NCBI RefSeq assembly: GCF_010725485.1
Contig: NZ_AP022598.1
Span: 3,596,001 to 3,660,000 of the forward strand
DNA from: Mycolicibacterium parafortuitum
GTDB taxonomy: Bacteria > Actinomycetota > Actinomycetes > Mycobacteriales > Mycobacteriaceae
Length of the DNA stretch: 64,000 nucleotides
Reading direction: 5' to 3'
Made by a program: the position numbers and the translations under genes. Below are positions 1 through 64,000 of this stretch, in pieces; within the stretch, counting starts at the first letter, position 1; every line of letters begins with the position of its first letter. The notes under the pieces were generated by a model, which searched no databases, was not told the DNA's origin, and saw only the letters and a program-made list of their open reading frames with translations.

Positions 1-1249
1 CGATGTCGGCGGTCGTCGACGATCTCGTGCAGCCCGGGAACCGGCACGTCTGGTCACGGCACCGCACGAAGTCGGCGAGCGTCCGTGAGGGTCGGTATCG
101 CGGTTCCGGCGGCGCCTGGCCGGGGTGGATGAGCTCCCTGACGGTGGCGTACATCGCGGCCTGGGCTGCGACCGGTGCCGGGAGGACCGCACCGCCGAGG
201 ATCGTCGCGGGGCCGGCGGTGCAGAACTCACCCCGGCCGTCGGCGAGGGCGCCGATCAGTCCTGTCAGCGTGTAGCTGTACCACGGGCGGGGGAGCAGTG
301 GCGGATTCTTGCCTGCCAGCGCGCGGCGCTGCGCGGTGAGGTCGCGTGCGGGTTCGCGCTCAGTCTCGGGCTCGGAGTCGGGTGTCGGCTCCGTATCGCG
401 CGGGGCTTCCGAATCAGAGGGCCCGCCAACACTATTCGTGTCCAAGACCTCTCGACGGGCAACGACGTGGATGACGATGCCGCCCGCGGCCGGCTTGGTC
501 GCGGCGTCGCAGTCCTCGTTCTCGCACAGGCAGGGGAGACGGTCCCAACCGAATCCGACCGCGCCGATGGCCGCGGCGCGGCGCTGGTCCAGATCGCGGG
601 GGTCGCGGGAGCACACGGTGCGGGCCAGTGCATCGAGGCGCCGGTCGAAGGCTTCGCCGTCGGTGCCGGATACGGTGGCCGTGACGTGTGAGGTGCCGGT
701 GGCCGGCTCCGCAGACACGTCGACGTGGTGGCCGCGACTGGAGGATTCGCTGCGCCGCACCGCAAGCGGATCATGGAGCAACACCAGGGCGTCGACGTCG
801 TGTTCGGATTGATCGAACGATTTCGCACCCCAGGTGCGCAGGGCTTCCGCAAGCTCGGAATCCAATGCGCGCAACGCGTCTGCGTCCTTCATCAGCATGG
901 TGCGCGTGCAGATCATGTGGACCAGGCGGTACGCGATGAGGCCTCCGGCGAAGACCGCCGCGACCTTGGGTAGCCGTTCACGCAGCGTGACCGCGTCCAT
1001 CAGCAGACCGCTGACCACTCCGCTGGTGACGGAGTGCGCGGCGCCGATCTGAGCGCACACCGCGCTCCAGTTGTCGCAACGCCACTGCTCACGGTCGGCC
1101 GAGCCGGATGCCGCGTAGGCGGCGGCGAGCATGTCGGCCATGAATCCCAACCGCGCCGCGCATGCGGCGTTCTCCAGTCGCGCGCACTCTCGAACCCCGG
1201 CACCAGGGCCTCGGATGTCCGCGACGGCGGCCAGGATCTTCTCGAACAC
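1..1249 (-). CDS. DUF222/HNH endonuclease-like protein (13E12 type), C-terminus outside window
   Basis: A GTG start at 1249 opens 416 codons without a stop to the window edge. The translation begins V-F-E-K-I-L-A-A-V-A-D-I and continues in the style of the mycobacterial DUF222 family. It ends in the start of an HNH motif (C-R-D-Q-T-C-R-F-P-G-C) at about positions 20-70, so the catalytic His-Asn-His part is just cut off. An acidic, Pro-Glu-rich linker occurs at about 340-430. No Shine-Dalgarno is seen, but a TACTAT hexamer lies 7 nt before the GTG, so the mRNA is probably leaderless. Members of this family are multicopy in mycobacteria, often called 13E12 repeats, and have no firm function. 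A second member is at 55618-56904. Confidence 0.8.
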   Translation of the reverse strand, partial: MFEKILAAVADIRGPGAGVRECARLENAACAARLGFMADMLAAAYAASGSADREQWRCDNWSAVCAQIGAAHSVTSGVVSGLLMDAVTLRERLPKVAAVFAGGLIAYRLVHMICTRTMLMKDADALRALDSELAEALRTWGAKSFDQSEHDVDALVLLHDPLAVRRSESSSRGHHVDVSAEPATGTSHVTATVSGTDGEAFDRRLDALARTVCSRDPRDLDQRRAAAIGAVGFGWDRLPCLCENEDCDAATKPAAGGIVIHVVARREVLDTNSVGGPSDSEAPRDTEPTPDSEPETEREPARDLTAQRRALAGKNPPLLPRPWYSYTLTGLIGALADGRGEFCTAGPATILGGAVLPAPVAAQAAMYATVRELIHPGQAPPEPRYRPSRTLADFVRCRDQTCRFPGCTRSSTTADI

Positions 1250-1256
1250 ACTTTCG

Positions 1257-1262
1257 ATAGTA
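1257..1262 (-). promoter_or_regulatory. Probable -10 box of a leaderless promoter (DUF222/HNH gene)
   Basis: TACTAT on the minus strand ends 7 nt before the GTG at 1249. It fits the mycobacterial TANNNT -10 consensus and the spacing that puts the transcription start on the first base of the start codon. No ribosome-binding site competes with this reading. Confidence 0.5.
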
Positions 1263-1418
1263 GTTGCGGGGAGGGCGCGCTGCACCGTCCATATCGCCGC
1301 CTGTGGATGAATCCGGCGTTGGGGATAACAGATAGCAGTGCGGCGCCGAAAACCAGGGAAAGTCGAGGTTTTCACATCTATGTGCGCGCGCGATCGCCGG
1401 TCTCTACCGTCGGGACGC

Positions 1419-2135
1419 ATGACCGAGACGACGATTCCCCGGCTGATGGCGCGCTCGATCGAGCCGATCGCCGAGTTCTACGCCGCGCTGGGGTTCGAGA
1501 TCACGTTCGAACAGACGGCGCCCTACCAGTTTCTGAGCGTCCGGCGCGGAGGTATCGAACTCGACTTCTACGGGGACAGAGAACACGATCCGCTGTCCTG
1601 CACGCATGCCTGCCTGGTCAGGACGGATGACGTGGACCTGCTCTACGGACGATTCACCGCGGGTCTGCGGGACGTTCTCGGATCAGTTCCGGTGCAGGGG
1701 ATTCCGCGGATCGGCGCGTTGGCGGACATGAGCTACGGGGTGCGGCAGTTCCTCGTCACCGATCCCGGCGGGAACACGATCCAGGTGGCCCAGCCGATCA
1801 GCGACAATCAGCACCATCGTCCGCTGCCGCGCGGAACGTTCGACCGTGCGATCCACATGGGCTCGCTGTACGCGAACGCCAAGCAGGACCTGGCCTTGGC
1901 GGTGACGGTCCTCGACCGGGCGCTGCACCGGGCCGATGAGGAGCCGACCGTGATCCAGCTGGTGAAGCTCCTGGTGCTCCGCGCGGACGTGGCCGTCCGC
2001 CAAGGCCAGCCCGCCGTGGCGCGGGACCTGCTGACCCGTGCCAGGGCAACCGGGGCCGACGGACCAGAGCTTGCCGACGATCTCCGGCGGGCAGCAGAAC
2101 TCGAAACCGCTCTCGGGTGGGACGAACCCCGCTAG
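1419..2135 (+). CDS. Glyoxalase/bleomycin-resistance (VOC) fold protein with helical C-terminal extension
   Basis: The 238-residue protein starts at the ATG at 1419 (MTETTIPRL), preceded by GGGAC; an earlier in-frame ATG at 1338 would add a non-conserved basic tail. Residues about 1-120 read as one VOC unit, with S-I-E-P-I-A-E-F-Y-A-A-L-G-F-E at the first strand-helix and V-T-D-P-G-G-N-T-I-Q-V at the last strand. This resembles bleomycin-binding or dioxygenase-like small proteins. Residues about 140-235 are an Ala/Leu-rich helical extension that looks TPR-like and is not usual for the family. Substrate unknown. The gene converges on the SDR gene, with a 4-nt overlap of the stop regions. Confidence 0.7.
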   Translation: MTETTIPRLMARSIEPIAEFYAALGFEITFEQTAPYQFLSVRRGGIELDFYGDREHDPLSCTHACLVRTDDVDLLYGRFTAGLRDVLGSVPVQGIPRIGALADMSYGVRQFLVTDPGGNTIQVAQPISDNQHHRPLPRGTFDRAIHMGSLYANAKQDLALAVTVLDRALHRADEEPTVIQLVKLLVLRADVAVRQGQPAVARDLLTRARATGADGPELADDLRRAAELETALGWDEPR

Positions 2136-2878
2136 CCCGCGCCCTTGCCGTTGTCCACCCGGTACACCGCGCCGTGCACCGCGGCCGCGTCGTCGCTGGC
2201 CAGGAACGCGATGGTCTTGGCGACGTCCTCGGTTTCCATGAACCCCCGCGGCGACGCGATCCGCATGATCAGATCCCAGTCCGCGTTCTCCGGTGCCTCG
2301 AACTCGGTGGTCTGCGCGGTCGGCATGCCGCCCGGGCAGATCGCGTTGACCCGCAACCGCTCCTTGGTGAACTCGACCGCCAGCGCGCGCGTCAGCCCGA
2401 CCAGGCCGTGCTTGGCCGCGCAGTAGCCGGCCGAGTACACCTCGCCCTCCACCCCGGCGATCGACGCGACGTTGACGATGTTGCCCGCCGACTCCAGCAG
2501 ATGCGGCAACGCGGCGCGGCACAGATAGAACGGACCGTTGAGGTTCACCGACAGATCCGTGGCCCAGTCGTCGTCGGTCATCGAAATCGTATGGCGCATC
2601 TTGTGGAACCCGGCGATGTTGGCCAGCACATCGAGGCGGCCGAACTGGGCCACGCATTCGGCGACGGCCTGCGCGCAGGCCTGAGGCGAGGTGACATCGA
2701 CCGAGCTGTAGCGGCCATCGGGGATGTCGGCGAACACCTCGGCCAGCCGCGCGGTGTCCCGCGCGATGCCGAACACGGTCGCGCCCCGTTCGGCGAACAG
2801 CTTCGCCGTCGCCGCTCCCAATCCTGCCGATGCGCCCGTGACCAGGGCGACCTTGCCGCTGAGTTGTCCCATGCCCAT
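2132..2878 (-). CDS. Short-chain dehydrogenase/reductase (SDR)
   Basis: This 248-residue classical SDR has the cofactor motif T-G-A-S-A-G-L-G near residue 14, an N-I-A-G in place of NNAG, a catalytic Ser in N-V-A-S-I-A-G and the Y-C-A-A-K form of YxxxK. It should catalyse NAD(P)-dependent oxidation or reduction of an alcohol/ketone; the substrate cannot be read. The start could be the ATG at 2878 or 2872; AGAAGG precedes both. It lies 25 bp downstream of the ABC-transporter ATPase on the same strand, so it is probably the last gene of that operon and may act on the imported compound (inference). Confidence 0.8.
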   Translation of the reverse strand: MGMGQLSGKVALVTGASAGLGAATAKLFAERGATVFGIARDTARLAEVFADIPDGRYSSVDVTSPQACAQAVAECVAQFGRLDVLANIAGFHKMRHTISMTDDDWATDLSVNLNGPFYLCRAALPHLLESAGNIVNVASIAGVEGEVYSAGYCAAKHGLVGLTRALAVEFTKERLRVNAICPGGMPTAQTTEFEAPENADWDLIMRIASPRGFMETEDVAKTIAFLASDDAAAVHGAVYRVDNGKGAG

Positions 2879-2903
2879 GACCTTCTCATGGGCCCGTCGA
2901 GAC

Positions 2904-4502
2904 TCACACGGCGGCGCGCGGTCTCACCGGTGGAACGGCGGCCAGCAGTTCGCGCGTGTACTCCTGCTCGGGTGAGGCGAACAGCTCGTCGGCCGGCCGA
3001 TTCTCGACGACCCCGCCGTGCCGCATCACCAGCACCTCGTGGCTGAGCTGACGGATCACCGCGAGATCGTGCCCGATCAACAGGTAGGTCAGAGACAGCT
3101 CCGACTGCAGCCGCGACAGCAGGTCCAGCACGCGGGCCTGCACCGAGACGTCCAGCGATGCGGTCGCCTCGTCGAGGATCAGCAGTTCCGGTTCGGCGGC
3201 CAGCGCCCGCGCGATGCTGACCCGCTGGCGCTGCCCGCCGGACAGTTCGTGCGGATAGCGCTGGGCGAATTCGGCAGGCAGCCCGACCAGGTCAAGCAGC
3301 TCCCCGACGCGGCGGCGACGGGCATCCTTGCCGTCGACGAGCTTGTGCACCAGCAGCGGTTCGGCGATCGACGTGTCCACCCGGATACGGGGATTCAGCG
3401 ATGAGAACGGATCCTGGAACACCATCCCGATCCGCCGCCGAATCTCCTTGGCGCCCTTGCCCTTCACGTGTAGCACGTCATCACCGGACAGCGTCGCGGT
3501 CCCGGCGTCCGGGGCCACCAGTCCGGTCAGCGCCGCCGCGACCGTGGACTTGCCCGAACCGGATTCACCGACCAACCCCAGGGTGGTGCCGCGCCGGATC
3601 CGGAACGACACGTCCTTGACCGCGTGCACCGTCGACCGGCCGACCGGCGACGACGTCGTGAACCTGACGTCCAGACCCGCGACATCCAGCAGCGTGTCGT
3701 CGGCGTCCACCGGCGGGGGACCGGACCGCTCCAGCACCGGGCGCGCCGCCAGCAGATCGCGGGTGTAGTCGTCGCGCGGGTGGTCGAAGACCTCCATGAT
3801 CGGTGCCTGCTCGACGGCCACCCCGTCGCGCATCACCGTGACCTCGTCGGCGACCTGACCGATCACCCCGAGGTCGTGGCTGATCCACACCACCGCGGTG
3901 CCGAAATCCCGTTGCAGCGCCCGGACCAGCTCGATGATCTGCGCCTGCGTCGTGACGTCGAGGGCGGTGGTGGGTTCGTCGGCGATCAGCAGCTCCGGGT
4001 CACACGCCAGCGCGATCGCGATCATCACCCGCTGGCGCTGCCCGCCGGAGAGCTGGTGCGGATAGGCGTGCAGCCGGGTCTGCGGATCCGGCAGGCCCAC
4101 CGCGTCGAGGAGTTCGACGGCCCGTCCGGTCGCCGCACGCCGCGTCATATTGCGGTGGGTCTGCAGGGATTCGGTGATCTGCCGTTCCAGGGTCAGCAGC
4201 GGGTTCAGTGAGGTGCCCGGATCCTGGAAGACGAACCCGACACGGGCGCCGTGCACGCTGCGCAGGACTTTCGGTGAGGCGCCGACCAGTTCGACGTCGC
4301 CGGCCAGCGTGCTGCTTCCGGAGACCCGCGCACCGGGTGCGTCGAGCAGGCCGGTGGCCGCCAGCACCGTCATCGTCTTGCCCGATCCGGACTCGCCGAC
4401 GATACCGACCGTCTTCTCACGGTCCACCTCGAACGAGACGCCGTCGACGATGGTTCGGGCCCCGATGCGCACCGACAGATCCCTGACGCCGAGAACGGTC
4501 AT
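2904..4502 (-). CDS. ABC importer ATPase, two nucleotide-binding domains fused (DppD-DppF type)
   Basis: The ATG at 4502 ([10 protein letters not shown]) gives 532 residues holding two complete ABC ATPase units. Each has a Walker A (G-E-S-G-S-G-K-T and G-E-S-G-S-G-K-S), the signature L-S-G-G-Q-R-Q-R-V and a Walker B (L-L-I-A-D-E-P and L-L-I-L-D-E-A). Separate DppD and DppF subunits are the common arrangement, while a single double-length ATPase is frequent in actinobacteria. The start overlaps the permease stop by 4 nt (ATGA). An open frame extends further upstream, but that part only reads the permease out of frame. It powers uptake with the two permeases and the lipoprotein encoded upstream. 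Confidence 0.9.
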
Positions 4503-5380
4503 GATTCCCGCCTCCGCGCCTCGATCGTGGTGCGCTGCTTGGGATCCAGCACATCCCGCAGCCCGTCGCCGAACAGGTTGAACGCCAACACGATCACGAA
4601 GATCGCGGCGCCGGGGAACACCGCCATCCACCACGCCATCGTCACGAATCCCTGTGAGTCGAAGATCATTCGGCCCAGTGACGGCTGCGGCGGCTGAATC
4701 CCCAACCCCAGGAACGACAGCGCCGCTTCGGACAGGATCGCGAACGCCAGCGACAGCGAGGTCTGCACGATCAGCGGTCCGGCGATGTTGGGCAGGATGT
4801 GGCGCCGCAGGATGTACAGGTCGCCGGTGCCCATCGCCCGTGACACCGATACATACGGTTCGGTCCGGACACTGAGGGTGCTGGCCCGCGCGACGCGCGC
4901 GAAGATCGGTGTGTACACGATGCCGATCGCGAGGATGGTGGTCGTCACGCCCGGCCCGAGGATCGCGACCACCGCCAGCGCGAGCAGCAGCACCGGGAAC
5001 GCGAACATCACGTCGACCACCCGCATCAGCACCGTGTCCAGCCACCCGCCGCGGTATCCCGCGACCACCCCGACCGTGACTCCGACGACGAGGGCGAATG
5101 CGACGCTGACCACCGCGATCCGCATCGACGCCTGCACCGCGACCAGCACCCGTGACAGCACGTCACGCCCCAGCTCGTCAGTGCCGAACCAGTGCGAACC
5201 GTTCGGCGCCGCAAGCGCGTTCGGGACGTCGACGTCGTTGACTCCGTACGGCGCAATCCAGGTCGCGGTCACCGCGATGACCGCGACCGCGACGAGCACC
5301 AGCGTGCTGACCAGCGTGACGGGATTGCGGGCGAGGAGGCGCCACGACGACAGGCGGGTGTCCGGTTCGGTGGTCGTCAT
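4499..5380 (-). CDS. ABC importer permease, DppC/OppC type
   Basis: The 293-residue integral membrane protein has a cytoplasmic N-terminus and a first membrane segment at about residues 19-45. The binding-protein-dependent transport domain carries the EAA loop (A-I-L-S-E-A-A-L-S-F-L-G-L-G) near residue 215. The leading N-terminal helix followed by the motif G-T-D-E-L-G-R-D-V is diagnostic for the DppC/OppC class. It overlaps both neighbours by 4 nt, so translation is probably coupled across the operon. The transported ligand (oligopeptide, nickel or other) is not evident. Confidence 0.9.
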   Translation of the reverse strand: MTTTEPDTRLSSWRLLARNPVTLVSTLVLVAVAVIAVTATWIAPYGVNDVDVPNALAAPNGSHWFGTDELGRDVLSRVLVAVQASMRIAVVSVAFALVVGVTVGVVAGYRGGWLDTVLMRVVDVMFAFPVLLLALAVVAILGPGVTTTILAIGIVYTPIFARVARASTLSVRTEPYVSVSRAMGTGDLYILRRHILPNIAGPLIVQTSLSLAFAILSEAALSFLGLGIQPPQPSLGRMIFDSQGFVTMAWWMAVFPGAAIFVIVLAFNLFGDGLRDVLDPKQRTTIEARRRES

Positions 5381-6327
5381 CCCAGTCGGATCCTCGGGTC
5401 CACGACGGCGTACAGCACGTCGACGAGCAGATTGATCAGCAGGAACAACGCCGCGATCAGCAGCACCGCGCCCTGGATCAGCGGGTAGTCACGGGCGGCC
5501 ACCGCGTTGTAGACCAATCGGCCCAAACCCGGCCAGGCGAACACCACTTCGACGACGATCACGCCACCGAGCAGGGTTGCGAGCTGGATACCGGTGATGG
5601 TCAGGATCGGCACGAGCGCGTTGCGGACGGTGTGCCGGAACGTCACGACGCGCGGTGCGAGACCCTTCGACCGCGCGGTGCGCACGTATCCCATCGACGC
5701 GACCTCCAGCACCGCCGACCGCACGTAGCGGGTCATGATCGCAGCGGCGACGACCCCGACGGTCAACCCCGGCAGGATGATGTGGCGCAGCCAGCCCGCC
5801 GGGTCCTCGAACAGCGGCCGGTACCCCGAGGTCGGCAGCCAGCCCAGCGTGGTGGAGAACAGCGCGATCAGCAGGATGCCCATCCAGAAGTCCGGTATCG
5901 ACACACCGAACTGGCTGGTGACCCGCACGATCGCATCGCTGGCCCTGCCCTCGCGCAGTGCCGAGTACACCCCGGCCGGCAGCGCGATCGCCAGCGCGAT
6001 CACGATGCCCGTCAGACCCAGCGACAGCGTGGCCGGAAGGCGTTCCAGCAGCGTGACGGTGACGGGATCGCCGTTGCGGAAGCTGACGCCCAGATCCCCG
6101 GTCAGCGCCGACCCGATGTAGCCGAAGAACTGCGAGATCAGTGGACGATCCAAACCGCTTGCGGCGCGCAGGGCTTCGTAGGCCTCCGGGGTGTAGCGGG
6201 TGCCCAGCGCGATGCGCACCGGGTCACCGGGCACCAGGTGCACGAGCGCGAACACCAGGACCAGCACCCCGAACATCACGACCGCCGAATACAGCAACCG
6301 CTGCGCGACGAAGCGCAGGATCATCAC
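5377..6327 (-). CDS. ABC importer permease, DppB/OppB type
   Basis: This 316-residue membrane protein begins with the typical DppB first segment (L-R-F-V-A-Q-R-L-L-Y-S-A-V-V-M-F-G-V) followed by H-L-V-P-G-D-P. It has about six membrane segments and an EAA-like loop in the second half (A-R-S-K-G-L-A-P-R-V-V). It pairs with the DppC-type permease encoded just downstream. The start overlaps the end of the substrate-binding protein gene by 4 nt. No specificity can be inferred. Confidence 0.9.
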   Translation of the reverse strand: MMILRFVAQRLLYSAVVMFGVLVLVFALVHLVPGDPVRIALGTRYTPEAYEALRAASGLDRPLISQFFGYIGSALTGDLGVSFRNGDPVTVTLLERLPATLSLGLTGIVIALAIALPAGVYSALREGRASDAIVRVTSQFGVSIPDFWMGILLIALFSTTLGWLPTSGYRPLFEDPAGWLRHIILPGLTVGVVAAAIMTRYVRSAVLEVASMGYVRTARSKGLAPRVVTFRHTVRNALVPILTITGIQLATLLGGVIVVEVVFAWPGLGRLVYNAVAARDYPLIQGAVLLIAALFLLINLLVDVLYAVVDPRIRLG

Positions 6328-7877
6328 GACTGTGCCTCCCCGTCGGGGTGCAGCGACGCCGTCCGGAACCGCACCGCGCCGTCGCGGCGCGCCTGGTAGC
6401 CCGACAGTGCTGGGTTCCAGGCCTGGATCACCGACGGGTTGTACAGGTAGATGTAGCTGACCTCATCGGCGATCAACGTCGCCGCCTTCGCGTACTCGTC
6501 CTTGCGGGCCTGTTCGTCGGTTTCGACGCGGCCGGCGTCGAGCAGGCGGTCGACCTCGGCATTGGAGAACTTCTGCGCATTGCTGGTGCCGTCGGTGTGG
6601 TGCTGGGCGTAGTAGAAGTCGTCGGGGTCGATGTTGCCGAGCCAGCCCATCATCAGCATGTCGAAGTTGCCCGAGTTCTGTTCGTCGAGCCAGGTCGCGA
6701 AGTCCACGGTGCGGATGTTGACCGTGAAGCCCAGCGGCGCAAGGTTGTCGGCGACGATCTGGGCCGCCGTGACCGTCTCGGGATACTCGGTGGTGACCAG
6801 CATGTCGAGATCGCCGGGCTGAGTCCCGGCCTCCCGCAACAGTGTCCGCGCAGTGTCCAGTCCGGCCTCCCCGTCCTCGCGGTATCTGTCGTAGGGGGTG
6901 AACCACGGATTGCCCTGCGGGATCGCGAGCTCGTTGACCGCCGCGGTGCCGTAGCTGGTGGCCTGCACGATCGCGTCGCGGTCGATCGCATACGCGATGG
7001 CCTGGCGCACCCGAACGTCGTCCCACGGGGCGCGCGCCTGGTTCAGCGCCAGGTACCAGTAGTCGTTGCTGGGGGTGACGGCGAGCTCCAGCGATTCGTC
7101 GTCACGCAGCTGGGCGACGCGCTGCGGTGGCACGGAGTCCGTCCAGTCGACCTCACCGGCCTGCAGCGCCGACAGCGCCGTCGACGGCTCGGAGATGAAC
7201 CGGAACGTCACCCCGCTCACGCCGGGCGCGCCGCCCCAGTAGTCCGGGTTCGCGCGCAGCGAGATCGAGTCGCCACTCTTCTGCCCGATGAAGCTGAACG
7301 GGCCCGTGCCCACCGGGTGGGTCGCGATCTGTCCGCTCTCCACGTTGGCGCGCGACACGATCGCCATCCCCTTGAAGCCGCCGAGGTTGGTCAGCATGTT
7401 CGGCGTCGGACGGTCGACGCGGACGACGACGGTGGCCGGGTCCAGCGCCTCCACCGCACGCACCGACGCGAACTTGTCCGAGTTGGCGAGCTGCTCGTCG
7501 ATGATGCGGCGGTAGGAGAACACGACGTCGTCGGAGGTCAGCGGGGAGCCGTCGTGGAACGTCACGCCCGGGCGCAGCCGGAACGTCCACGTGAGTTGAT
7601 CGGGGCTGACCTCCCAGGACTGCGCCAGCGCCGGCTGCATCTGCAGGTTCTCGTCCGGTTCGACAAGGGTGTCGAACACGTTCTCCAGCACCTCGAAGGA
7701 GAAGTACGCCGTGGTCTTGTGTGGGTCGAGTTGATCCGGTTCACCGGCGATCGCGGCGATCAGCGCCCCGGACGTGCCCTCTCCGAGGTCGACGCGCTGG
7801 CCCGTCGAACACCCCGTCGCGGTAAGCAGAAAAGCGCATATGGCGAGAACAGCGGCCCTCACCGCCGTTCTCGCCAT
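6324..7877 (-). CDS. Family 5 substrate-binding lipoprotein of the ABC importer
   Basis: The ATG at 7877 gives 517 residues beginning MARTAVRAAV, with a hydrophobic signal and a lipobox (L-L-T-A-T-G-C) that places the lipidated Cys at about residue 22. The rest reads as an SBP_bac_5 protein: an early L-D-P-H-K-T segment, then W-T-F-R-L-R-P-G-V-T-F-H-D-G-S-P-L, the hallmark of peptide/nickel-binding proteins. An upstream in-frame ATG at 7943 would add a hydrophilic stretch before the signal and is less likely. It is the first gene of the importer operon. A perfect 14-bp inverted repeat overlaps the start codon (see 7837-7880). Confidence 0.9.
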   Translation of the reverse strand: MARTAVRAAVLAICAFLLTATGCSTGQRVDLGEGTSGALIAAIAGEPDQLDPHKTTAYFSFEVLENVFDTLVEPDENLQMQPALAQSWEVSPDQLTWTFRLRPGVTFHDGSPLTSDDVVFSYRRIIDEQLANSDKFASVRAVEALDPATVVVRVDRPTPNMLTNLGGFKGMAIVSRANVESGQIATHPVGTGPFSFIGQKSGDSISLRANPDYWGGAPGVSGVTFRFISEPSTALSALQAGEVDWTDSVPPQRVAQLRDDESLELAVTPSNDYWYLALNQARAPWDDVRVRQAIAYAIDRDAIVQATSYGTAAVNELAIPQGNPWFTPYDRYREDGEAGLDTARTLLREAGTQPGDLDMLVTTEYPETVTAAQIVADNLAPLGFTVNIRTVDFATWLDEQNSGNFDMLMMGWLGNIDPDDFYYAQHHTDGTSNAQKFSNAEVDRLLDAGRVETDEQARKDEYAKAATLIADEVSYIYLYNPSVIQAWNPALSGYQARRDGAVRFRTASLHPDGEAQS

Positions 7878-7880
7878 ATG
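7837..7880. repeat. Perfect 14-bp inverted repeat over the start codon of the importer lipoprotein gene
   Basis: CATATGGCGAGAAC at 7837-7850 is exactly complementary to GTTCTCGCCATATG at 7867-7880, with a 16-nt spacer. On the minus strand the first arm contains the ATG at 7877 and the second arm lies within the signal-peptide codons. In RNA this would be a strong hairpin enclosing the start codon. In DNA it could be an operator for a dimeric regulator. Confidence 0.75.
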
Positions 7881-7996
7881 CCTACCACCCCGAACTCGAA
7901 CTTGCTGACGACCCTCTACCCGGTGCCCCGGGACGCAAAACACCGCCGGAGGACAAAGCCGTGACTTTGATCAGTGGCGGCTGAAATACTGCGGGC

Positions 7997-8524
7997 ATGA
8001 AGATGCTGCGCGGTGTTGCCGCGGTCGCCGTACTGGCCGGTGCCTCCGTCGGGCTGGGAGTCGGGGCGGCCGCCCCCGCCGCCGCCGACGTCCCCGTGAT
8101 GCAGGGCGAGTACAACTACGTCTCCGAGGGGCAGACCGGCGTCTGGACCATCTACCCGACCTGTGTGCCCGTCGTCGGTGACCTGCGCGAGCCGCTGTAC
8201 CTTCCGGTCGGCTGCACGCTGCACGTCGGGCCGTCCACCGGTCTCAGTGGCGGCGACGCCCGGCTCACCGGCGGGCTGTGGACCTTCACGACCGACAAGC
8301 GTGAGGGGATGAAGTGCCCCGACGGCAGCTTCGCGCCGACCACCGAGGAGGTCTCGTTCAACGAGACCTCGGGTACGCGACGCATCCTGCACACCGGGGT
8401 GTGCGGCCTGCAGCCGGGCATGATCGAAGTGCCGTTCACGCTGTCGTTCAAGCAGCCCCTGCCGATCCCGGTCGACCAGTACCCGCTGATCTGCGAGCCC
8501 GGCGGCCTGCGCCGGTGCTTCTGA
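7997..8524 (+). CDS. Secreted protein of unknown function (mycobacterial type)
   Basis: The 175-residue protein has a clear Sec signal: basic start M-K-M-L-R, a hydrophobic Val/Ala core, then A-A-P-A-A-A-D with probable cleavage after about residue 32. The mature part is small, with four Cys residues that could form disulfides, and a Trp/Thr/Tyr-rich beta-type composition. I recognise no catalytic motif; similar short secreted proteins are common in mycobacteria. The stop is followed 1 nt later by the ATG of the DapB-like gene, so the two are probably co-transcribed. It is divergent from the importer operon with a 119-bp gap. Confidence 0.75.
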   Translation: MKMLRGVAAVAVLAGASVGLGVGAAAPAAADVPVMQGEYNYVSEGQTGVWTIYPTCVPVVGDLREPLYLPVGCTLHVGPSTGLSGGDARLTGGLWTFTTDKREGMKCPDGSFAPTTEEVSFNETSGTRRILHTGVCGLQPGMIEVPFTLSFKQPLPIPVDQYPLICEPGGLRRCF

Positions 8525-8525
8525 C

Positions 8526-9596
8526 ATGAAGCGGGTCGTGATCTGGGGGACCGGCTTCGTCGGCCGGATGGTGATCGCCGAGGTGGTCAAGCATCCGCGC
8601 TTCGAGCTGGTCGGTGTCGGGGTCGGCAACCCTGACAAGGTCGGCCGCGACGTCGGCGACATCTGCGGGCTCGGCCGGGACCTCGGTCTCACCGCGACCG
8701 ACGACGTCGACGCGCTGATCGACCTGAAACCCGACGCGCTGGTCCACTACGGGCCGACCGCGGCGCGCGCCGACGCCAACATCGAGTTGATCTCCCGGTT
8801 CCTGCGCGCCGGCATCGACGTGTGCTCGACCGCGATGACCCCGTGGATCTGGCCCACGATGCACCTGAACCCGCCGAACTGGATCGAACCCATCACGGTC
8901 GCCTGCGAACTCGGTGAGTCGTCCTGCTTCACCACCGGAATCGATCCGGGTTTCGCCAACGACCTGTTCCCGATGACGCTGATGGGGTTGTGCTCAGAGG
9001 TCCGCACGGTGCGCGCGTCGGAGTTGTTGGACTACACCAACTACGAAGGCGACTACGACAGGGAGATGGGGATCGGGAAACCACCCGAGTTCCGGCCGAT
9101 GCTGGAGAACCCTGACATCCTGGTCTTCGCCTGGGGCGCAACGGTTCCGATGATCGCCCACGCCGCGGGCATCATGCTCGACGAGATCACCACCACCTGG
9201 GAGAAATGGGTCACCCCCGACGAGCGCAAGACCGCCAAGGGCGTCATCGCCCCCGGTAACGTCGCCGCGGTCCGGTTCACCATCAACGGCGTGTACCGCG
9301 GCGAGACCCGCATCCAACTCGAGCACGTCAACCGCATCGGCAACGACGCCGCCCCGGACTGGCCGTCCGGCAACGAGAACGACGTCTATCGCGTGGACAT
9401 CGAGGGCACGCCGAGCATCTTCCAGGAGACCGCGTTCCGGTTCACCGACGGCTCCGGCCGGGACGCCGCCGCGGCCGGATGCCTCGCCACCGGCCTGCGG
9501 GCCCTGAACGCGGTGCCCGCGGTCAACGACCTGCCGCCGGGATGGGTCACCGCGCTGGACCTGCCGCTGATCCCGGGGGCCGGGACGATCCGCTAG
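8526..9596 (+). CDS. DapB-like NAD(P)-dependent oxidoreductase (2,4-diaminopentanoate dehydrogenase-like family)
   Basis: The 356-residue protein has an N-terminal Rossmann motif (V-V-I-W-G-T-G-F-V-G-R) at residues 4-14, and the overall fold pattern of the dihydrodipicolinate-reductase N-terminal domain family found widely in mycobacteria. It is longer than true DapB (about 245) and lacks an obvious DHDP-binding signature, so it is unlikely to be the lysine-pathway enzyme. The reaction is probably NAD(P)-linked, substrate unknown. The gene follows the secreted-protein gene by 1 nt, and its stop overlaps the stop of the convergent SABATH gene by 4 nt. Confidence 0.7.
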   Translation: MKRVVIWGTGFVGRMVIAEVVKHPRFELVGVGVGNPDKVGRDVGDICGLGRDLGLTATDDVDALIDLKPDALVHYGPTAARADANIELISRFLRAGIDVCSTAMTPWIWPTMHLNPPNWIEPITVACELGESSCFTTGIDPGFANDLFPMTLMGLCSEVRTVRASELLDYTNYEGDYDREMGIGKPPEFRPMLENPDILVFAWGATVPMIAHAAGIMLDEITTTWEKWVTPDERKTAKGVIAPGNVAAVRFTINGVYRGETRIQLEHVNRIGNDAAPDWPSGNENDVYRVDIEGTPSIFQETAFRFTDGSGRDAAAAGCLATGLRALNAVPAVNDLPPGWVTALDLPLIPGAGTIR

Positions 9597-10681
9597 CTCT
9601 TCGGCCGCTTGTGCAGTACCACGTGCGCCAGCGGGATCCTCGTCCGCTCGGGGGCGGCCGCCATCCGCTCCGCGACGCCCTTCTCCAGCCGGTCGCAGAA
9701 CTCCGCGACGCGCTGACCGGTCGCCGCGCCGTCGAGCGCCTGCGTCATCGCGGCGAACACCGACACGCGCGCGAATCCGGCCCATCGTTGGCCGAAAGCC
9801 TTGGCGTCGTTGTCGATTCGGTACCGTGCCCAAAACCGGTCCTCGGCGTCGAAGATCTCCAGATGCTCGATCTCCAGACCTTCGAAGCGCCCCGACGGGG
9901 CGAACGGCGCCCGGAAGTCCGCCGCCGCGCGCGCCACGGTCGGGATGCACATCCGGGCCAGTTCGTCGGCGGTCAGCACGCCCGCGCCTGCCAACTCGGC
10001 GAGCGCGTCGAGCATCGCGGTCATCATCGGCCGCAGACCGCCGTTGCCGTCCTCGTCGAGCGCCTGCGTCATCACCAGCAGGCGACCGCCGGGGCACAGT
10101 TCGCGGCCCCGGAAGGCGACGAACTCGTGCCAGTCCCGGGCGGCCTGTTTGGCGTAGGCATCGCGGATGGCCTGATCCGAGGTGAATGCCACCTGCAGTC
10201 GGCCCTCGACACTGCACGGGGTCTGGGTCAGCCAGTCGACCGCCCACGCGCTCCAGCCGAGGTTGACGCTGTTCGACGGCATGATCTGGCGGTAGAACGA
10301 CCGGCCGACCGCCGACACGTAGGTCGCCTTGTCCTTGTGCAGGTAGCTGTCCGGGTCGTTCTCCAGGACGTGGAACAGCGCGCTGAAATCGTTGTCGGCC
10401 CTGTCGGTGTGCGCGACGAGCACGGAGTGCTCGGGCCGGGTTCGCTTGCGCAGCACCGCGATCGCCGCGCCGACGGGAAGCAGCGAGGTCATCCCGTCGG
10501 CGGCGCCGTAGTCGGCGATCACGATCGGCTGCGGAGGCTGGGGGATCGGCACCGCGGCGGCCGCCCGCTCGAAGACCGCGATCGCGGGGACCAGGCCCGA
10601 GGCCTGCAGCCGCGACGCGGCGCTGTAGAACGGGCTGCCGGCGGGTTCCGGACGCACGACGATGCTGGACTCAGCCATCAT
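9593..10681 (-). CDS. SABATH-type SAM-dependent carboxyl methyltransferase
   Basis: This 362-residue protein reads as a member of the salicylate/jasmonate carboxyl methyltransferase (SABATH) family. It shows an early S-A-A-S-R-L-Q segment, the SAM motif I-V-I-A-D-Y-G-A-A-D-G at about residue 53, and the block S-N-S-V-N-L-G-W-S-A-W-A-V-D-W-L near residue 137, equivalent to the plant S-x-S-S-L-x-W-L-S region. Such enzymes methylate small carboxylic acids. Bacterial copies are much rarer than plant ones but occur in mycobacteria. The start is one of two consecutive ATGs (10681/10678), and a TACGGT box 7 nt upstream suggests a leaderless mRNA. Confidence 0.75.
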   Translation of the reverse strand: MMAESSIVVRPEPAGSPFYSAASRLQASGLVPAIAVFERAAAAVPIPQPPQPIVIADYGAADGMTSLLPVGAAIAVLRKRTRPEHSVLVAHTDRADNDFSALFHVLENDPDSYLHKDKATYVSAVGRSFYRQIMPSNSVNLGWSAWAVDWLTQTPCSVEGRLQVAFTSDQAIRDAYAKQAARDWHEFVAFRGRELCPGGRLLVMTQALDEDGNGGLRPMMTAMLDALAELAGAGVLTADELARMCIPTVARAAADFRAPFAPSGRFEGLEIEHLEIFDAEDRFWARYRIDNDAKAFGQRWAGFARVSVFAAMTQALDGAATGQRVAEFCDRLEKGVAERMAAAPERTRIPLAHVVLHKRPKS

Positions 10682-10688
10682 CTCTCAA

Positions 10689-10694
10689 ACCGTA
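10689..10694 (-). promoter_or_regulatory. Probable -10 box of a leaderless promoter (SABATH gene)
   Basis: TACGGT on the minus strand is separated by 7 nt (TTGAGAG) from the ATG at 10681. It matches TANNNT and leaderless spacing. Confidence 0.45.
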
Positions 10695-10752
10695 GTCCTC
10701 GCACCCGCCGCGTGTCGGAGTTCGAGGCCGAGGAACGCCGGAACCCGCAGGC

Positions 10753-11382
10753 CTAGTGGCCCCGCGCGACCCACTCGTCGTAGTGCACGATCTCGTCACC
10801 CACCGTCGTCGAATCACCGTGTCCGGTGTAGACGACCGTCTCGCCGGGCAGCTTGCCCAGCCGGCCCGAGATCGATTCCAGGATGGTCGGGAAATCCGAG
10901 AACGACCGGCCCGTCGCCCCCGGCCCGCCCTGGAACAGCGTGTCGCCGCTGAACACCGCGTTGAGTTCCGGCGCGTGCCAGCACACCGAACCGGGGGAGT
11001 GCCCCGGGGTGTGCAGCGCACGCAGTTCGGTGCCGGCGACCCGCAGCGTCTCGCGGTCGGACACCGAACGGAAGTCACTGTCCGGGTGCGTCATTCGCCA
11101 CAGCACCTCGTCAGCGGGATGCAGCAGCACCGGCGCGTCGAGCGCCTGGCCCAGCTGCGGGGCAACCGTGACGTGGTCGTTGTGGCCGTGCGTGCAGACG
11201 ACCGCGACCACGTGCCTGCCGCCGACGGCCTCGATGATCGGGTCCGCGGTGTGCGCGGCGTCGAACACCACCACTTCCTTGTCGTCGCCGACCAGCCAGA
11301 TGTTGTTGTCGACGTCCCAGCTGCCGCCGTCGAGTTCGAACGTGCCGCTGGTGACCAGCCGCTGGATCGGTCCGCCGGTCAC
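10753..11382 (-). CDS. MBL-fold metallo-hydrolase, partner of mscR
   Basis: The 209-residue metallo-beta-lactamase-fold hydrolase has the zinc motif T-H-G-H-N-D-H at about residue 65, followed by H-T-P-G-H-S-P-G and F-S-G-D-T-L-F. It starts with a GTG that overlaps the mscR stop (GTGA), so the two are co-translated. In mycobacteria this pair is conserved (Rv2259-Rv2260 as I recall). By analogy with glyoxalase II-type enzymes it may hydrolyse a mycothiol thioester such as S-formylmycothiol produced by MscR; that step is inference. Confidence 0.85.
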
Positions 11383-12464
11383 AGGACCACCACCGAACGC
11401 AGCACCTCGCCGGCGTGCATTTTGTGGAAGGCGTCTTCGATGTGGTCGAGTCCGATGCGTTCGGAGACGAATTTGTCGAGGGGGAAGCGGCCTTGGAGGT
11501 AGAGGCTGATGAGGGTGGGGAAGTCGCGTTCGGGTAGGCAGTCGCCGTACCAGGAGGATTTGAGTGCTCCGCCGCGGGAGAAGAAGTCGATCAGCGGCAT
11601 GTCCAGGGTCATGTCGGGGGTGGGGACGCCGACCAGGACGACGGTGCCGGCGAGGTCGCGGGCGTAGAAGGCTTGTTTCCAGGTTTCGGGGCGTCCGACG
11701 GCGTCGATGACGACGTCGGCGCCGAACCCGTCGGTGAGATCTTGGATCGTGGCCACCGGGTCGAGGTCTCGGGCGTTGATGGTGTGGGTGGCGCCGAAGT
11801 GCCGGGCCCAGTCCAGTTTCCGGTTGTCGGTGTCGACGGCGATGATCTTCTTGGCCCCGACCAGTGCGGCGCCGGCGATGGCGGCATCACCGACGCCGCC
11901 GCAGCCGATGACCGCGACGGTGTCGTCGCGGGTGAGCGCGCCGGTGTTGATGGCCGCGCCGAGGCCGGCCATCACGCCGCAGCCCAGCAGGCCGGCGGCG
12001 GCGGGGTCGGCGGCGGGATCGACTTTGGTGCACTGACCCTCGTGGACGAGGGTTTTGTCGGCGAACGCGCCGATGCCCAGGGCGGGGGTCAGTTCGGTGC
12101 CGTCGGTCAGCGTCATCTTCTGGGTGGCGTTGTGGGTGTCGAAGCACAGGTGCGGGCGGCCGCGTTTGCAGGCGCGGCATTGTCCGCAGACGGCGCGCCA
12201 GTTGAGGATGACGAAGTCGCCGGGTGCGACGTTGGTGACGCCCTCGCCCACGGTTTCGACGATGCCGGCGGCTTCGTGGCCGAGCAGGAACGGGAACTCG
12301 TCGTTGATGCCGCCGTCGCGGTAGGTCAGGTCGGTGTGGCAGACCCCGCAGGCCTGGACGGCCACGACCACTTCGCCGGGTCCGGGATCGGGGATGACGA
12401 TGTCGACCACCTCGACCGGCTGGCCCTTGGCCCGCGAAATCACACCACGCACTGTCTGAGTCAT
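11379..12464 (-). CDS. mscR: S-(hydroxymethyl)mycothiol dehydrogenase / S-nitrosomycothiol reductase
   Basis: This 361-residue zinc-dependent medium-chain alcohol dehydrogenase has the catalytic zinc ligands in C-G-V-C-H-T-D and G-H-E-A-A-G, a structural-zinc Cys lobe [15 protein letters not shown], and the NAD motif [10 protein letters not shown]. Sequence and genomic partner match the mycobacterial mycothiol-dependent formaldehyde dehydrogenase, which also reduces S-nitrosomycothiol. It acts in the cytosol in formaldehyde and NO detoxification. It is first gene of a two-gene operon with the MBL hydrolase. A TAGGGT box 6 nt upstream of the ATG suggests a leaderless start. The divergent neighbour is a methyltransferase. 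Confidence 0.9.
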
Positions 12465-12470
12465 GCCTGA

Positions 12471-12476
12471 ACCCTA
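12471..12476 (-). promoter_or_regulatory. Probable -10 box of a leaderless promoter (mscR)
   Basis: TAGGGT (minus strand) followed by 6 nt and the mscR ATG at 12464; fits TANNNT and leaderless spacing. Confidence 0.45.
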
Positions 12477-12559
12477 ATGGGTCCGGCTCACTCGAGACAT
12501 GTCTGGCCGTATTGGACGGCAGGCTCGCCAAACGGTCCGCCCAACTGGTCTGACCGGCC

Positions 12560-12565
12560 TAGCGT
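12560..12565 (+). promoter_or_regulatory. Probable -10 box of a leaderless promoter (methyltransferase at 12572)
   Basis: TAGCGT followed by 6 nt (CTAGCC) and the ATG at 12572. No Shine-Dalgarno is present. Confidence 0.45.
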
Positions 12566-12571
12566 CTAGCC

Positions 12572-13630
12572 ATGAGCATCGCGGAAACCACCGAGGATTT
12601 CGCCCAACGCATCGTCGGCGCCATCGACGCCGCGAGCATCGCACTGTTGGTGTCCATCGGCCACCAGACCAAACTCTTCGACATCCTCGCGTCGCTGCCA
12701 CCTGCGACCAGCGCCCAGGTCGCCGACGCCGCAGGCCTCGACGAACGCTATGTGCGGGAATGGCTCGGCGGTGTCGCGGCCGGACGCGTCGTCGACTACG
12801 ACCCCCAGACCCAGACGTACTCGCTGCCGGCACACCGCGCGGCGGTGCTGACCCGCGCCGCGGGCCCGGACAACCTTGCCCGTGTCGCGCAGTTCATCCC
12901 GCTGCTCAGCGAGGTCGAGCAGAAGGTGATCGAGTGCTTCCGCCACGGTGGGGGCCTGTCCTATGCCGAGTATCCGCGGTTCCACACGCTGATGGCCGAG
13001 CAGAGCGGCGAGGTCTTCGAAGCGGCGCTCGTCGACGTGGTGCTACCCATGGCCGGCGGGTTGCCCGACCGGCTCCGTGCCGGCGCCGACGTCGCCGACT
13101 TCGGTTGCGGCAGTGGCCATGCCGTCAACGTGATGGCCGCGGCATTCCCGCACAGCCGCTTCACCGGCATCGACTTCTCCGAAGAGGGCCTCGCCGCGGG
13201 TGCGGCCGAAGCGCGCAAACGCGGGCTGACCAACGCGAACTTCCAGGCCGCGGACGTCGCCGCGTTCGACGCCGTCGAGGCCTTCGACGTGATCACCGCG
13301 TTCGACGCGATCCACGACCAGGCCCACCCGGCCCAGGTGTTGGCCAACATCCAGCGGGCGCTGCGGCCCGGCGGCGTGTTCCTGATGGTCGACATCAAGT
13401 CCTCGAGCCGGCTCGAGGGCAACATCGGGATGCCGTTCGCCCCGTACCTCTACACCGTGTCGACCATGCACTGCATGAGCGTGTCGCTCGGACTCGACGG
13501 TGCCGGCCTCGGCACCTGCTGGGGGCGTGAGCTGGCGACCGCGATGCTCGGCGACGCCGGCTTCGGCGATGTCGAGGTACGTGAGATCGAGTCCGACCCG
13601 ATCAACTACTACTACGTCGCCAGGAAGTGA
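12572..13630 (+). CDS. SAM-dependent methyltransferase with N-terminal winged-helix dimerisation domain
   Basis: The 352-residue protein has two parts. Residues about 20-100 form a winged-helix-like region ([22 protein letters not shown]) as in O-methyltransferases. A class I methyltransferase domain follows, with the SAM motif [10 protein letters not shown] near residue 170 and an acidic [11 protein letters not shown] motif IV. The equivalent M. tuberculosis gene (Rv2258c as recalled) was annotated as a regulator because of the N-terminal helix-turn-helix look, but the architecture is that of a small-molecule methyltransferase. Substrate unknown. It is divergent from mscR and may share its 107-bp control region. 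Confidence 0.85.
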
Positions 13631-13647
13631 CGTCGCCGGCAAGTGAA

Positions 13648-13653
13648 TATGCT
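13648..13653 (+). promoter_or_regulatory. Possible -10 box (serine hydrolase at 13662)
   Basis: TATGCT followed by 8 nt and the ATG at 13662. It lies just after the upstream gene's stop, so an internal leaderless promoter is possible. Confidence 0.35.
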
Positions 13654-13661
13654 CGGGCGCG

Positions 13662-14486
13662 ATGAGCGCACTCGACATCCTCGATGACTGGCCGGTCCCC
13701 ACTGTCGCCGCCGCGGTGGTCGGGGCCTCGGGCGTGCTGGACCAGCACGGCGATGTCGACCACCGGTTCGCGCTGGCGTCGGTGACCAAACCGCTCGTCG
13801 CCCGCGCCGCCCAGGTCGCCGTCGAGGAGGGGGCGGTCGAACTCGACACCGAGGCCGGGCCGCCGGGGGCGACGGTGCGCCACCTGCTGGCACACACCGC
13901 CGGCTACGAGATGACGTCGTCGAAGGTGCTCGCCGCGCCCGGCACCCGCCGGATCTACTCCAACCACGGGTTCACCGTGCTGGCCGAGTCGATCGAGGCC
14001 GCCACCGAGATCCCGTTCCCGGGCTACCTCGCCGAGGCGGTGTTCACCCCGCTGGGAATGACGGCCACGCATTTCGACGGCGGAGCCGAGGCCGCCGGCT
14101 ACGGCGCGACGTCCACGGTGACCGACCTCGTCGCATTCGCCGCCGACCTGCTCGCTCCCGTGACGGTGTCCGAGCAGATGCACAGCGAAGCGACGAGCGT
14201 CCAGTTCCCGGGTCTGGACGGGGTGCTGCCGGGCTTCGGGGTGCAACGCCCCAACGACTGGGGTCTGGGTTTCGAGATCCGCGGCAACAAGTCTCCGCAC
14301 TGGACGGGCGCGCAGAACTCACCGCGCACCTTCGGTCATTTCGGCCAGTCCGGGACGTTTCTGTGGGTCGATCCGGTCGTCTCACTGGCGCTGGTCGTGC
14401 TGACCGACCGCAAATTCGGCGAGTGGGCGCATTCGGTGATGCCCGCACTGTCTGATGAAGTCCTAAGAGAGTGGGGGGCGGACTAG
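13662..14486 (+). CDS. Beta-lactamase/PBP-fold serine hydrolase
   Basis: This 274-residue member of the class C beta-lactamase-like (DUF/esterase/PBP4*) superfamily shows the three family boxes: S-V-T-K (nucleophile Ser and Lys) near residue 44, Y-S-N near residue 100, and a terminal H-F-G in G-H-F-G-Q-S-G. No signal peptide is visible, so it is likely cytosolic and more probably an esterase or peptidase than a drug-resistance enzyme. It is shorter than typical class C enzymes (about 360), with a trimmed N-terminus. It lies 31 bp downstream of the methyltransferase in the same direction. Confidence 0.8.
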   Translation: MSALDILDDWPVPTVAAAVVGASGVLDQHGDVDHRFALASVTKPLVARAAQVAVEEGAVELDTEAGPPGATVRHLLAHTAGYEMTSSKVLAAPGTRRIYSNHGFTVLAESIEAATEIPFPGYLAEAVFTPLGMTATHFDGGAEAAGYGATSTVTDLVAFAADLLAPVTVSEQMHSEATSVQFPGLDGVLPGFGVQRPNDWGLGFEIRGNKSPHWTGAQNSPRTFGHFGQSGTFLWVDPVVSLALVVLTDRKFGEWAHSVMPALSDEVLREWGAD

Positions 14487-14622
14487 CGCAACATGCGCCT
14501 CACGAGGCACAATGGACCCGCAAGTCACAACTTCATCGAATGTAACGCGCACCTACCCGTGCTGCTCGGAAACCACCAGGTCGTTGGGGAAGACGTCCCT
14601 CGTGGAACCGAAGGAGCAGGAG

Positions 14623-15135
14623 ATGCGTGCAGCGAACCAATTCGCCGACGCGACGACGGGCGTGGTCTACATCCACGCGTCGCCCGCGGCGGTGTGCCCG
14701 CATGTCGAGTGGGCGTTGTCGTCGACCCTCAATGCGAGGGCGAATCTGAAGTGGACCCCGCAGCCGGCCATGCCCGGACAGCTGCGCGCCGTCACGAACT
14801 GGGTCGGCCCGGTCGGGACCGGCGCCCAGCTGGCAAACGCGCTGCGGTCCTGGTCGGTGCTGCGCTTCGAGGTGACCGAAGACCCCAGCCACGGCGTGGA
14901 CGGGCACCGCTGGTGCCACACCCCGCAGCTCGGTCTGTGGAGCGGTGCGATGAGCGCCAACGGCGACGTGATGGTCGGTGAGATGCGGTTGCGCGCCCTG
15001 ATGGAATCGGGCGCCGACATGCTGGCCGCCGAACTGGACGCGGTGCTCGGCACCGCCTGGGACGAACAGCTCGAGGCCTACCGCGACGGCGGCGAGGGTG
15101 CCGAGGTCAGCTGGCTGAGCAGGGGAGTCGGCTAG
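14623..15135 (+). CDS. DUF3145 family protein
   Basis: The 170-residue protein starts at the ATG at 14623 (MRAANQFADATTG), with a good Shine-Dalgarno (AAGGAG) in 14611-14616. The ORF is open further upstream to 14512, but that extension is not protein-like. The sequence T-G-V-V-Y-I-H-A-S-P-A-A-V-C-P-H-V-E-W-A is characteristic of DUF3145, a conserved actinobacterial family of unknown function located beside the FAS-II region in mycobacteria. No signal peptide or membrane segment. Its stop overlaps the stop of the convergent lipid kinase gene by 4 nt. The 136 bp before it hold no recognisable gene. Confidence 0.85.
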   Translation: MRAANQFADATTGVVYIHASPAAVCPHVEWALSSTLNARANLKWTPQPAMPGQLRAVTNWVGPVGTGAQLANALRSWSVLRFEVTEDPSHGVDGHRWCHTPQLGLWSGAMSANGDVMVGEMRLRALMESGADMLAAELDAVLGTAWDEQLEAYRDGGEGAEVSWLSRGVG

Positions 15136-16046
15136 GCCGGCGATCCGGCCGGGCGCAGCACCGTCAGTGCGTCCGGCACCGCCGACACCCGCACCGGCAG
15201 CGGGCACACATACTCGCCGTCGGCGTAGGCGGTGATCTCCGGATTCTCGGGGCACTCGACCGTGACGGTGCGCGCACGTCGGGTGCTCACCTCGTCGAGA
15301 TCGACGTGCGTGCCCTTGAACACCGTCGGGAACAGCCGGATCAGCCGCGTCCGGGACGCCGACGCGACCATCGTCGCGTCGAGCATCCCGTCGCGCGGAT
15401 CGGCGCCGGGGCAGATCTTCATGCCGCCGCCGTAGCTGCGGGTGTTGCCGAACGCCGCGAGCGTCAGCAACGTGTCGTACTCGCCGTCGTCATCGAAGGA
15501 CAACCGGAACGGCAGCAGCCGCAGCTGCGAGATCTCGGCGATCATCGCGAGGTTGTAGCGCATCCGGCCGTGCGGCCAGCGCATCCGGTTGGTCCGATCG
15601 GTCACCAGGGAGTCGAACCCGGCGGCCATCACCGTGCCGAACCAGCGGTCGGTGCCGTCCGCGCCCGCGATTCGGCCCAGGTCCACCCGGTCGGCGATCC
15701 CGTCCACGATCACGTCGGCGGCGGCCTCGGGGTCGCGGGTCGGGACGCCGAACTCGCGGGCGTGGTCGTTGCCGGTGCCGGCCGGGATGATGCCGAGCGG
15801 GACGCCCGTTTGCGCGAGCACCTGAAGCGCCAGCGAGATGATGCCGTCGCCGCCGACGACGACGAGCGCATCCATCCCGCGGTCCAGTGCGCCCTCGACC
15901 AGGGTGCGGGCGTGGGCGGAGTCTCTGCCCGCGATCGCGACGACGTCCACGCCCCGCCGGTGCAGCTGCGTGATCGCACGCTCGGCGGCGTGCGGTGCGC
16001 TGCCGTGCCCGGAGGCCGGATTGGTCAGCACGGTGACGCGGTTCAC
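15132..16046 (-). CDS. Diacylglycerol/lipid kinase family protein (Rv2252-like)
   Basis: The GTG at 16046 gives 304 residues: the upstream FAD-oxidase stop overlaps it by 4 nt (GTGA), and the first residues V-N-R-V-T-V-L-T-N-P-A-S-G-H-G match the DAGK_cat start. Key motifs are G-G-D-G-I-I-S near residue 65 and P-A-G-T-G-N-D-H-A-R-E-F near residue 90. The C-terminal beta-sandwich has the usual C-P-G-A and E-Y-V-C-P-L endings. The M. tuberculosis homologue phosphorylates diacylglycerol and takes part in phosphatidylinositol mannoside metabolism as I recall. It is co-transcribed with the ADPS-like oxidase, suggesting a shared ether or glycerolipid route (inference). Confidence 0.85.
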   Translation of the reverse strand: MNRVTVLTNPASGHGSAPHAAERAITQLHRRGVDVVAIAGRDSAHARTLVEGALDRGMDALVVVGGDGIISLALQVLAQTGVPLGIIPAGTGNDHAREFGVPTRDPEAAADVIVDGIADRVDLGRIAGADGTDRWFGTVMAAGFDSLVTDRTNRMRWPHGRMRYNLAMIAEISQLRLLPFRLSFDDDGEYDTLLTLAAFGNTRSYGGGMKICPGADPRDGMLDATMVASASRTRLIRLFPTVFKGTHVDLDEVSTRRARTVTVECPENPEITAYADGEYVCPLPVRVSAVPDALTVLRPAGSPA

Positions 16047-17626
16047 GGAATCAGCTTGCCCGGGTTCAGGATTCCGGTCGGATCGAGTGCGGACTTGACC
16101 GCCCGCAGCACGGCGACGCCGAGGTCGCCGACCTCGGCGCGCATCCACGGCCGGTGGTCGGCGCCGACGGCGTGGTGATGGGTGATCGTCGCGCCGGTAC
16201 GCACCATGGCGTCCGAGGCCGCGGCCTTGGCCGCGCGCCACTGCTCGATCGGGTTGCCGCGCTGGGCGGCCACCACGGTGAAGTACAGCGAGGCGCCGGT
16301 CGGGTACACATGCGAAATGTGGCACAGCACCAGCGCCGGTGTCCCGGAATCGGCGAGCGAGCGGGTGAGGGCCTCGGTGACAGCGGATTTGAGCGCCGGC
16401 ACGTTCGACCAGTTGGTCGCCGTCTCCAGCGTCTCGCACAGCGCGCCCGCCGACAGCAGCGAGTCGCGAAGATAGGGCGCGTTGAACCGGCCGTGCTCCC
16501 AGGCGCGGGCGGGCTCTTCGCCCAGTGACGTTGCGCCCTTGGCCAGCAGCAGGTCCCGGGTCTCGGCATGCCGGCTCGCGACGTGCGCGTCGGTGCCCTC
16601 GAACACGGTGATCGCCAGGCATCCGCCGGTGATCTGCTGCTCGCCGATGCTCTCGGTGGTCGCCAGGTTGACCCCGGTCTCGGCCTCGTCGGACAGCCGG
16701 ATCACGGTGGGCCCGGTGCCGGTCTGCACCACCGCCCGCAGCGCGTGCGCTCCGGTGGCGAAGTCCGGGAACGACCACGCCTCGTAGCGGGTCGCCTCCG
16801 GTACGGGGTGCACGCGCACGCGAACGCGGGTGATGATGCCCAGCGTGCCCTCCGAGCCGATCAGCAACTGCCGCAGATCCGGTCCGGCCGCCGACTCCGG
16901 GGCCCGACCCAGGTCGAGGACACCGGCCGGGGTGACGGCCCGCAGTCCGCGGACCATGTCGTTGAACCGGCCGTAACCCGCGGAGTCCTGACCGGACGAG
17001 CGGGTGGCGGCGAAGCCCCCGATCGTCGCGAACAGGAAACTCTGCGGGAAGTGGCCCAGCGAGAAGCCGCGTTCGCCGAGCAGGCGTTCGGCCTCGGGCC
17101 CGGTCAGGCCGGCACCCAGTTCCGCCTCCCAGGACACCTCGTCGAGGGAATGCAGTGCGTCGAGTCTGCGCAGGTCCAGCGAGACGACGGCCTTGAAGTC
17201 ACCGCGCGTCGGGTCCAGGCCGCCGACCACACTGGTGCCGCCGCCGAACGGGACGACCGCGATGCTGTGGTCGGCGCAGAACCGGAGCACCGCGGCGATC
17301 TCGTCCTCGCTGCCCGGAACCAGCACCGCGTCGGGCGCGTCCTGGATGCCGAAGTCCCTGCGCCGCAACAGGTCCAGTGTGGATTTGCCGCCTGCCCGCA
17401 GCAGCCGGGCGTGGTCGTCGACGGTGACGTGCTCCGCGCCGACGATCGCGGTCAACCCGTCGCGGTCGGCCGCCGACAAGGCCGACGGACGTAGCTTGAC
17501 CTGTTCGAGCATGGGGGCCTCGACGGCGTCGGTGTCGATCCCGAGCGCCTGGTGCAGCAGTGACCGAATACCGGGGGACAGCGGCTTGGCGGCTGCTGGG
17601 TCGCCCCAGGCGTTCCATTGCATCAT
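16043..17626 (-). CDS. FAD-linked oxidase resembling alkyldihydroxyacetonephosphate synthase
   Basis: The 527-residue VAO-family flavoprotein has the FAD-binding segment V-V-P-F-G-G-G-T-S-V-V-G-G, the Q-D-S-A-G-Y-G-R-F-N-D-M loop, G-S-E-G-T-L-G-I-I-T, and near the C-terminus the H-H-H motif (I-T-H-H-H-A-V-G-A-D-H) typical of alkyl-DHAP synthases, which make ether bonds. D-lactate/glycolate oxidases are the main alternative, but they lack the triple His. The start is one of two tandem ATGs (17626/17623). Only 17 bp separate it from the divergent TetR gene. The next gene on the operon is the lipid kinase. Confidence 0.85.
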   Translation of the reverse strand: MMQWNAWGDPAAAKPLSPGIRSLLHQALGIDTDAVEAPMLEQVKLRPSALSAADRDGLTAIVGAEHVTVDDHARLLRAGGKSTLDLLRRRDFGIQDAPDAVLVPGSEDEIAAVLRFCADHSIAVVPFGGGTSVVGGLDPTRGDFKAVVSLDLRRLDALHSLDEVSWEAELGAGLTGPEAERLLGERGFSLGHFPQSFLFATIGGFAATRSSGQDSAGYGRFNDMVRGLRAVTPAGVLDLGRAPESAAGPDLRQLLIGSEGTLGIITRVRVRVHPVPEATRYEAWSFPDFATGAHALRAVVQTGTGPTVIRLSDEAETGVNLATTESIGEQQITGGCLAITVFEGTDAHVASRHAETRDLLLAKGATSLGEEPARAWEHGRFNAPYLRDSLLSAGALCETLETATNWSNVPALKSAVTEALTRSLADSGTPALVLCHISHVYPTGASLYFTVVAAQRGNPIEQWRAAKAAASDAMVRTGATITHHHAVGADHRPWMRAEVGDLGVAVLRAVKSALDPTGILNPGKLIP

Positions 17627-17643
17627 GCGTTACAGTATTACAG
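17627..17643. promoter_or_regulatory. Overlapping divergent leaderless promoters between FAD oxidase and TetR
   Basis: The 17-bp gap carries a TANNNT hexamer on each strand. TACAGT (+, 17631-17636) is 7 nt before the TetR ATG at 17644. TACTGT (-, 17632-17637) is 5 nt before the oxidase ATG at 17626 and 8 nt before the second ATG. The two boxes are the same DNA offset by 1 bp, so only one polymerase could bind at a time. The gap also has a direct repeat TTACAG-TA-TTACAG (17630-17643). Confidence 0.5.
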
Positions 17644-18222
17644 ATGATGTCAATCAGTAAATCTGATTCGAGCGTCGAGCAGCGGATACTCGACGCCGCC
17701 GCGGCGTGCATCGTGGCCTACGGCATCGAACGGACGACGGTCACCGAGATCGCGCGCCGGGCCCGGGTGAGCCGGCCGACCATCTACCGCCGCTGGCCCG
17801 ACATCCGCTGGGTGATCGCCGAGCTGCTGACCGTGCGGATCGCCGGGGTGCTCCAGTCGGTCCCGGCGGCCGGGGCGGGTCGCGAGGACCTGGTCAACCG
17901 GGTGGTCAGGATCGCCGAGCGCCTTCGCGGCGACGAGGTCGTGATGTCGGTGATCTTCAACGCCCCGACGCTGGCGATGGTGTACATCACCGAACGCCTC
18001 GGCACCAGCCAGAAACTGCTCGTCGATACGCTGGCCGAAGCGATCACGGCGGGGCAGGAGCACGGCAGCGTGCGCGCCGGCGACCCGTACCAGATGGGCG
18101 CGATGTGCCTGTTGATCGCCCAGTCGACGATCCAGTCGGCGCAGATGGTGGAGAAGATCCTCGACCGCGACGCACTGAACGACGAACTGGCCCTCGCACT
18201 GAACGGATACCTGAAACCATGA
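17644..18222 (+). CDS. TetR-family transcriptional regulator
   Basis: The 192-residue protein has an N-terminal TetR DNA-binding domain (Q-R-I-L-D-A-A-A-A-C-I then T-V-T-E-I-A-R-R-A-R-V-S-R-P-T-I-Y-R-R-W-P) in residues about 12-60 and a helical ligand/dimer domain after it. The start is ATG 17644 or 17647; neither has a ribosome-binding site. The stop overlaps the glpD start (ATGA), so regulator and glpD are co-translated. Position suggests it controls itself, glpD and the divergent oxidase-lipid kinase operon. A 17-bp palindrome lies inside its first codons (17652-17668). Confidence 0.85.
   Translation: MMSISKSDSSVEQRILDAAAACIVAYGIERTTVTEIARRARVSRPTIYRRWPDIRWVIAELLTVRIAGVLQSVPAAGAGREDLVNRVVRIAERLRGDEVVMSVIFNAPTLAMVYITERLGTSQKLLVDTLAEAITAGQEHGSVRAGDPYQMGAMCLLIAQSTIQSAQMVEKILDRDALNDELALALNGYLKP
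17652..17668. repeat. Palindrome AATCAG-N5-CTGATT inside the 5' end of the tetR gene, candidate operator
   Basis: Perfect 6-bp arms at 17652-17657 and 17663-17668 with spacer TAAAT. The segment is AT-rich against the surrounding GC-rich DNA. Its place just downstream of the shared promoter would let a bound TetR dimer block transcription on the plus strand. Confidence 0.45.
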
Positions 18223-19757
18223 CGGGCTCAACGGCTTTGAACGCCCAGCGGCGGGCGGCCGAGCTCGCCGCGCTCGGTGACGGTGCGCCGGTCGACCTGG
18301 TGGTGATCGGCGGTGGCATCACCGGTGCGGGCATCGCGCTGGACGCGGTCACCCGCGGGCTGTCGGTCGTTCTGGTCGACAAGCACGACCTGGCGTTCGG
18401 GACCAGCCGGTGGAGTTCCAAGCTGGTGCACGGCGGGCTGCGCTATCTGGCCACCGGGAACGTGGGCATCGCCAGGCGCAGCGCGGCCGAGCGCGGAATC
18501 CTGATGACCCGCAACGCACCTCACCTGGTGCACGCGATGCCGCAGCTGGTGCCGCTGTTGCCGTCGATGAACACCCCGTCCCGTGCGTTGGTGCGGTTCG
18601 GCTTCGCCGCCGGTGACGGGCTGCGCAAGCTCGCGGGCACCCCGGCCTCCGTGCTGCCGCGGTCGCGCCGCGTCGACGCGCAGCGGGCGATCACGCTGGC
18701 GCCCACCGTGCGCCGGGCCGGACTCGACGGCGCGTTCCTGGCCTACGACGGCCAGCTGGTCGACGACGCCCGCCTCGTGACCGCGGTCGCGCGCACCGCC
18801 GCCCAGTACGGCGCGCGGGTGCTGACCCGGGTCGCGGCGTCGGCGGCGTCGAGCACCTCGGTCACCCTGACTGACACGCTGACCGGTGAATCGCTGGAGG
18901 TGAGCGCGCGCGCCGTCGTCAACGCGACCGGGGTTTGGGCGGGCGACCTCGACGCGTCGCTGAAGCTGCGGCCCAGCCGCGGCACCCACCTGGTGTTCGA
19001 CGCCGCGGCGTTCGGGAATCCGATTGCGGCGCTGACGGTTCCGATCCCGGGTGAGATCAACCGGTTCGTGTTCGCGATGCCCGAACAGCTCGGCCGGGTG
19101 TATCTGGGCCTGACCGACGAGGACGCGCCGGGGCCGATCCCCGACGTCCCCGAGCCGACGCCCGCCGAGGTCACCTTCCTGCTCGACACCGTGAACACCG
19201 CGCTGGACACCGCGCTTCGCCCCGAGGACATCAGGGGCTCTTATGCGGGGCTGAGGCCGCTGATCGACACCGGCACCGGCCGCACCGCCGACGTGTCCCG
19301 CGAGCACGCGGTCACCGAATCGCCGTCCGGGGTGATCAGCGTGATCGGCGGCAAGCTCACCGAATACCGCTATATGGCCGAGGACGTCGTGAATCGTGCG
19401 GTGCAATCACGCGGGCTGACCGCGGGGGTGTGCCGTACGCGCAACCTGCCGCTGGTCGGTGCGCCGTCGAACCCGGTGGCGACGCTGCGGTCCCCGGTCG
19501 AGCTGCCCGGCTCGCTGGTGGCCCGGTTCGGCGCTGAGGCGCCGAACGTCATCGCACGGGCGTCCTGCGACCGCTCGACCGATCCGGTTGCCGACGGAAT
19601 CGACGTCATCCGAGCGGAATTCGAGTACGCCGTGACCCACGAGGGTGCGCTGACCGTCGACGACATCCTGGACCGGCGCACCCGGATCGGCCTGGTCGCC
19701 GAGGACCGCGCCGCGGCGGAGGCCGTCGCGGCGGAGATCCTGGCGCAGGCGAACTGA
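18219..19757 (+). CDS. glpD: Glycerol-3-phosphate dehydrogenase (FAD-dependent)
   Basis: The ATG at 18219 gives 512 residues. The N-terminus has the dinucleotide motif D-L-V-V-I-G-G-G-I-T-G-A-G-I-A at about residue 23, followed by the GlpD signature F-G-T-S-R-W-S-S-K-L-V-H-G-G-L-R-Y-L. The C-terminal domain is typical of aerobic GlpD. It oxidises glycerol 3-phosphate to dihydroxyacetone phosphate and passes electrons to menaquinone at the membrane. DHAP is also the precursor for the ADPS-like route encoded next door. Of the two mycobacterial paralogues this position corresponds to glpD1 as recalled. The stop is 3 bp from the end of convergent accD6. Confidence 0.9.
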   Translation: MTGSTALNAQRRAAELAALGDGAPVDLVVIGGGITGAGIALDAVTRGLSVVLVDKHDLAFGTSRWSSKLVHGGLRYLATGNVGIARRSAAERGILMTRNAPHLVHAMPQLVPLLPSMNTPSRALVRFGFAAGDGLRKLAGTPASVLPRSRRVDAQRAITLAPTVRRAGLDGAFLAYDGQLVDDARLVTAVARTAAQYGARVLTRVAASAASSTSVTLTDTLTGESLEVSARAVVNATGVWAGDLDASLKLRPSRGTHLVFDAAAFGNPIAALTVPIPGEINRFVFAMPEQLGRVYLGLTDEDAPGPIPDVPEPTPAEVTFLLDTVNTALDTALRPEDIRGSYAGLRPLIDTGTGRTADVSREHAVTESPSGVISVIGGKLTEYRYMAEDVVNRAVQSRGLTAGVCRTRNLPLVGAPSNPVATLRSPVELPGSLVARFGAEAPNVIARASCDRSTDPVADGIDVIRAEFEYAVTHEGALTVDDILDRRTRIGLVAEDRAAAEAVAAEILAQAN

Positions 19758-19760
19758 GGT

Positions 19761-21197
19761 TTACAGCGGGATGTTCTTGTGCCGGCCGCGGCGCATCGGT
19801 GCCTCGGCCAGTGCCTGGGTCACCTTGGAGCGGGTGTGCGCCGGGTCGATCTTCTCGTCGACGACGCCGATCTCGATCGCCGAGTCCACACCGCCGGCGA
19901 TCCGCTCGTGCTCGATCGCGAGCTCCTCGTGCAGCGCGTCACGCTCGGCCGCGTCCTCGACGGCCGCCAGCTTCTTCTTGTGCAGGATGCCGACGGCGGC
20001 CTTGGCGCCCATCACGGCGACCTCGGCGTCCGGCCACGCGAACACCTTGGTGGCGTTCAGCGACCGCGAGTTCATCGCGATGTAGGCGCCACCGTAGATC
20101 TTGCGGGTGACCAGCGTGACGCGCGGAACCGACGACTCACCGAACGCGTGCAGCAGCTTCGCGCCGCGGCGCACCACGCCGCCCCACTCCTGGTCCACAC
20201 CGGGCAGGTAGCCCGGAACGTCGACGATGACGACCAGCGGGATGCCGAACGCATCGCACAGCCGGACGAAACGTGCTGACTTCTCGGCGCTTTCGGAGTT
20301 CAGGCAGCCGCCGAGGCGCAGCGGGTTGTTCGCGATGACACCGACCGTGCGGCCGGCCAGCCGGCCCAGGCCCACGACGATCGACGGCGCCCAGCGGGAC
20401 TGGAACTCCTCGAACGGCACGCCTTCGTCAAGGAGCGCCTCGACCAGCGGGTGCACGTCGTAGGCGCGCCGGGCCGACTCGGGCAGCAGCGCCTTGAGGT
20501 CGGTGTCGCCGGCCTCGGCCTTGGAGCGGTCGAAATGGCCCTGCTGGCAGAACAATCCGACCAAGCGGCGGCCGCGCTCGTAGGCGTCGAGTTCGTCGTC
20601 GGCGACGATGTGGCACACACCGGACTTCTTGTGATGGGCCTCAGGGCCGCCGAGTGACACCATGTCGACGTCCTCGCCGGTGACGCTGCGCACGACGTCG
20701 GGGCCGGTCACGAAGACCTTGCTGTCGGGGGCCATCACGATGACGTCGGTCAGCGCCGGGCCGTATGCGGCACCGCCGGCGGCGAATCCGACGACCACCG
20801 AGATCTGCGGAATGTAGCCGGACGCGCGGATCATGGCCTCGAAGACCAGACCGACCGCGTGCAGCGCCTTGACGCCCTCGGCCAGTCGCGCGCCACCGGA
20901 ATGCCAGATACCGACGATCGGGCTCTGCTCCTCGATCGCGACGTCGTAGGCGTCGACGATGTGCTTGCAGCCGTCGACGCCCATCGCGCCACCCATCACG
21001 GTGCCGTCGGTGCAGAAGGCGATGGTGCGCACGCCGTTGACGGTGCCCGCCGCGGCGAGCACGCCGGACTTGTCGCGCTCGTGCAGCAACTCGACGCTGC
21101 CGTCGTCGAAGAACGTCGCCAGACGCAGCAGGGGATCGCGGGGGTCGAGGGATTCGTTCGCCGCACCGGGCGCGGGCCGGTTCTCGATGGTCGTCAT
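19761..21197 (-). CDS. accD6: Acyl-CoA carboxylase beta (carboxyltransferase) subunit AccD6
   Basis: The 478-residue protein has the two crotonase-like halves of a biotin-dependent carboxyltransferase. The first half has I-V-G-I-W-H-S-G-G-A-R-L-A-E-G, the second P-G-Y-L-P-G-V-D-Q-E-W-G-G and the acyl-CoA site K-I-Y-G-G-A-Y-I-A-M-N-S. With an AccA3-type alpha subunit it makes malonyl-CoA for fatty acid and mycolate synthesis. It is last gene of the fabD-acpM-kasA-kasB-accD6 operon, 18 bp after kasB, with a clear AGGAGA ribosome site. In some mycobacteria it also has its own promoter. It is convergent with glpD. Confidence 0.95.
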   Translation of the reverse strand: MTTIENRPAPGAANESLDPRDPLLRLATFFDDGSVELLHERDKSGVLAAAGTVNGVRTIAFCTDGTVMGGAMGVDGCKHIVDAYDVAIEEQSPIVGIWHSGGARLAEGVKALHAVGLVFEAMIRASGYIPQISVVVGFAAGGAAYGPALTDVIVMAPDSKVFVTGPDVVRSVTGEDVDMVSLGGPEAHHKKSGVCHIVADDELDAYERGRRLVGLFCQQGHFDRSKAEAGDTDLKALLPESARRAYDVHPLVEALLDEGVPFEEFQSRWAPSIVVGLGRLAGRTVGVIANNPLRLGGCLNSESAEKSARFVRLCDAFGIPLVVIVDVPGYLPGVDQEWGGVVRRGAKLLHAFGESSVPRVTLVTRKIYGGAYIAMNSRSLNATKVFAWPDAEVAVMGAKAAVGILHKKKLAAVEDAAERDALHEELAIEHERIAGGVDSAIEIGVVDEKIDPAHTRSKVTQALAEAPMRRGRHKNIPL

Positions 21198-21215
21198 GGT
21201 GTCTCCTGCTCTGCT

Positions 21216-22469
21216 TCAGTACTTGCCGAAGGCGAGTGCGACATTGTGCCCGCCGAATCCGAACGAATTGTTGATGGCGTACTCGTAGTTTCCGGTCCGA
21301 GGGCTGCCTGCGACGACGTCGAGGTCGATCTCGGGATCCAGGTTCTTCAAGTTCAGCGTCGGCGGAATGACTCCGTCCCGCAACGCCTGCACCGTGAGGA
21401 TCGACTCGACGGCGCCGACGGCGCCGACCGAGTGACCCAACGCCGACTTGGGTGCATAGACCGCGGGGCGGTGACCGCCCAGCGCTTTGTTGATCGCTCT
21501 GCCTTCGGCCACGTCGCCGACGGTGGTGCCTGTCGCGTGTGCGTTGACGTGGTCGATGTCGTTGGGGGACAGGCCTGCGAGTTGCATGGCCCGCGTCATC
21601 GCGTAGGCGGCCCGCTCACCTTCGGGGTCCGGGGCCACCATGTGGAAGCCGTCGGAGGTGATGCCGGCCCCCATCAGGCGGGCCAGCGGTGTGGCGCCGC
21701 GGGCTTTCGCGTGCGCCTCGGTCTCGATGACCAGAAGCGCGCCTGCCTCGCCGAAGACGAACCCGTCGCGGTCCCTGTCGAACGGGCGGCAGGCACCGGC
21801 CGGGTCGTCGTTGTTGGTCGACATCACGATGCGCATCTGTGCGAACGCGGCGATGGGCACCGCCTCGATGCGCTGCTCCACGCCGCCGCAGATCGCGATG
21901 TCGGCTTCGCCGAGCACGATGTTGCGCCAGGCCTGGGCGATGCCCTCGGAACCCGACGCGCACGCCGAAACCGGAGTCACCACACCGGCTTTGGCGCCGC
22001 GCTCCAACCCGACCACCGCAGACGGGCCGTTGGGCATGTACATCTGCACCGACAGCGGGGACACGGCGCGAAGGCCCTTCTCCCGCAGTCCGTCGTAGGC
22101 GAAGACCAGGGCCTCGGCGCCGCCGAGCCCGGTCCCGATCGACACCAGGAGCCGTTCGGTGTCGACCTCGGGTGCGCCGGCGTTCTCCCAGACACGCCGG
22201 CCCAGCACCGTGGCCATCTTCTGGATGTAGGACATGCGCCGGTTCTCGACCTTGTTGAGTTGAGAACCGAACTCTTCGAGCAGGTGCCCGCCGATCCGCA
22301 CAGGAAGGTCGAACTGCTCGACGAACGGGTCGTCGAGCCTGCGGATGCCGCTCTGGCCGTCCAGTACGGACTTCCAGGTGGTTTCGGCATCCGTCGCCAG
22401 ACTCGTGGTCATCGCGATACCGGTGACCACGACGTCCGGCAGTCCGTTACCCGTCGTCGGCGAACTCAT
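21216..22469 (-). CDS. kasB: Beta-ketoacyl-ACP synthase KasB (FAS-II)
   Basis: The 417-residue condensing enzyme has catalytic Cys in V-S-A-C-A-S-G-S-E near residue 170, and the two His in V-N-A-H-A-T-G-T-T and [11 protein letters not shown]. It extends meromycolate chains on AcpM, KasB taking them to full length. Relative to KasA, which precedes it by 27 bp, it has an N-terminal start [10 protein letters not shown] and the S-A-C-A variant around the nucleophile. The assignment of B rather than A is from gene order, since KasA is promoter-proximal in mycobacteria. Confidence 0.93.
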
Positions 22470-22496
22470 ACTCGAAACGCGCGCCCTTTCCGCTGT

Positions 22497-23747
22497 TTAG
22501 TAGCGACCAAACGCCAGGGCCACATTGTGGCCGCCGAACCCGAAGGAATTGTTGATCGCGTACTGGTAGTCGCCGTACCGAGGCTCACCCGCAACGACAT
22601 CGAGATCGATCTCGGGGTCGGGCGTCTCGTAGTTCAGCGTCGGCGGAATGACACCGTCACGCAGCGCGAGGATGGTCAGCAGGGACTCCAGGGCGCCGAC
22701 GGCGCCGATCGAGTGGCCCAGTGCCGACTTCGGCGCGTACACCGCGGCGTGCTCCACACCGGCGACACGGATGGCGTTGGCCTCCGCGGTGTCACCGATC
22801 GGGGTGGCCGTGGCGTGCGCGTTGACGTGGGTGATGTCCTTGGGGGACAGGCCCGCCGTCTCCATCGCCCGCTTCATCGCGTGACCGGCCCGGAGACCGT
22901 CCGCCGCCGGAGCGACCATGTGGAACGCATCCGACGTGACGCCGGCACCCAGCAGCCGGGCCAGCGGCTTGGCGCCGCGGGCCAGGGCGTGCTCCTCGGT
23001 CTCGATGATCATCAGCGCGCCGGCCTCGCCGAACACGAAGCCGTCACGGTCCTTGTCGAACGGCCGCGACGCCCCGGCGGGGTCGTCGTTGCGCGTCGAC
23101 ATGGCCCGCATCATCGAGAACGCCGCGATGGGCAGCGCCTCGATGCCGCCCTCGACACCACCGCAGACGGCGAAGTCCGCGTCACCCATGACGATCTGGC
23201 GCCATGCGTGGGCGATGGCCTCCGAACCCGACGAGCACGCCGAGACCGGGGTGATGACCCCGGCGCGGGCGCCCAGCTCGAGCCCGGCGACCGCCGCCGC
23301 ACCGTTGGGCATGATCATCTGCACCGCGAGCGGGGACACCTTGCGGGGTCCGCCCTCGTTCATCGCGTCATAGGTCTCGACGATCTTCTCGCCGCCGCCC
23401 AGACCGGTGCCGATGACCACCGAGAAGCGGTCCGGGTCGACCTCGGGGGTACCCGCGTTCTCCCAGAGCCGCCGCGACAACAGCTTCGACATGCGCTGCA
23501 CGTAGGACATGCGGCGCATCTCGATGCGTGTCATGTGGCTGTCGATGTTGTCGACCAGGTGGCCGCCGATTCGCACCGGCAGGTCCCACTTCTCGACGAA
23601 ATCGTCTTCGAGGATCCGGATACCGCTCTCGCCGGCCAGCAGACCCTTCCACGTGCTCTCGATGTCCGCCGCGAGGGCCGTGGTGGCCTCTATGGCGGTC
23701 ACCACGACGTTGGGAAAACCGCCGTTAGCAGTGGAAGGACGGGTCAC
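22497..23747 (-). CDS. kasA: Beta-ketoacyl-ACP synthase KasA (FAS-II)
   Basis: This 416-residue elongation condensing enzyme has V-S-A-C-S-S-G-S-E (active Cys near residue 171), V-N-A-H-A-T-A-T-P (His near 311) and [11 protein letters not shown] (His near 345). It carries out the Claisen condensation of acyl-AcpM with malonyl-AcpM in early meromycolate elongation and is the target of thiolactomycin in mycobacteria. The ATG overlaps the acpM stop by 4 nt, so translation is coupled with acpM. Confidence 0.95.
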
Positions 23748-24043
23748 TTGTCGCCCTGGATCTGAGCGCGGATGGCGGCAGCAGCCTCGGGGTTCTCTTC
23801 CTCGAGCTTCTGGATGTAGGCGACGACGTCACCGACGGTGCGCAGACCGGCGAGGTCCTCGTCGGGGATCTTCACGCCGTACTTGTCCTCGGTCTGCACG
23901 GCGATCTCGACCATCGACAGCGAGTCGATGTCCAGGTCGTCGACGAAGCTCTTCTCCGGGGTGACCTCGGAGGGCTCGATTCCGGTGACCTCTTCGATGA
24001 TCTCGGCGAGACCGGCGATGATTTCGTCCTGGCTGGCGGCCAC
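23744..24043 (-). CDS. acpM: Meromycolate extension acyl carrier protein AcpM
   Basis: The 99-residue acidic carrier protein carries its phosphopantetheine site in [11 protein letters not shown] (Ser near residue 41). Compared with ordinary ACPs of about 78 residues, it has the C-terminal extension typical of mycobacterial AcpM, ending in an [11 protein letters not shown] tail. It shuttles acyl chains through FAS-II. It lies 81 bp after fabD and overlaps kasA by 4 nt. Confidence 0.95.
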
Positions 24044-24124
24044 GATGGCTCCTTCTATCTATTTCTTGTTACTTCAACTGGATGTGATCGAGCTGTGAAA
24101 AAGGTTCTGAACGGCGGCGACGGG

Positions 24125-25051
24125 CTAGAACCGCCCGGCGACCTCGTCCAGATCAGCGGGGGTCTTGACGGCGTGCGTCGGCGTCCCCCGAAGTTCTCGT
24201 TTGGCGATCCCGGTCAGCGTCCCGGCCGGCGGGAACTCCACGATCGCCGCGACGGCCAGTTCCTTCATGGACGCGGTGCACAGGTCCCAGCGCACGGGGC
24301 GGGTCATCTGGGCCACCAGCTTGGACAGCGCGTCGGCGCCACCGGCGACCGGGCGTCCGTCCGCGTTGGACAGCAGCGTGACGTTCGGCTCCTGCGGGGT
24401 GATCCGGTCGGCCACCCGGGTGTACTCGGCCAGGGCCGGTTCCATGTAGCGGGTGTGGAACGCGCCTGCGGTGGCCAGCGGGCGCACCCGGGCGCGTGCC
24501 GGCGGATCCTCGGCGAGCTTCTCCAGCGCGGCCAGCGCGCCGGCGGCGACGATCTGGCCGGCGGCGTTGCGGTTGGCGGGGATCAGATCGAGCGCTTCCA
24601 GGCGTGCCAGCACCTCGGCCTCGTCGCCGCCGAGCAGCGCCGACATCCCGGTCGGCTCCAGCGCGCAGGCCTTGGCCATCTCCTTGCCGCGCGTCGCGGC
24701 CAGCGAGACGGCCTCGTCGGCGGAGATGACGCCGGCGATCGCGTACGCCGCGATCTCACCGACGGAATGGCCCGCGGCCACGATCTGCACACCGGCGAAG
24801 TCGGCGCGCTTGGCCAGTTCCTCGTAGGCGAGCAGGGTGGCGGCCACGACGAGCGGCTGGGTCACCGCGGTGTCGGTGATCTCCTCGGCGGTGGCGGTGG
24901 TGCCGAGCCGGCTCAGATCAAGTCCGCTGATCTCGGACCACGACGCGATGCGCTCCGCGGCCCCGGGAAGCTCGAGCCATTCGGCGAGCATGCCGGGAGT
25001 CTGCGAGCCCTGTCCGGGCGCAAGGAATGCGAGCACAGTCGTCTGAGGCAC
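24125..25051 (-). CDS. fabD: Malonyl-CoA:ACP transacylase FabD
   Basis: This 308-residue acyltransferase has G-Q-G-S-Q-T-P-G-M near the start, the nucleophile elbow G-H-S-V-G-E-I-A near residue 95 and the later G-A-F-H-T-R-Y-M motif. It transfers malonyl from CoA to AcpM and is the first gene of the FAS-II operon. The start is a GTG at 25051 (V-P-Q-T-T-V-L-A-F); AAGAA lies just ahead and no strong ribosome site is seen. The AT-rich 133-bp region upstream holds the operon promoter and a likely MabR site. Confidence 0.95.
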   Translation of the reverse strand: MPQTTVLAFLAPGQGSQTPGMLAEWLELPGAAERIASWSEISGLDLSRLGTTATAEEITDTAVTQPLVVAATLLAYEELAKRADFAGVQIVAAGHSVGEIAAYAIAGVISADEAVSLAATRGKEMAKACALEPTGMSALLGGDEAEVLARLEALDLIPANRNAAGQIVAAGALAALEKLAEDPPARARVRPLATAGAFHTRYMEPALAEYTRVADRITPQEPNVTLLSNADGRPVAGGADALSKLVAQMTRPVRWDLCTASMKELAVAAIVEFPPAGTLTGIAKRELRGTPTHAVKTPADLDEVAGRF

Positions 25052-25093
25052 TTCTTAAGGAAACATTGTGAACTTGGATTTGAGGGGTGTAAG

Positions 25094-25099
25094 AGATTA
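25094..25099 (-). promoter_or_regulatory. Probable -10 box of the FAS-II operon promoter
   Basis: TAATCT on the minus strand lies 42 nt ahead of the fabD GTG, in the most AT-rich patch of this part of the window. It would give a short leader of about 35 nt. The -35 region overlaps the inverted repeat at 25118-25136. Confidence 0.4.
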
Positions 25100-25117
25100 T
25101 GAACCTCGTCTTAGGTT

Positions 25118-25136
25118 TTTGTAGGTAGTCAACAAA
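25118..25136. promoter_or_regulatory. TTTGT-N9-ACAAA inverted repeat upstream of fabD, candidate MabR operator
   Basis: Arms at 25118-25122 and 25132-25136 with a 9-nt spacer. From memory, the MabR site reported for fasII promoters is a palindrome of this TTTTGT-spacer-ACAAAA type. It is placed between mabR and the operon it controls. An ACAAAA half-site also occurs before mabR itself (about 26483-26491, minus strand). Confidence 0.55.
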
Positions 25137-25184
25137 TCCGCATGTGATGCGACGTCAACGAGACCTGGGCGCAACATCTGATGT

Positions 25185-26468
25185 CTAAGACTGTCCATCC
25201 GATGTGACCGACGCGACAGCGTCGACCCGTCCGGATGTGGCTCTTTGTGGGGTAGAGAGCGTGGCCTGGCGCGACAGCCTGCCCAGAGAGGTGGCCACCC
25301 GCAGTACGTAGGCATCCCGGGGAACCGTCGGATCCCGGCCGGTGAAATCGGTGATCCGCTTGAGTCGGTAGCGGACGGTATTTGGATGAACGAACAATTT
25401 GCGGGCGCAAGCTTCGATCGCTCCGCCGGAGTCCAGATACGCGTCCAACGTCTCCATCAGCGCCGGACCGGCGTCCGCCAGCGGCCGCATCACCTCGGTC
25501 TCCAGCGCCGCACCGGCCGTCGCATCGCCGAGCAGCGCGCGTTCGGGAAGTAGCTCGCGGGCCGAGACCGGACGTGGCGCACCGGCCCAGCCTGCAACCG
25601 CGTTCATCCCTGCCAGCGCCTCGGTCGCGCTGCGGTGCGCGGCGCCGAGCGTGGGGGCGGTCGGGCCGATCACCACCGCGCCGTCGGCGAACACCTTCAT
25701 CAGGTCGGCCATGAACCGTTCGGTCGGGGACAGGCCACCGGAGACGATCGTGACCAGCCAGGTGCCGTGCACATCGCACAGCGCCCCGCGGTCGTGCCGG
25801 GCCGCGGCGTCGTGGACGTCCTCGCCGACGAACTCGAGCCGGTCGGGCCGCGGTGTCCCGACGATGACGGTGGCGGGGGCGGTGGCATCCCAGTTCAGGG
25901 CCGCGGCCTGGGACTGCAGGTCCGGCCCGACGTCGCCGCGCACCACGGCGTCGACGAGGTTGGCCTCCATCCTTGTGTCCCACGCGCCGCGCGCCTCGGC
26001 CTGGTCGGCGTACGCGCTGGCCGCGGCGAACGCCAGGTCGCGGCTGTAGCGCAGGATGCCCGCGGTGAGCGCGGTCAGCTGCTGCTCGGTGCGGGCCAGC
26101 AGCGGCACGACCTCCTCGAAGTACTCCATCGTGACGCGGACCATCTCGACGGACTGGCGCAGCGCGATGCGCCTGCGTAGGTCCTGGGGCACCACCTCGA
26201 ACGCCTGCGCGGTGTAGCTGACGTTGCTCTGCGGGTCGCGCATCCACTCGACGAAGTTCACGACCGCGGTCTGCACCACCAGTTGCACGCTGGCGCGCTG
26301 AGACGCGTCCATCTCGGCGAAGAACGGCAGTCGCCCCTCCATCGCGTGCACGGCCTCGGTCGCCAGCCGGCCCGAGTACTGCTTGAGCCGGCGCAGCGCC
26401 GCGTCCGGGACGCTTTCGAGCACCTCGACGGTGGATCTCGGCGGGACGAACCGATTGTTGTCGGTCAT
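25185..26468 (-). CDS. mabR: Mycolic acid biosynthesis regulator MabR (PucR/CdaR-type HTH)
   Basis: The 427-residue regulator has a long N-terminal region (residues about 1-330) with a GGDEF-like/PucR middle portion and a C-terminal PucR-type helix-turn-helix (C-A-R-K-L-F-V-H-P-N-T-V-R-Y-R-L-K-R-I) near residue 365. The orthologue in M. tuberculosis (Rv2242) binds the fasII promoter and controls fabD-acpM-kasA-kasB-accD6, the order seen here immediately downstream. The mRNA is likely leaderless: a TAGATT box sits 6 nt before the ATG at 26468. The last residues, after about 405, are a polar tail of low conservation. Confidence 0.9.
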   Translation of the reverse strand: MTDNNRFVPPRSTVEVLESVPDAALRRLKQYSGRLATEAVHAMEGRLPFFAEMDASQRASVQLVVQTAVVNFVEWMRDPQSNVSYTAQAFEVVPQDLRRRIALRQSVEMVRVTMEYFEEVVPLLARTEQQLTALTAGILRYSRDLAFAAASAYADQAEARGAWDTRMEANLVDAVVRGDVGPDLQSQAAALNWDATAPATVIVGTPRPDRLEFVGEDVHDAAARHDRGALCDVHGTWLVTIVSGGLSPTERFMADLMKVFADGAVVIGPTAPTLGAAHRSATEALAGMNAVAGWAGAPRPVSARELLPERALLGDATAGAALETEVMRPLADAGPALMETLDAYLDSGGAIEACARKLFVHPNTVRYRLKRITDFTGRDPTVPRDAYVLRVATSLGRLSRQATLSTPQRATSGRVDAVASVTSDGQS

Positions 26469-26474
26469 CCCTAA

Positions 26475-26480
26475 AATCTA
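26475..26480 (-). promoter_or_regulatory. Probable -10 box of a leaderless promoter (mabR)
   Basis: TAGATT on the minus strand, then TTAGGG, then the ATG at 26468. The A-rich ACAAAAATAG segment just upstream may be a MabR half-site for autoregulation. Confidence 0.55.
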
Positions 26481-26535
26481 CGCCTATTTTTGTGCGGAAC
26501 CTCCAGCTAGGCCACTCTCAGGCCTGATGTCGTCG

Positions 26536-29325
<2,790 letters not shown>

Positions 29326-29508
29326 CTTCCGCTCCTTGTCAGGCGGTGAATATGCACGGACACGTCGGCTCGGTTGGTCACCCAGCGACCGGTGCACGCG
29401 CCTCCATCCTTGTCTAATCCTGCCCCATTCGCACCAGCGGGTGGGGCACTGTGCAGAACCCGGGAACGTCGTTCGGAACACCCGGGTGCCCGGTAACCTC
29501 TGCAGGCT

Positions 29509-30087
29509 GTGCGCAACGGCTGGGAGACCGCCCGCGGGGTGCGGCTCGCGGCCCTTGTGACCGGCGCTTCGGCAGCGATGGCGATGATCGTCGTGGGCTG
29601 CACGAGCGTCACCGCCGGCGACGCCGAGGTGGCAGCGGGGGAAGCGCCCCTGTACCGGGCGTCGGTGACGGCGTCGCGCGAGGAGGCCGCCGCCAGTTCC
29701 AGCGCTCGCGAATCACAACGGCAGGCGTCGCTGACCGCCGAGGCGGTGCGGACGTCGTGTGAGGCGATGAGCTCGAGCAGCGCCGAGGCGGTCGCGTCGG
29801 TGAACAAGTACGTCGACGCGATGAACGACAGCCCGGCCGATGTCGCGCGCACCGCGGGCCCGGCCGTCGACGCGCTCAACCACAGCGCGGATCTGGTCGC
29901 GGGAAGCCTTTCCGACCCGTTGACCTCGGAGTTGAGGGATGCGCTGAATGCCTGGGTGGACGCCGCGCGCGGCGTCGCGACGGCCATCGCGGGAAATTAC
30001 GGCGTCGACGATTTCAACACGGCGATCCAGGTGTTGAACGAGGCCAAGACCACCGCGTTGGACCGGTGCGATGCGGCATACCGATAA
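29509..30087 (+). CDS. Predicted lipoprotein of unknown function
   Basis: A GTG at 29509 starts a 192-residue protein with a positively charged start ([12 protein letters not shown]), a hydrophobic segment, and a lipobox-like V-V-G-C at about residues 28-31. The mature part is almost all helix, rich in Ala, Ser, Glu and Asp, with no catalytic motif, and two further Cys residues. It occupies the Rv2240c position. No ribosome-binding site is seen; TAACCT lies 9 nt upstream and may be a leaderless -10. It is divergent from aceE across 183 bp. Confidence 0.7.
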
Positions 30088-30192
30088 ACCTGCGGCTACA
30101 TGGCGTGCTGAGTGCCACAAGCATGCGACGATAGTGCTGTTCACACACGTAGCGAGCGCAGATGCGCCGTGTCGGCTGAAGGAGGACTGACC

Positions 30193-30618
30193 GTGGTGTC
30201 GGCGGGTGACCCCCCGAACTACGCCCGAAAGCTGGGCATCCAAAAAGATCAGGTTGTGCAGGAGTTGGGCTGGGACGAGGACGCCGACGACGACATCCGA
30301 GCCGACATCGAGGACGAGATCGGCGGTGAGCTTCTCGACGAGGACGCCGACGACGTCGTGGACGTGGTGCTGCTGTGGTGGCGGGACGACGACGGAGACC
30401 TCGTCGACAGGTTGATGGACGCCATCACCCCGCTCGCCGACGACGGTGTCATCTGGGTCGTGACTCCCAAGACCGGCAAGCCCGGGCACGTCCAGCCTGC
30501 CGAGATCGCCGAATCCGCGCCGACGGCCGGCCTGATGCAGACGTCGTCGGCGAACCTGGGGGACTGGATCGCCAGCCGCCTGGTGCAGCCGAAGTCGAAG
30601 GCAGCCGGGCGCCGATGA
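30193..30618 (+). CDS. DUF3052 family protein
   Basis: The GTG at 30193 is preceded by a strong GGAGG ribosome site and gives 141 residues. The protein opens with P-N-Y-A-R-K-L-G-I-Q-K-D-Q-V-V-Q-E-L-G-W and carries a very acidic middle (D-E-D-A-D-D-D-I-R-A-D-I-E-D-E). A hydrophobic strand with two Trp (V-V-L-L-W-W-R-D-D-D) follows, then the G-V-I-W-V-V-T-P-K-T-G-K block. This is the DUF3052 pattern, conserved in actinobacteria, function unknown. It is followed after 31 nt by ahpE. Confidence 0.85.
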   Translation: MVSAGDPPNYARKLGIQKDQVVQELGWDEDADDDIRADIEDEIGGELLDEDADDVVDVVLLWWRDDDGDLVDRLMDAITPLADDGVIWVVTPKTGKPGHVQPAEIAESAPTAGLMQTSSANLGDWIASRLVQPKSKAAGRR

Positions 30619-30649
30619 GCGCTTGCGCGAAGAGCAGACAGTCGCGTTA

Positions 30650-31120
30650 GTGGTCTCCGTCGGTGACACCGCGCCGGACTTCACGCTGAAGGATCAGAAC
30701 AACCAGCGGGTGACGCTCGGCGATTTCCGCGGCGCGAAGAACGTCGTGCTGGTGTTCTTCCCGCTCGCCTTCACCGGTATCTGTGAACGTGAACTCGACG
30801 AAATCCGGGACCACATCGACGATTTCGTCAACGACGAGACCGCGACGCTGACGGTCTCGGTGGGACCGTCGCCCACCCACAAGGTGTGGGCGCGCGATCG
30901 GGGGTATTCGTTCCCGGTGCTGTCGGACTTCTGGCCGCACGGCGCCGTCAGCCAGGCCTACGGGGTGTTCAACGAGCCCTCGGGGTTCCCCAACCGCGGC
31001 ACGTTCGTCATCGACCGCGCCGGCGTCGTCCAGTTCGCCGAGTGCAAAGAGCCGGGCGAGGTCAGGGATCAGGCGGTGTGGACGGCGGCGCTGGCGGCGT
31101 TGGAGTCTCCGAAGGCCTGA
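30650..31120 (+). CDS. ahpE: 1-Cys peroxiredoxin AhpE
   Basis: The protein is about 156 residues from the GTG at 30650 (V-V-S-V-G-D-T-A-P-D-F-T-L), which matches the M. tuberculosis AhpE N-terminus; a TTG at 30623 is a weaker alternative. The peroxidatic Cys is in F-F-P-L-A-F-T-G-I-C-E-R-E near residue 47, with the family Thr three residues before it. It reduces hydroperoxides in the cytosol and is regenerated by mycothiol/mycoredoxin or similar. The gene ends 46 bp before a tRNA gene. Confidence 0.9.
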   Translation: MVSVGDTAPDFTLKDQNNQRVTLGDFRGAKNVVLVFFPLAFTGICERELDEIRDHIDDFVNDETATLTVSVGPSPTHKVWARDRGYSFPVLSDFWPHGAVSQAYGVFNEPSGFPNRGTFVIDRAGVVQFAECKEPGEVRDQAVWTAALAALESPKA

Positions 31121-31150
31121 CCGGATTTCCAGTTGACCTGCGAATCCGTG

Positions 31151-31156
31151 TAACCT
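31151..31156 (+). promoter_or_regulatory. Extended -10 box of the tRNA-Val promoter
   Basis: TGTAACCT contains TAACCT at 31151-31156 with a TG extension, 10 nt before the first tRNA base. TTGACC at 31133-31138 is too close (12-nt spacer) for a standard -35. Confidence 0.45.
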
Positions 31157-31166
31157 GCCCGGGATC

Positions 31167-31238
31167 GGGCGCGTAGCTCAGTGGTAGAGCTCTGGTTTTA
31201 CACACCAGCGGTCGGCGGTTCGAAACCGTCCGCGCCCA
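31167..31238 (+). tRNA. tRNA-Val (anticodon UAC)
   Basis: A 72-nt cloverleaf with acceptor GGGCGCG pairing with CGCGCCC at 31231-31237, D arm GCTC..GAGC, anticodon stem CTGGT/ACCAG with loop TTTACAC (anticodon TAC), and T arm GGCGG-TTCGAAA-CCGTC. The discriminator base is A at 31238, followed by genomic CC. The 3' half (31197-31240) is repeated twice downstream, so this gene is the attachment site for integrated elements. Confidence 0.95.
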
Positions 31239-31240
31239 CC
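31197..31240 (+). repeat. attL of element 1 (3' half of tRNA-Val)
   Basis: A 44-bp segment from the anticodon loop to the end of the tRNA gene plus CC. It differs from the copies at 35852 and 42529 by one base: A at 31224 (T loop), where the other two have T. The integrated DNA therefore restores a complete tRNA. Confidence 0.9.
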
Positions 31241-31313
31241 GTCGAAAGTACCTGCTAGACAGTGCTTTTAATCAGTAAACGCAGACCGCGTGGACTACGA
31301 GAACAGCGCCCAA

Positions 31314-31349
31314 GTTGCCATTAGGTTGCCAACGGGGTCCGTGTTGCCA
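31314..31349 (+). promoter_or_regulatory. Three GTTGCCA direct repeats, probable integrase arm-type sites of element 1 (left)
   Basis: GTTGCCA occurs at 31314-31320, 31325-31331 and 31343-31349, about 75-110 bp inside attL. The same heptamer occurs twice near the right end (35727-35744). Spaced direct heptamers at both ends of a tyrosine-integrase element are the normal layout of arm-binding sites. Confidence 0.5.
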
Positions 31350-31404
31350 GCGCCACCTACACAACTCCGCCGCGTTTCGAAGCGGATGTGTCTGAGCCGG
31401 TCGA

Positions 31405-31410
31405 TATGCT
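31405..31410 (+). promoter_or_regulatory. Possible -10 box for the toxSAS-like pair
   Basis: TATGCT about 28 nt before the ATG at 31438, leaving a short leader that contains the ribosome site GGGAGG. Confidence 0.3.
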
Positions 31411-31437
31411 CACCTCTTCACTGTCGTCGGGAGGGTC

Positions 31438-32172
31438 ATGGCGATGCAGCCAGCCGATGTGCCGAGCGTCAGCGCGGTCAATAAGGCAGGTGACGCCCTG
31501 CGCGTACTCATCGGTAAGAGCGGTGCGCTGACATCCGAGGAAATGAACCGCGCAGTTCACGCCATCGACGTCCTCGTTGCATGGAGGGCTGCACACGCGC
31601 TGCCGCTGGCCACCGCCACCATGGGCCTGAAGTCCCGGGTGCAGACAGCGGGCTGTGCTGATGGCAGTCGGGTGTCGCAGCGTCTCAAACGCATTCCAAC
31701 GATTCTCAGCAAGCTGCACCGCGAGCCCAAGATGGAGCTCGGGCGAATGCATGACATCGGGGGATGCCGAGTGGTGCTCGCCGACCTGGCGCAGGTTTAC
31801 GAGGTGCTTGACCGATACCGGACTCGTCCTACCAGCGGCGGCATCAAGGTGCAGGACTACATAGAGAAGCCGAAACCCGACGGGTATCGCGGGGTGCACG
31901 TCATCGTGAAGTATCACGGCAGGCGGATCGAGGTGCAGCTCCGGACCCAGGTACAGCATGAATGGGCATTTACCGTGGAATCCGTCACTGCTCGATACGG
32001 GCTCGCCATCAAGACCGGCGGTGGTCCTCTACCAGTCAGGGAGTGGTTTCAAACGGTGTCTGAGGCGATGGCCGTGGAAGAGCACGGTGGGACCGTTGAT
32101 GATGACCTCTTGCGCCGGGTATCTACAATGAGGGAAGCTGCCCAACCATATCTGCGAGGAGAACGCCGATGA
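31438..32172 (+). CDS. RelA/SpoT synthetase-domain protein, toxSAS-like (p)ppGpp (or related) nucleotide pyrophosphokinase
   Basis: The 244-residue protein has only a SYNTH domain. Residues 79-113 carry the substrate face (S-Q-R-L-K-R..., then M-H-D-I-G-G-C-R-V-V with Asp106). Residues 139-154 hold an intact G-loop (Q-D-Y-I-E-K-P-K-P-D-G-Y-R-G-V-H), and 165-174 the E-V-Q-L-R-T-Q-V-Q-H motif. There is no HD hydrolase domain and no TGS/ACT region. All catalytic positions known from RelA appear present. Single-domain synthetases on prophages and islands (PhRel, FaRel, CapRel) are usually toxins that shut down growth on phage infection. The gene has a good ribosome site, and its stop overlaps the next ORF (ATGA), as in a toxin-antitoxin operon. 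An ordinary housekeeping small alarmone synthetase is the alternative. Confidence 0.8.
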   Translation: MAMQPADVPSVSAVNKAGDALRVLIGKSGALTSEEMNRAVHAIDVLVAWRAAHALPLATATMGLKSRVQTAGCADGSRVSQRLKRIPTILSKLHREPKMELGRMHDIGGCRVVLADLAQVYEVLDRYRTRPTSGGIKVQDYIEKPKPDGYRGVHVIVKYHGRRIEVQLRTQVQHEWAFTVESVTARYGLAIKTGGGPLPVREWFQTVSEAMAVEEHGGTVDDDLLRRVSTMREAAQPYLRGERR

Positions 32173-32429
32173 GTGCCACGCTCAAGCACTTCTTGCTGGT
32201 GTTCGACCATGACCGGGCCGAACTCAAGGACATGCGGGAATTCGGCACAGATACTAAGGCCGCGATGGCCGAGTACGCCCGCCTTGAGCGCGAGCACCTG
32301 AGCGAAAAGGGTGCCGACTCCATCGAGATCGTCCTTATTGGCTCGGACTCGCTGGACACTGTGAAGGTCACTCACGCCAATTACTTCGACGGAACCGTGG
32401 CCGTTTCGAAGTACTTCGCGGGCATCTGA
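32169..32429 (+). CDS. Small partner protein of the synthetase, putative antitoxin
   Basis: The 86-residue protein overlaps the toxin-like gene by 4 nt and has its own GAGGAG ribosome site. It begins with a hydrophobic strand and a helix (L-K-H-F-L-L-V-F-D-H-D-R-A-E-L), then an acidic helix (A-M-A-E-Y-A-R-L-E-R-E-H), then strand I-E-I-V-L-I-G-S-D-S-L-D-T-V and an aromatic end (A-N-Y-F-D-G). I recall similar small proteins beside RelA/SpoT-domain genes in actinobacteria, but know no experimentally named family. Antitoxin function is inferred from position only. Confidence 0.65.
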   Translation: MSATLKHFLLVFDHDRAELKDMREFGTDTKAAMAEYARLEREHLSEKGADSIEIVLIGSDSLDTVKVTHANYFDGTVAVSKYFAGI

Positions 32430-32445
32430 CCCGTCTTTGCTGGGG

Positions 32446-33954
32446 TTACCCGAATAGAGACGCCCCCACAGTTCTCAGCTCGTCGGCCTTCACGTCGGCA
32501 TAGATGCGCAGCGCCACCGCTGGGTCGTGGCCGTGCCAAGCCGCCACGATGTGCGGCGGGTGGCCCCGGTCGAGCATCAGGCTGACCCTGGTGTTGCGCA
32601 GGCCGTGCAGCCTGATCCGGCGCAGACCAGCCCGAGCACGCAACCGCTGGAACTCGTCGGTGTAGAACTCGGGACGCAGGGGCGTGCCATCCTCATGCAC
32701 CGCTACCAGCCGGTCGTCGGACCACCCGACGCCGAGCGCCAGGGCCTCGGCGCGCTGGCGTGTCTTGAGGGCGCGCAGCGCGGTGACCACGTCGGCGGGT
32801 AATGGCAGATCGCGGCGGCTGCGCTTGGATTTCGGCGCGCCCTCTACCGCCTGGCCGCCAACGGTGACCCTGCCACGCCGCACCGACAGCGTGCCGGTGT
32901 CCAGATCGACCGCACTCCAACGCAACCCGAGCACCTCGCTGCGCCTCATGCCGTACATCGACAGCAGCCAGCACGCGAATAGCCGGTGTTCGGGCACCGC
33001 TGCGCGGAACCGCTCGGCCTCGGCCAGCGTCCACGACTTGGCGGCAGGCTCGGTAGCTGTGGCGTCCTCGGCGGTCGCCAGGACGGCGTCGTGGTCGGCA
33101 TCCTTGGGCCGCTCGACAAGCGCGATCACGTTGCGCGGCAACACCCCCTGATCGACGTAGCTTTGCACCACCGCGCCGAAGGTCGTCAGGGTGGATCGGA
33201 TGGTCTGCGGGCTCAGCCCGCGTTTCTCGGCGGTAGCGGCGGTCTCGGGCTGCGCGGGGGCGTAGATGCCCCGCCGGAGCCGGGTGACCCGCCCGGCGGC
33301 GAGCAGGGCGGCGAGCGCCGAGTGCACGTCACCGGGCAGCGCGGCGGCCAGTTCGGCGGCAGGGATGCCTTCGGGGTGCTCGGAGACCAGCGCGACCACG
33401 CGACCGGCGAGCGAGTCGGCCCGGTAGTGCCGGTGGTCGGTGCGTGCTTCGGTCAGCATCCACTTGACCAGGGCGTCACCATCGGCCTTGGTAATTTGTT
33501 GCAGCTTCCGGGTGCCGAGGTAGCGCCGAACGGGTTTCAGGTCCATCCCGTAGCCGTAGACGGTGATCTCCCGAATTCCGCGACGACCGCTCAACCACTC
33601 GTCACACGCCTGGTCCACGGTGATGGCGGTGGGCCGGTTGTAGGTGCCCGCCGCGACCTCGGAGCTGATGCGGCGCAACTCCCGCTGTGCCTCCTTCTTG
33701 GCGCGAAAGGTGAACTTGCGCCGGTCGCGTGACCCGTCCGGCTTGTTGCCGAGATCGAGCTGGAACCAGTAGGTCACGGCACCGTTCTTCGCCGTGTGCG
33801 TGTTGATCGGCTCGGCGCGCCGCGTGCGCCTAGCGGGGTTCGGGTCGGTCTCGGCTGGGAGCAGGCGCGCAAGCGGTGGCGCCCACCCCTGAGCGCCGAT
33901 GTCATGGACGACCCGTACCCACCCGGTAACCCGTATGAGGGCATCGGGGTTCAT
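32446..33954 (-). CDS. Tyrosine-type integrase with a winged-helix-like insert (element 1)
   Basis: From the ATG at 33954 the protein is 502 residues. Homology with the broken integrase of element 2 begins at A-R-R-T-R-R-A-E-P (about residue 41), so the start could be later. It has an arm-binding AP2-like region (about 45-110) and a core-binding domain interrupted at about 179-240 by a winged-helix-like insert (S-L-A-G-R-V-V-A-L-V-S-E...R-L-R-R-G-I-Y). The catalytic domain follows, with Arg337 (G-M-R-R-S-E-V-L-G-L-R-W), His450/Arg453 (H-G-L-R-N-T), W-H-G-H and Tyr485. All catalytic residues are present, so element 1 may still be mobile. Its 3' end lies 17 bp from the small partner gene, convergent. 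Confidence 0.9.
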   Translation of the reverse strand: MNPDALIRVTGWVRVVHDIGAQGWAPPLARLLPAETDPNPARRTRRAEPINTHTAKNGAVTYWFQLDLGNKPDGSRDRRKFTFRAKKEAQRELRRISSEVAAGTYNRPTAITVDQACDEWLSGRRGIREITVYGYGMDLKPVRRYLGTRKLQQITKADGDALVKWMLTEARTDHRHYRADSLAGRVVALVSEHPEGIPAAELAAALPGDVHSALAALLAAGRVTRLRRGIYAPAQPETAATAEKRGLSPQTIRSTLTTFGAVVQSYVDQGVLPRNVIALVERPKDADHDAVLATAEDATATEPAAKSWTLAEAERFRAAVPEHRLFACWLLSMYGMRRSEVLGLRWSAVDLDTGTLSVRRGRVTVGGQAVEGAPKSKRSRRDLPLPADVVTALRALKTRQRAEALALGVGWSDDRLVAVHEDGTPLRPEFYTDEFQRLRARAGLRRIRLHGLRNTRVSLMLDRGHPPHIVAAWHGHDPAVALRIYADVKADELRTVGASLFG

Positions 33955-34002
33955 GGCTGCGACGGCTGCTGCCGACCCCCGGACGGCGGGGGTGCGGGGT
34001 GA
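33902..34002 (+). CDS. Tiny Cys-motif ORF (about 33 residues)
   Basis: ATG at 33902 reads M-D-D-P-Y-P-P-G-N-P-Y-E-G-I-G and ends with G-C-D-G-C-C. It overlaps antisense the first codons of the integrase and overlaps the next ORF by 4 nt (GTGA). The C-D-G-C-C motif recurs in that next ORF, which supports both being real. Function unknown, and it could still be chance. Confidence 0.35.
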
Positions 34003-34304
34003 CCGGCTGCACCGCCGCCCATACCGTCGGCGCACCGGGCGGCGGGGAGCTGGCCCGAGTAGGCCGGGCAAAGCTGCGCGCCGATCTCACCGCCCCCACC
34101 GTGCCCAGCGTGCAGGACGGGTGTGACTGTGACGGATGTTGCCCACCACCGCTGACCGACATCGAGGCGCAACATGCCCTGCGCCATGTGAGCAGCGCTG
34201 ACGCCGTGGCCTACGCCCGGGGTGAGTTGTCGCTGTCCCGGTTGCGATGGTACGAGGGCTGCGAGGAGTGGGTTCCGACCTTCACCGAGGCGGCGGCACG
34301 GTGA
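33999..34304 (+). CDS. Small ORF with C-D-G-C-C motif, unknown function
   Basis: A GTG start gives 101 residues. The second half is protein-like: D-G-C-D-C-D-G-C-C-P-P-P-L-T-D-I-E-A-Q-H-A-L-R-H-V, then a helix A-V-A-Y-A-R-G-E-L and an aromatic end L-R-W-Y-E-G-C-E-E-W-V-P. Metal or partner binding through the Cys cluster is possible. It may be an excisionase-like control protein, since such small genes usually sit beside the integrase, but no HTH is evident. The stop is 8 bp from the end of the convergent 400-residue gene. Confidence 0.45.
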   Translation: MTGCTAAHTVGAPGGGELARVGRAKLRADLTAPTVPSVQDGCDCDGCCPPPLTDIEAQHALRHVSSADAVAYARGELSLSRLRWYEGCEEWVPTFTEAAAR

Positions 34305-34312
34305 GCGCGGGG

Positions 34313-35515
34313 TCAGCCCCGTTGAAACCCACGCGGCGTGATCGGCAGATAGGACCGCCGCCCAGTTGAAACAAGCTGACGGTCGCGCTCGCGAGCGGGC
34401 AGCGGCACCGGACGAATGACCATCGCGGGAGCGGCTGCCTGGGGCGACCACGGTCGAGGGATGCGGTAGCCGACGATGCGGTGGTCGGTGCCGTCAACGG
34501 TGCCGTCCGGCTTCACCTTGATCAGTTCGTGGGTTGCGCGTTTGAGCAGGTTCATCGCCTGCATGGTGGTGCCCCACACGGCAATCTCGACCGCCGCCTT
34601 GCTCACGTAGGTGATGGACCCGCTCTCGCCGAGGTAGCGACGGCGCGCTACGTCCCACAACGAGTCGAGCGCCTTAGTGATCAGCACCGACACAGCCAGT
34701 TCGCGGCCGGGGTTCGAGTCCTCCATCGTGAGCCACCAGTGCGCCTCGTTCTTCGCCGCGTCGGGGTGCCCCTTCCTGTGTAGGTAGACGTGGACCGGCC
34801 CCTCATGGATCGTGACCGGCTCGCCGTCCATCGGCTGCCACGACACCTTGGCCTCGTCGTCATCGACCGCGACAGCGCTCACCCCGTGCTTGACGGCGTT
34901 GTAGACGAACGCATCCCCAAGAGCCCGATTCGCGCAGTCGACCAGCAACATAGCGAGCGCGTCGATGGCGTCCTCGAATTCGTCGTCGGTGAGTTGGATC
35001 ACCGCGTCGACGCGGCTTTTCCCACCCAGAAACACTTTGGCGATCTGCTCACGGTCGAACCCCGTGTCGAGCGCGGCATCGAGCTTCGCCTTGTACTCGC
35101 GGAAGTCGGTCGAGGCCGACATGCCGAGCCACGGGCACTCGGGGTGCTCGGTGTGCGCGAAGAACATCCGCAGCAGCGTCTCGGAGGCGTGATTGGCGAT
35201 GGTCACCGCCTCCATGCGGATGTACCGCTGTCGAGCCTCCGAGGTCGGCGGCGACATCGCGCCGAGGAACGCGGCTCCGATGGTTCGGTCAGTTCCGTAC
35301 AGCGGGGCGAGCTGGTCGTCGCTGCACGCCATCAGCGACAGCGACTCGATGCGCATCTTGATGAACTCAGCGGGATCAGCGGTGTAGAAGACGGCGTTCA
35401 GCTCAGGGTATTGGCCTGGATCGAGTCGCCGCCCCTTCGGATCGTCCTGCTCCCACGGCTTCTGCCCACCTCGGTACCTGCCCATGAGCCGGAGTCTAGG
35501 AATATCCTCCGACAA
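34313..35515 (-). CDS. Cargo protein of unknown function (element 1)
   Basis: The 400-residue soluble protein is not recognised. Visible features: a basic start (L-R-L-M-G-R-Y-R-G-G-Q-K-P-W); a helical region 95-150 with S-E-T-L-L-R-M-F-F-A-H-T-E-H-P-E-C-P-W-L (112-130); a second helical block 180-212 ending in F-V-Y-N-A-V-K-H-G; then a strand-rich middle and a positively charged C-terminus (R-P-V-P-L-P-A-R-E-R-D-R). The Y-N-x-x-K-H-G segment faintly recalls HEPN-like helical domains, but I see no R-x4-6-H motif. It sits in the same right-hand slot and orientation as the OLD nuclease of element 2. It is a full-length, undamaged ORF, probably a defence or accessory gene (inference). Confidence 0.6.
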   Translation of the reverse strand: MSEDIPRLRLMGRYRGGQKPWEQDDPKGRRLDPGQYPELNAVFYTADPAEFIKMRIESLSLMACSDDQLAPLYGTDRTIGAAFLGAMSPPTSEARQRYIRMEAVTIANHASETLLRMFFAHTEHPECPWLGMSASTDFREYKAKLDAALDTGFDREQIAKVFLGGKSRVDAVIQLTDDEFEDAIDALAMLLVDCANRALGDAFVYNAVKHGVSAVAVDDDEAKVSWQPMDGEPVTIHEGPVHVYLHRKGHPDAAKNEAHWWLTMEDSNPGRELAVSVLITKALDSLWDVARRRYLGESGSITYVSKAAVEIAVWGTTMQAMNLLKRATHELIKVKPDGTVDGTDHRIVGYRIPRPWSPQAAAPAMVIRPVPLPARERDRQLVSTGRRSYLPITPRGFQRG

Positions 35516-35851
35516 GTCGCCGTGCCCCCGTGGCTCACTCCGTTAGCGAAGCGGCGACCGTTGCGCCGAGATTCCAGCACGCCTCGGTGTTGGCCTTGTT
35601 TGGCTTGCCCGCCACCACGACGGTGTCGACGGTGCGGACCCCTCCCGAGCCCGGCGGGGATGCCGTTGATAGCGCGCTGAGCGCCCTCGCGGCAACCAAT
35701 GTTTTGAGCGCGGACGACGCTCCCGTGTTGCCACCAAGTTGCCAAGACACGCCAAAACGGGGTGGACGCAGTAGACGCGGCGAACACCGTGACCGCCATT
35801 GACCTGCACATATCCGACAGCAACGGACGCGGTTCCACACGTTCCGATCCC
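35516..35851. other. Non-coding right end of element 1
   Basis: About 336 bp between the cargo gene and the attachment copy. Short ORFs here on both strands have no ribosome site or protein-like composition. The stretch contains the promoter side of the 400-residue gene and the GTTGCCA arm repeats. Nothing else recognised. Confidence 0.6.
35727..35744 (+). promoter_or_regulatory. Two GTTGCCA repeats, probable integrase arm-type sites of element 1 (right)
   Basis: GTTGCCA at 35727-35733 and 35738-35744, about 110 bp from the att core at 35852. The second is followed by AGACACG; a related ACTTGCCAAGACGCG lies at the same distance before the third att copy (42403-42417). Confidence 0.5.
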
Positions 35852-35895
35852 TTTACACACCAGCGGTCGGCGGTTCGATACCGTCCGCGCCCACC
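35852..35895 (+). repeat. Middle att copy: attR of element 1 and attL of element 2
   Basis: A 44-bp copy of the tRNA-Val 3' half, identical to the copy at 42529-42572 and one base different from the tRNA itself. It has no 5' tRNA half, so it is an attachment scar, not a tRNA gene. Confidence 0.9.
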
Positions 35896-35967
35896 GAAGA
35901 TGATGCAGGTCAGAGGCATTGAGGTGCGCAAGTGCCGTCGTTGGTGAAACCGCCGACGTGCCAAGAA

Positions 35968-36330
35968 CTAGCCAAGCGATTTCGGCGCATCGGCAAAGAG
36001 AACCGATCCGGCAGAAGCCAGCGAACTATGGTGCGGATGCGCGTAGACCCGCAGCGTCATCGCCGGATCGTGGCCGAGCCACTTAGCCGCAGTGGCGACG
36101 TCGGTCCCGCTGCCGAGCATGACGGTCGCGACGGTGTGCCGAACGTCGTGTAGTCGGATCACTGGCACGCCAGCGGCTTTCGCTAGCCGGGAGAACTCTC
36201 CCGAGTATGTCTCGGGCCGGATCGGTGAACCATCGGCGTTGACGGCGACCAGGCCGCTATCGGGCCACCCGCTGCCGAGGGCGAGGCGGTCAGCGGCCTG
36301 TGTGGCCTTGAGCGCGCGGAGCGCCGTCAC
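35968..36330 (-). pseudogene. Integrase C-terminal fragment (element 2), cut off by the IS
   Basis: This reads T-A-L-R-A-L-K-A-T-Q... to the end, with the catalytic H-D-V-R-H-T, W-L-G-H and Tyr (L-R-V-Y-A-H) of a tyrosine recombinase. It aligns closely with the C-terminus of the element 1 integrase from about residue 391. The upstream part of the gene lies beyond the IS at 38702-39741. Joining across the 4-bp duplication restores the frame exactly (P-A-D-V-V then T-A-L-R-A-L). The stop is 73 bp from the att copy. Confidence 0.9.
36327..36330. repeat. Target-site duplication TCAC, left
   Basis: TCAC at 36327-36330 is repeated at 38702-38705 directly flanking the IS; removing the IS and one copy rebuilds the integrase reading frame. 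Confidence 0.8.
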
Positions 36331-36380
36331 TGACCGCGCTCACTGAATTTCCCCACTTACGCTCATCGAAATTCCCCACC
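36331..36380 (+). repeat. Left terminal inverted repeat of the IS21-family element
   Basis: The 50 bp contain two tandem copies of a GCTCA-N2-GAAWTTCCCCAC unit (GAATTTCCCCAC then GAAATTCCCCAC, 21 bp apart). Multiple terminal repeats for transposase binding are a hallmark of IS21 elements. Confidence 0.75.
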
Positions 36381-36467
36381 CGTGTGGCTCCGCCGAGAAG
36401 GGCGGGCCTCCCTCGAAGCTGCTGGTGTCTGACGCCAGTTGCTCCATCGAAGGAGGCCCGCTTTCTC

Positions 36468-37786
36468 ATGCTCACATGGGAGGACGACTTGGAAGTACAT
36501 GCCCTACGCAAACGTGGTTGGTCGATCTCGGCGATCGCCCGCCACACCGGCTTCGATCGCAAAACGGTCCGCAAGTACCTCGACGGTGACGGGAGCCGGG
36601 GTCCGGCTCGCCGCGGCCGGACCCGTTCGAGCCGTTCGTCGACTACGTCACCGCCCGCCTGGTCGAGGACCCGCATCTATGGGCCCGCACCCTCTACGAC
36701 GAGCTCGAGGATCTCGGGTTCGCGCTGTCGTATCAAAGCCTGACCCGCAACATCCGAGCCCGCAATCTGCGCCCGGTGTGTGAGGCGTGCCGCTCGGTCA
36801 CCCAGCGTCCGAACGCGGTGATCCCGCACGAGCCCGGTGATGAAACCCAATGGGATTGGCTGGATTTGCCCGATCCGCCCGAGTTCTGGGGGTGGGGCAA
36901 GACCGCGCACCTGCTGGTGGGCTCGCTGGCTCATTCGGCCAAATGGCGAGGGTCGTTGTCGCCCTCGCAGGACCAACCGCATCTGGTCTCCGGCCTTGAC
37001 CGCGTGACCCGCGGCTGGCACAAGGACCGACCCCGGCAGCGGCCGGGTGACCGCCTCGTTCGCCGGGGTGGCCAAGCACTACGGGTTTCGGTGGCGATCT
37101 GCCCGCCGCGGCGCGGCAACCGCAAAGGTGTGGTGGAAAAGGCCAACCACACTGCCGCGCAACGCTGGTGGCGCACTCTGGCCGACGACATGACCGTCGA
37201 GGCGGCCCAAGCCAGCCTGGACCGCTTCGCCCAAGTGCGTGGCGATACCCGGCTACGGGCCACCGCCGACGGCCGGTCCTCGGTCGCCGCGGTGGCCAAG
37301 ACCGAACCGCTGGCTCCGGTGCCGGCGGTGCCGTATCCGATGATCGTTTCCGAGACCCGCACCGCGTCGCGCCAAGCGTTGGTGTCCTACCGCGGCAACC
37401 GCTACTCGGTGCCCCCGGAACTGGCCGCCGCCCAGGTGGTGGTGTCACATCCAGTCGGCGGCGAGTTCTGCGATATCGCCACCGCCAGCGGGATCGTGAT
37501 CGCCCGGCATCGGATGGCCGCTGACGGGCTCGGAGTGATGGTGCGTGACAGCGGCCATGTCATCGCGTTGGACAGCGCCGCGATGGCCACCTCCATGACC
37601 GGGCGCCCGCACCGCCGCAAGGAACGCATCCCACCCGGGCCGGCAGCTAAAGCCGCTGCCGCGCAACTGCTTCAGCAGCACGACACCGCTAAAGGTATTG
37701 ACCAATCCCGCACTCCGTCCACCGATTCCACCGTGATCGATCTGTCCGCCTACGAGCGGGCCGCCCAGAAAAGGACCATTCAGTGA
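36468..37786 (+). pseudogene. istA: istA transposase, frameshifted and internally deleted
   Basis: The start M-L-T-W-E-D-D-L-E-V-H-A-L is followed by a helix-turn-helix (W-S-I-S-A-I-A-R-H-T-G-F-D-R-K-T-V-R). At about 36596 one base is missing: the next frame continues E-P-G-S-G-S-P-R-P-D-P-F-E-P-F. The DDE domain starts at D-E-T-Q-W-D-W-L-D. At about 37010-37040 the family's G-V-x-R-x-W-x-F-D-R-M-A-T-V stretch seems lost, with a frame change, removing the presumed second catalytic Asp. A base is missing again at about 37083 before S-V-A-I-C-P-P-R-R-G-N-R-K-G. The C-terminal part is intact to 37786. It would normally be about 500 residues. Confidence 0.85.
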
Positions 37787-38639
37787 CCCCTACCGGCCGC
37801 ACCCCGAAGACCACCACCACGACCATCGCCGAGGAATCGCCCTCAGCAGCGGCGAGCCGCTACCAGCAGCTGCGCTCGCACCTGGCCGAACTCAAACTGG
37901 CTGCCGCCGCCGAAGCCCTCCCCGCGGTCTTGGACCAGGCCAGCGCCGAAGGGCTCTCGCTCACCGCCGCCCTGGAAGGCTGCTGGCCGTCGAAGTGGAA
38001 GCCTCCACCGCCCGCCGGCTCGCCGGGAGACTGCGGTTCGCCTGCCTGCCCACCCCGGCCACCCTCGACGACTTCAACGTCGATGCCGCCGCCGGGATCG
38101 ACCGCAACCTCATCGACGAGCTGGGCACCTGCCGCTACCTCGAATCGGCGACCAACATCCTGCTCATCGGCCCACCAGGCACCGGCAAAACCCACTTATC
38201 CGTGGGATTGGCCAGGGCCGCCGCCTATGCCGGCTACCGCACCTACTTCACCACCGCCGCGGATCTCGCGGCCCGCTGCCATCGCGCCGCGATCGAAGGC
38301 CGCTGGGCTACCACTATGCGTTTCTACGCCGGGCCGACGCTGCTCGTAATCGACGAACTCGGCTATCTACCATTACCGGCAGAGGCGGCCTCGGCACTGT
38401 TTCAGGTTGTCTCCCAACGCTATCTGAAAACCAGCATCGTCATCACCACCAACCGTGGAGTGGGCGCCTGGGGCGAAATCCTCGGAGACACCACCGTCGC
38501 AGCCGCCATGCTCGACCGCTTACTGCACCGCTCGATAGTCATCAACCTCGACGGCGAGTCCTACCGCCTGCGTGACCACCAAGCCGCCGCCGAAACCCTG
38601 CGCCGAACCACCACCGGCAACCGCCAACAACTACACTGA
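37783..38639 (+). pseudogene. istB: istB ATPase of IS21 family, one frameshift
   Basis: GTG at 37783 overlaps the istA stop. The N-terminal part (Y-Q-Q-L-R-S-H-L-A-E-L-K-L-A-A-A-A-E-A-L) runs to L-E-G at about 37980, where one C is missing. The next frame continues V-E-A-S-T-A-R-R-L-A-G-R-L-R to the end, with Walker A G-P-P-G-T-G-K-T-H-L, Walker B L-L-V-I-D-E-L-G-Y-L-P and sensor I-V-I-T-T-N-R. IstB normally helps IstA choose targets. A shortened product from an ATG at 37995 would keep the ATPase core. Confidence 0.85.
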
Positions 38640-38651
38640 TCGCTGCTCACA

Positions 38652-38701
38652 GGTGAGGAATTTCGGCGAGCACACCTGAGGACTTCCGATGAGCGCGATC
38701 A
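38652..38701 (-). repeat. Right terminal inverted repeat of the IS21-family element
   Basis: Read on the minus strand it starts TGATCGCGCTCA (11 of 12 identical to the left end) and ends CGAAATTCCTCACC, aligned without gaps to the left 50 bp. Confidence 0.75.
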
Positions 38702-38705
38702 TCAC
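38702..38705. repeat. Target-site duplication TCAC, right
   Basis: Matches the left copy at 36327-36330. Confidence 0.8.
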
Positions 38706-39741
38706 GACGTCGGCCGGCATCGATAAGACGCGCCGGGAGCGGTGTGACTTCGGATCGCCGGTCATCGTGCCTTCGCCCTGGACGACGACGCGGCCCTGAG
38801 CGATGGCCACGGTGCCGGCGTCGAGGTCGACGTCGGTCCACCGCAACCCAAGCACCTCAGAACGGCGCAGCCCGGCCAAGGTGAGCAGCCAGCAGGCGTG
38901 CAGCCGGTCGGCTCGGGAATGCTCGCGGAACGTGGCTGCCTCCGCGGGTGTCCAGGTCGACATCTCGCGGTGCTCGATCTTCGGCCGGTCGACCAGACGG
39001 GCGACGTTGCGCACGACCAAGCCGCGCTTGGCGGCGTCGTCGAGTGCCGACGACAGAACGACCAGCATCGTGACGACGGTTCGCGCGCTGACGCCGCCGG
39101 CCACCTTAGGTCGTGGCGGGTCGGCAGGCTGCGCGGCCACATAGAGTCCGCGCCGAGGGCGCCGGACCTCGCCGGAGGCCACCAGTCGCGCCACTGCTTT
39201 CTCTCCAGCGTTGCCGAACTCCGCGTACATCTCGCTGTAGCTGGCACCTCCAGGACTCGCCCGCAGCCAGGTCAACACCTCGGCCGAGCGCTTACCCCGC
39301 TTGTCGCGCTGGGCGACGGGCTCACCTCTCAGGCGCAGCGTTACCAGATCGTGCAGCAGACCCGTCGACGTGGCGCGTTTCAAGGTGCTGCAGTGCAACG
39401 CCGCCTAGATGTTCGATCACCGGCTTGAGTGCGTGGCGGTACCCGGTCAGCGTCACAGGCCGGATCTTGCGGCGGCTGTCGAGCCAGTCAGTCAGGAACT
39501 CGGCCACCGTGACCTTGTGCCGACGTACGTATGTCCCCGAGGCGACCTCGGTGGTGATGCGCCGGTACTCGCGTTGCGCCTCGGCTTTGGTGCGGTAGGT
39601 GAAACGCTGCCGATCTCGGCTGCCATCGGGACGGGTGCCGGTGTCGACCACAAACCCGTAGCTGGCTGTCCCGTTCTTGGCGGTGTGCTTGGTGATCGGC
39701 TCAGCCCGTCGTGTGCGCTTCGCTTGCAGATCGGCGGTCAT
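38702..39741 (-). pseudogene. Integrase N-terminal and middle part (element 2), frameshifted and truncated by the IS
   Basis: The start M-T-A-D-L-Q-A-K-R-T-R-R-A-E-P-I overlaps the upstream small ORF (ATGA). The arm-binding region runs to L-Q-H-L-E-T-R-H-V-D-G, then the frame is lost at about 39375-39390; the next frame continues L-L-H-D-L-V-T-L-R-L-R-G. A winged-helix-like insert follows (S-A-E-V-L-T-W-L-R-A...R-P-R-R-G-L-Y), as in element 1, then the core-binding end and the catalytic Arg (G-L-R-R-S-E-V-L-G-L-R-W). It stops at P-A-D-V-V where the IS enters. Two independent lesions show the gene is dead. Confidence 0.9.
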
Positions 39742-40013
39742 CGGTCGTTCTCCTGGTGGCGGCGGGCGGTGAGTTCGTCTCGTTGCTTGGGCGACGGTCG
39801 CCGAGGGATCTCGATCCCGTCGAGCAGGCCCTCGTCACGGGCCTTGCAGATCATGCGGTCAAGCGTGGCTGTTGACACGCGAAGCTGTGCGGCGACGGTA
39901 GGCCGCACCGGCAAGCCGTCCATGATCGCGTTCTCGATCAGGTCGGGCAGCCTGACCAGTCGATCATCCGCGTTCTCAGGCTGTGCGAGCGTGTCGCGTT
40001 GATCGTCGGGCAT
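39738..40013 (-). CDS. Small HTH-like regulator or excisionase next to the integrase (element 2)
   Basis: From the ATG at 40013 (GGAG eight nt upstream) the protein is 91 residues. The middle reads as a helix-turn-helix (V-R-P-T-V-A-A-Q-L-R-V-S-T-A-T-L-D-R-M-I), with a Lys/Arg-rich tail (R-R-P-S-P-K-Q-R-D-E-L-T-A-R-R). It overlaps the integrase start by 4 nt, the usual place for an excisionase or recombination control gene. An earlier ATG at 40076 is possible. No counterpart is found at this position in element 1. Confidence 0.6.
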   Translation of the reverse strand: MPDDQRDTLAQPENADDRLVRLPDLIENAIMDGLPVRPTVAAQLRVSTATLDRMICKARDEGLLDGIEIPRRPSPKQRDELTARRHQENDR

Positions 40014-40133
40014 CGCGAAGGCTCCACCGCCGCGCGGACAGCTTCGCCCACGATGACACTCGCTATCGCCGCGCAATGGTGGCCGCTGCAGGACCTGCCG
40101 CCGCGGCCATCTTCCACCACAGCGATCGAGTAA

Positions 40134-40397
40134 CGCTGCGCCAGTGCAAGCGACCGCGAGGTGCTGCGCCTGGCGTCACTGCACAGCTACTCGACGTCAG
40201 ACGAACAGCTCTCGTCGGCGCTGCCCGTCGTGCGACGTTGTTGGGGCAGCATCGGCACGCTGGCCGCGAAGATGATGCGCGGCCAGGAGATCGGCCACGA
40301 CGATGTCCTCGCGGCCCTCGGCGTCACCGATGGCGGTGGTCCGGGCAGCTTCCAGCTCTCGCTGATCGCCAGCGGCGCCGTATCACCCCACCCCTGA
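40134..40397 (+). CDS. Small ORF of unknown function (possible gene remnant)
   Basis: Open from just after a TAA at 40131; the first likely start is GTG at 40161. The peptide is protein-like (E-V-L-R-L-A-S-L-H-S-Y-S-T-S-D-E-Q then helical, ending G-V-T-D-G-G-G-P-G-S-F-Q-L-S). No ribosome site is seen, and the absence of a clear 5' part suggests a remnant of a longer gene. Confidence 0.35.
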   Translation, partial: RCASASDREVLRLASLHSYSTSDEQLSSALPVVRRCWGSIGTLAAKMMRGQEIGHDDVLAALGVTDGGGPGSFQLSLIASGAVSPHP

Positions 40398-40451
40398 CCC
40401 GCGGCGCGGCAGGGAAGGTCAAACGGTCACAGCGACAGGACTTTTCGCGGA

Positions 40452-42197
40452 CTACGTCGGAGCATCGGACTCCGTGCGGATTCCAGTGGCGGCAATCAAC
40501 CGCTTTGCCTGTTCTACTGCTTCCGCTGACTTGTGGGCGTTGTGCTCAAACGCGACTGGTAGGAATCCCGACCCCTTCGACACACTAACGGTCGTGAGAA
40601 AGTTCTCGAGCACGCCGACGCGCACTGTAACTATCCCGAGCGCGTCGAGCTTTGCGAGCAGGCTTGTCGCCGAATCCTTCGCGTCCTTAAACGCCCGATC
40701 GCCTGACTCTTTCAGCCGTGCCCACGTTGAGTCTGGCAATTTTGCTGCCGCTTTGATCCTTTTCGCCAGTTCTTCTGAAAGATCGCCCGCCGCAGACTCG
40801 CTGAATATCTCGTCGATTGACTGCTTAACTTCGGCCACAGTCGGCGGCTTCGGAGCTGCACGAAACTGGTTCGTCGCCTTCTTGTAGAGCTCCTCAAAAT
40901 CATCCCAGTTGCCGCCGTGCGCCTCTACCACCCTTTTCAGGACCTTGTTGCTGTCGAGAATGTCGAGATCGGGGCATGTCACAACCCGTATGCCGAGTTT
41001 GCGTAACCGGTCCACGATGCCGGCCATGTTCGTCTTCCCGTTGCTACCGAGGAACATCACATTGTGGGCAGGAGGTTGGGGCGTTAGGGCCTCGAGGTAA
41101 GCGTCGATCGCGGCGGCGTAGAAGTGAGAATCGCGGTCATTCTCGGTAACAATTACAGCAGAATGGAACAGGCCATCTAGAGCGTTGCCATATCTCAAAG
41201 TGACGTCGTTCCAGAGCGATTCGATGTCTTCCTCGCTCAACAACGTCGCGGCAGCTGAATCTCCGGTCCGCGTGAGATGAACTATCGTCACGCGGGCTTT
41301 GCTCTCCACCAGACCCTGCAATAGGTTTTTGTCGTGCGTCGCAAGGATGGTCTGTGATCGGTTCTCGGCTGCAATCCTGCCGATCTCTCTACCCATGACT
41401 CGCGCCTGCGGCGGATGCAAGAACGCCTCCGGCTCGTCCACGAGTGCGACAGGGTGTGTGTTGATTTCCAACGGAATCAAAAGTCCAAGCGCCGACTTCA
41501 TGCCGTCGCCCTGGCTGTCGAGGGTCGGCAGACCACTCACTGCTATTGCATACTCCCGAGTAATTTCGTCGACTTTCGGGGCCTCTAATCCCGGATCGCC
41601 AAGGCGATAGCCGACATTAGCGCTTATGGAGTCAAAGTGAAGGCTGACTCCGAACAACCTGCGTGCGAGCTCGGTGATCCTGTCGCGCTTGGAATGATCA
41701 GTAAACAAAATCTGATTCGGGTGTGTCGGCTCGTCATCGAGCGAACCGAGGCGGCCGGCGTGGTGTACCGCGTTCATTCGCTGGTCGAGGTTCAGCTGAT
41801 TGACGAACCAGCCGGTCAGGTTGCCCGCGCCGGGCCCCTGCGTCGGCATGTTCCGCGCTGTCGTGATGCGCTCAGCGAGCCCATTCTTGACGACATTCTC
41901 GAAAGTCGGGAACTCCCTAATTCTCGCATTCTCGCGAAGCCACGCTTCCAGATCCTCCGGGCTTCCACTCCATGGAGACTTAATTTCGGTGAGGATTCGC
42001 GGTGATCCCGCCTGTTGTGTTGCGCCGGAGATGAACGCTTGCCAAAGCTGCGACAGGAGAGTCGACTTGCCAGCGTTGTTCGCCCCGACGATCGCGATCA
42101 CGCCGCCCGCGCCAGGAGTGGGCAGCATTTCTCCGTCACCGATGCGGAGACCTCGCAGCGAGAACTCAAACCCCGTTGAAGTGACCTCCGCCGTCAC
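40452..42197 (-). CDS. OLD-family ATP-dependent nuclease (AAA ATPase + TOPRIM), probable anti-phage defence
   Basis: The GTG at 42197, with AGGAG seven nt upstream, gives 581 residues. The frame is open further upstream to 42383, but that part is non-conserved. Walker A G-A-N-N-A-G-K-S-T lies at 38-46, and Walker B V-A-L-V-D-E-P-E-A-F-L-H-P-P at about 250-262, of the SMC/RecF-like ABC ATPase type. A TOPRIM domain follows, with Glu352 (V-I-V-T-E-N-D-R-D) and D-L-D at 410-412. This is the layout of OLD (overcoming lysogenization defect) nucleases. No UvrD-like helicase gene follows, so it is a stand-alone (class 1-type) OLD and not Gabija. GC is visibly lower than in the flanking genes, consistent with transfer. 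It is the main cargo of element 2. Confidence 0.85.
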   Translation of the reverse strand: MTAEVTSTGFEFSLRGLRIGDGEMLPTPGAGGVIAIVGANNAGKSTLLSQLWQAFISGATQQAGSPRILTEIKSPWSGSPEDLEAWLRENARIREFPTFENVVKNGLAERITTARNMPTQGPGAGNLTGWFVNQLNLDQRMNAVHHAGRLGSLDDEPTHPNQILFTDHSKRDRITELARRLFGVSLHFDSISANVGYRLGDPGLEAPKVDEITREYAIAVSGLPTLDSQGDGMKSALGLLIPLEINTHPVALVDEPEAFLHPPQARVMGREIGRIAAENRSQTILATHDKNLLQGLVESKARVTIVHLTRTGDSAAATLLSEEDIESLWNDVTLRYGNALDGLFHSAVIVTENDRDSHFYAAAIDAYLEALTPQPPAHNVMFLGSNGKTNMAGIVDRLRKLGIRVVTCPDLDILDSNKVLKRVVEAHGGNWDDFEELYKKATNQFRAAPKPPTVAEVKQSIDEIFSESAAGDLSEELAKRIKAAAKLPDSTWARLKESGDRAFKDAKDSATSLLAKLDALGIVTVRVGVLENFLTTVSVSKGSGFLPVAFEHNAHKSAEAVEQAKRLIAATGIRTESDAPT

Positions 42198-42528
42198 CGC
42201 GCAGCTCCTCGCAGGCAGAATGTCGGATTGGGCACGCGAACGATTGAGAGCGTGCTCGCGGTGCCTGACTGGTCGTCGTCCCGGTGCATCTTCGCAAAGT
42301 ACCTTGAGCGGCGGTTTCCGTCTCACGCCGAGCTGCCGCGCAATCAACACACGCCACCTGCCCATGGCAAACACGTTCGACAAAACCCCCGGCTTGCCGG
42401 GAACTTGCCAAGACGCGCGTCAACAACCGGTCACGCAAATGTGCAGGTTGGACATTCTGCATCGTCTGAACTGCACGGATCTGCACAGTGGTGCACAGCC
42501 CGATACGCACAGAACACGTGTTCGGGCA
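42198..42528. other. Non-coding right end of element 2 with arm-like site and palindrome
   Basis: About 330 bp between the OLD gene and the last att copy. I see no convincing gene. It contains ACTTGCCAAGACGCG at 42403-42417, similar to the arm repeat of element 1 and at nearly the same distance from the core. A cluster of TGCAC words follows at about 42472-42496, and then a 12-bp palindrome at 42512-42523. Confidence 0.55.
42512..42523. repeat. 12-bp perfect palindrome GAACACGTGTTC beside the att core
   Basis: Ends 5 bp before the last att copy (42529). A degenerate counterpart (GGTTCCACACGTTCC) precedes the middle att copy. It could be a core-adjacent binding site for integrase or a regulator. 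Confidence 0.45.
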
Positions 42529-42572
42529 TTTACACACCAGCGGTCGGCGGTTCGATACCGTCCGCGCCCACC
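42529..42572 (+). repeat. Right-most att copy (attR of element 2)
   Basis: Identical over 44 bp to 35852-35895; marks the return to chromosomal DNA. Confidence 0.9.
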
Positions 42573-42620
42573 ATCGAAAATCAGTTGCCGCAGCGGAATC
42601 CGCGCGGCAAGGTGACCGCC

Positions 42621-43514
42621 ATGCAGGTGGCGCCCAACCGCTCGGAGACCCTGCTGGTGTCGGCCGCTGCCGGGGTGACGGTGCTGCTGTGGTCCTCGTC
42701 GTTCGTGGTGATCCGCGCCGTCGGCGAGGTGCTGTCCCCGGGGCCGCTGGCGTTCCTCCGGATGCTGGTGGGTGCGACGGTGCTGGTCGCCGTCGCGGCG
42801 TGGTACCGCAGACCGGTGCCGCGCGGGCGCACCCTGGGCCTGGTGGTCGGCTACGGGGTGCTGTGGTTCGCCCTGTACACGGTGCTGCTGAACTGGGCCG
42901 AACAGCACCTCGATGCCGGAACCGCGGCGCTGCTGGTGAATTTCGCGCCGATCATCGTCGCGGTGTTCGCCGGCCTGTTCCTCGGGGAGGGTTTTCCCCG
43001 CACCCGTGTCGTCGGCATCGTCATCGCGTTCACCGGGGTGGTGCTGATCGCCGTCGGCGGGTCCGGCGGACCGGGCAACGACCGGTTGGGCGTGGCCCTC
43101 GGCCTGGTCACGGCGGTGCTGTACGCGGCGAGCGTGCTGATGCAGAAGGTCGCGCTGCGCTCGGTGGACGCGGTGACGGCCACCTGGGTGGGCTGTGTGG
43201 CGGGCCTGGTCGCGACCACCCCGTTCGCACCGGCAGCGTTCGGCGAGCTTGCCACCGCGCCCGCGGGCGCGGTGGCCGGGGTGGTGTTCCTCGGCGTCGG
43301 GCCGACCGCCATAGCGTTCCTCACGTGGGCGTACGCGCTGTCGCGCACCGATGCCGGGGCCATGGCCGCGACCACGCTCGCGGTGCCCGCCGTGGCCATC
43401 GGCATGTCCTGGCTCGCTCTGGGCGAACTGCCGACGGTGCTGGGCTTCGTCGGTGGTGGGCTGGCGCTTCTCGGGGTGACCATCACCCGGCGCCGAACCG
43501 GACGACGGGCCTGA
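42621..43514 (+). CDS. EamA/DMT-family transporter
   Basis: From the ATG at 42621 (a GTG at 42612 is also possible) the protein is 297 residues with about ten hydrophobic segments arranged as two EamA repeats: L-L-W-S-S-S-F-V-V-I-R in the first and A-V-L-Y-A-A-S-V-L-M-Q-K in the second. It is a drug/metabolite-type exporter of unknown substrate in the plasma membrane. The gene begins 48 bp after the last att copy, so it was the original neighbour of the tRNA gene. Confidence 0.88.
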   Translation: MQVAPNRSETLLVSAAAGVTVLLWSSSFVVIRAVGEVLSPGPLAFLRMLVGATVLVAVAAWYRRPVPRGRTLGLVVGYGVLWFALYTVLLNWAEQHLDAGTAALLVNFAPIIVAVFAGLFLGEGFPRTRVVGIVIAFTGVVLIAVGGSGGPGNDRLGVALGLVTAVLYAASVLMQKVALRSVDAVTATWVGCVAGLVATTPFAPAAFGELATAPAGAVAGVVFLGVGPTAIAFLTWAYALSRTDAGAMAATTLAVPAVAIGMSWLALGELPTVLGFVGGGLALLGVTITRRRTGRRA

Positions 43515-43565
43515 CCGTTTCTCCTAGGATCGATGAAGCCAGGCACCGTCGACGGAAGCGAGAGC

Positions 43566-45092
43566 ATGATGTCCGACAGCGCGTTTCAGATGGCAGCGAT
43601 CGGCCTGTACTTCGCCGCGATGATCGCCATCGGCTTCTACGCCTTCCGCCGGACCAGTGACCTCGACGATTACATGCTCGGCGGCCGCAGGCTGTCCCCG
43701 GGCGTCGCCGCGTTGTCGGCCGGGGCGTCGGACATGTCCGGCTGGCTGCTCCTCGGGGTCCCCGGCGCCATCTACGCATCCGGGCTCATCGAGTCGTGGA
43801 TCGTGATCGGCCTGGTCGTCGGCGCGTGGCTGAACTGGAAGTTCGTCGCGCCCCGGCTGCGGGCCTACACCGAGATCGCCAACAACTCGATCACCGTACC
43901 GAGCTTCTTCGAGAACCGGTTACGCGACAAGTCGCACGTTCTGCGCATCGCGGCCGGCGCCATCATCCTGGTCTTCTTCACGTTCTACGTGTCGTCCGGC
44001 ATGGTGGCAGGCGGGGTGTTCTTCGAGTCGTCGTTCGGCTCGTCGTATCTGGTCGGCATGCTGCTGGTCGCCGGGGTGACGCTGTGCTACACGCTGTTCG
44101 GCGGTTTCCTCGGGGCGTCGCTGACCGACGTCGCACAGGGGCTGCTGATGCTCGCGGCCCTCATCGTCATCCCCGTCGCCGCGATCATCGCGACCGGCGG
44201 GCCGGGTGAGGTGGTCAACCTGGTGCAGGCCGCCGACGCCGCGCACAACGCGGCCGACCCCGGTGACGAAATCCACCGCACCTCACTGTTCTTCGGCGGT
44301 AGCTTCCTCGCCATCGTGTCCGCGGCCGCGTGGGGGCTCGGCTACTTCGGCCAGCCGCACATCATCGTCCGGTTCATGGCCATGCGTTCGTCGGCCGACG
44401 CCAAGGCCGGTCGCCGCATCGGTATCAGCTGGATGATCCTCACGTCCCTCGGCGCGATCATCACCGGTTTCGCCGGCCTGGCGTACTTCTTCCGCGAAGG
44501 CGTCACCCTCGACAACCCCGAGACGGTGTTCCTGCAGTTGGCGCAGGTGATGTTCCATCCCTTCGTCGCCGGCGTGGTGCTCGCCGCCGTGTTGGCGGCG
44601 ATCATGTCCACGATCTCGTCTCAGCTCATCGTGTGTTCCTCGGCGCTGGTCGAAGACATCTACCGGGCCTTCGGCAAGGAGGCGAGCTCGGCGAGACTGG
44701 TGCTGTTCGGCCGCCTCGGCGTGTTGACGGTCGCGGTGGTCGCGGTCCTGTTGGCGCTCAACCCCGATGGGACGATCCTCGACCTCGTCGGCTTCGCCTG
44801 GGCGGGGTTCGGTGCCGCGTTCGGGCCGCTGATCCTGCTGTCGCTGTTCTGGCGCAAGCTGACCTCGGCGGGCGCCATCGCCGGGATGATCGCCGGCGCC
44901 GTGGTGGTCGGAATCTGGGGTCAGACCGACGCATTGTCGAGTGCGATGTACGAGATCGTCCCCGGCTTCCTCGCGTGCCTGGTGGTCGCGGTGGTCGTCT
45001 CGCTGGTGACGGCCCGCGAGGACGACGACATCCAGACCGAGTTCACCGAGATGGCCGAGGCCTCATCCAGGACGGCGGCCGAAACGGCCTAA
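43566..45092 (+). CDS. putP: Sodium/solute symporter, PutP (Na+/proline) type
   Basis: About 508 residues from ATG 43566 or 43569 (M-S-D-S-A-F-Q-M-A-A-I-G), with GGAAGCGAG upstream. The SSS-family protein has thirteen predicted membrane segments and strong PutP-like motifs: D-Y-M-L-G-G-R-R-L near residue 36, A-L-S-A-G-A-S-D-M-S-G-W-L, and W-G-L-G-Y-F-G-Q-P-H-I-I-V-R-F-M-A. These point to Na+/proline symport. A TAGGAT -10 candidate lies at 43525-43530. It is 51 bp after the EamA gene and convergent with the SOUL gene. Confidence 0.85.
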   Translation: MMSDSAFQMAAIGLYFAAMIAIGFYAFRRTSDLDDYMLGGRRLSPGVAALSAGASDMSGWLLLGVPGAIYASGLIESWIVIGLVVGAWLNWKFVAPRLRAYTEIANNSITVPSFFENRLRDKSHVLRIAAGAIILVFFTFYVSSGMVAGGVFFESSFGSSYLVGMLLVAGVTLCYTLFGGFLGASLTDVAQGLLMLAALIVIPVAAIIATGGPGEVVNLVQAADAAHNAADPGDEIHRTSLFFGGSFLAIVSAAAWGLGYFGQPHIIVRFMAMRSSADAKAGRRIGISWMILTSLGAIITGFAGLAYFFREGVTLDNPETVFLQLAQVMFHPFVAGVVLAAVLAAIMSTISSQLIVCSSALVEDIYRAFGKEASSARLVLFGRLGVLTVAVVAVLLALNPDGTILDLVGFAWAGFGAAFGPLILLSLFWRKLTSAGAIAGMIAGAVVVGIWGQTDALSSAMYEIVPGFLACLVVAVVVSLVTAREDDDIQTEFTEMAEASSRTAAETA

Positions 45093-45721
45093 CCGGACGT
45101 CTCCACCAGGACGGCCACCTCGTTGCGCCGCCGGAACGGCAGCGTCCACGGCGGGTCGTAGAACCACGCCACCGGATCGCCCTGCGGCTGGAAAGCGCTG
45201 TCGCCCAGTGCGTCGAGGAGATCCCGGCTCTTCTGTGCGACGGCCTGCGGGCTGCGGTCCCCGGTGAAGCGCAGCACCGCGTACGTCTCACCCGGCACCT
45301 CGACCAGCTCCACGCGCTCGTCGTCGGGTTCGGGAAGCAGGTCCATCGACCACTTCGACGGCATGAAGAACCGGATGACGGACTCGCCGCCCGCCCCGCG
45401 CGACTGCGCCACCGGTGCGGTCATCGCGATCTTCTCGTTCTGCTGGGCGACCGGAGCGGTCATCGCGAGCTTGGTCTGGCGGTGGTTGCCGCCGAAGATG
45501 TAGTTCGCCAGCCGGCGGAAACCGTCGTTGCGTGCCGACTCCTCGGACCCGGTCACCGTGGTCTGCGCGGCGATCCGCGGTCCGTAGCGCCGGATCTCGA
45601 CGGCGGACCCGAGGGTGCCCTCGTGCACGTACATCGGTTCCTCGGTGCCTGCACGGATGCCCACGAGCGCGCCGACGCCCTCGGCGACCTGTTTTGCGGT
45701 GTCGATGATCTTGGCCAACAT
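45089..45721 (-). CDS. SOUL-family heme-binding protein
   Basis: From M-L-A-K-I-I-D-T-A-K the protein is 210 residues. It carries the SOUL pattern: E-I-R-R-Y-G-P-R-I-A-A-Q-T near residue 45, F-R-R-L-A-N-Y-I-F-G-G-N, then two I-A-M-T-A-P-V-A-Q repeats, F-M-P-S-K-W-S-M, and a final P-V-A-W-F-Y-D-P-P-W-T-L-P. The family binds heme or porphyrins in several organisms; the bacterial role is unclear. The frame is open upstream, but that part is the shadow of the amidohydrolase gene. It starts 20 bp after the amidohydrolase stop, so the two may be one operon. Confidence 0.85.
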   Translation of the reverse strand: MLAKIIDTAKQVAEGVGALVGIRAGTEEPMYVHEGTLGSAVEIRRYGPRIAAQTTVTGSEESARNDGFRRLANYIFGGNHRQTKLAMTAPVAQQNEKIAMTAPVAQSRGAGGESVIRFFMPSKWSMDLLPEPDDERVELVEVPGETYAVLRFTGDRSPQAVAQKSRDLLDALGDSAFQPQGDPVAWFYDPPWTLPFRRRNEVAVLVETSG

Positions 45722-45741
45722 GGCGACGGGGTACCCAGTTT

Positions 45742-47382
45742 TCAGCAGCAGCCCTTGGCTGCGCCCTGTCCCAGGTGGGCGTGCTCGGCCACATCGGCAC
45801 CGCCGGCGGCCGTGAGGAACTCGTCGAGGTCGATCCGCCGTCCGCCCAGCCAGGTGCCCTCGACGCGGACCCGATCGATCAACTCCGAGGGGTCGACGGT
45901 CCACGGGTCGGCGGACAGCTCCACGAAGTCGGCCAGCTTGCCCACCTCGATCGAGCCGACCAGGTGCTCGCGGCGCAGCGTGCGGGCCGCGTCGATGGTC
46001 TGCGCCCGCCACGCCTGATCGAGCGTGATGGCCTGGTCCGGCCGGTGCACCCCACCGGAGCGGGTGCGCCGGGTGACCGTGGTCGCGATGTTGACCACCG
46101 GCGTCGGCGGCGACACCGACCCGTCGTTGTGCAGCGATACGCATGCCCCGGACGCGACCGCGTCGCCGAACGCGGCCCACCGCGCTCCGTGCTCATGGTC
46201 GAACATCGCGCCGTCGAGCAGATCGCCCCAGTAGTAGTACTGGAACGGCGACAGCGACACGTGCACACCCAGGCGGGCGGCCCGGTCGAAATGGTCCCGG
46301 GTGCCCGCCCCGCAGTGCTCCAGGCGCCACCTGTGGTCGGTGCCGAGCAGGTGGTGTCGGGTCAGCGCGGCCTCGTACGCGTCGAGCGCGAGATCCAGCG
46401 CCAGATCGCCGTTGGCGTGGAACGCCATCTGCCAGCCGGCCGGTGCGGCCCGGTCCAGGATCGCGTCCAGTTGCTCGCGGCTGTAGTTCATCGAGTCGAC
46501 GCCGCCGGCGGTCGCCGGGTCGATCCCTGCGGTCCTGGTGGCCTCGGTGTCCAGATACGGGAACGAGATCGCGATGTTGCCGACCCACGGCGAACCGTCG
46601 GTCCACAACTTCACCCCGGCCTTCGTCAGCCACTCCTCGCCTGCCGCGAAAGTCGTGGGCTCGGAATAGGTGTCGCTGGTCGACACCTCCCACATGCTGA
46701 TCCGCAGCGGACACGACGGGGCCGCCGCGAGCGCCTCATAGCCTGCCGCGAACTTCGGGTCGAAGGTCATGTCCGACGTCGAGGTGTAGCCGCCGCGCGC
46801 CATCAGCGCGAAGTACAGCGCCCCGGCCACCAACGGGTTGCCGAGCTCGGCCATGATCGGGCCCGTCACCTCGGTGAGCACCGGTAGTTCGAAACCCTGC
46901 CCGTTGAGCGTGTTGTCGGGGTTGCGGCCGAAATGCGATGCGACGGGGTCGGCCGGCGGGTTGGTGTCCCAGCCGTAGCGGCGGATCAGCGCCGAGTTGA
47001 AGTACACCCCGTGGCCGGAGTTGTCGGTGACCAGCGCGACCCGATCACCGAAGATCGCGTCGAGTTCGGCGGCGTCGGGTTTCGGGTGACCGTGCAGGAG
47101 CGCGTCGAACCCGGCGAACAGCAACGGCGTGTCCGGGTCACTGGTCGCCAGTGTCTCGGCGAACACGGCGAGCACATCGGCCCACGTCGGGCAGTCCCAC
47201 GGCGCGATCGAGCGCGCCGGTGCCTGCGTGGCGACGCCGCTGATCAGTGGATGGCTGTGTGGTTCAACGAAACCCGGGGCCAGCGCGGCGGCCCCGGTGT
47301 CGACGATCTCGGCATCCGGAAGTGCCGCCCGGCATTCGTCGACACTGCCGACCGCGACGATCCTGCCGCCCGAGACCGCCAC
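45742..47382 (-). CDS. Amidohydrolase family protein (YtcJ-like), N-terminus disrupted by a frameshift
   Basis: The 546-residue frame opens at a GTG (V-A-V-S-G-G-R-I-V-A-V-G-S). Metal-binding H-S-H in P-G-F-V-E-P-H-S-H-P-L, then F-H-A-N-G-D, R-L-E-H-C-G and H-N-D-G identify the YtcJ-type amidohydrolase branch, zinc-dependent with unknown substrate. The normal first strand (M-A-D-V-I-L-T-A-K-T-V-V-T-M-D) is present just upstream at 47396-47440 but in another frame; a 1-base insertion or 2-base deletion at about 47385-47395 separates them. The gene may be a young pseudogene, use an internal start, or reflect a sequencing error. It is divergent from cobD. Confidence 0.75.
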   Translation of the reverse strand: MAVSGGRIVAVGSVDECRAALPDAEIVDTGAAALAPGFVEPHSHPLISGVATQAPARSIAPWDCPTWADVLAVFAETLATSDPDTPLLFAGFDALLHGHPKPDAAELDAIFGDRVALVTDNSGHGVYFNSALIRRYGWDTNPPADPVASHFGRNPDNTLNGQGFELPVLTEVTGPIMAELGNPLVAGALYFALMARGGYTSTSDMTFDPKFAAGYEALAAAPSCPLRISMWEVSTSDTYSEPTTFAAGEEWLTKAGVKLWTDGSPWVGNIAISFPYLDTEATRTAGIDPATAGGVDSMNYSREQLDAILDRAAPAGWQMAFHANGDLALDLALDAYEAALTRHHLLGTDHRWRLEHCGAGTRDHFDRAARLGVHVSLSPFQYYYWGDLLDGAMFDHEHGARWAAFGDAVASGACVSLHNDGSVSPPTPVVNIATTVTRRTRSGGVHRPDQAITLDQAWRAQTIDAARTLRREHLVGSIEVGKLADFVELSADPWTVDPSELIDRVRVEGTWLGGRRIDLDEFLTAAGGADVAEHAHLGQGAAKGCC

Positions 47383-47503
47383 CGCGCCGGCCCGCGTCCA
47401 TGGTGACGACCGTCTTTGCTGTCAGGATCACGTCTGCCATCCGCACAGTGTGTCACCCGCACCTCGTCGTATCCGGCCGAACGTGCTGTGAGACGCTGCC
47501 GGC

Positions 47504-48457
47504 ATGTTCGCTCGCGGATTGGGCATCGCCGCCGGTATCGCCGCCGACACCGTGTTCGGGGATCCGCGCCGCGGTCATCCGGTGGCGCTGTTCGGTAGTG
47601 CGGCAGCGGCTTTGGAGCGCCGCGACTACGCCGACACGCGGGGCGCGGGTCTGCGCCACACCGCCGCACTGCTGGTTGCGGTCGGCGCGGCGGGCGCCGT
47701 CGCGCAGCGGGCGGGTCGGCGCGGCGGCGCGGTGGGTGAGGCCGCGGTGGTCGCGGCGGCGACGTTCGTCGCGGCCGGCGGGACCACGCTGTGCCGCACC
47801 GGGGAGCAGATGGCCGCGTTGCTGCGGGCCGGCGACGTCGACGGCGCGCGCCGGTTGTTGCCGTCGTTGTGCGGGCGGGATCCGTCGGTGCTCGACGCAT
47901 CCGGTCTGACGCGCGCGGCGCTGGAGTCGATCGCCGAGAACACCTCTGATGCGCAGGTCGGGCCGCTGGTGTGGGCCGCGGTCGGCGGGACGCCGGGAGT
48001 GCTGGTGTACCGCGGCGCCAACACGCTCGATGCGATGATCGGCAGCAAGTCTGCCCGCTACGCCCGGTTCGGTTGGGCCGCAGCCCGCTTCGACGATCTG
48101 CTGAACCTGGTCCCGGCCCGGCTGACCGGGCTGCTGGTGGTCGCCTGCGCGCCGATCGTCGGCGGGTCGCCCGCCGGGGCGTGGCGGGCGTGGCGACGGG
48201 ACGCGGCCGCCCATCCCAGCCCGAACGCGGGGGTCGCGGAGGCCTCGTTCGCCGGGGCGCTCGGAGTGCGCCTGGGTGGACCCACCCGGTACGCCCACGA
48301 GCTGGAGATCCGGCCCACCCTGGGCGACGGGCGGGTGCCCGACGTCGACGACCTCGCCCGCGCGGTCCGGTTGTCGCGGGCGGTGCAGCTCGCCGCGGCC
48401 GCGCTCGCGGTCAGCTGCGCTTGCCGTACCGGTCGGCGAGTTTCTGCTCGGTGGTGA
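47504..48457 (+). CDS. cobD: Adenosylcobinamide-phosphate synthase CobD
   Basis: The 317-residue membrane protein of the CobD/CbiB family shows D-P-R-R-G-H-P-V-A-L-F-G near residue 20, E-S-I-A-E-N-T-S-D-A near 145, Y-R-G-A-N-T-L-D-A-M-I-G and S-P-N-A-G-V-A-E-A-S-F-A-G-A-L-G. It attaches aminopropanol (phosphate) to cobyric acid in late B12 synthesis. The 3' end overlaps the convergent SURF1 gene by 47 bp. A phosphatase domain that could serve B12 assembly is encoded 5 kb downstream. Confidence 0.9.
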   Translation: MFARGLGIAAGIAADTVFGDPRRGHPVALFGSAAAALERRDYADTRGAGLRHTAALLVAVGAAGAVAQRAGRRGGAVGEAAVVAAATFVAAGGTTLCRTGEQMAALLRAGDVDGARRLLPSLCGRDPSVLDASGLTRAALESIAENTSDAQVGPLVWAAVGGTPGVLVYRGANTLDAMIGSKSARYARFGWAAARFDDLLNLVPARLTGLLVVACAPIVGGSPAGAWRAWRRDAAAHPSPNAGVAEASFAGALGVRLGGPTRYAHELEIRPTLGDGRVPDVDDLARAVRLSRAVQLAAAALAVSCACRTGRRVSARW

Positions 48458-49283
48458 GCGGCGCCGGTGCGTCGCCGGCGTTCTCGCCGGATTCCGTGGC
48501 GGCGTTCTCGCCGGAGTTCTTGGAGGAGGCCTCGGCCAGCGCCTTCTCGCGTCGGCGCACCTTGATCTCGGACCACACGAAGTAGCCGACCCCGATCGGA
48601 GCGATGATCCCGAACGCGATCCACTGGATTCCGTAGGACAGGAACGGCCCGGGGTCGAGGTGCGGCAGCGGGATCGTGCCCAACCCACCGGGCTGGCCGT
48701 CGACCAGTTGCAGGTAGGAACCGGCCAGCGGGACGCCGGTCAGCGCCGAGATCTGCTCGATGTTGATGGAGTAGACCTGCCGGATGCCGTCGGCCTCGAA
48801 GGGCTCCTTGCCGCGCGCCAGCCCCTCGGAGTCGCGCAGCCGCGCGGTGATCGTCACCGTCCCGCTCGGCGGCGCGTCGATCGGCGGTACCCCGGAGCCC
48901 TCGACGGGGCGCACGTAGCCGCGGTCCACCAGCACCGTCGGGCCGCCGTCGACGGCGAACGGCACCAGCACCTCGAAGGCGGGATCGCCCTCGACCGAGC
49001 GCAGCCGGGCCAGCACCTGCGCCTCGGGCAGGTAGCGGCCGGTCGCCGTCACCCGCTGCCACTGCTCGTCCGGTGCGGCCGAATCCTGGTGCGGCAGCAC
49101 CGACGTGACCGGCATCGGATCGGCGTCCAGCGAGCGGGAGATCTGGGCGTTCTCCCGGCTGGTCTTGGTGTTCTTGCCGAGCTGCCACGGCGCGAGCACC
49201 GTGAAACACAGGTAGGCGAACGCCAGCACCACGACGAACAGTGCGAGCCACTGCGGCCGCAACAGGAACGCCCACCGACGCAT
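48411..49283 (-). CDS. SURF1-family cytochrome oxidase assembly protein
   Basis: The 290-residue protein has one membrane segment at each end: W-L-A-L-F-V-V-V-L-A-F-A-Y-L-C-F near residue 15 and G-I-Q-W-I-A-F-G-I-I-A-P near residue 225. Between them is a periplasmic domain with W-Q-L-G-K, R-Y-L-P and V-D-R-G-Y-V-R-P motifs. SURF1 proteins help insert heme a into cytochrome c oxidase. The C-terminus ends in a charged tail after about residue 250. It follows ptpA by 1 nt and is the last gene of the ptkA-ptpA-SURF1 operon. Confidence 0.88.
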   Translation of the reverse strand: MRRWAFLLRPQWLALFVVVLAFAYLCFTVLAPWQLGKNTKTSRENAQISRSLDADPMPVTSVLPHQDSAAPDEQWQRVTATGRYLPEAQVLARLRSVEGDPAFEVLVPFAVDGGPTVLVDRGYVRPVEGSGVPPIDAPPSGTVTITARLRDSEGLARGKEPFEADGIRQVYSINIEQISALTGVPLAGSYLQLVDGQPGGLGTIPLPHLDPGPFLSYGIQWIAFGIIAPIGVGYFVWSEIKVRRREKALAEASSKNSGENAATESGENAGDAPAPLTTEQKLADRYGKRS

Positions 49284-49284
49284 G

Positions 49285-49779
49285 TCAGCCGGCCTGTTCC
49301 CGGCCGGCCAGCTGCTCGTCGACCCAGCGGTGCAGGCCGGGCAACGCGGCGTCGATGACCGTGTAGGTGGTCTCGAAGTCGTCCTGGGTCCCGTAGTAGG
49401 GATCCTCCACGTCCTGGACGTGGGCGCCGGAGCGCGGGTCGAAGGCGCGCAGCATCCGCAGCCGGTCGGCGGGCACGCCCAGGTGCTGGAGCATGCGCAG
49501 GTGGTTGCGGCCCAGCGCGACCAGCAGGTCGGCGGCGAGGTGATCGTCGGTCAGCTGTGCGGCGCGGTGTGCGGTCGGGTAGCCGTGGGCCCGCAGGGTG
49601 TGCGTCGCGCGGCGGTCGGCGGGTTCGCCCTCGTGCCAGTGTCCGGTGCCGGCGCTGGTGACCCGCACGATGCCGGCCAGGCCGCGCTCGTCGATCTGGT
49701 GGGCGAACATCTTCTCCGCCATCGGGCTGCGGCAGATGTTGCCGGAACAGACGAAGCTGACGTGCAGCAGGTCAGACAC
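49285..49779 (-). CDS. ptpA: Low-molecular-weight protein tyrosine phosphatase PtpA
   Basis: The GTG at 49779 ([11 protein letters not shown]) gives 164 residues and overlaps the end of ptkA by 8 nt. The P-loop C-S-G-N-I-C-R-S-P is at residues about 11-19 and the general acid Asp is in V-E-D-P-Y-Y-G. The orthologue in M. tuberculosis is secreted into macrophages, although no signal is visible here. Operon context with the kinase-like HAD protein is conserved. Confidence 0.92.
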   Translation of the reverse strand: MSDLLHVSFVCSGNICRSPMAEKMFAHQIDERGLAGIVRVTSAGTGHWHEGEPADRRATHTLRAHGYPTAHRAAQLTDDHLAADLLVALGRNHLRMLQHLGVPADRLRMLRAFDPRSGAHVQDVEDPYYGTQDDFETTYTVIDAALPGLHRWVDEQLAGREQAG

Positions 49780-50458
49780 CGAGCACCTCGCGCAGTTCGG
49801 CGACCGCGGCGACGTGGGCGATTGCGCCGCCGTCCCCGTCGGCGAAGTCGTGCCGTCCGTATCCCCAGCCCACCACGATGGTGCCGATACCGTGCACCGC
49901 GGCGCCCTCGACGTCGTGCGAGCGGTCACCGATCATCACCACGTTGTCCGGGACCGGAGCCAACTGGCCGAGCGCGTGGGCGACCACGTCGGACTTCGCC
50001 GACCGGGTGCCGTCGGTGCTGGCCCCGGAGATGACCTCGAAGAAACCGTCCAGGCCGAAATGCGCCAGGATCCGCCGTGCGGTCGGCTCGGCCTTCGACG
50101 TCGCCACCGCGAGCCGCACGCCCGCGTCCCGCAGATCGGCCAGCAACTCGGGGATGCCGTCGAACGGCCGGTTCATCGACCAGCCGCGGGTGGTGTAGTC
50201 GGCGCGGTAGGCCGCCATCGCATCGGCGGCGACGTCGCCCAGACCCATCCGCTGGAACGTCACGTGCATCGGCGGACCGACGATCCGGCCTGCCAGGTCA
50301 CCGTCGGGAACGGGTGCGCCGACGGTCTGCAGTGCGTGCCGGAAGCTGGTCACGATGCCCTCGGCGGAGTCGGTCAGGGTGCCGTCGAGATCGAAGAGGA
50401 CCAGATCGCCGCGTCCGACGGGGGCGACGCGGCGAGTGCCGTCCAGCATGTCTGTCAC
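49772..50458 (-). CDS. ptkA: HAD-superfamily protein, PtkA-like tyrosine kinase/phosphatase
   Basis: The GTG at 50458 or ATG at 50449 gives about 228 residues. HAD motifs: D-L-D-G-T-L-T-D-S (motif I), V-A-T-S-K-A-E (motif II), I-G-D-R-S-H-D (motif III/IV). In M. tuberculosis this HAD protein was reported as the tyrosine kinase PtkA acting on PtpA; the sequence itself predicts a phosphoglycolate-phosphatase-like fold. It is the first gene of the operon, divergent from the Nif3-like gene, with about 65 bp shared control region. Confidence 0.85.
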
Positions 50459-50511
50459 CCGACCATTGTCCCGCAGCCGGGTGGCTGCCCCGGCCGCAGG
50501 CCCGAGCGCAC

Positions 50512-50517
50512 TACTGT
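50512..50517 (+). promoter_or_regulatory. Probable -10 box of a leaderless promoter (Nif3-like gene)
   Basis: TACTGT followed by 6 nt and the GTG at 50524; no ribosome site is present. Confidence 0.55.
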
Positions 50518-50523
50518 CGTGCT

Positions 50524-51648
50524 GTGGCAAGTGTCCGTCTGGTCGACCTCATCGACGTACTCGAAGCTGCATATCCTCCCGCGCTGGCGCAGAGCTGGGA
50601 CTCCGTCGGCCTGGTCTGCGGGGATCCGTCCGAACCCGTCGAATCGGTGACCGTGGCGGTGGACGCGACCGCCGAGGTGGTCGCACAGGTTCCCGAGCGC
50701 GGCCTGCTGCTCGCGCACCATCCGCTGCTTCTGCGCGGTGTCGACACCGTGTCGGCGGGCACCGCCAAAGGGGCGTTGATCCACTCGCTGATCCGGTCCG
50801 GACGGTCGTTGTTCACTGCGCACACCAACGCCGACAGTGCCTCGCCGGGGGTGTCGGACGCGCTGGCCGACGCGCTCGGACTCCAGGTCTGCGAGGTCCT
50901 CTCGCCGGTTGCCGCCGGCCCGCCGCTGGACAAGTGGGTGGTGTACGTGCCCGCCGAGGACGCCGAGGCGGTGCGGTCGGCGATGTTCGCCGCGGGCGCC
51001 GGAGACATCGGCGACTACTCGCAGTGCAGCTGGAGTGTGCCCGGCACGGGGCAGTTCCTGCCCGGCGAGGGCGCCTCACCGGCGATCGGCGCCGTCGGCA
51101 CGGTCGAGCACGTCGCCGAGGACCGGGTGGAGATGGTGGCGCCGGTCTCGTGCCGCGCCGCGGTGGCCGCCGGGCTGCGCTCGGCCCATCCGTACGAGGA
51201 ACCGGCGTTCGATCTGATCGCGCTGCAGTCGCCACCCGGTGACGTCGGGCTCGGTCGCATCGCGACATTGCCGGAACCGGAACCGCTCGCGGCGTTCGTG
51301 TCCCGGGTGCGCGCCGCGCTGCCCGCGACGTCCTGGGGGGTCCGCGCGGCCGGTGACCCGGAGATGCCGGTGTCGCGGGTCGCGGTGTGCGGCGGCGCGG
51401 GCGATTCGCTGCTCGCCGAGGTCAGCGCGTCCGGCGTGCAGGCCTACGTGACCGCCGACCTGCGCCATCACCCCGCCGACGAGCACCGGCGGGTCTCGGA
51501 CGTCGCGCTCGTCGACGTCGCGCACTGGGCCAGTGAGTTCCCGTGGTGCAATCAAGCCGCGGCGTTGTTGCGCGAGCACTTCGGGCCGTCGCTGCCGGTC
51601 ACCGTGTCCGATGTGCGCACCGATCCATGGAATGTCGAGGGATGCTGA
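50524..51648 (+). CDS. Nif3-like dinuclear metal-centre protein
   Basis: The GTG at 50524 ([11 protein letters not shown]) gives 374 residues. Metal-site motifs: L-L-A-H-H-P-L-L near residue 62, T-A-H-T-N-A-D near 100, and at the end T-A-D-L-R-H-H and D-V-A-H-W. A PII-like insert of about 100 residues ([11 protein letters not shown]...) splits the two halves, as in YqfO-type proteins. The family is often annotated as GTP cyclohydrolase I type 2, but function is not established. The following coiled-coil gene starts 1 nt after its stop. Confidence 0.9.
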
Positions 51649-51649
51649 C

Positions 51650-52387
51650 GTGAAAGCCGATGTGGCTCAACAGAAACTGCTGCTGGAGCTGGCCGAGGTC
51701 GATGCCGAGATCACCCGGGCCGAGCACCGTACGAAGAATCTGCCCGAGCAGAAGGCCGTCGACGAGGCGCAGGCCGCGCATCGCGAGGTCGGCGACCGAC
51801 TCGCCGCGATCCGGCTGGCGCTCGACGACATCGACGCCCAGGTCGCCAAACTCGAGACCGAGATCGACGGGGTGCGACAGCGCGAGGACCGCGACCGCGC
51901 GCTGCTCGAGGGCGGCACCGTCGACGCCAAACAGCTCACCGACCTGCAGCACGAGCTGGAGACGCTGCAGCGCAGGCAGGCCAGCCTGGAGGACTCGCAG
52001 CTCGAACTGATGGAGAAGCGCGAGGAGCTCGCCGCACAGGAGGCCGAACAGGTCGCGGCGAGCGAGCAGTCGCAGACCGCGCTGACCGATGCGCAGCGGG
52101 CCGCCGACGACGCGAGGGCTGAGCTGTCCCAGACCAAGGAGCGCGCGCAGTCCCGGCGTGCGGAGGTGGTCGCGGCCCTCGACGGCGAGTTGGTGACGCT
52201 CTACGAACGGCAGCGGACCCGGTCCGGCGTCGGCGCGGCACCGCTGCAGGGCCGCCGGTGTGGGGCGTGCCGGATCGAGATCGACAGGGGGGAGTCGGCG
52301 CGGATCGCGGCGGCCGCCGAGGACGACATCGTGCGCTGCCCCGAATGCTCGGCGATCCTGTTGCGGTTCAAGGGCGCCAACGCGTGA
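51650..52387 (+). CDS. Coiled-coil protein with C-terminal C4 zinc ribbon
   Basis: From the GTG at 51650 the protein is 245 residues. Residues about 5-190 are an almost unbroken charged coiled coil with heptads of Leu, Glu and Arg. The end is a C4 zinc ribbon (C-G-A-C and C-P-E-C). This is the zf-RING_7/CT398 family, common in actinobacteria and placed with Nif3-like and RNase H genes. It may act as a nucleic-acid or protein scaffold; unproven. The stop overlaps the next start by 4 nt. Confidence 0.88.
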   Translation: MKADVAQQKLLLELAEVDAEITRAEHRTKNLPEQKAVDEAQAAHREVGDRLAAIRLALDDIDAQVAKLETEIDGVRQREDRDRALLEGGTVDAKQLTDLQHELETLQRRQASLEDSQLELMEKREELAAQEAEQVAASEQSQTALTDAQRAADDARAELSQTKERAQSRRAEVVAALDGELVTLYERQRTRSGVGAAPLQGRRCGACRIEIDRGESARIAAAAEDDIVRCPECSAILLRFKGANA

Positions 52388-53436
52388 AGGTGATCGTCGA
52401 AGCCGACGGCGGGGCGCGCGGTAACCCCGGCCAGGCCGGTTTCGGCGCCGTCGTGTGGAGCGCCGACCACGAATCGGTGCTCGCGGAGGGCAAGGCGGCG
52501 ATCGGCACCGCGACCAACAACGTCGCCGAGTACCGGGGGCTGATCGCCGGGTTGGAGGCCGCCGCCGAGACGGGCGCCACCGACGTCGAGGTCCGGATGG
52601 ACTCCAAGCTGGTGGTCGAGCAGATGTCGGGGCGCTGGCGGGTCAAGCATCCCGATCTGGCTGTGCTGCACCGTCAGGCTGGTGAACTGGCAGGCCGCTT
52701 CGACCGCGTCGACTACACCTGGATCCCGCGGGACGAGAACAGCTACGCCGACCGGCTCGCCAACGAGGCGATGGACGCCGGAACCGAGGTCGTCACGAAC
52801 CCGGCCGGCTGGACCGGCGCCACGGGCGCGCCGACCCGGCTGCTGCTGTTGCGGCACGGGCAGACCGCACTGTCGGTGGAACGGCGCTATTCGGGCCGCG
52901 GCAACCCCGAACTGACGCCGCTGGGCGTCCAGCAGGCCGATGCGGCCGCCCGGTATCTCGGCGAGCGTGGCGGGATCGGCGCGGTGATCGCGTCGCCGCT
53001 GCAGCGGGCCTACGACACTGCGGCCGCCGCGGCGAAGGCGCTGGGTCTCGACGTCACCGTCGACGACGACCTGATCGAGACCGACTTCGGTGGGTGGGAG
53101 GGGCTGACGTTCGGGGAGGCCTCCGAACGCGACCCCGAGCTGCACCGCCGCTGGCTGCGGGACACCTCCGTGCCGCCGCCGGGTGGCGAGAGCTTCGACG
53201 CGGTCGCGACGCGGGTGCTCCGCGCGCAGCGCCGGATCGTCGACCAGCATGCGGGGCAGACCGTGCTGGTGGTCTCGCACGTGACCCCGATCAAGACCCT
53301 GCTGCGGCTGGCGCTGGATGCCGGCCCGGCCATCCTGTACCGCCTGCACCTGGATCTGGCGTCGCTGTCGATCGCGGAGTTCTACCCCGACGGTGCGGCG
53401 TCGGTGCGGCTGGTCAACCAGACCGCCTACCTCTGA
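52384..53436 (+). CDS. Bifunctional RNase HI / histidine phosphatase (alpha-ribazole phosphatase-like)
   Basis: The GTG at 52384 gives 350 residues in two domains. Residues about 1-135 are an RNase HI: E-A-D-G-G-A-R-G-N-P-G, the Glu in N-V-A-E-Y-R-G-L, the Asp in V-R-M-D-S-K-L-V, and Asp/Glu in R-D-E-N-S-Y-A-D. Residues about 155-350 are a phosphoglycerate-mutase-type phosphatase: L-L-R-H-G-Q-T-A-L-S with the late His in V-S-H-V-T-P-I-K. The fusion is known in mycobacteria (Rv2228c), where RNase H activity and CobC-like phosphatase activity were described, as I recall. The phosphatase may finish B12 nucleotide loop assembly with CobD. Confidence 0.9.
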   Translation: MKVIVEADGGARGNPGQAGFGAVVWSADHESVLAEGKAAIGTATNNVAEYRGLIAGLEAAAETGATDVEVRMDSKLVVEQMSGRWRVKHPDLAVLHRQAGELAGRFDRVDYTWIPRDENSYADRLANEAMDAGTEVVTNPAGWTGATGAPTRLLLLRHGQTALSVERRYSGRGNPELTPLGVQQADAAARYLGERGGIGAVIASPLQRAYDTAAAAAKALGLDVTVDDDLIETDFGGWEGLTFGEASERDPELHRRWLRDTSVPPPGGESFDAVATRVLRAQRRIVDQHAGQTVLVVSHVTPIKTLLRLALDAGPAILYRLHLDLASLSIAEFYPDGAASVRLVNQTAYL

Positions 53437-54014
53437 TCGGTGTGCAGGTGCACGCGTTCGCCGTGCAACCCGAACAGCGCGATGGCCTCGACGGGACCGT
53501 CGACCGCGCCGAACCAGTGTGGCGTCCACGTCGAGAACTCCACCGCCTCACCGGGTTTGATGGTGAAGTCGCGGTCACCCAGGATCAGCCGCAGCCGCCC
53601 GGACAGCACGTACATCCAGTCGTGACCCTCGTGCACCGGTAGCTCCGCCGGTGGGGTGCGCCGGCGCGCGCTGATCCGGATCTTGTGGGCGTGCAACCCG
53701 CCGGCCGGGCCGTGTCCGGTCAACGGCCAGAACGTGATCTGGTTGTGGGTGTGGGACCGGTTGCGGATCCGCGGGTCCTCGACCTCCGGGGTGCGCAACA
53801 GTTCATCGGTGGTGACCGACAGCGCCGCGGCCAGCCGGGGTAGATGGTCGAGCGCGAGACGGCGCTTGCCGGACTCCAGCCGGCTCAGCGTGGACACGTC
53901 GATGTTGGAGCGGGTCGCCACGTCCTCCAATGTCATTCCGCGCTGCAGACGCAGATCCCGCAGCCGTCGGCGCACCCGCGCGTCGACGCTGTCATCGGTG
54001 TCGTTTGCCTCCAT
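53427..54014 (-). CDS. XRE-family regulator with C-terminal cupin
   Basis: From M-E-A-N-D-T-D-D the protein is 195 residues. Residues about 12-70 form an XRE helix-turn-helix (M-T-L-E-D-V-A-T-R-S-N-I-D-V-S-T-L-S-R-L-E-S-G). Residues about 115-190 form a cupin (H-E-G-H-D-W-M-Y-V-L-S-G-R-L-R and P-G-E-A-V-E-F). It probably senses a small ligand. It is divergent from the thioredoxin-reductase-like gene (46-bp gap) and probably regulates it. A TTTGCC-N5-GGCAAA repeat overlaps its start codon. Confidence 0.88.
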   Translation of the reverse strand: MEANDTDDSVDARVRRRLRDLRLQRGMTLEDVATRSNIDVSTLSRLESGKRRLALDHLPRLAAALSVTTDELLRTPEVEDPRIRNRSHTHNQITFWPLTGHGPAGGLHAHKIRISARRRTPPAELPVHEGHDWMYVLSGRLRLILGDRDFTIKPGEAVEFSTWTPHWFGAVDGPVEAIALFGLHGERVHLHTDQR

Positions 54015-54020
54015 GGCAAA
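54004..54020. repeat. TTTGCC-N5-GGCAAA inverted repeat at the XRE start codon, candidate operator
   Basis: Perfect 6-bp arms at 54004-54009 and 54015-54020 around the start codon at 54012-54014. It would suit autoregulation and control of the divergent oxidoreductase. Confidence 0.5.
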
Positions 54021-54060
54021 ACAGCTTGGCATTCACAGGAGGCGCGGGCAAGGTGGCGGT

Positions 54061-54969
54061 ATGAGCGAGATCTGGGAGTGCGTGGTCGTCGGCGGTGGGG
54101 CGGCAGGACTGAGCGCGGCGCTGGTGCTGGGCCGGGCCCGTCGTCGCACCCTCGTCGTCGATGCGGGGCGGCAGAGCAACTTGGCCGCCCATGGAATCGG
54201 CGGTCTGCTCGGGTTCGACACTGTGCCACCCGCCGAGCTGTATGCGCGGGGCCGCCGGGAGCTGGCGCGCTATCCTTCGGTGCGCGTGCACGACGGCGAG
54301 GTGACGTTGGCCGCGCCGTCCGAGGACGGCTACACGGTCGAGTTGGCGGGTGGGGAGATGCTACGCACTCGGCGGATACTGCTCGCGATGGGGATGCGCT
54401 ACGAGTACCCGCAGTTGCCGGGTATGGCTGAGCTGTGGGGGAATTCGGTGTTCCACTGCCCGTTCTGCCACGGCTGGGAAGTGCGGGACAGGCCGTTGGC
54501 GGTGCTGGCCGCGGGGGAGCGCGGCGTGCACATGGCCACGCTGCTGCGGCGGTGGAGCGACGATGTCGTGCTGCTGGCCTCCGATCTGACCGAGGATCAG
54601 CGGATGCGTCTCGCCGGCGCCGCGGTAGGTATCGACGAGCGCCCGGTGGCCGAATTGCGTTCGACCGAGCGGGAATTGAGCGCCGTGGTGTTCGAGGACG
54701 GGACCGACCTCCCGCGTGGTGGCCTGCTGGTCGAGACGACACTTCACCAAAGGTCTTCGCTGGCAACGGAGTTAGGTGCGGAGTTCGCCCCGCCGAACCC
54801 GGTGACGGCGGAGCCGATCGCGGTCGACGCGATGTACCGGACCACCGTGCCCGGCGTGTTCGCCGCCGGGGATGTCAGTGCCCAGATGCCACAGGTGGCT
54901 GCGGCGATCGCGGCCGGTTCGGGCGCGGCGGCATCGGTGGTGGCAAGTATCTCAGAGGAGGAGAAATGA
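54061..54969 (+). CDS. Thioredoxin-reductase-like FAD oxidoreductase
   Basis: The 302-residue flavoprotein has V-V-V-G-G-G-A-A-G-L-S-A at residue 8, a C-P-F-C-H-G-W-E motif (CxxC) near residue 136 and an FAD site V-F-A-A-G-D-V-S near residue 266. The C-P-F-C-H form and the variable NAD(P) region differ from true thioredoxin reductase (C-A-T-C-D). It is more like the group of TrxB-like enzymes of natural-product or thiol oxidation. The stop overlaps the methyltransferase start. It is probably controlled by the divergent XRE-cupin regulator. Confidence 0.85.
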   Translation: MSEIWECVVVGGGAAGLSAALVLGRARRRTLVVDAGRQSNLAAHGIGGLLGFDTVPPAELYARGRRELARYPSVRVHDGEVTLAAPSEDGYTVELAGGEMLRTRRILLAMGMRYEYPQLPGMAELWGNSVFHCPFCHGWEVRDRPLAVLAAGERGVHMATLLRRWSDDVVLLASDLTEDQRMRLAGAAVGIDERPVAELRSTERELSAVVFEDGTDLPRGGLLVETTLHQRSSLATELGAEFAPPNPVTAEPIAVDAMYRTTVPGVFAAGDVSAQMPQVAAAIAAGSGAAASVVASISEEEK

Positions 54970-55586
54970 CCGACGTCAAACAACATTGGGAAGAGCGGTA
55001 CGGCCAGCGTGACCGGATCTGGAGCGGTCACGTCAACCGGTGGCTCGCCGAGATCGTCGCGCCGCTGACGCCGGGCCGGGCGCTCGACCTCGGATGCGGG
55101 GAGGGCGGGGACTCGCTGTGGCTGGCCGAGCACGGCTGGGACGTGGTCGGCGTCGACATCTCCGAGACCGCACTGGGCCGCGCCGCCGAGGAGGCGGGCA
55201 AGCGCGGTCTCACCGAACGGGTGCGGTTCGTGCAGACGAATCTGTCGGAGTCGTTCCCCGAGGGCGTCTTCGACCTGGTGTCCGCGCAGTTCCTGCAGTC
55301 GATGGTGCACCTGGACCGTGAGCGGATCTTCGCCGCGGCGACGCGGGCTCTGGCCGTGGGTGGTGTGCTCATCGTCGTCGACCACGCCGCCGCGCCGCCG
55401 TGGGCTCCGCCCGAGGTCCACGAGCATCGGTTCTCGACGCTCGATGAGGTGCTGGAGTCGATCGACGTCGGCGGCGGCGCGTGGGAGCGGTTGCGGGCCG
55501 AAGTGGTCCAGCGCGACGCGGTCGGCCCCGACGGGCAGGCCGGGGTGCTGTCGGACAACCTGATCGTGCTGCGCCGAGTGGCGTGA
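54966..55586 (+). CDS. Class I SAM-dependent methyltransferase
   Basis: The 206-residue protein has a GAGGAGGAG ribosome site within the end of the upstream gene and the SAM motif L-D-L-G-C-G-E-G-G-D-S near residue 40. The start (H-W-E-E-R-Y-G-Q-R-D-R-I-W-S-G) is typical of TehB/thiopurine-like methyltransferases, often found with TrxB-like enzymes. Acceptor unknown; a thiol, selenium or tellurium compound is possible but not shown. Confidence 0.85.
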   Translation: MTDVKQHWEERYGQRDRIWSGHVNRWLAEIVAPLTPGRALDLGCGEGGDSLWLAEHGWDVVGVDISETALGRAAEEAGKRGLTERVRFVQTNLSESFPEGVFDLVSAQFLQSMVHLDRERIFAAATRALAVGGVLIVVDHAAAPPWAPPEVHEHRFSTLDEVLESIDVGGGAWERLRAEVVQRDAVGPDGQAGVLSDNLIVLRRVA

Positions 55587-55604
55587 GTTGTCGGTCCGGC
55601 GCGG

Positions 55605-55610
55605 TAGCGT
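55605..55610 (+). promoter_or_regulatory. Probable -10 box (DUF222/HNH gene at 55618)
   Basis: TAGCGT with 7 nt to the ATG; leaderless spacing. Confidence 0.45.
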
Positions 55611-55617
55611 CGGGGGC

Positions 55618-56904
55618 ATGTTCGAAAGTTTGTTCGATATCGACTCGACGGCATCGCAGGCCGAGCTGCGCGCCGTCGTCGAGCACTGTGAGCGGCTGAA
55701 GTCGGCCGCTGCGGCGGCGCAGGCACGCGCGACCGCGTTATGGGCGGCCAAGCGCAGGCAGGCCGAGCTCGCCGCGGGTGTGCCGGCGGCGCGGCGGGGC
55801 AAGGGGTTGACCTCCGAGGTGGCATTGGCGCGTCGCGACGCCCCGGTGAAAGGCAATCAGCACCTGGGCTTCGCGAACGCGTTGGTGCACGAGATGCCGT
55901 ACACGCTGGCAGCTTTGGAATGCGGCGCGCTGTCGGAGTGGCGCGCGACGCTGATCGTGCAGGAATCGGCGTGCCTGAGCGTGGCGCATCGGCGGCAACT
56001 GGATGAGGAGCTGTGCGCCGACCCGTCCCGGTTCGAGGGTTGGGGCAACAGGCGCGTCAGGGCCGAGGCGAAGAACATCGCCGCCCGGCTGGATGCGGCC
56101 GCCGTGGTGGACCGGTCCGAGAAAGCGGCTGCGCGGCCGCGGGTGAGTTGCCGGCCCGCCCCCAACGGGATGGTGTATTTCACCGTGCTGATGCCGCTCG
56201 CACAGGGCGTCGGGATGTACGCGGCGCTGAAGCGGCACGCGGACACGACATTCGACGAGAGGTCCCGCGACAGGGTGATGGCCGATACCGCTTTCGAGCG
56301 GATCACCGGCCGCGCCGCCGCCGCGCCGCTGCCGATCGAGCTGAACCTGGTGATGGCCGACACCACGCTGGCCGGCGACGACGACTCACCCGGCTGGCTC
56401 GACGGCTACGGACCGGTGCCCGCAGGGTTCTGCCGGGGTCTGACCGGTGACGCGGTCGCCGACGCCGAGCCCAAGGCGACGTTGCGTCGGCTGTACCGCC
56501 ACCCGAGAAGCGGCCAGCTGGTCGCGATGGAATCCCGGGCGCGGATCTTCCCGAAAGGACTGGCGACGCTGCTGAACCGGCGCGACCAGACCTGCCGGAC
56601 CCCGTACTGCGACGCGCCGATCCGCCATCACGACCACGCCACGCCCGACCGCGCCGGCGGAAAGACGAGTGCGGCCAATGGACTCGGCGCGTGCGAGGCG
56701 TGCAACTACGCCAAGGAGGCGCCGGGGTGGCGGGTCACCACCTGCGAACGCGACGGTGCGCACACCGCGCAGTACGTGACCCCGACCGGCGCCACGCACT
56801 ACTCGATCGCACCTGCGCTGCCCGGCCCGCCGGTCTACCGCCGGCTGAGCCGGATGGAGGGCCGGTTCAGCGTCGACCTGATCACGTTCGACGCGGCCGC
56901 CTAA
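55618..56904 (+). CDS. DUF222/HNH endonuclease-like protein (complete copy)
   Basis: The 428-residue protein has a helical DUF222 region (residues about 1-260) and a C-terminal HNH block: C-R-T-P-Y-C-D-A-P-I-R-H-H-D-H near residue 325, then N-G-L-G-A-C-E-A-C-N-Y. The HNH residues look intact, so it could cut DNA; biological role unknown. It is only distantly similar to the copy at the window start, judging from the different opening (M-F-E-S-L-F-D-I-D). The stop overlaps the VOC gene end by 4 nt, convergent. Confidence 0.85.
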   Translation: MFESLFDIDSTASQAELRAVVEHCERLKSAAAAAQARATALWAAKRRQAELAAGVPAARRGKGLTSEVALARRDAPVKGNQHLGFANALVHEMPYTLAALECGALSEWRATLIVQESACLSVAHRRQLDEELCADPSRFEGWGNRRVRAEAKNIAARLDAAAVVDRSEKAAARPRVSCRPAPNGMVYFTVLMPLAQGVGMYAALKRHADTTFDERSRDRVMADTAFERITGRAAAAPLPIELNLVMADTTLAGDDDSPGWLDGYGPVPAGFCRGLTGDAVADAEPKATLRRLYRHPRSGQLVAMESRARIFPKGLATLLNRRDQTCRTPYCDAPIRHHDHATPDRAGGKTSAANGLGACEACNYAKEAPGWRVTTCERDGAHTAQYVTPTGATHYSIAPALPGPPVYRRLSRMEGRFSVDLITFDAAA

Positions 56905-57335
56905 CCGATCACCGGAACCTCGGCGAGCTGGGTGAGCCGGACGCTGTTGCCCGACGGGTCGCGGAAGCCGCAGTCGATGCCGTACGGCATGTCATGCGGT
57001 TCCTCGGTGAATTCGACCCCGCGCGCCTTGAGCTCGCGATAGCTGGCATGGCAATCCTCGGTGGTCAGGAAGATGGTGCCCGCGAAGCCTTTTGCGGTCA
57101 GGTCGAGCACCTGCTTCTTGGTGGGCTCGTCCATCACCGGTTCACCGGGCACCGCCATCAATACGATCGACACGTCGTCCTGGCCGGGCGGGCCGACGGT
57201 GAGCCAACGGAAGATGCCGTCCACGTCCGGCAGCGAGACATCCTGGCGCACTTCCATACCGACCTTCTCGGTCCAGAACTTCAGCGCGGTTTCCTGGTCG
57301 TGTACCCACAGGTGGGCACTGGCGATTTTGATCAT
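56901..57335 (-). CDS. VOC-family glyoxalase-like protein
   Basis: The 144-residue single VOC unit has I-A-S-A-H-L-W-V-H-D-Q-E-T-A-L-K-F-W-T-E-K-V-G-M-E-type opening (positions 3-27), a central acidic loop and an end G-F-R-D-P-S-G-N-S-V-R. It may bind a metal through His10 and a late Glu. It is preceded by the AraC regulator gene with a 9-bp gap, so the two form one operon, probably self-controlled. Confidence 0.85.
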   Translation of the reverse strand: MIKIASAHLWVHDQETALKFWTEKVGMEVRQDVSLPDVDGIFRWLTVGPPGQDDVSIVLMAVPGEPVMDEPTKKQVLDLTAKGFAGTIFLTTEDCHASYRELKARGVEFTEEPHDMPYGIDCGFRDPSGNSVRLTQLAEVPVIG

Positions 57336-57344
57336 GATCTGAAG

Positions 57345-57788
57345 CTACGGAGCGGACGGGGCGTCCGTCTTCTCCTGATGTGCTGTCTTGACCGCTTTCG
57401 GCCGGGTGTCGCGGCGCAGGATGCAGCTCGGGATGCGCGCGTGGATCGCCGCGGGCGGCATCGACGCCCGGTAGGCGGCGGGCGGCAGTCCGTAGGCCCG
57501 CGCGAAGGTGGTGGTGAACGAGCCGACACTCTGCAGGCCGACCATCACACAGATGTCGGCGACCGAACGGTCGGTGTGGCGCAGCAGGGCGGCGGCCCGC
57601 TCCAGGCGGCGCGTCTGCAGGTACGCCCGCGGCGACTCCCCGAACGTCCGGGTGAACATCCGGCTGAAGTGGGCCCGGGACAGACCCGCGGCGGCGGCGA
57701 GGTCGTCGACGGTGATCGGCTCGGCATAGCGTGCGTCGACCAGATCCTTGGCCCGCATCAGGTAGCGGGCGGGCGGCGCCTGCGTCAC
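57345..57788 (-). CDS. AraC-family transcriptional regulator
   Basis: The 147-residue protein is almost only the DNA-binding domain, two helix-turn-helix units: I-T-V-D-D-L-A-A-A-A-G-L-S-R-A-H-F-S-R and S-V-A-D-I-C-V-M-V-G-L-Q-S-V-G-S-F-T. It lacks the usual N-terminal ligand domain of AraC and has a basic tail. GTG start at 57788. It is probably regulator of the VOC gene. It is divergent from rnpB across about 44 bp. Confidence 0.88.
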   Translation of the reverse strand: MTQAPPARYLMRAKDLVDARYAEPITVDDLAAAAGLSRAHFSRMFTRTFGESPRAYLQTRRLERAAALLRHTDRSVADICVMVGLQSVGSFTTTFARAYGLPPAAYRASMPPAAIHARIPSCILRRDTRPKAVKTAHQEKTDAPSAP

Positions 57789-57832
57789 AGAGCCCAGTAT
57801 TACCGGAAACGCCGTGTCAGCGATTACCTTGT

Positions 57833-58242
57833 TAGGGCGGATGAGCTGGCTGGGCGGCCGCGGCCCCCGATGGGGTCGAGGAAAGTCCGGACTTCACAGA
57901 GCAGGGTGATTGCTAACGGCAATCCGAGGTGACTCGCGGGAAAGTGCCACAGAAAACAGACCGCCGTCTCCGGGAGACCGGGGCGGTAAGGGTGAAAAGG
58001 TGCGGTAAGAGCGCACCAGCATCCCGGGTGACCGGGGTGGCTCGGTAAACCCCACCCGAAGCAAGGCCAAGAAGGCCGCAACCTGGTTGCGGCCGCGCAG
58101 GTGCCCGAGGGTTGCTCGCCCGAGCCTGCGGGTAGGCCGCTCGAGGTACCCGGCGACGGGCTACCCAGATGGATGGTCGCCGCCCCGCAGGCAGATGGCC
58201 GCGGGGAACAGAATCCGGCTTACAGGCCGGCTCATCCGCCCC
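57833..58242 (+). ncRNA. rnpB: RNase P RNA (bacterial class A)
   Basis: The 5' end AGGGCGGATGAGC pairs with the 3' end GCTCATCCGCCCCT (P1). Conserved blocks are GAGGAAAGTCCGGAC (about 57879-57893), CAGGGTG, ACAGAAAACA in P4/J region, and a closing GGGGAACAGAATCCGGCTTACAGGC-type block (in parts, 58202-58227). The length of about 410 nt is normal for mycobacteria. A TACCTT box at about 57826-57831 is a candidate -10. The 3' end meets the stop codon of the convergent CYTH-CHAD gene. Confidence 0.95.
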
Positions 58243-59711
58243 TACCGGGACTTGGCGACCGCCTTGTGCAGCTTCTTCAGCGCGTCGTCGAGGCCGTCCT
58301 CGCACCGGCGGCCCAGCTCGTCCTCCCGCTGGTACAGCAGCCCGTAGGTGAACGTGTCCTCGCCCGCGGCATGCGCTGCCTCGGCCTGACGGCTCAGGTG
58401 CGCGCGGCTGACCACGCTGTCCTGGTGATCGCCGAGCAGCGTCTGCACGACTTTCGCGCGTTCGGCCACCCGGTTGTCGCCCGTCGCGGCGGCCGTGTAT
58501 CGAAGAGCCTTGGCGCGCTTACGGATCCGGTGCAGCGACTCGTCATCCTCCACGCGGGCGGCCTTTTTGGCGGCCTTGCGCAGCCGCTTGTAGGCGGCCT
58601 CGATGCTCAGCTCGGCCGGCTTGCCGCCCTTTGCCGCCGCGGGCGGCTCGGACGCGACAAGTGATTCCAGCGCGTCGAGCAGACGGAAGTAGCGCGGCGA
58701 GCGCATCGCCGCGAGCGCACGCCGCCATCCGGTCTGATAGCGCTTCTTGGCCCCGTCGACAAGCCGTTCGCGCACCGGACCGCGCACGTTCGCCTCGGGC
58801 AGCTCGGCCAGTGCCGTGTCGTACCGCTGGGCCAGCACCTCGGCGTCACGGGCGACGCCGAGCACGGCCGCCAACTCCCGAAGCTCGTCGAGGATCCACT
58901 GGTTCCCGGCGGTGTCGAACGACTCCTCGCCCGACTGCAACAGGCTGCGGATCTTGCGAGTCGTCACCCGCATCTGGTGCACCGAATCCCACGCGTCGGC
59001 CCGCACCGCGCGGTCCCACTCGAGGAGTTCGGCGATATGCACCGCGACGGCACGCCGCAGCGGATCGCCGGTCGCCACGACCGTCTCCGGTGTGGTGCCG
59101 AGCACGCGGGCCAACTTCGACCCGTGGCCGGCCGGAACCGCCCCGGCGTCGAGCAGCCGGTTGGTCAGCCGGTCGAACACGCCGGGGTCGCCGCCGGGAC
59201 CGAGCTCGAGCTCCCACTCCCGCCACGACTGCTCGTCCCCGCCGACGGCGCTCGCCGTGACCTGGTCGTCGCAGAACTCCGCCACCACCGCGCCGTCGGA
59301 CCCGTGAAGCAACTCGACGACCCTGGTGGTGTCGATCCGCGCGACCGGCGCCAGCGGGCGATCCCGCACGATCGCCGCCACCACGTCGCGCAGGCTTTCG
59401 GGCACCGACGGTTCGGCGGTGTCGTCGTCGAGCGGGGCATGGATCTCGGTGCGGGAATCCGCGCCGGCCGGCAGCTTCAGGTGCCAGGCGGCGTCCGTCC
59501 CGCCGGTGCGCCGGCGCAGCGTGATCCTGTGACGCGCGAGATCACGATTCGGTGTGTCGAAGTACACAGCGGCCAGGGTCTGTGACGGGGGGCGTTCGAC
59601 GCGCGCCACCGCCGACAGGCCCTCGAACGACGGCGCGACGGTGGCCTCGACCACGTCGAACTTGCGCTCTGTCTCCGTGTACCTGGAGGTTTTCGACGAT
59701 TTGGCGGCCAT
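58242..59711 (-). CDS. CYTH-CHAD domain protein
   Basis: From M-A-A-K-S-S-K-T the protein is 489 residues; an ATG at 59759 would add 16 residues. The N-terminal CYTH domain has E-T-E-R-K-F-D-V (the ExExK signature) near residue 13. The C-terminal CHAD domain, about 220-489, is His-rich and helical (V-H-Q-M-R-V-T-T-R-K-I-R and H-R-I-R-K-R-A-K-A-L-R-Y). CYTH enzymes hydrolyse inorganic triphosphate or similar; CHAD binds polyphosphate. It converges on rnpB. Confidence 0.92.
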   Translation of the reverse strand: MAAKSSKTSRYTETERKFDVVEATVAPSFEGLSAVARVERPPSQTLAAVYFDTPNRDLARHRITLRRRTGGTDAAWHLKLPAGADSRTEIHAPLDDDTAEPSVPESLRDVVAAIVRDRPLAPVARIDTTRVVELLHGSDGAVVAEFCDDQVTASAVGGDEQSWREWELELGPGGDPGVFDRLTNRLLDAGAVPAGHGSKLARVLGTTPETVVATGDPLRRAVAVHIAELLEWDRAVRADAWDSVHQMRVTTRKIRSLLQSGEESFDTAGNQWILDELRELAAVLGVARDAEVLAQRYDTALAELPEANVRGPVRERLVDGAKKRYQTGWRRALAAMRSPRYFRLLDALESLVASEPPAAAKGGKPAELSIEAAYKRLRKAAKKAARVEDDESLHRIRKRAKALRYTAAATGDNRVAERAKVVQTLLGDHQDSVVSRAHLSRQAEAAHAAGEDTFTYGLLYQREDELGRRCEDGLDDALKKLHKAVAKSR

Positions 59712-59830
59712 GGTCACCCTTGTTTCAGACGTGCTCTCCGGAGCGGGACCAGAGGGCAACAGCGTCCCATACCCAATATTGGCATCCGGCGCGCCAACGC
59801 CGGATTACGCGTTTTCGGGGGTCGTCCTCT

Positions 59831-59836
59831 TAGGAT
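59831..59836 (+). promoter_or_regulatory. Probable -10 box of a leaderless promoter (FAAL gene)
   Basis: TAGGAT followed by 6 nt (GCTCTT) and the ATG at 59843. Confidence 0.5.
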
Positions 59837-59842
59837 GCTCTT

Positions 59843-61624
59843 ATGAGTCCAGAGTTGCGGCTCGACGATTACCTCGACCGCGAAGGCAACATCGCCATAC
59901 CGGCGGGTACGACGCTGACCTCATTCCTCGGCCGCAATGCTGTGGAATTCGGCGACACACCCGCTTACCGGTACCTGGATTTCGACCATGACCGCGTTGT
60001 AGAGCTGACATGGTCGCAGCTCAGGGCCCGGTTGGATGCCGTGGGCAACCGCCTGCGTCAGGTCACCCAACCCGGTGACCGGGTGGCGATCCTGACCCCG
60101 CAGGGTGTCGAGTACGTCGTCGGCTTTTTCGCTGCCATCGAGGCCGGCACCATCGCCGTCCCGCTGTTCGCCCCCGAGCTGCCAGGCCACGCAGAGCGCC
60201 TGCACGCCGTGCTCGCCGACGCCCAGCCGTCCGTCGTGCTGACCACGTCGTCGGCCGCCGAGGCGGTCCGGAGCTTCCTTCGCGTCCTGCCGCGCGACCG
60301 TCGTCCCCGGATGATCGCCGTCGACGCGGTGCCGGATGCCGTCGGCATCGGTTTCGAGCGTGCGCCGTTGCAGACCGACGACATCGCCTACCTGCAGTAC
60401 ACCTCGGGGTCCACCCGGACCCCGGCCGGTGTGGAGATCACGCACCGCTCGGCCTGCACCAACGTCGTGCAGATGGTGCTGTCGGTGGGTCTCGACCGTG
60501 ACATCAACAGCGTCAGCTGGCTGCCGCTGTTCCACGACATGGGTCTGCTGATGATCATGTTCCCGGCCCTGGCGGGGGGTTACCTGACGCTGATGTCCCC
60601 GGTGGCGTTCGTCCGCCGGCCGTACCGGTGGATCAAGGAACTCGGCGCCTCGGATCGGCCGATGTTCGCCGCGGCGCCGAACTTCGCGTTCGCGTTGGCC
60701 GCCCAGCGCGGGCTGCCGCCTGCCGGTGAGTCGCTCGACCTGAGCAATGTGGCCGGCCTGATCAACGGGTCCGAACCGGTAAGCGTCGCCGCGGTGGAGG
60801 CGTTCAACGCGGCCTTCGCCCCCTACGGTCTCCAGCCGACGGTCATCAAGCCGTCCTACGGTATGGCCGAGGCCACGCTGTTCGTGTCGACCACCCCGCC
60901 GGAGGCACAGCTCAAGGCGGTCCATGTGGACCGCAAGCAGCTCACCGCCGGGCGTGCGGTCACCGTGGACGCCGATCACCCCGATGCCACGGTGCAGGTG
61001 TCCTGCGGCGTCGTGGCCCGTAGCCAGTGGGCGGTGGTCGTCGACCCGGCCACCGAGTCGGAGCTACCCGACGGATGTGTCGGTGAGATCTGGCTGCACG
61101 GCGACAACATCGGCCGCGGTTACTGGCAGCGCCCGGAGGAGACGGAGCTGACGTTCCATAACAAGCTGCAGTCGCGTCTCGCGCGTGGCAGCCACGCGGA
61201 GCGCTCCGCCGATTCCGCGCAGTGGCTGCGCACCGGCGACATGGGCGTCTACATCGACGGCGAGCTGTACATCACCGGGCGGATCAAAGACCTGATCATC
61301 GTCGACGGCCGCAACCACTACCCGCAGGACATCGAGACGACGGCTGCCGATGCGTCGCCGTCGGTGCGTACCGGGTTCGTGGCCGCGTTCTCCGTTCCCG
61401 GCGAGGAGCGCGAAGAGGTCGTGATCGTCGCCGAGCGCGCGCCGGGAGCCGGCCGCGCCGAGGCGGCCCCGATCCAGGAAGCTATCCGCGCGGCGGTGTC
61501 CCGTAAGCACGCCGTCCCGGTCCGCGAGGTGAAACTCGTTGCCGCGGGCGTGATTCCGCGCACCACCAGCGGCAAGCTCGCGCGCCGGGCGTGCCGTGCG
61601 GAGTATCTCGACGGCACGCTGTAG
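59843..61624 (+). CDS. Fatty acyl-AMP ligase (FAAL/FadD type)
   Basis: The 593-residue adenylating enzyme has the AMP motif Y-L-Q-Y-T-S-G-S-T-R-T-P-A-G near residue 182, then the FAAL-typical S-W-L-P-L-F-H-D-M-G-L-L and P-V-A-F-V-R-R-P-Y-R-W. The late G-R-I-K-D-L-I-I-V-D-G-R-N-H-Y-P-Q-D-I-E motif is FAAL-like, and the insertion segment that blocks CoA use appears present. Such enzymes load fatty acids onto PKS/NRPS carrier domains. No PKS is seen nearby, so the partner is elsewhere. The enoyl-CoA hydratase follows after 24 bp. Confidence 0.88.
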   Translation: MSPELRLDDYLDREGNIAIPAGTTLTSFLGRNAVEFGDTPAYRYLDFDHDRVVELTWSQLRARLDAVGNRLRQVTQPGDRVAILTPQGVEYVVGFFAAIEAGTIAVPLFAPELPGHAERLHAVLADAQPSVVLTTSSAAEAVRSFLRVLPRDRRPRMIAVDAVPDAVGIGFERAPLQTDDIAYLQYTSGSTRTPAGVEITHRSACTNVVQMVLSVGLDRDINSVSWLPLFHDMGLLMIMFPALAGGYLTLMSPVAFVRRPYRWIKELGASDRPMFAAAPNFAFALAAQRGLPPAGESLDLSNVAGLINGSEPVSVAAVEAFNAAFAPYGLQPTVIKPSYGMAEATLFVSTTPPEAQLKAVHVDRKQLTAGRAVTVDADHPDATVQVSCGVVARSQWAVVVDPATESELPDGCVGEIWLHGDNIGRGYWQRPEETELTFHNKLQSRLARGSHAERSADSAQWLRTGDMGVYIDGELYITGRIKDLIIVDGRNHYPQDIETTAADASPSVRTGFVAAFSVPGEEREEVVIVAERAPGAGRAEAAPIQEAIRAAVSRKHAVPVREVKLVAAGVIPRTTSGKLARRACRAEYLDGTL

Positions 61625-61648
61625 AAGCGGGGCGTTACAGTCCCGGGT

Positions 61649-62428
61649 GTGACTGACTACCAGACCATCACGCTCGAACAGACCGGCGCCGTCGCCCGGC
61701 TCACGCTGAACCGGCCCGATGCCGCAAACGGCATGAACGGCACCATGACTCGTGAGCTCGCCGACGCCTCGGCACGCCTCGACGCCCCGGGAACCAAAGT
61801 CGTCGTGATCACCGGCTCCGGCCGGTTCTTCTGCGCCGGCGGAGACCTGAAGGACTTCGCGTCGGCGCCAAGCAGGGGACAGCACGTCAAGGGCGTCGCC
61901 GACGACCTGCACCGCGCCATCTCGACGTTCGCGCGGATGGATGCCGTCGTCATCACCGCGGTCAACGGCACCGCCGCGGGCGCGGGCTTCTCGCTGGCCG
62001 TCTCGGGCGATCTGGTGCTGGCCGCGCAGTCGGCGTCGTTCACGATGGCCTACACGCGGGTCGGGCTCAGCCCCGACGGCAGCGCGTCGTACTTCCTGCC
62101 GCGCCTCATCGGCGTCACCAAGACCAAGGAACTGATGCTGACCAACCGGACGCTGTCCGCCGACGAGGCGTCCCGCTGGGGTCTGGTGACCGAGGTCGTC
62201 GCCGACGACGAACTCGCCACCCGCGCCGATGAACTCGCCGCGCAGATGGCCGCGACCGCGGCCGGGTCCAACGGGGGAGTCAAGGCGCTGCTACTGGACA
62301 CCTTCTCCAACGGCCTCGAACAACAGATGGAGCTCGAAGGACGGCTCATCGCGCGGCGCGCCGAGTCCGCCGACGGCCGCGAAGGTGTCGACGCGTTCCT
62401 GGCGAAGCGCAAGCCCGCCTTCGGCTAG
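61649..62428 (+). CDS. Enoyl-CoA hydratase/isomerase family protein
   Basis: The 259-residue crotonase-fold protein starts with GTG ([11 protein letters not shown]). The oxyanion-hole segments are [12 protein letters not shown] near residue 65 and [12 protein letters not shown] near residue 108. Only one of the two hydratase Glu positions appears retained (S-P-D-G-S replaces the second), so isomerase or other crotonase activity is possible. It is likely co-transcribed with the FAAL. It overlaps panB by 4 nt, convergent. Confidence 0.85.
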
Positions 62429-63267
62429 TAGGAGTGCTCCTCGGCGGGAAAGACGCCGGTGGCCACTTCGCGGGCGTATTCGGTGGCGGCGCGGCGCAAT
62501 TCGTCGCCGACCGTACCGAAGCGCTTGACGAACTTCGCGGTCTTGCCGTTGGTCATGCCCGCCATGTCCTGCCACACCAGGACCTGCCCGTCGCAGTTGG
62601 GCCCGGCACCGATACCGACGGTGGGGATGGTCAGCTTGCCGGTGATCTGGGTGGCCAGCTCGGCGGGCACCATCTCCATCACCACCGCGAACGCACCGGC
62701 CTCCTGGACCGCGATCGCGTCGTGGATGGTCTGCTCGGCGGCGTCGCCGCGGCCCTGGACACGGAAACCGCCGAGGCCGTTGACGCTCTGCGGAGTGAAG
62801 CCGATGTGGGCCATCACCGGGATGCCCGCGGCGGTGACCGCCGCGATCTGCTCGGCGACACGTTCGCCGCCTTCGAGCTTGACCGCATGCGCGCCGGTCT
62901 CCTTGAGCATGCGGGTCGCGGTGGCCAGCGCCTGCTGCGGGCCGGCCTCGTAGCTGCCGAACGGCAGGTCGGCCACCACCAGGGCGTGCGGCGCGCCGCG
63001 GACGACGCCACGCACCAGCGGGATCAGTTCGTCGAGGGTGACCGGGACGGTGGTGTCGTAGCCGTACACCACATTGGCCGCGGAGTCCCCGACCAGCAGA
63101 ACGGGGATCTCGGCCTGGTCGAACACGGCGGCCGTGGAGTAGTCGTACGCGGTCAGCATGGCCCACTTGTGGCCTTCGGACTTCCACTTGTGCAGGTGAT
63201 GGGTGCGCACTTTCACGCGCGGCTTGGAGGTCTCGGCGACAGCACCGTACACGGACTGTTCAGACAT
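62425..63267 (-). CDS. panB: 3-methyl-2-oxobutanoate hydroxymethyltransferase PanB
   Basis: The 280-residue TIM-barrel protein shows [10 protein letters not shown] near residue 38, [10 protein letters not shown] near 58 with the metal-binding Asp, V-K-L-E-G-G and [10 protein letters not shown]. It makes ketopantoate from 2-oxoisovalerate with 5,10-methylene-THF, the first committed step to pantothenate and so CoA. The short N-terminal extension is usual in mycobacteria. Upstream, 180 bp separate it from the divergent CaeA-like gene. Confidence 0.95.
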
Positions 63268-63447
63268 CGTTGTCCCCTCATCGGGTTAGTCGTTTCGAAG
63301 CCTCGAGGCCACTGCAGGGTCCCCGGGATCGCTGACCCGTTCAGTGTGCCACCACGTCACGGTGAGTTGAACAACGCGTTAAGTGGATTTCCTCACACGC
63401 CCGTGGCCTGCCAGCACTGATTCCGACTCATGGCAGCATGTGGTCCC

Positions 63448-64000
63448 ATGAAGCTCAAGACCGGGATCGTTCGATCCGGCCTGATCCTGACGATGCCGGC
63501 GCTGCTGGTCGCCGGCTGCAGTCAGGTGGTGGACGGGGCCGCGACGATCTCGGTGCCGCGGCCGGGGTCGCCCATCGAATGGGGGCCGTGCGAGGCCGGA
63601 CCGTCGGATCAGACCGGAATACCGCCCGGTGCCGAGTGCGGCATGCTGTCGGTGCCGGTCGACTGGGACAAGGCCGACGATCCCGACGGTGACGTCGCGC
63701 AGCTCGCCCTGCTGCGGGTCAAGGCCACCGGGGACGACCCCATCGGGTCGCTTCTCGTCAATCCCGGCGGGCCCGGTAAGTCGGGCCGCGAATCCGCGGC
63801 GATGATGGCCTCGAAGCTGCCCGACGAGGTGCGCGAGAAGTTCGACATCGTCGGGTTCGACCCGCGCGGCGTCGCCGGCTCCAATCCGGCGGTGTGGTGC
63901 AACAGCGACGCCGACAACGACCGGCTGCGCGCCGACAACGTCGTCGAGTACACCGCCGAAGGCGTGGCGCACATCGAGAAGCTCACCAAGGAATTCGTCC
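63448..64000 (+). CDS. caeA: CaeA/Hip1-like lipoprotein serine hydrolase, 3' end outside window
   Basis: The ATG at 63448 opens a frame that runs to the window edge (184 codons). A signal peptide with lipobox L-L-V-A-G-C places the lipidated Cys at residue 24. The mature part starts an alpha/beta-hydrolase domain: P-I-E-W-G-P-C, L-L-V-N-P-G-G-P-G-K-S-G (oxyanion-hole loop, near residue 105) and F-D-I-V-G-F-D-P-R-G. This is the start of the Rv2224c-type cell-envelope protease/esterase, next to panB as in M. tuberculosis. The nucleophile Ser lies beyond 64000. Confidence 0.85.
   Translation, partial: MKLKTGIVRSGLILTMPALLVAGCSQVVDGAATISVPRPGSPIEWGPCEAGPSDQTGIPPGAECGMLSVPVDWDKADDPDGDVAQLALLRVKATGDDPIGSLLVNPGGPGKSGRESAAMMASKLPDEVREKFDIVGFDPRGVAGSNPAVWCNSDADNDRLRADNVVEYTAEGVAHIEKLTKEFV

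Follow-up and report, generated by a model that had tools for sequence, protein, structure and literature searches.

What occupies the region downstream of ahpE in Mycolicibacterium parafortuitum, where a tRNA-Val(UAC) gene is followed by further copies of its own 3′ half? The initial annotation proposed two small integrated elements in tandem, each a minimal satellite. The window analysed here is a 64,000-nucleotide stretch of contig NZ_AP022598.1 (assembly GCF_010725485.1, positions 3,596,001 to 3,660,000 of the forward strand), to which all positions refer. The tRNA-Val gene sits after ahpE, and the integration site comprised:

31167–31240, + strand: tRNA-Val(UAC), the integration target (ARAGORN); the 3′ half serves as attL for island 1
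31197–31240, + strand: att copy 1, within the tRNA, T-loop GAAACC
35852–35895, + strand: att copy 2, attR of island 1 and attL of island 2
42529–42572, + strand: att copy 3, attR of island 2, adjoining the chromosomal flank

All three annotated 3′-half copies (31197, 35852 and 42529) were found, with one mismatch in the 44-bp core: the T-loop reads GAAACC in the tRNA and GATACC in both distal copies. The direct repeats are spaced 4655 and 6677 bp apart, and the islands, described as about 4.7 and 6.7 kb, measured 4.66 and 6.68 kb from att to att. A search of the 6,044,196-bp genome, allowing up to three mismatches, returned exactly three copies of the core and none of a reversed control pattern, so that the triplet is not due to chance. 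That the repeats are element boundaries was confirmed by comparison of the ahpE interval among relatives. The close relative G027 has an empty site, in which the match to the flank right of copy 3 (95.1% over 987 bp) begins directly after the tRNA, and the island ends resemble those of other elements (35742–35895 with L039, 81.8%; 42495–42579 with L078, 85.2%). An immobile duplication of the tRNA might be imagined, as L080 has a second tRNA-Val beside the first; in the window, however, copies 2 and 3 are 3′ halves only and lie beside integrase-type ends. The empty site rules out both such a duplication and chance repeats, to which we assign a negligible probability.

Analysis of the tRNA tails showed that 98 of 141 (window counted) are one sequence in three offsets with the native T-loop GATACC; G027 has the same. 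The GAAACC form of the tRNA is common to the window and L039, and the distal copy of L039 again has GATACC. As the window tRNA differs in this way from the native form, its end was replaced upon integration.

The relatives sampled numbered 147, of which 143 had an ahpE match and 140 were fetched (G003, G125 and G147, with very short contigs, were omitted); at least 4 kb of downstream sequence was available in 132 of the 140 sites. A related integrase was encoded at 18 of these 140 tRNA-Val sites, facing the tRNA in all 18, and other members of the integrase family target tRNA-Pro, tRNA-Ala, tRNA-Thr and another tRNA-Val. The hot spot suggested by the initial annotation is genus-wide. No second attR was present in any of the 140 relatives within the fetched stretch (at most ~19 kb), so that tandem occupation is rare; it was seen in the window only, where the att triplet, the boundaries and the empty site support accretion at one tRNA.

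Island 1 was found to contain:

31241–35851, no strand: island 1, a reduced satellite (left end and right end, core missing), 4.66 kb att to att
31438–32172, + strand: Rel, RelA/SpoT-domain protein, toxSAS/CapRel-like (PF04607; PADLOC PDC-S33, 6e-61)
32169–32429, + strand: S86, partner of 86 aa, overlapping Rel at its end; hits the C-terminal portion of the PDC-S33 model
32446–33954, − strand: integrase 1, tyrosine recombinase with winged-helix insert (PF00589); the reading frame is open to 34071 and the start codon therefore approximate
33855–33998, no strand: junction of satellite left end and right end; homology to other integrases stops at 33829–33854 and S101 starts at 33999
33999–34304, + strand: S101, small gene, satellite-core remnant (tblastn to L150, L134 and L159; 56% to AT1 L298)
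34313–35515, − strand: D400, 390–400-aa protein, last gene before attR, with 126 homologues

Alignment of island 1 with related elements divided it in two. The left part, encoding Rel, S86 and the integrase (31403–33829), was collinear with Mycobacterium sp. D16Q13 (76.1% nucleotide identity; 86%, 95% and 78% amino acid identity for Rel, S86 and the integrase respectively). The right part, encoding S101 and D400 (34143–35514), was collinear with sp. AT1 (74.4% nucleotide identity). S101 directly follows the large terminase (TerL) in L159 and L298 and a TerL remnant in L150. D400 adjoins TerL in AT1, M. duvalii and G127 but not in most of its distant homologues; its AF2 model (pLDDT 86) gave no clear PDB match. 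Judged by its closest relatives, D400 probably serves as an end gene of satellites and not as defence cargo proper. Past the tRNA, the initial 160 bp of the island did not align to D16Q13 and the first 29 bp match a different element type (L158/L068), which indicates a mosaic history.

Such a mosaic could have arisen by one deletion spanning two tandem satellites, a D16Q13-like element beside the tRNA and an AT1/duvalii-like element behind it. The left half is nearest to D16Q13, whose element is without D400, D400 is 96% identical to M. duvalii and 74% to AT1, and tandem integration does occur at this site. The same mosaic would, however, be expected if satellites had simply recombined with each other, whether before or after they integrated, and a tandem of full elements was present in none of the 140 relatives. 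We regard the two-satellite deletion as possible, though not probable.

The features of island 2 were as follows:

35896–42528, no strand: island 2, a reduced satellite including the IS, 6.68 kb att to att
35968–36330, − strand: integrase 2, C-terminal piece, 51% to integrase 1
36384–38639, + strand: IS21-like insertion; helper IstB at 37995–38639 (NF038214, 4e-67), IS ends approximate
36776–37786: IS21-like transposase ORF, named by position only
38631–39398, − strand: integrase 2, middle piece with winged-helix insert, 41% to integrase 1 (AbiEi_4 5.8e-6, above cut-off)
39322–39741, − strand: integrase 2, N-terminal piece in another frame, 54% to integrase 1
39738–40076, − strand: HTH112, judged helix-turn-helix-like by eye, without a Pfam match; overlaps integrase 2
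40161–40397, + strand: piece of the conserved gene found before TerL in intact relatives (tblastn to L158, L159, L168, gL178 and others)
40452–42383, − strand: OLD-like ATPase with weak TOPRIM match, candidate defence cargo (AAA_21 2e-12; PADLOC AriA/Old 2e-15)

The claim of one related tyrosine integrase per island held for the relatedness, as the pieces are 41–54% identical to integrase 1 and the two belong to one family, but integrase 2 is in three pieces. It is split by a frame change near 39.32–39.40 kb and by the IS21-like insertion, into the end of which the final residues of the middle piece read. HTH112 is conserved in the satellite relatives (tblastn 41–59% to L039, L078, L168, gL178, gL232 and others). 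The islands had been said to contain no phage or replication genes. They do lack replication and packaging genes of their own, but S101, HTH112 and the pre-TerL fragment are remnants of a satellite core.

Five full elements with att at both ends, sharing the tRNA and the integrase family, were identified in five genomes: L303 (14.9 kb), L298 (15.9 kb) and L158, L159 and L168 (14.9–15.8 kb). PICIs are expected to be att-bounded elements of about 15 kb with an integrase and Xis-like and HTH regulators, a description that the five elements fit. The full elements encode the integrase, an HTH protein, an Xis-like protein and TerL (called by PHROG, 2e-81, and by Pfam), with the recognised core genes in one order in all five. 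Elsewhere among the relatives the order is not uniform, TerL lying earlier in L121, gL181 and gL183. Of the 47 called ORFs of L158, L159 and L168, 30 were scanned with PHROGs (E 0.01), and none matched a capsid, portal or tail family; remote homologues could escape such a scan, and the genes were called with a simple script, so some calls may be wrong. Further reduced members are L150 (6.0 kb, with a 110-aa TerL remnant), L039, L078, gL194 and gL232.

On gene content, the ~15-kb relatives look satellite-like. Could they instead be decaying prophages, and the islands prophage remnants? The 15-kb relatives have a phage-type terminase and replication genes, and an IMG/VR contig (L258) matches one of them. 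Decay is nevertheless improbable, because size, core order, att at both ends and the absence of recognised structural genes (30 of 47 ORFs scanned in three of the elements) are repeated across the five genomes.

The two islands are very probably tandem, att-bounded deletion derivatives of this mycobacterial satellite-like family, which integrates at tRNA-Val(UAC). The initial annotation regarded them as minimal satellites by origin; they look instead like reduced derivatives of ~15-kb terminase-encoding elements, being collinear with parts of these. We consider it unlikely that they are minimal satellites in their own right (integrase, att and cargo) that a full satellite or a phage mobilises in trans. 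The frame of integrase 1 is open and its sequence conserved (dN/dS 0.19 against D16Q13, the greater part of which could date from before the deletion), and compact att-bounded elements of 2.9–6.9 kb recur at tRNA-Val and tRNA-Pro, but three of these (L045, L112 and L116) have no integrase of the window's family. The short forms also retain differing fragments of one core, namely the TerL end in L150, S101 in the window and the pre-TerL fragment in island 2 and gL194, as would be expected of separate deletions. As an incidental observation, no identical short element was noticed in two species.

For deletion derivatives, the course of events may be pictured as follows. The integrase would recombine its own attP with the tRNA 3′ half, restoring the tRNA. 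Island 2 would have arrived first and island 1 afterwards, at the re-formed tRNA. Internal deletions would have taken the replication and packaging core, while the ends, integrase and cargo stayed. Island 1, in which the integrase frame is open and both att sites are retained, could excise given Xis in trans; island 2, its integrase broken, would be unable to drive its own movement. A search of the window's own genome, run without a positive control, found no TerL of the satellite type, so that the host genome has no known trans supplier of TerL.

Candidate PICIs of mycobacteria were defined by Abad et al. (2023; PMC10654092) by an integrase together with a major capsid gene, and the same paper mentions an earlier report of mycobacterial PICIs obtained with SatelliteFinder. 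The full relatives share with PICIs the integrase, an excisionase/HTH gene, a primase/helicase-type gene, the terminase, tRNA integration and cargo; the core present in PICIs is missing from the window islands. The candidates of PMC10654092 carry the major capsid gene, whereas none was found in the scanned ORFs of L158, L159 and L168; capsid-less members may exist in the SatelliteFinder set. PICMIs of Vibrionaceae lie next to fis and have three core proteins, which serve excision and replication (PMC10803314). The likeness is in a very small satellite without capsid remodelling genes that protects its host from other phages. The window islands differ in their tRNA-Val site and in having neither a replication gene nor Xis.

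From family matches, a defensive role of the cargo is plausible, and the Rel-S86 and OLD-like genes probably act against phages. Rel (244 aa) had 7ztb/9erv as its best PDB match (1.8e-18). CapRel (PMC9712102) has a toxSYNTH domain of the RelA/SpoT type, of which Rel shares the R79, R116 and Y155 equivalents (alignment to 7ztb/9erv, residues counted by hand), and a fused C-terminal antitoxin. Rel, in contrast, is without the latter and is accompanied by the separate 86-aa gene, which need not be a homologue of the pseudo-ZFD. S86 lies downstream of Rel at five of six other Rel loci and is very conserved (dN/dS 0.023 against D16Q13). The OLD-like protein resembles OLD, AriA and GajA in its AAA_21 ATPase and a weak match to an OLD-like TOPRIM; the ATPase match is clear and the TOPRIM match (0.0034) is below Pfam's cut-off. 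It is distant from these proteins (best PDB match 6p74, E 0.0011), and no recognised partner gene adjoins it. Across 21 bounded elements, 114 cargo proteins (after removal of five ORFs that lay antisense to core genes and of two L185 IS genes) matched 153 PADLOC models (E 1e-5), compared with 27 models matched by 114 length-matched genes from 83 element-free sites; this contrast is only suggestive, as the figures count models rather than proteins and the models overlap strongly.

Taken together, and tentatively, these elements could represent a widespread, undescribed family in Mycobacteriales of capsid-less, terminase-encoding satellites at tRNA genes, with a winged-helix integrase. Repeated core loss would yield mini-satellites with integrase, att and antiviral cargo that are moved in trans, and Rel-S86 would be a two-gene CapRel with its sensor in trans. 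If mini-satellites do move in trans, defence genes could fill hot spots at nearly no cost. A small tandem island is here linked to a large, traceable mycobacterial family of satellite-like elements, which offers a testable route from satellite to defence-gene island. Rel-S86 is likewise a compact pair with which to ask whether a separate partner can control a CapRel-like enzyme. If phages help the full elements, interference could affect phage therapy of mycobacteria.

The winged-helix insert, together with the tRNA-Val, -Pro, -Ala and -Thr targets, provides markers for locating family members. Of 316 loci found, 80 named genome loci were kept and 64 analysed, 16 distant ones (L240, L243–L257) being dropped; with two of 39 viral loci this gave a total of 66. 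The insert was present in all 46 integrase ORFs of at least 440 aa, a length that itself favours insert-bearing ORFs. Among the 20 shorter ORFs it was present in L223 (417 aa) and in the partial ORFs of L230 and L235 and absent from L233, L236 and L237 (384–407 aa), and 14 ORFs of 17–249 aa were too short to judge. Integrases of mycobacteriophages Dori and Sbash and Rhodococcus phage REQ2 are, like those of the window, of the tyrosine type (about 36% identical) but, at 400–401 aa, are without the insert. AbiEi_4 was matched by 11 of 18 family integrases (E 0.01). The winged helix lies between the core-binding and catalytic parts, and the AF2 model of integrase 1 places a helix-helix-helix-strand-strand arrangement at residues 182–233.

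ARAGORN identified a single tRNA in the window, tRNA-Val(UAC), and further copies of its 3′ half were located downstream, giving the following arrangement:

31,167–31,240 bp: tRNA-Val(UAC)
31,241–35,851 bp: island 1, encoding Rel (a CapRel-like RelA/SpoT-domain protein), its 86-aa partner S86, integrase 1, S101 (a small gene that follows the large terminase gene, TerL, in relatives) and D400 (a 390–400-aa protein before attR)
35,852 bp: second copy of the tRNA-Val 3′ half
35,896–42,528 bp: island 2, encoding integrase 2 in three pieces, an IS21-like insertion, the helix-turn-helix (HTH) gene HTH112, a fragment of the pre-TerL gene (located just before TerL in relatives) and an OLD-like ATPase
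42,529 bp: third copy of the tRNA-Val 3′ half

A whole-genome scan (6,044,196 bp, ≤3 mismatches) revealed exactly three copies of this 3′ half and no copies of the reversed control pattern. The att-to-att lengths were 4.66 kb for island 1 and 6.68 kb for island 2, which bears out the geometry of three repeats and two islands proposed by the initial annotation; tandem accretion at one tRNA was also correctly recognised there.

An ahpE match was found in 143 of 147 sampled relatives, and in all 140 stretches that were fetched tRNA-Val(UAC) was downstream of ahpE. The integrase family of the window was present at this site in 18 of the 140, in every case oriented towards the tRNA, and as fragments in two more, in agreement with the proposed hot spot. 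The att repeat (at least 40/46) was found in 12/140 relatives, seven with an integrase and five without (L045, L080, L112, L116 and L173), so for 11 of the 18 integrase sites no right boundary was found. The empty and integrase-occupied states of the site were found, and no second att repeat or tandem arrangement was seen in any of the 140 within the stretch read. An empty site was found in G027, a relative with a PutP 97% identical to that of the window: its tRNA directly adjoined sequence matching the right flank of the window (95.1% identity over 987 bp). Among relatives with putP as the neighbour, the distance from the tRNA end to putP was 1.0 kb in G027, 0.06 kb in G101, 4.4 kb in G137, 5.9 kb in G103, 6.2 kb in G068 (integrase present) and about 18.1 kb in G113, compared to 12.3 kb in the window. 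In L080 (G091) a second, almost complete tRNA-Val(UAC) was located 1.3 kb past the first (55-nt exact match), and about 0.9 kb from tRNA-Val in Mycobacterium uberis (L241) there was part of an integrase along with a degenerate copy resembling att (37/46).

The T-loop read GATACC in the G027 tRNA and in both distal window copies and GAAACC in the window tRNA, which indicates that the end of the latter was replaced by incoming DNA; L039 (G019) showed the same pattern as the window. The simplest order we infer is that island 1 integrated at the tRNA when island 2 was already in place. Island 2 may instead have inserted at the attR of island 1; the greater damage of island 2 agrees with its being the earlier arrival.

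Of 80 named genome loci and 39 viral loci, 64 and two, respectively, were also analysed, some of them from the same genomes as the 140 relatives. A convergent tRNA was present within 7 kb in 55 of these 66 loci, the targets being tRNA-Val(UAC) (35), tRNA-Pro(GGG) (14), tRNA-Ala(GGC) (3), tRNA-Val(GAC) (2) and tRNA-Thr(CGT) (1).

Profile searches over the loci revealed a recurrent gene order in which the integrase and HTH genes were encoded on one strand and, on the opposite strand, an excisionase-like (Xis) HTH_17 gene was followed often by a primase or AAA_25 gene, then by several conserved genes, in many cases a serine recombinase gene, and finally TerL; TerL was located earlier in L121, gL181 and gL183. 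TerL was assigned by PHROG (2e-81) and also Pfam, the Xis-like gene by its HTH_17 match and the replication genes by PHROG primase/helicase families. Five att-bounded elements of 14.9–15.9 kb (L158, L159, L168, L298 of Mycobacterium sp. AT1 and L303 of Mycobacterium sp. D16Q13) encoded integrase, HTH, Xis and TerL, and a primase or AAA_25 was recognised in all of them except L303. No capsid, portal or tail families were found by PHROG (E 0.01) in 30 of the 47 called ORFs of L158 (12/14), L159 (10/19) and L168 (8/14), a scan that left out integrases, homologues of scanned genes and very short or antisense ORFs; because of this absence of structural families, these ~15-kb relatives are described as satellite-like. 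Candidate mycobacterial PICIs, defined there by an integrase and a major capsid gene, have been reported in PMC10654092, which also mentions earlier mycobacterial PICIs found via SatelliteFinder. A search of open-licence papers revealed no account of a mycobacterial family with terminase but without capsid genes. The TerL, primase and HTH of L258 (IMGVR_UViG_2687453194_000001), an IMG/VR viral contig, were 99% identical to those of L159 (G034), so the family already has one or more members filed as viruses. A second group with the same integrase family encoded Xis on the integrase strand and few or no other markers, with no HTH112-type gene or TerL by profile searches; examples are L088, L100, L104, gL185 and gL215 (11.4–13.6 kb where bounded).

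The islands, taken by the initial annotation to be minimal satellites, look instead like reduced derivatives of ~15-kb elements. The order in L303 is tRNA-Rel-S86-Int-HTH-Xis...TerL...attR, and 33,829 bp marks the end of a window region (from 31,403 bp) collinear with it at 76.1% nucleotide identity (amino acid identity: Rel 86%, S86 95%, Int 78%). The right end of L298 reads TerL-S101-D400-attR and was collinear with 34,143–35,514 bp of the window at 74.4% (S101 56%, D400 74% at the amino acid level). Only 144 bp separate the last integrase homology (33,854 bp) from the start of S101 (33,999 bp) in the window, whereas about 11 kb lie between integrase and S101 in AT1. Island 1 is thus made up of two satellite ends lacking the core. 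In island 2 the HTH gene was directly followed by the fragment of the gene preceding TerL and then by the OLD-like gene. Other reduced forms retained a TerL remnant of 110 aa followed by S101 and D400 (L150, 6.0 kb), a shortened TerL (L039, 9.1 kb) or integrase, HTH, pre-TerL fragment and TerL (gL194, 6.9 kb), and L078 (8.7 kb) and gL232 (6.0 kb) had no TerL. These differences in the genes kept point to repeated, separate deletions.

D400 was present in 11/147 relatives at 12 places. TerL was clearly within 1.5 kb at two of these, in M. duvalii (D400 96% identical at the amino acid level) and G127, and AT1 provided a third clear neighbourhood; G087 had a weak TerL trace (E 4e-5) unsupported by the 16-kb stretch. 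TerL was not found within 1.5 kb at the other nine places, where most D400 copies were 39–53% identical. As TerL was beside D400 only in near relatives, D400 is probably a satellite end gene in these, with distant homologues located elsewhere. In M. duvalii (L327, G085), where D400 adjoins TerL, a search of 19.9 kb revealed no integrase of the window family. The predicted structure of D400 had no clear PDB match.

Both window integrases and 22 from relatives contained ~60 extra residues between the core-binding and catalytic parts. This insert was absent from three more distant integrases of the genus (L005, L033 and L034) and from those of phages Dori, Sbash and REQ2 (400–401 aa, about 36% identical). 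Among the named loci it was present in 46/46 integrase ORFs of ≥440 aa, a length threshold that itself favours the insert, and absent in three relatives of 384–407 aa (40–44% identity). Pfam AbiEi_4 matched at the insert in 11/18 integrases (E 0.01), and for integrase 2 the middle piece scored above the Pfam cut-off. An AlphaFold2 model of integrase 1, of moderate overall confidence (pLDDT 73, pTM 0.42) gave three helices and two strands for residues 182–233, in a predicted winged-helix order. No winged-helix integrase was found described in open-licence papers. Our guess is that the insert binds DNA for self-regulation or arm-site choice.

Rel and S86 matched successive parts of the 349-position PADLOC model PDC-S33 (7–220 and 264–331 respectively), and together they resemble this candidate system in split form. 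The best solved relatives of Rel were 7ztb and 9erv (E 1.8e-18); 7ZTB is mentioned once in the CapRel paper (PMC9712102), which names residues R79, R116 and Y155. Equivalents of these CapRel residues were present in Rel by alignment, with residues counted by hand. Rel was found in 6/147 relatives, followed by an S86-like ORF in five. Against D16Q13, dN/dS was 0.023 (S86), 0.068 (Rel) and 0.19 (Int); these ratios are rough because synonymous change is near saturation. The OLD-like protein matched the AriA and Old models (PADLOC, 2e-15). Across 21 bounded elements, 114 cargo proteins matched 153 PADLOC models compared to 27 for 114 genes from element-free sites, an excess that is only suggestive as the models overlap. 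On these homologies the island cargo is likely to be defensive. At the right end of L168 (13,569–14,666 bp) there was a dCMP-deaminase-like gene (PHROG 2e-15), possibly a nucleotide-depletion defence. Additionally, a 3.7-kb element at tRNA-Pro(GGG) in Gordonia soli encoded a 541-aa DUF5677 protein (L219, 9927–11,552 bp) adjoining a truncated integrase.
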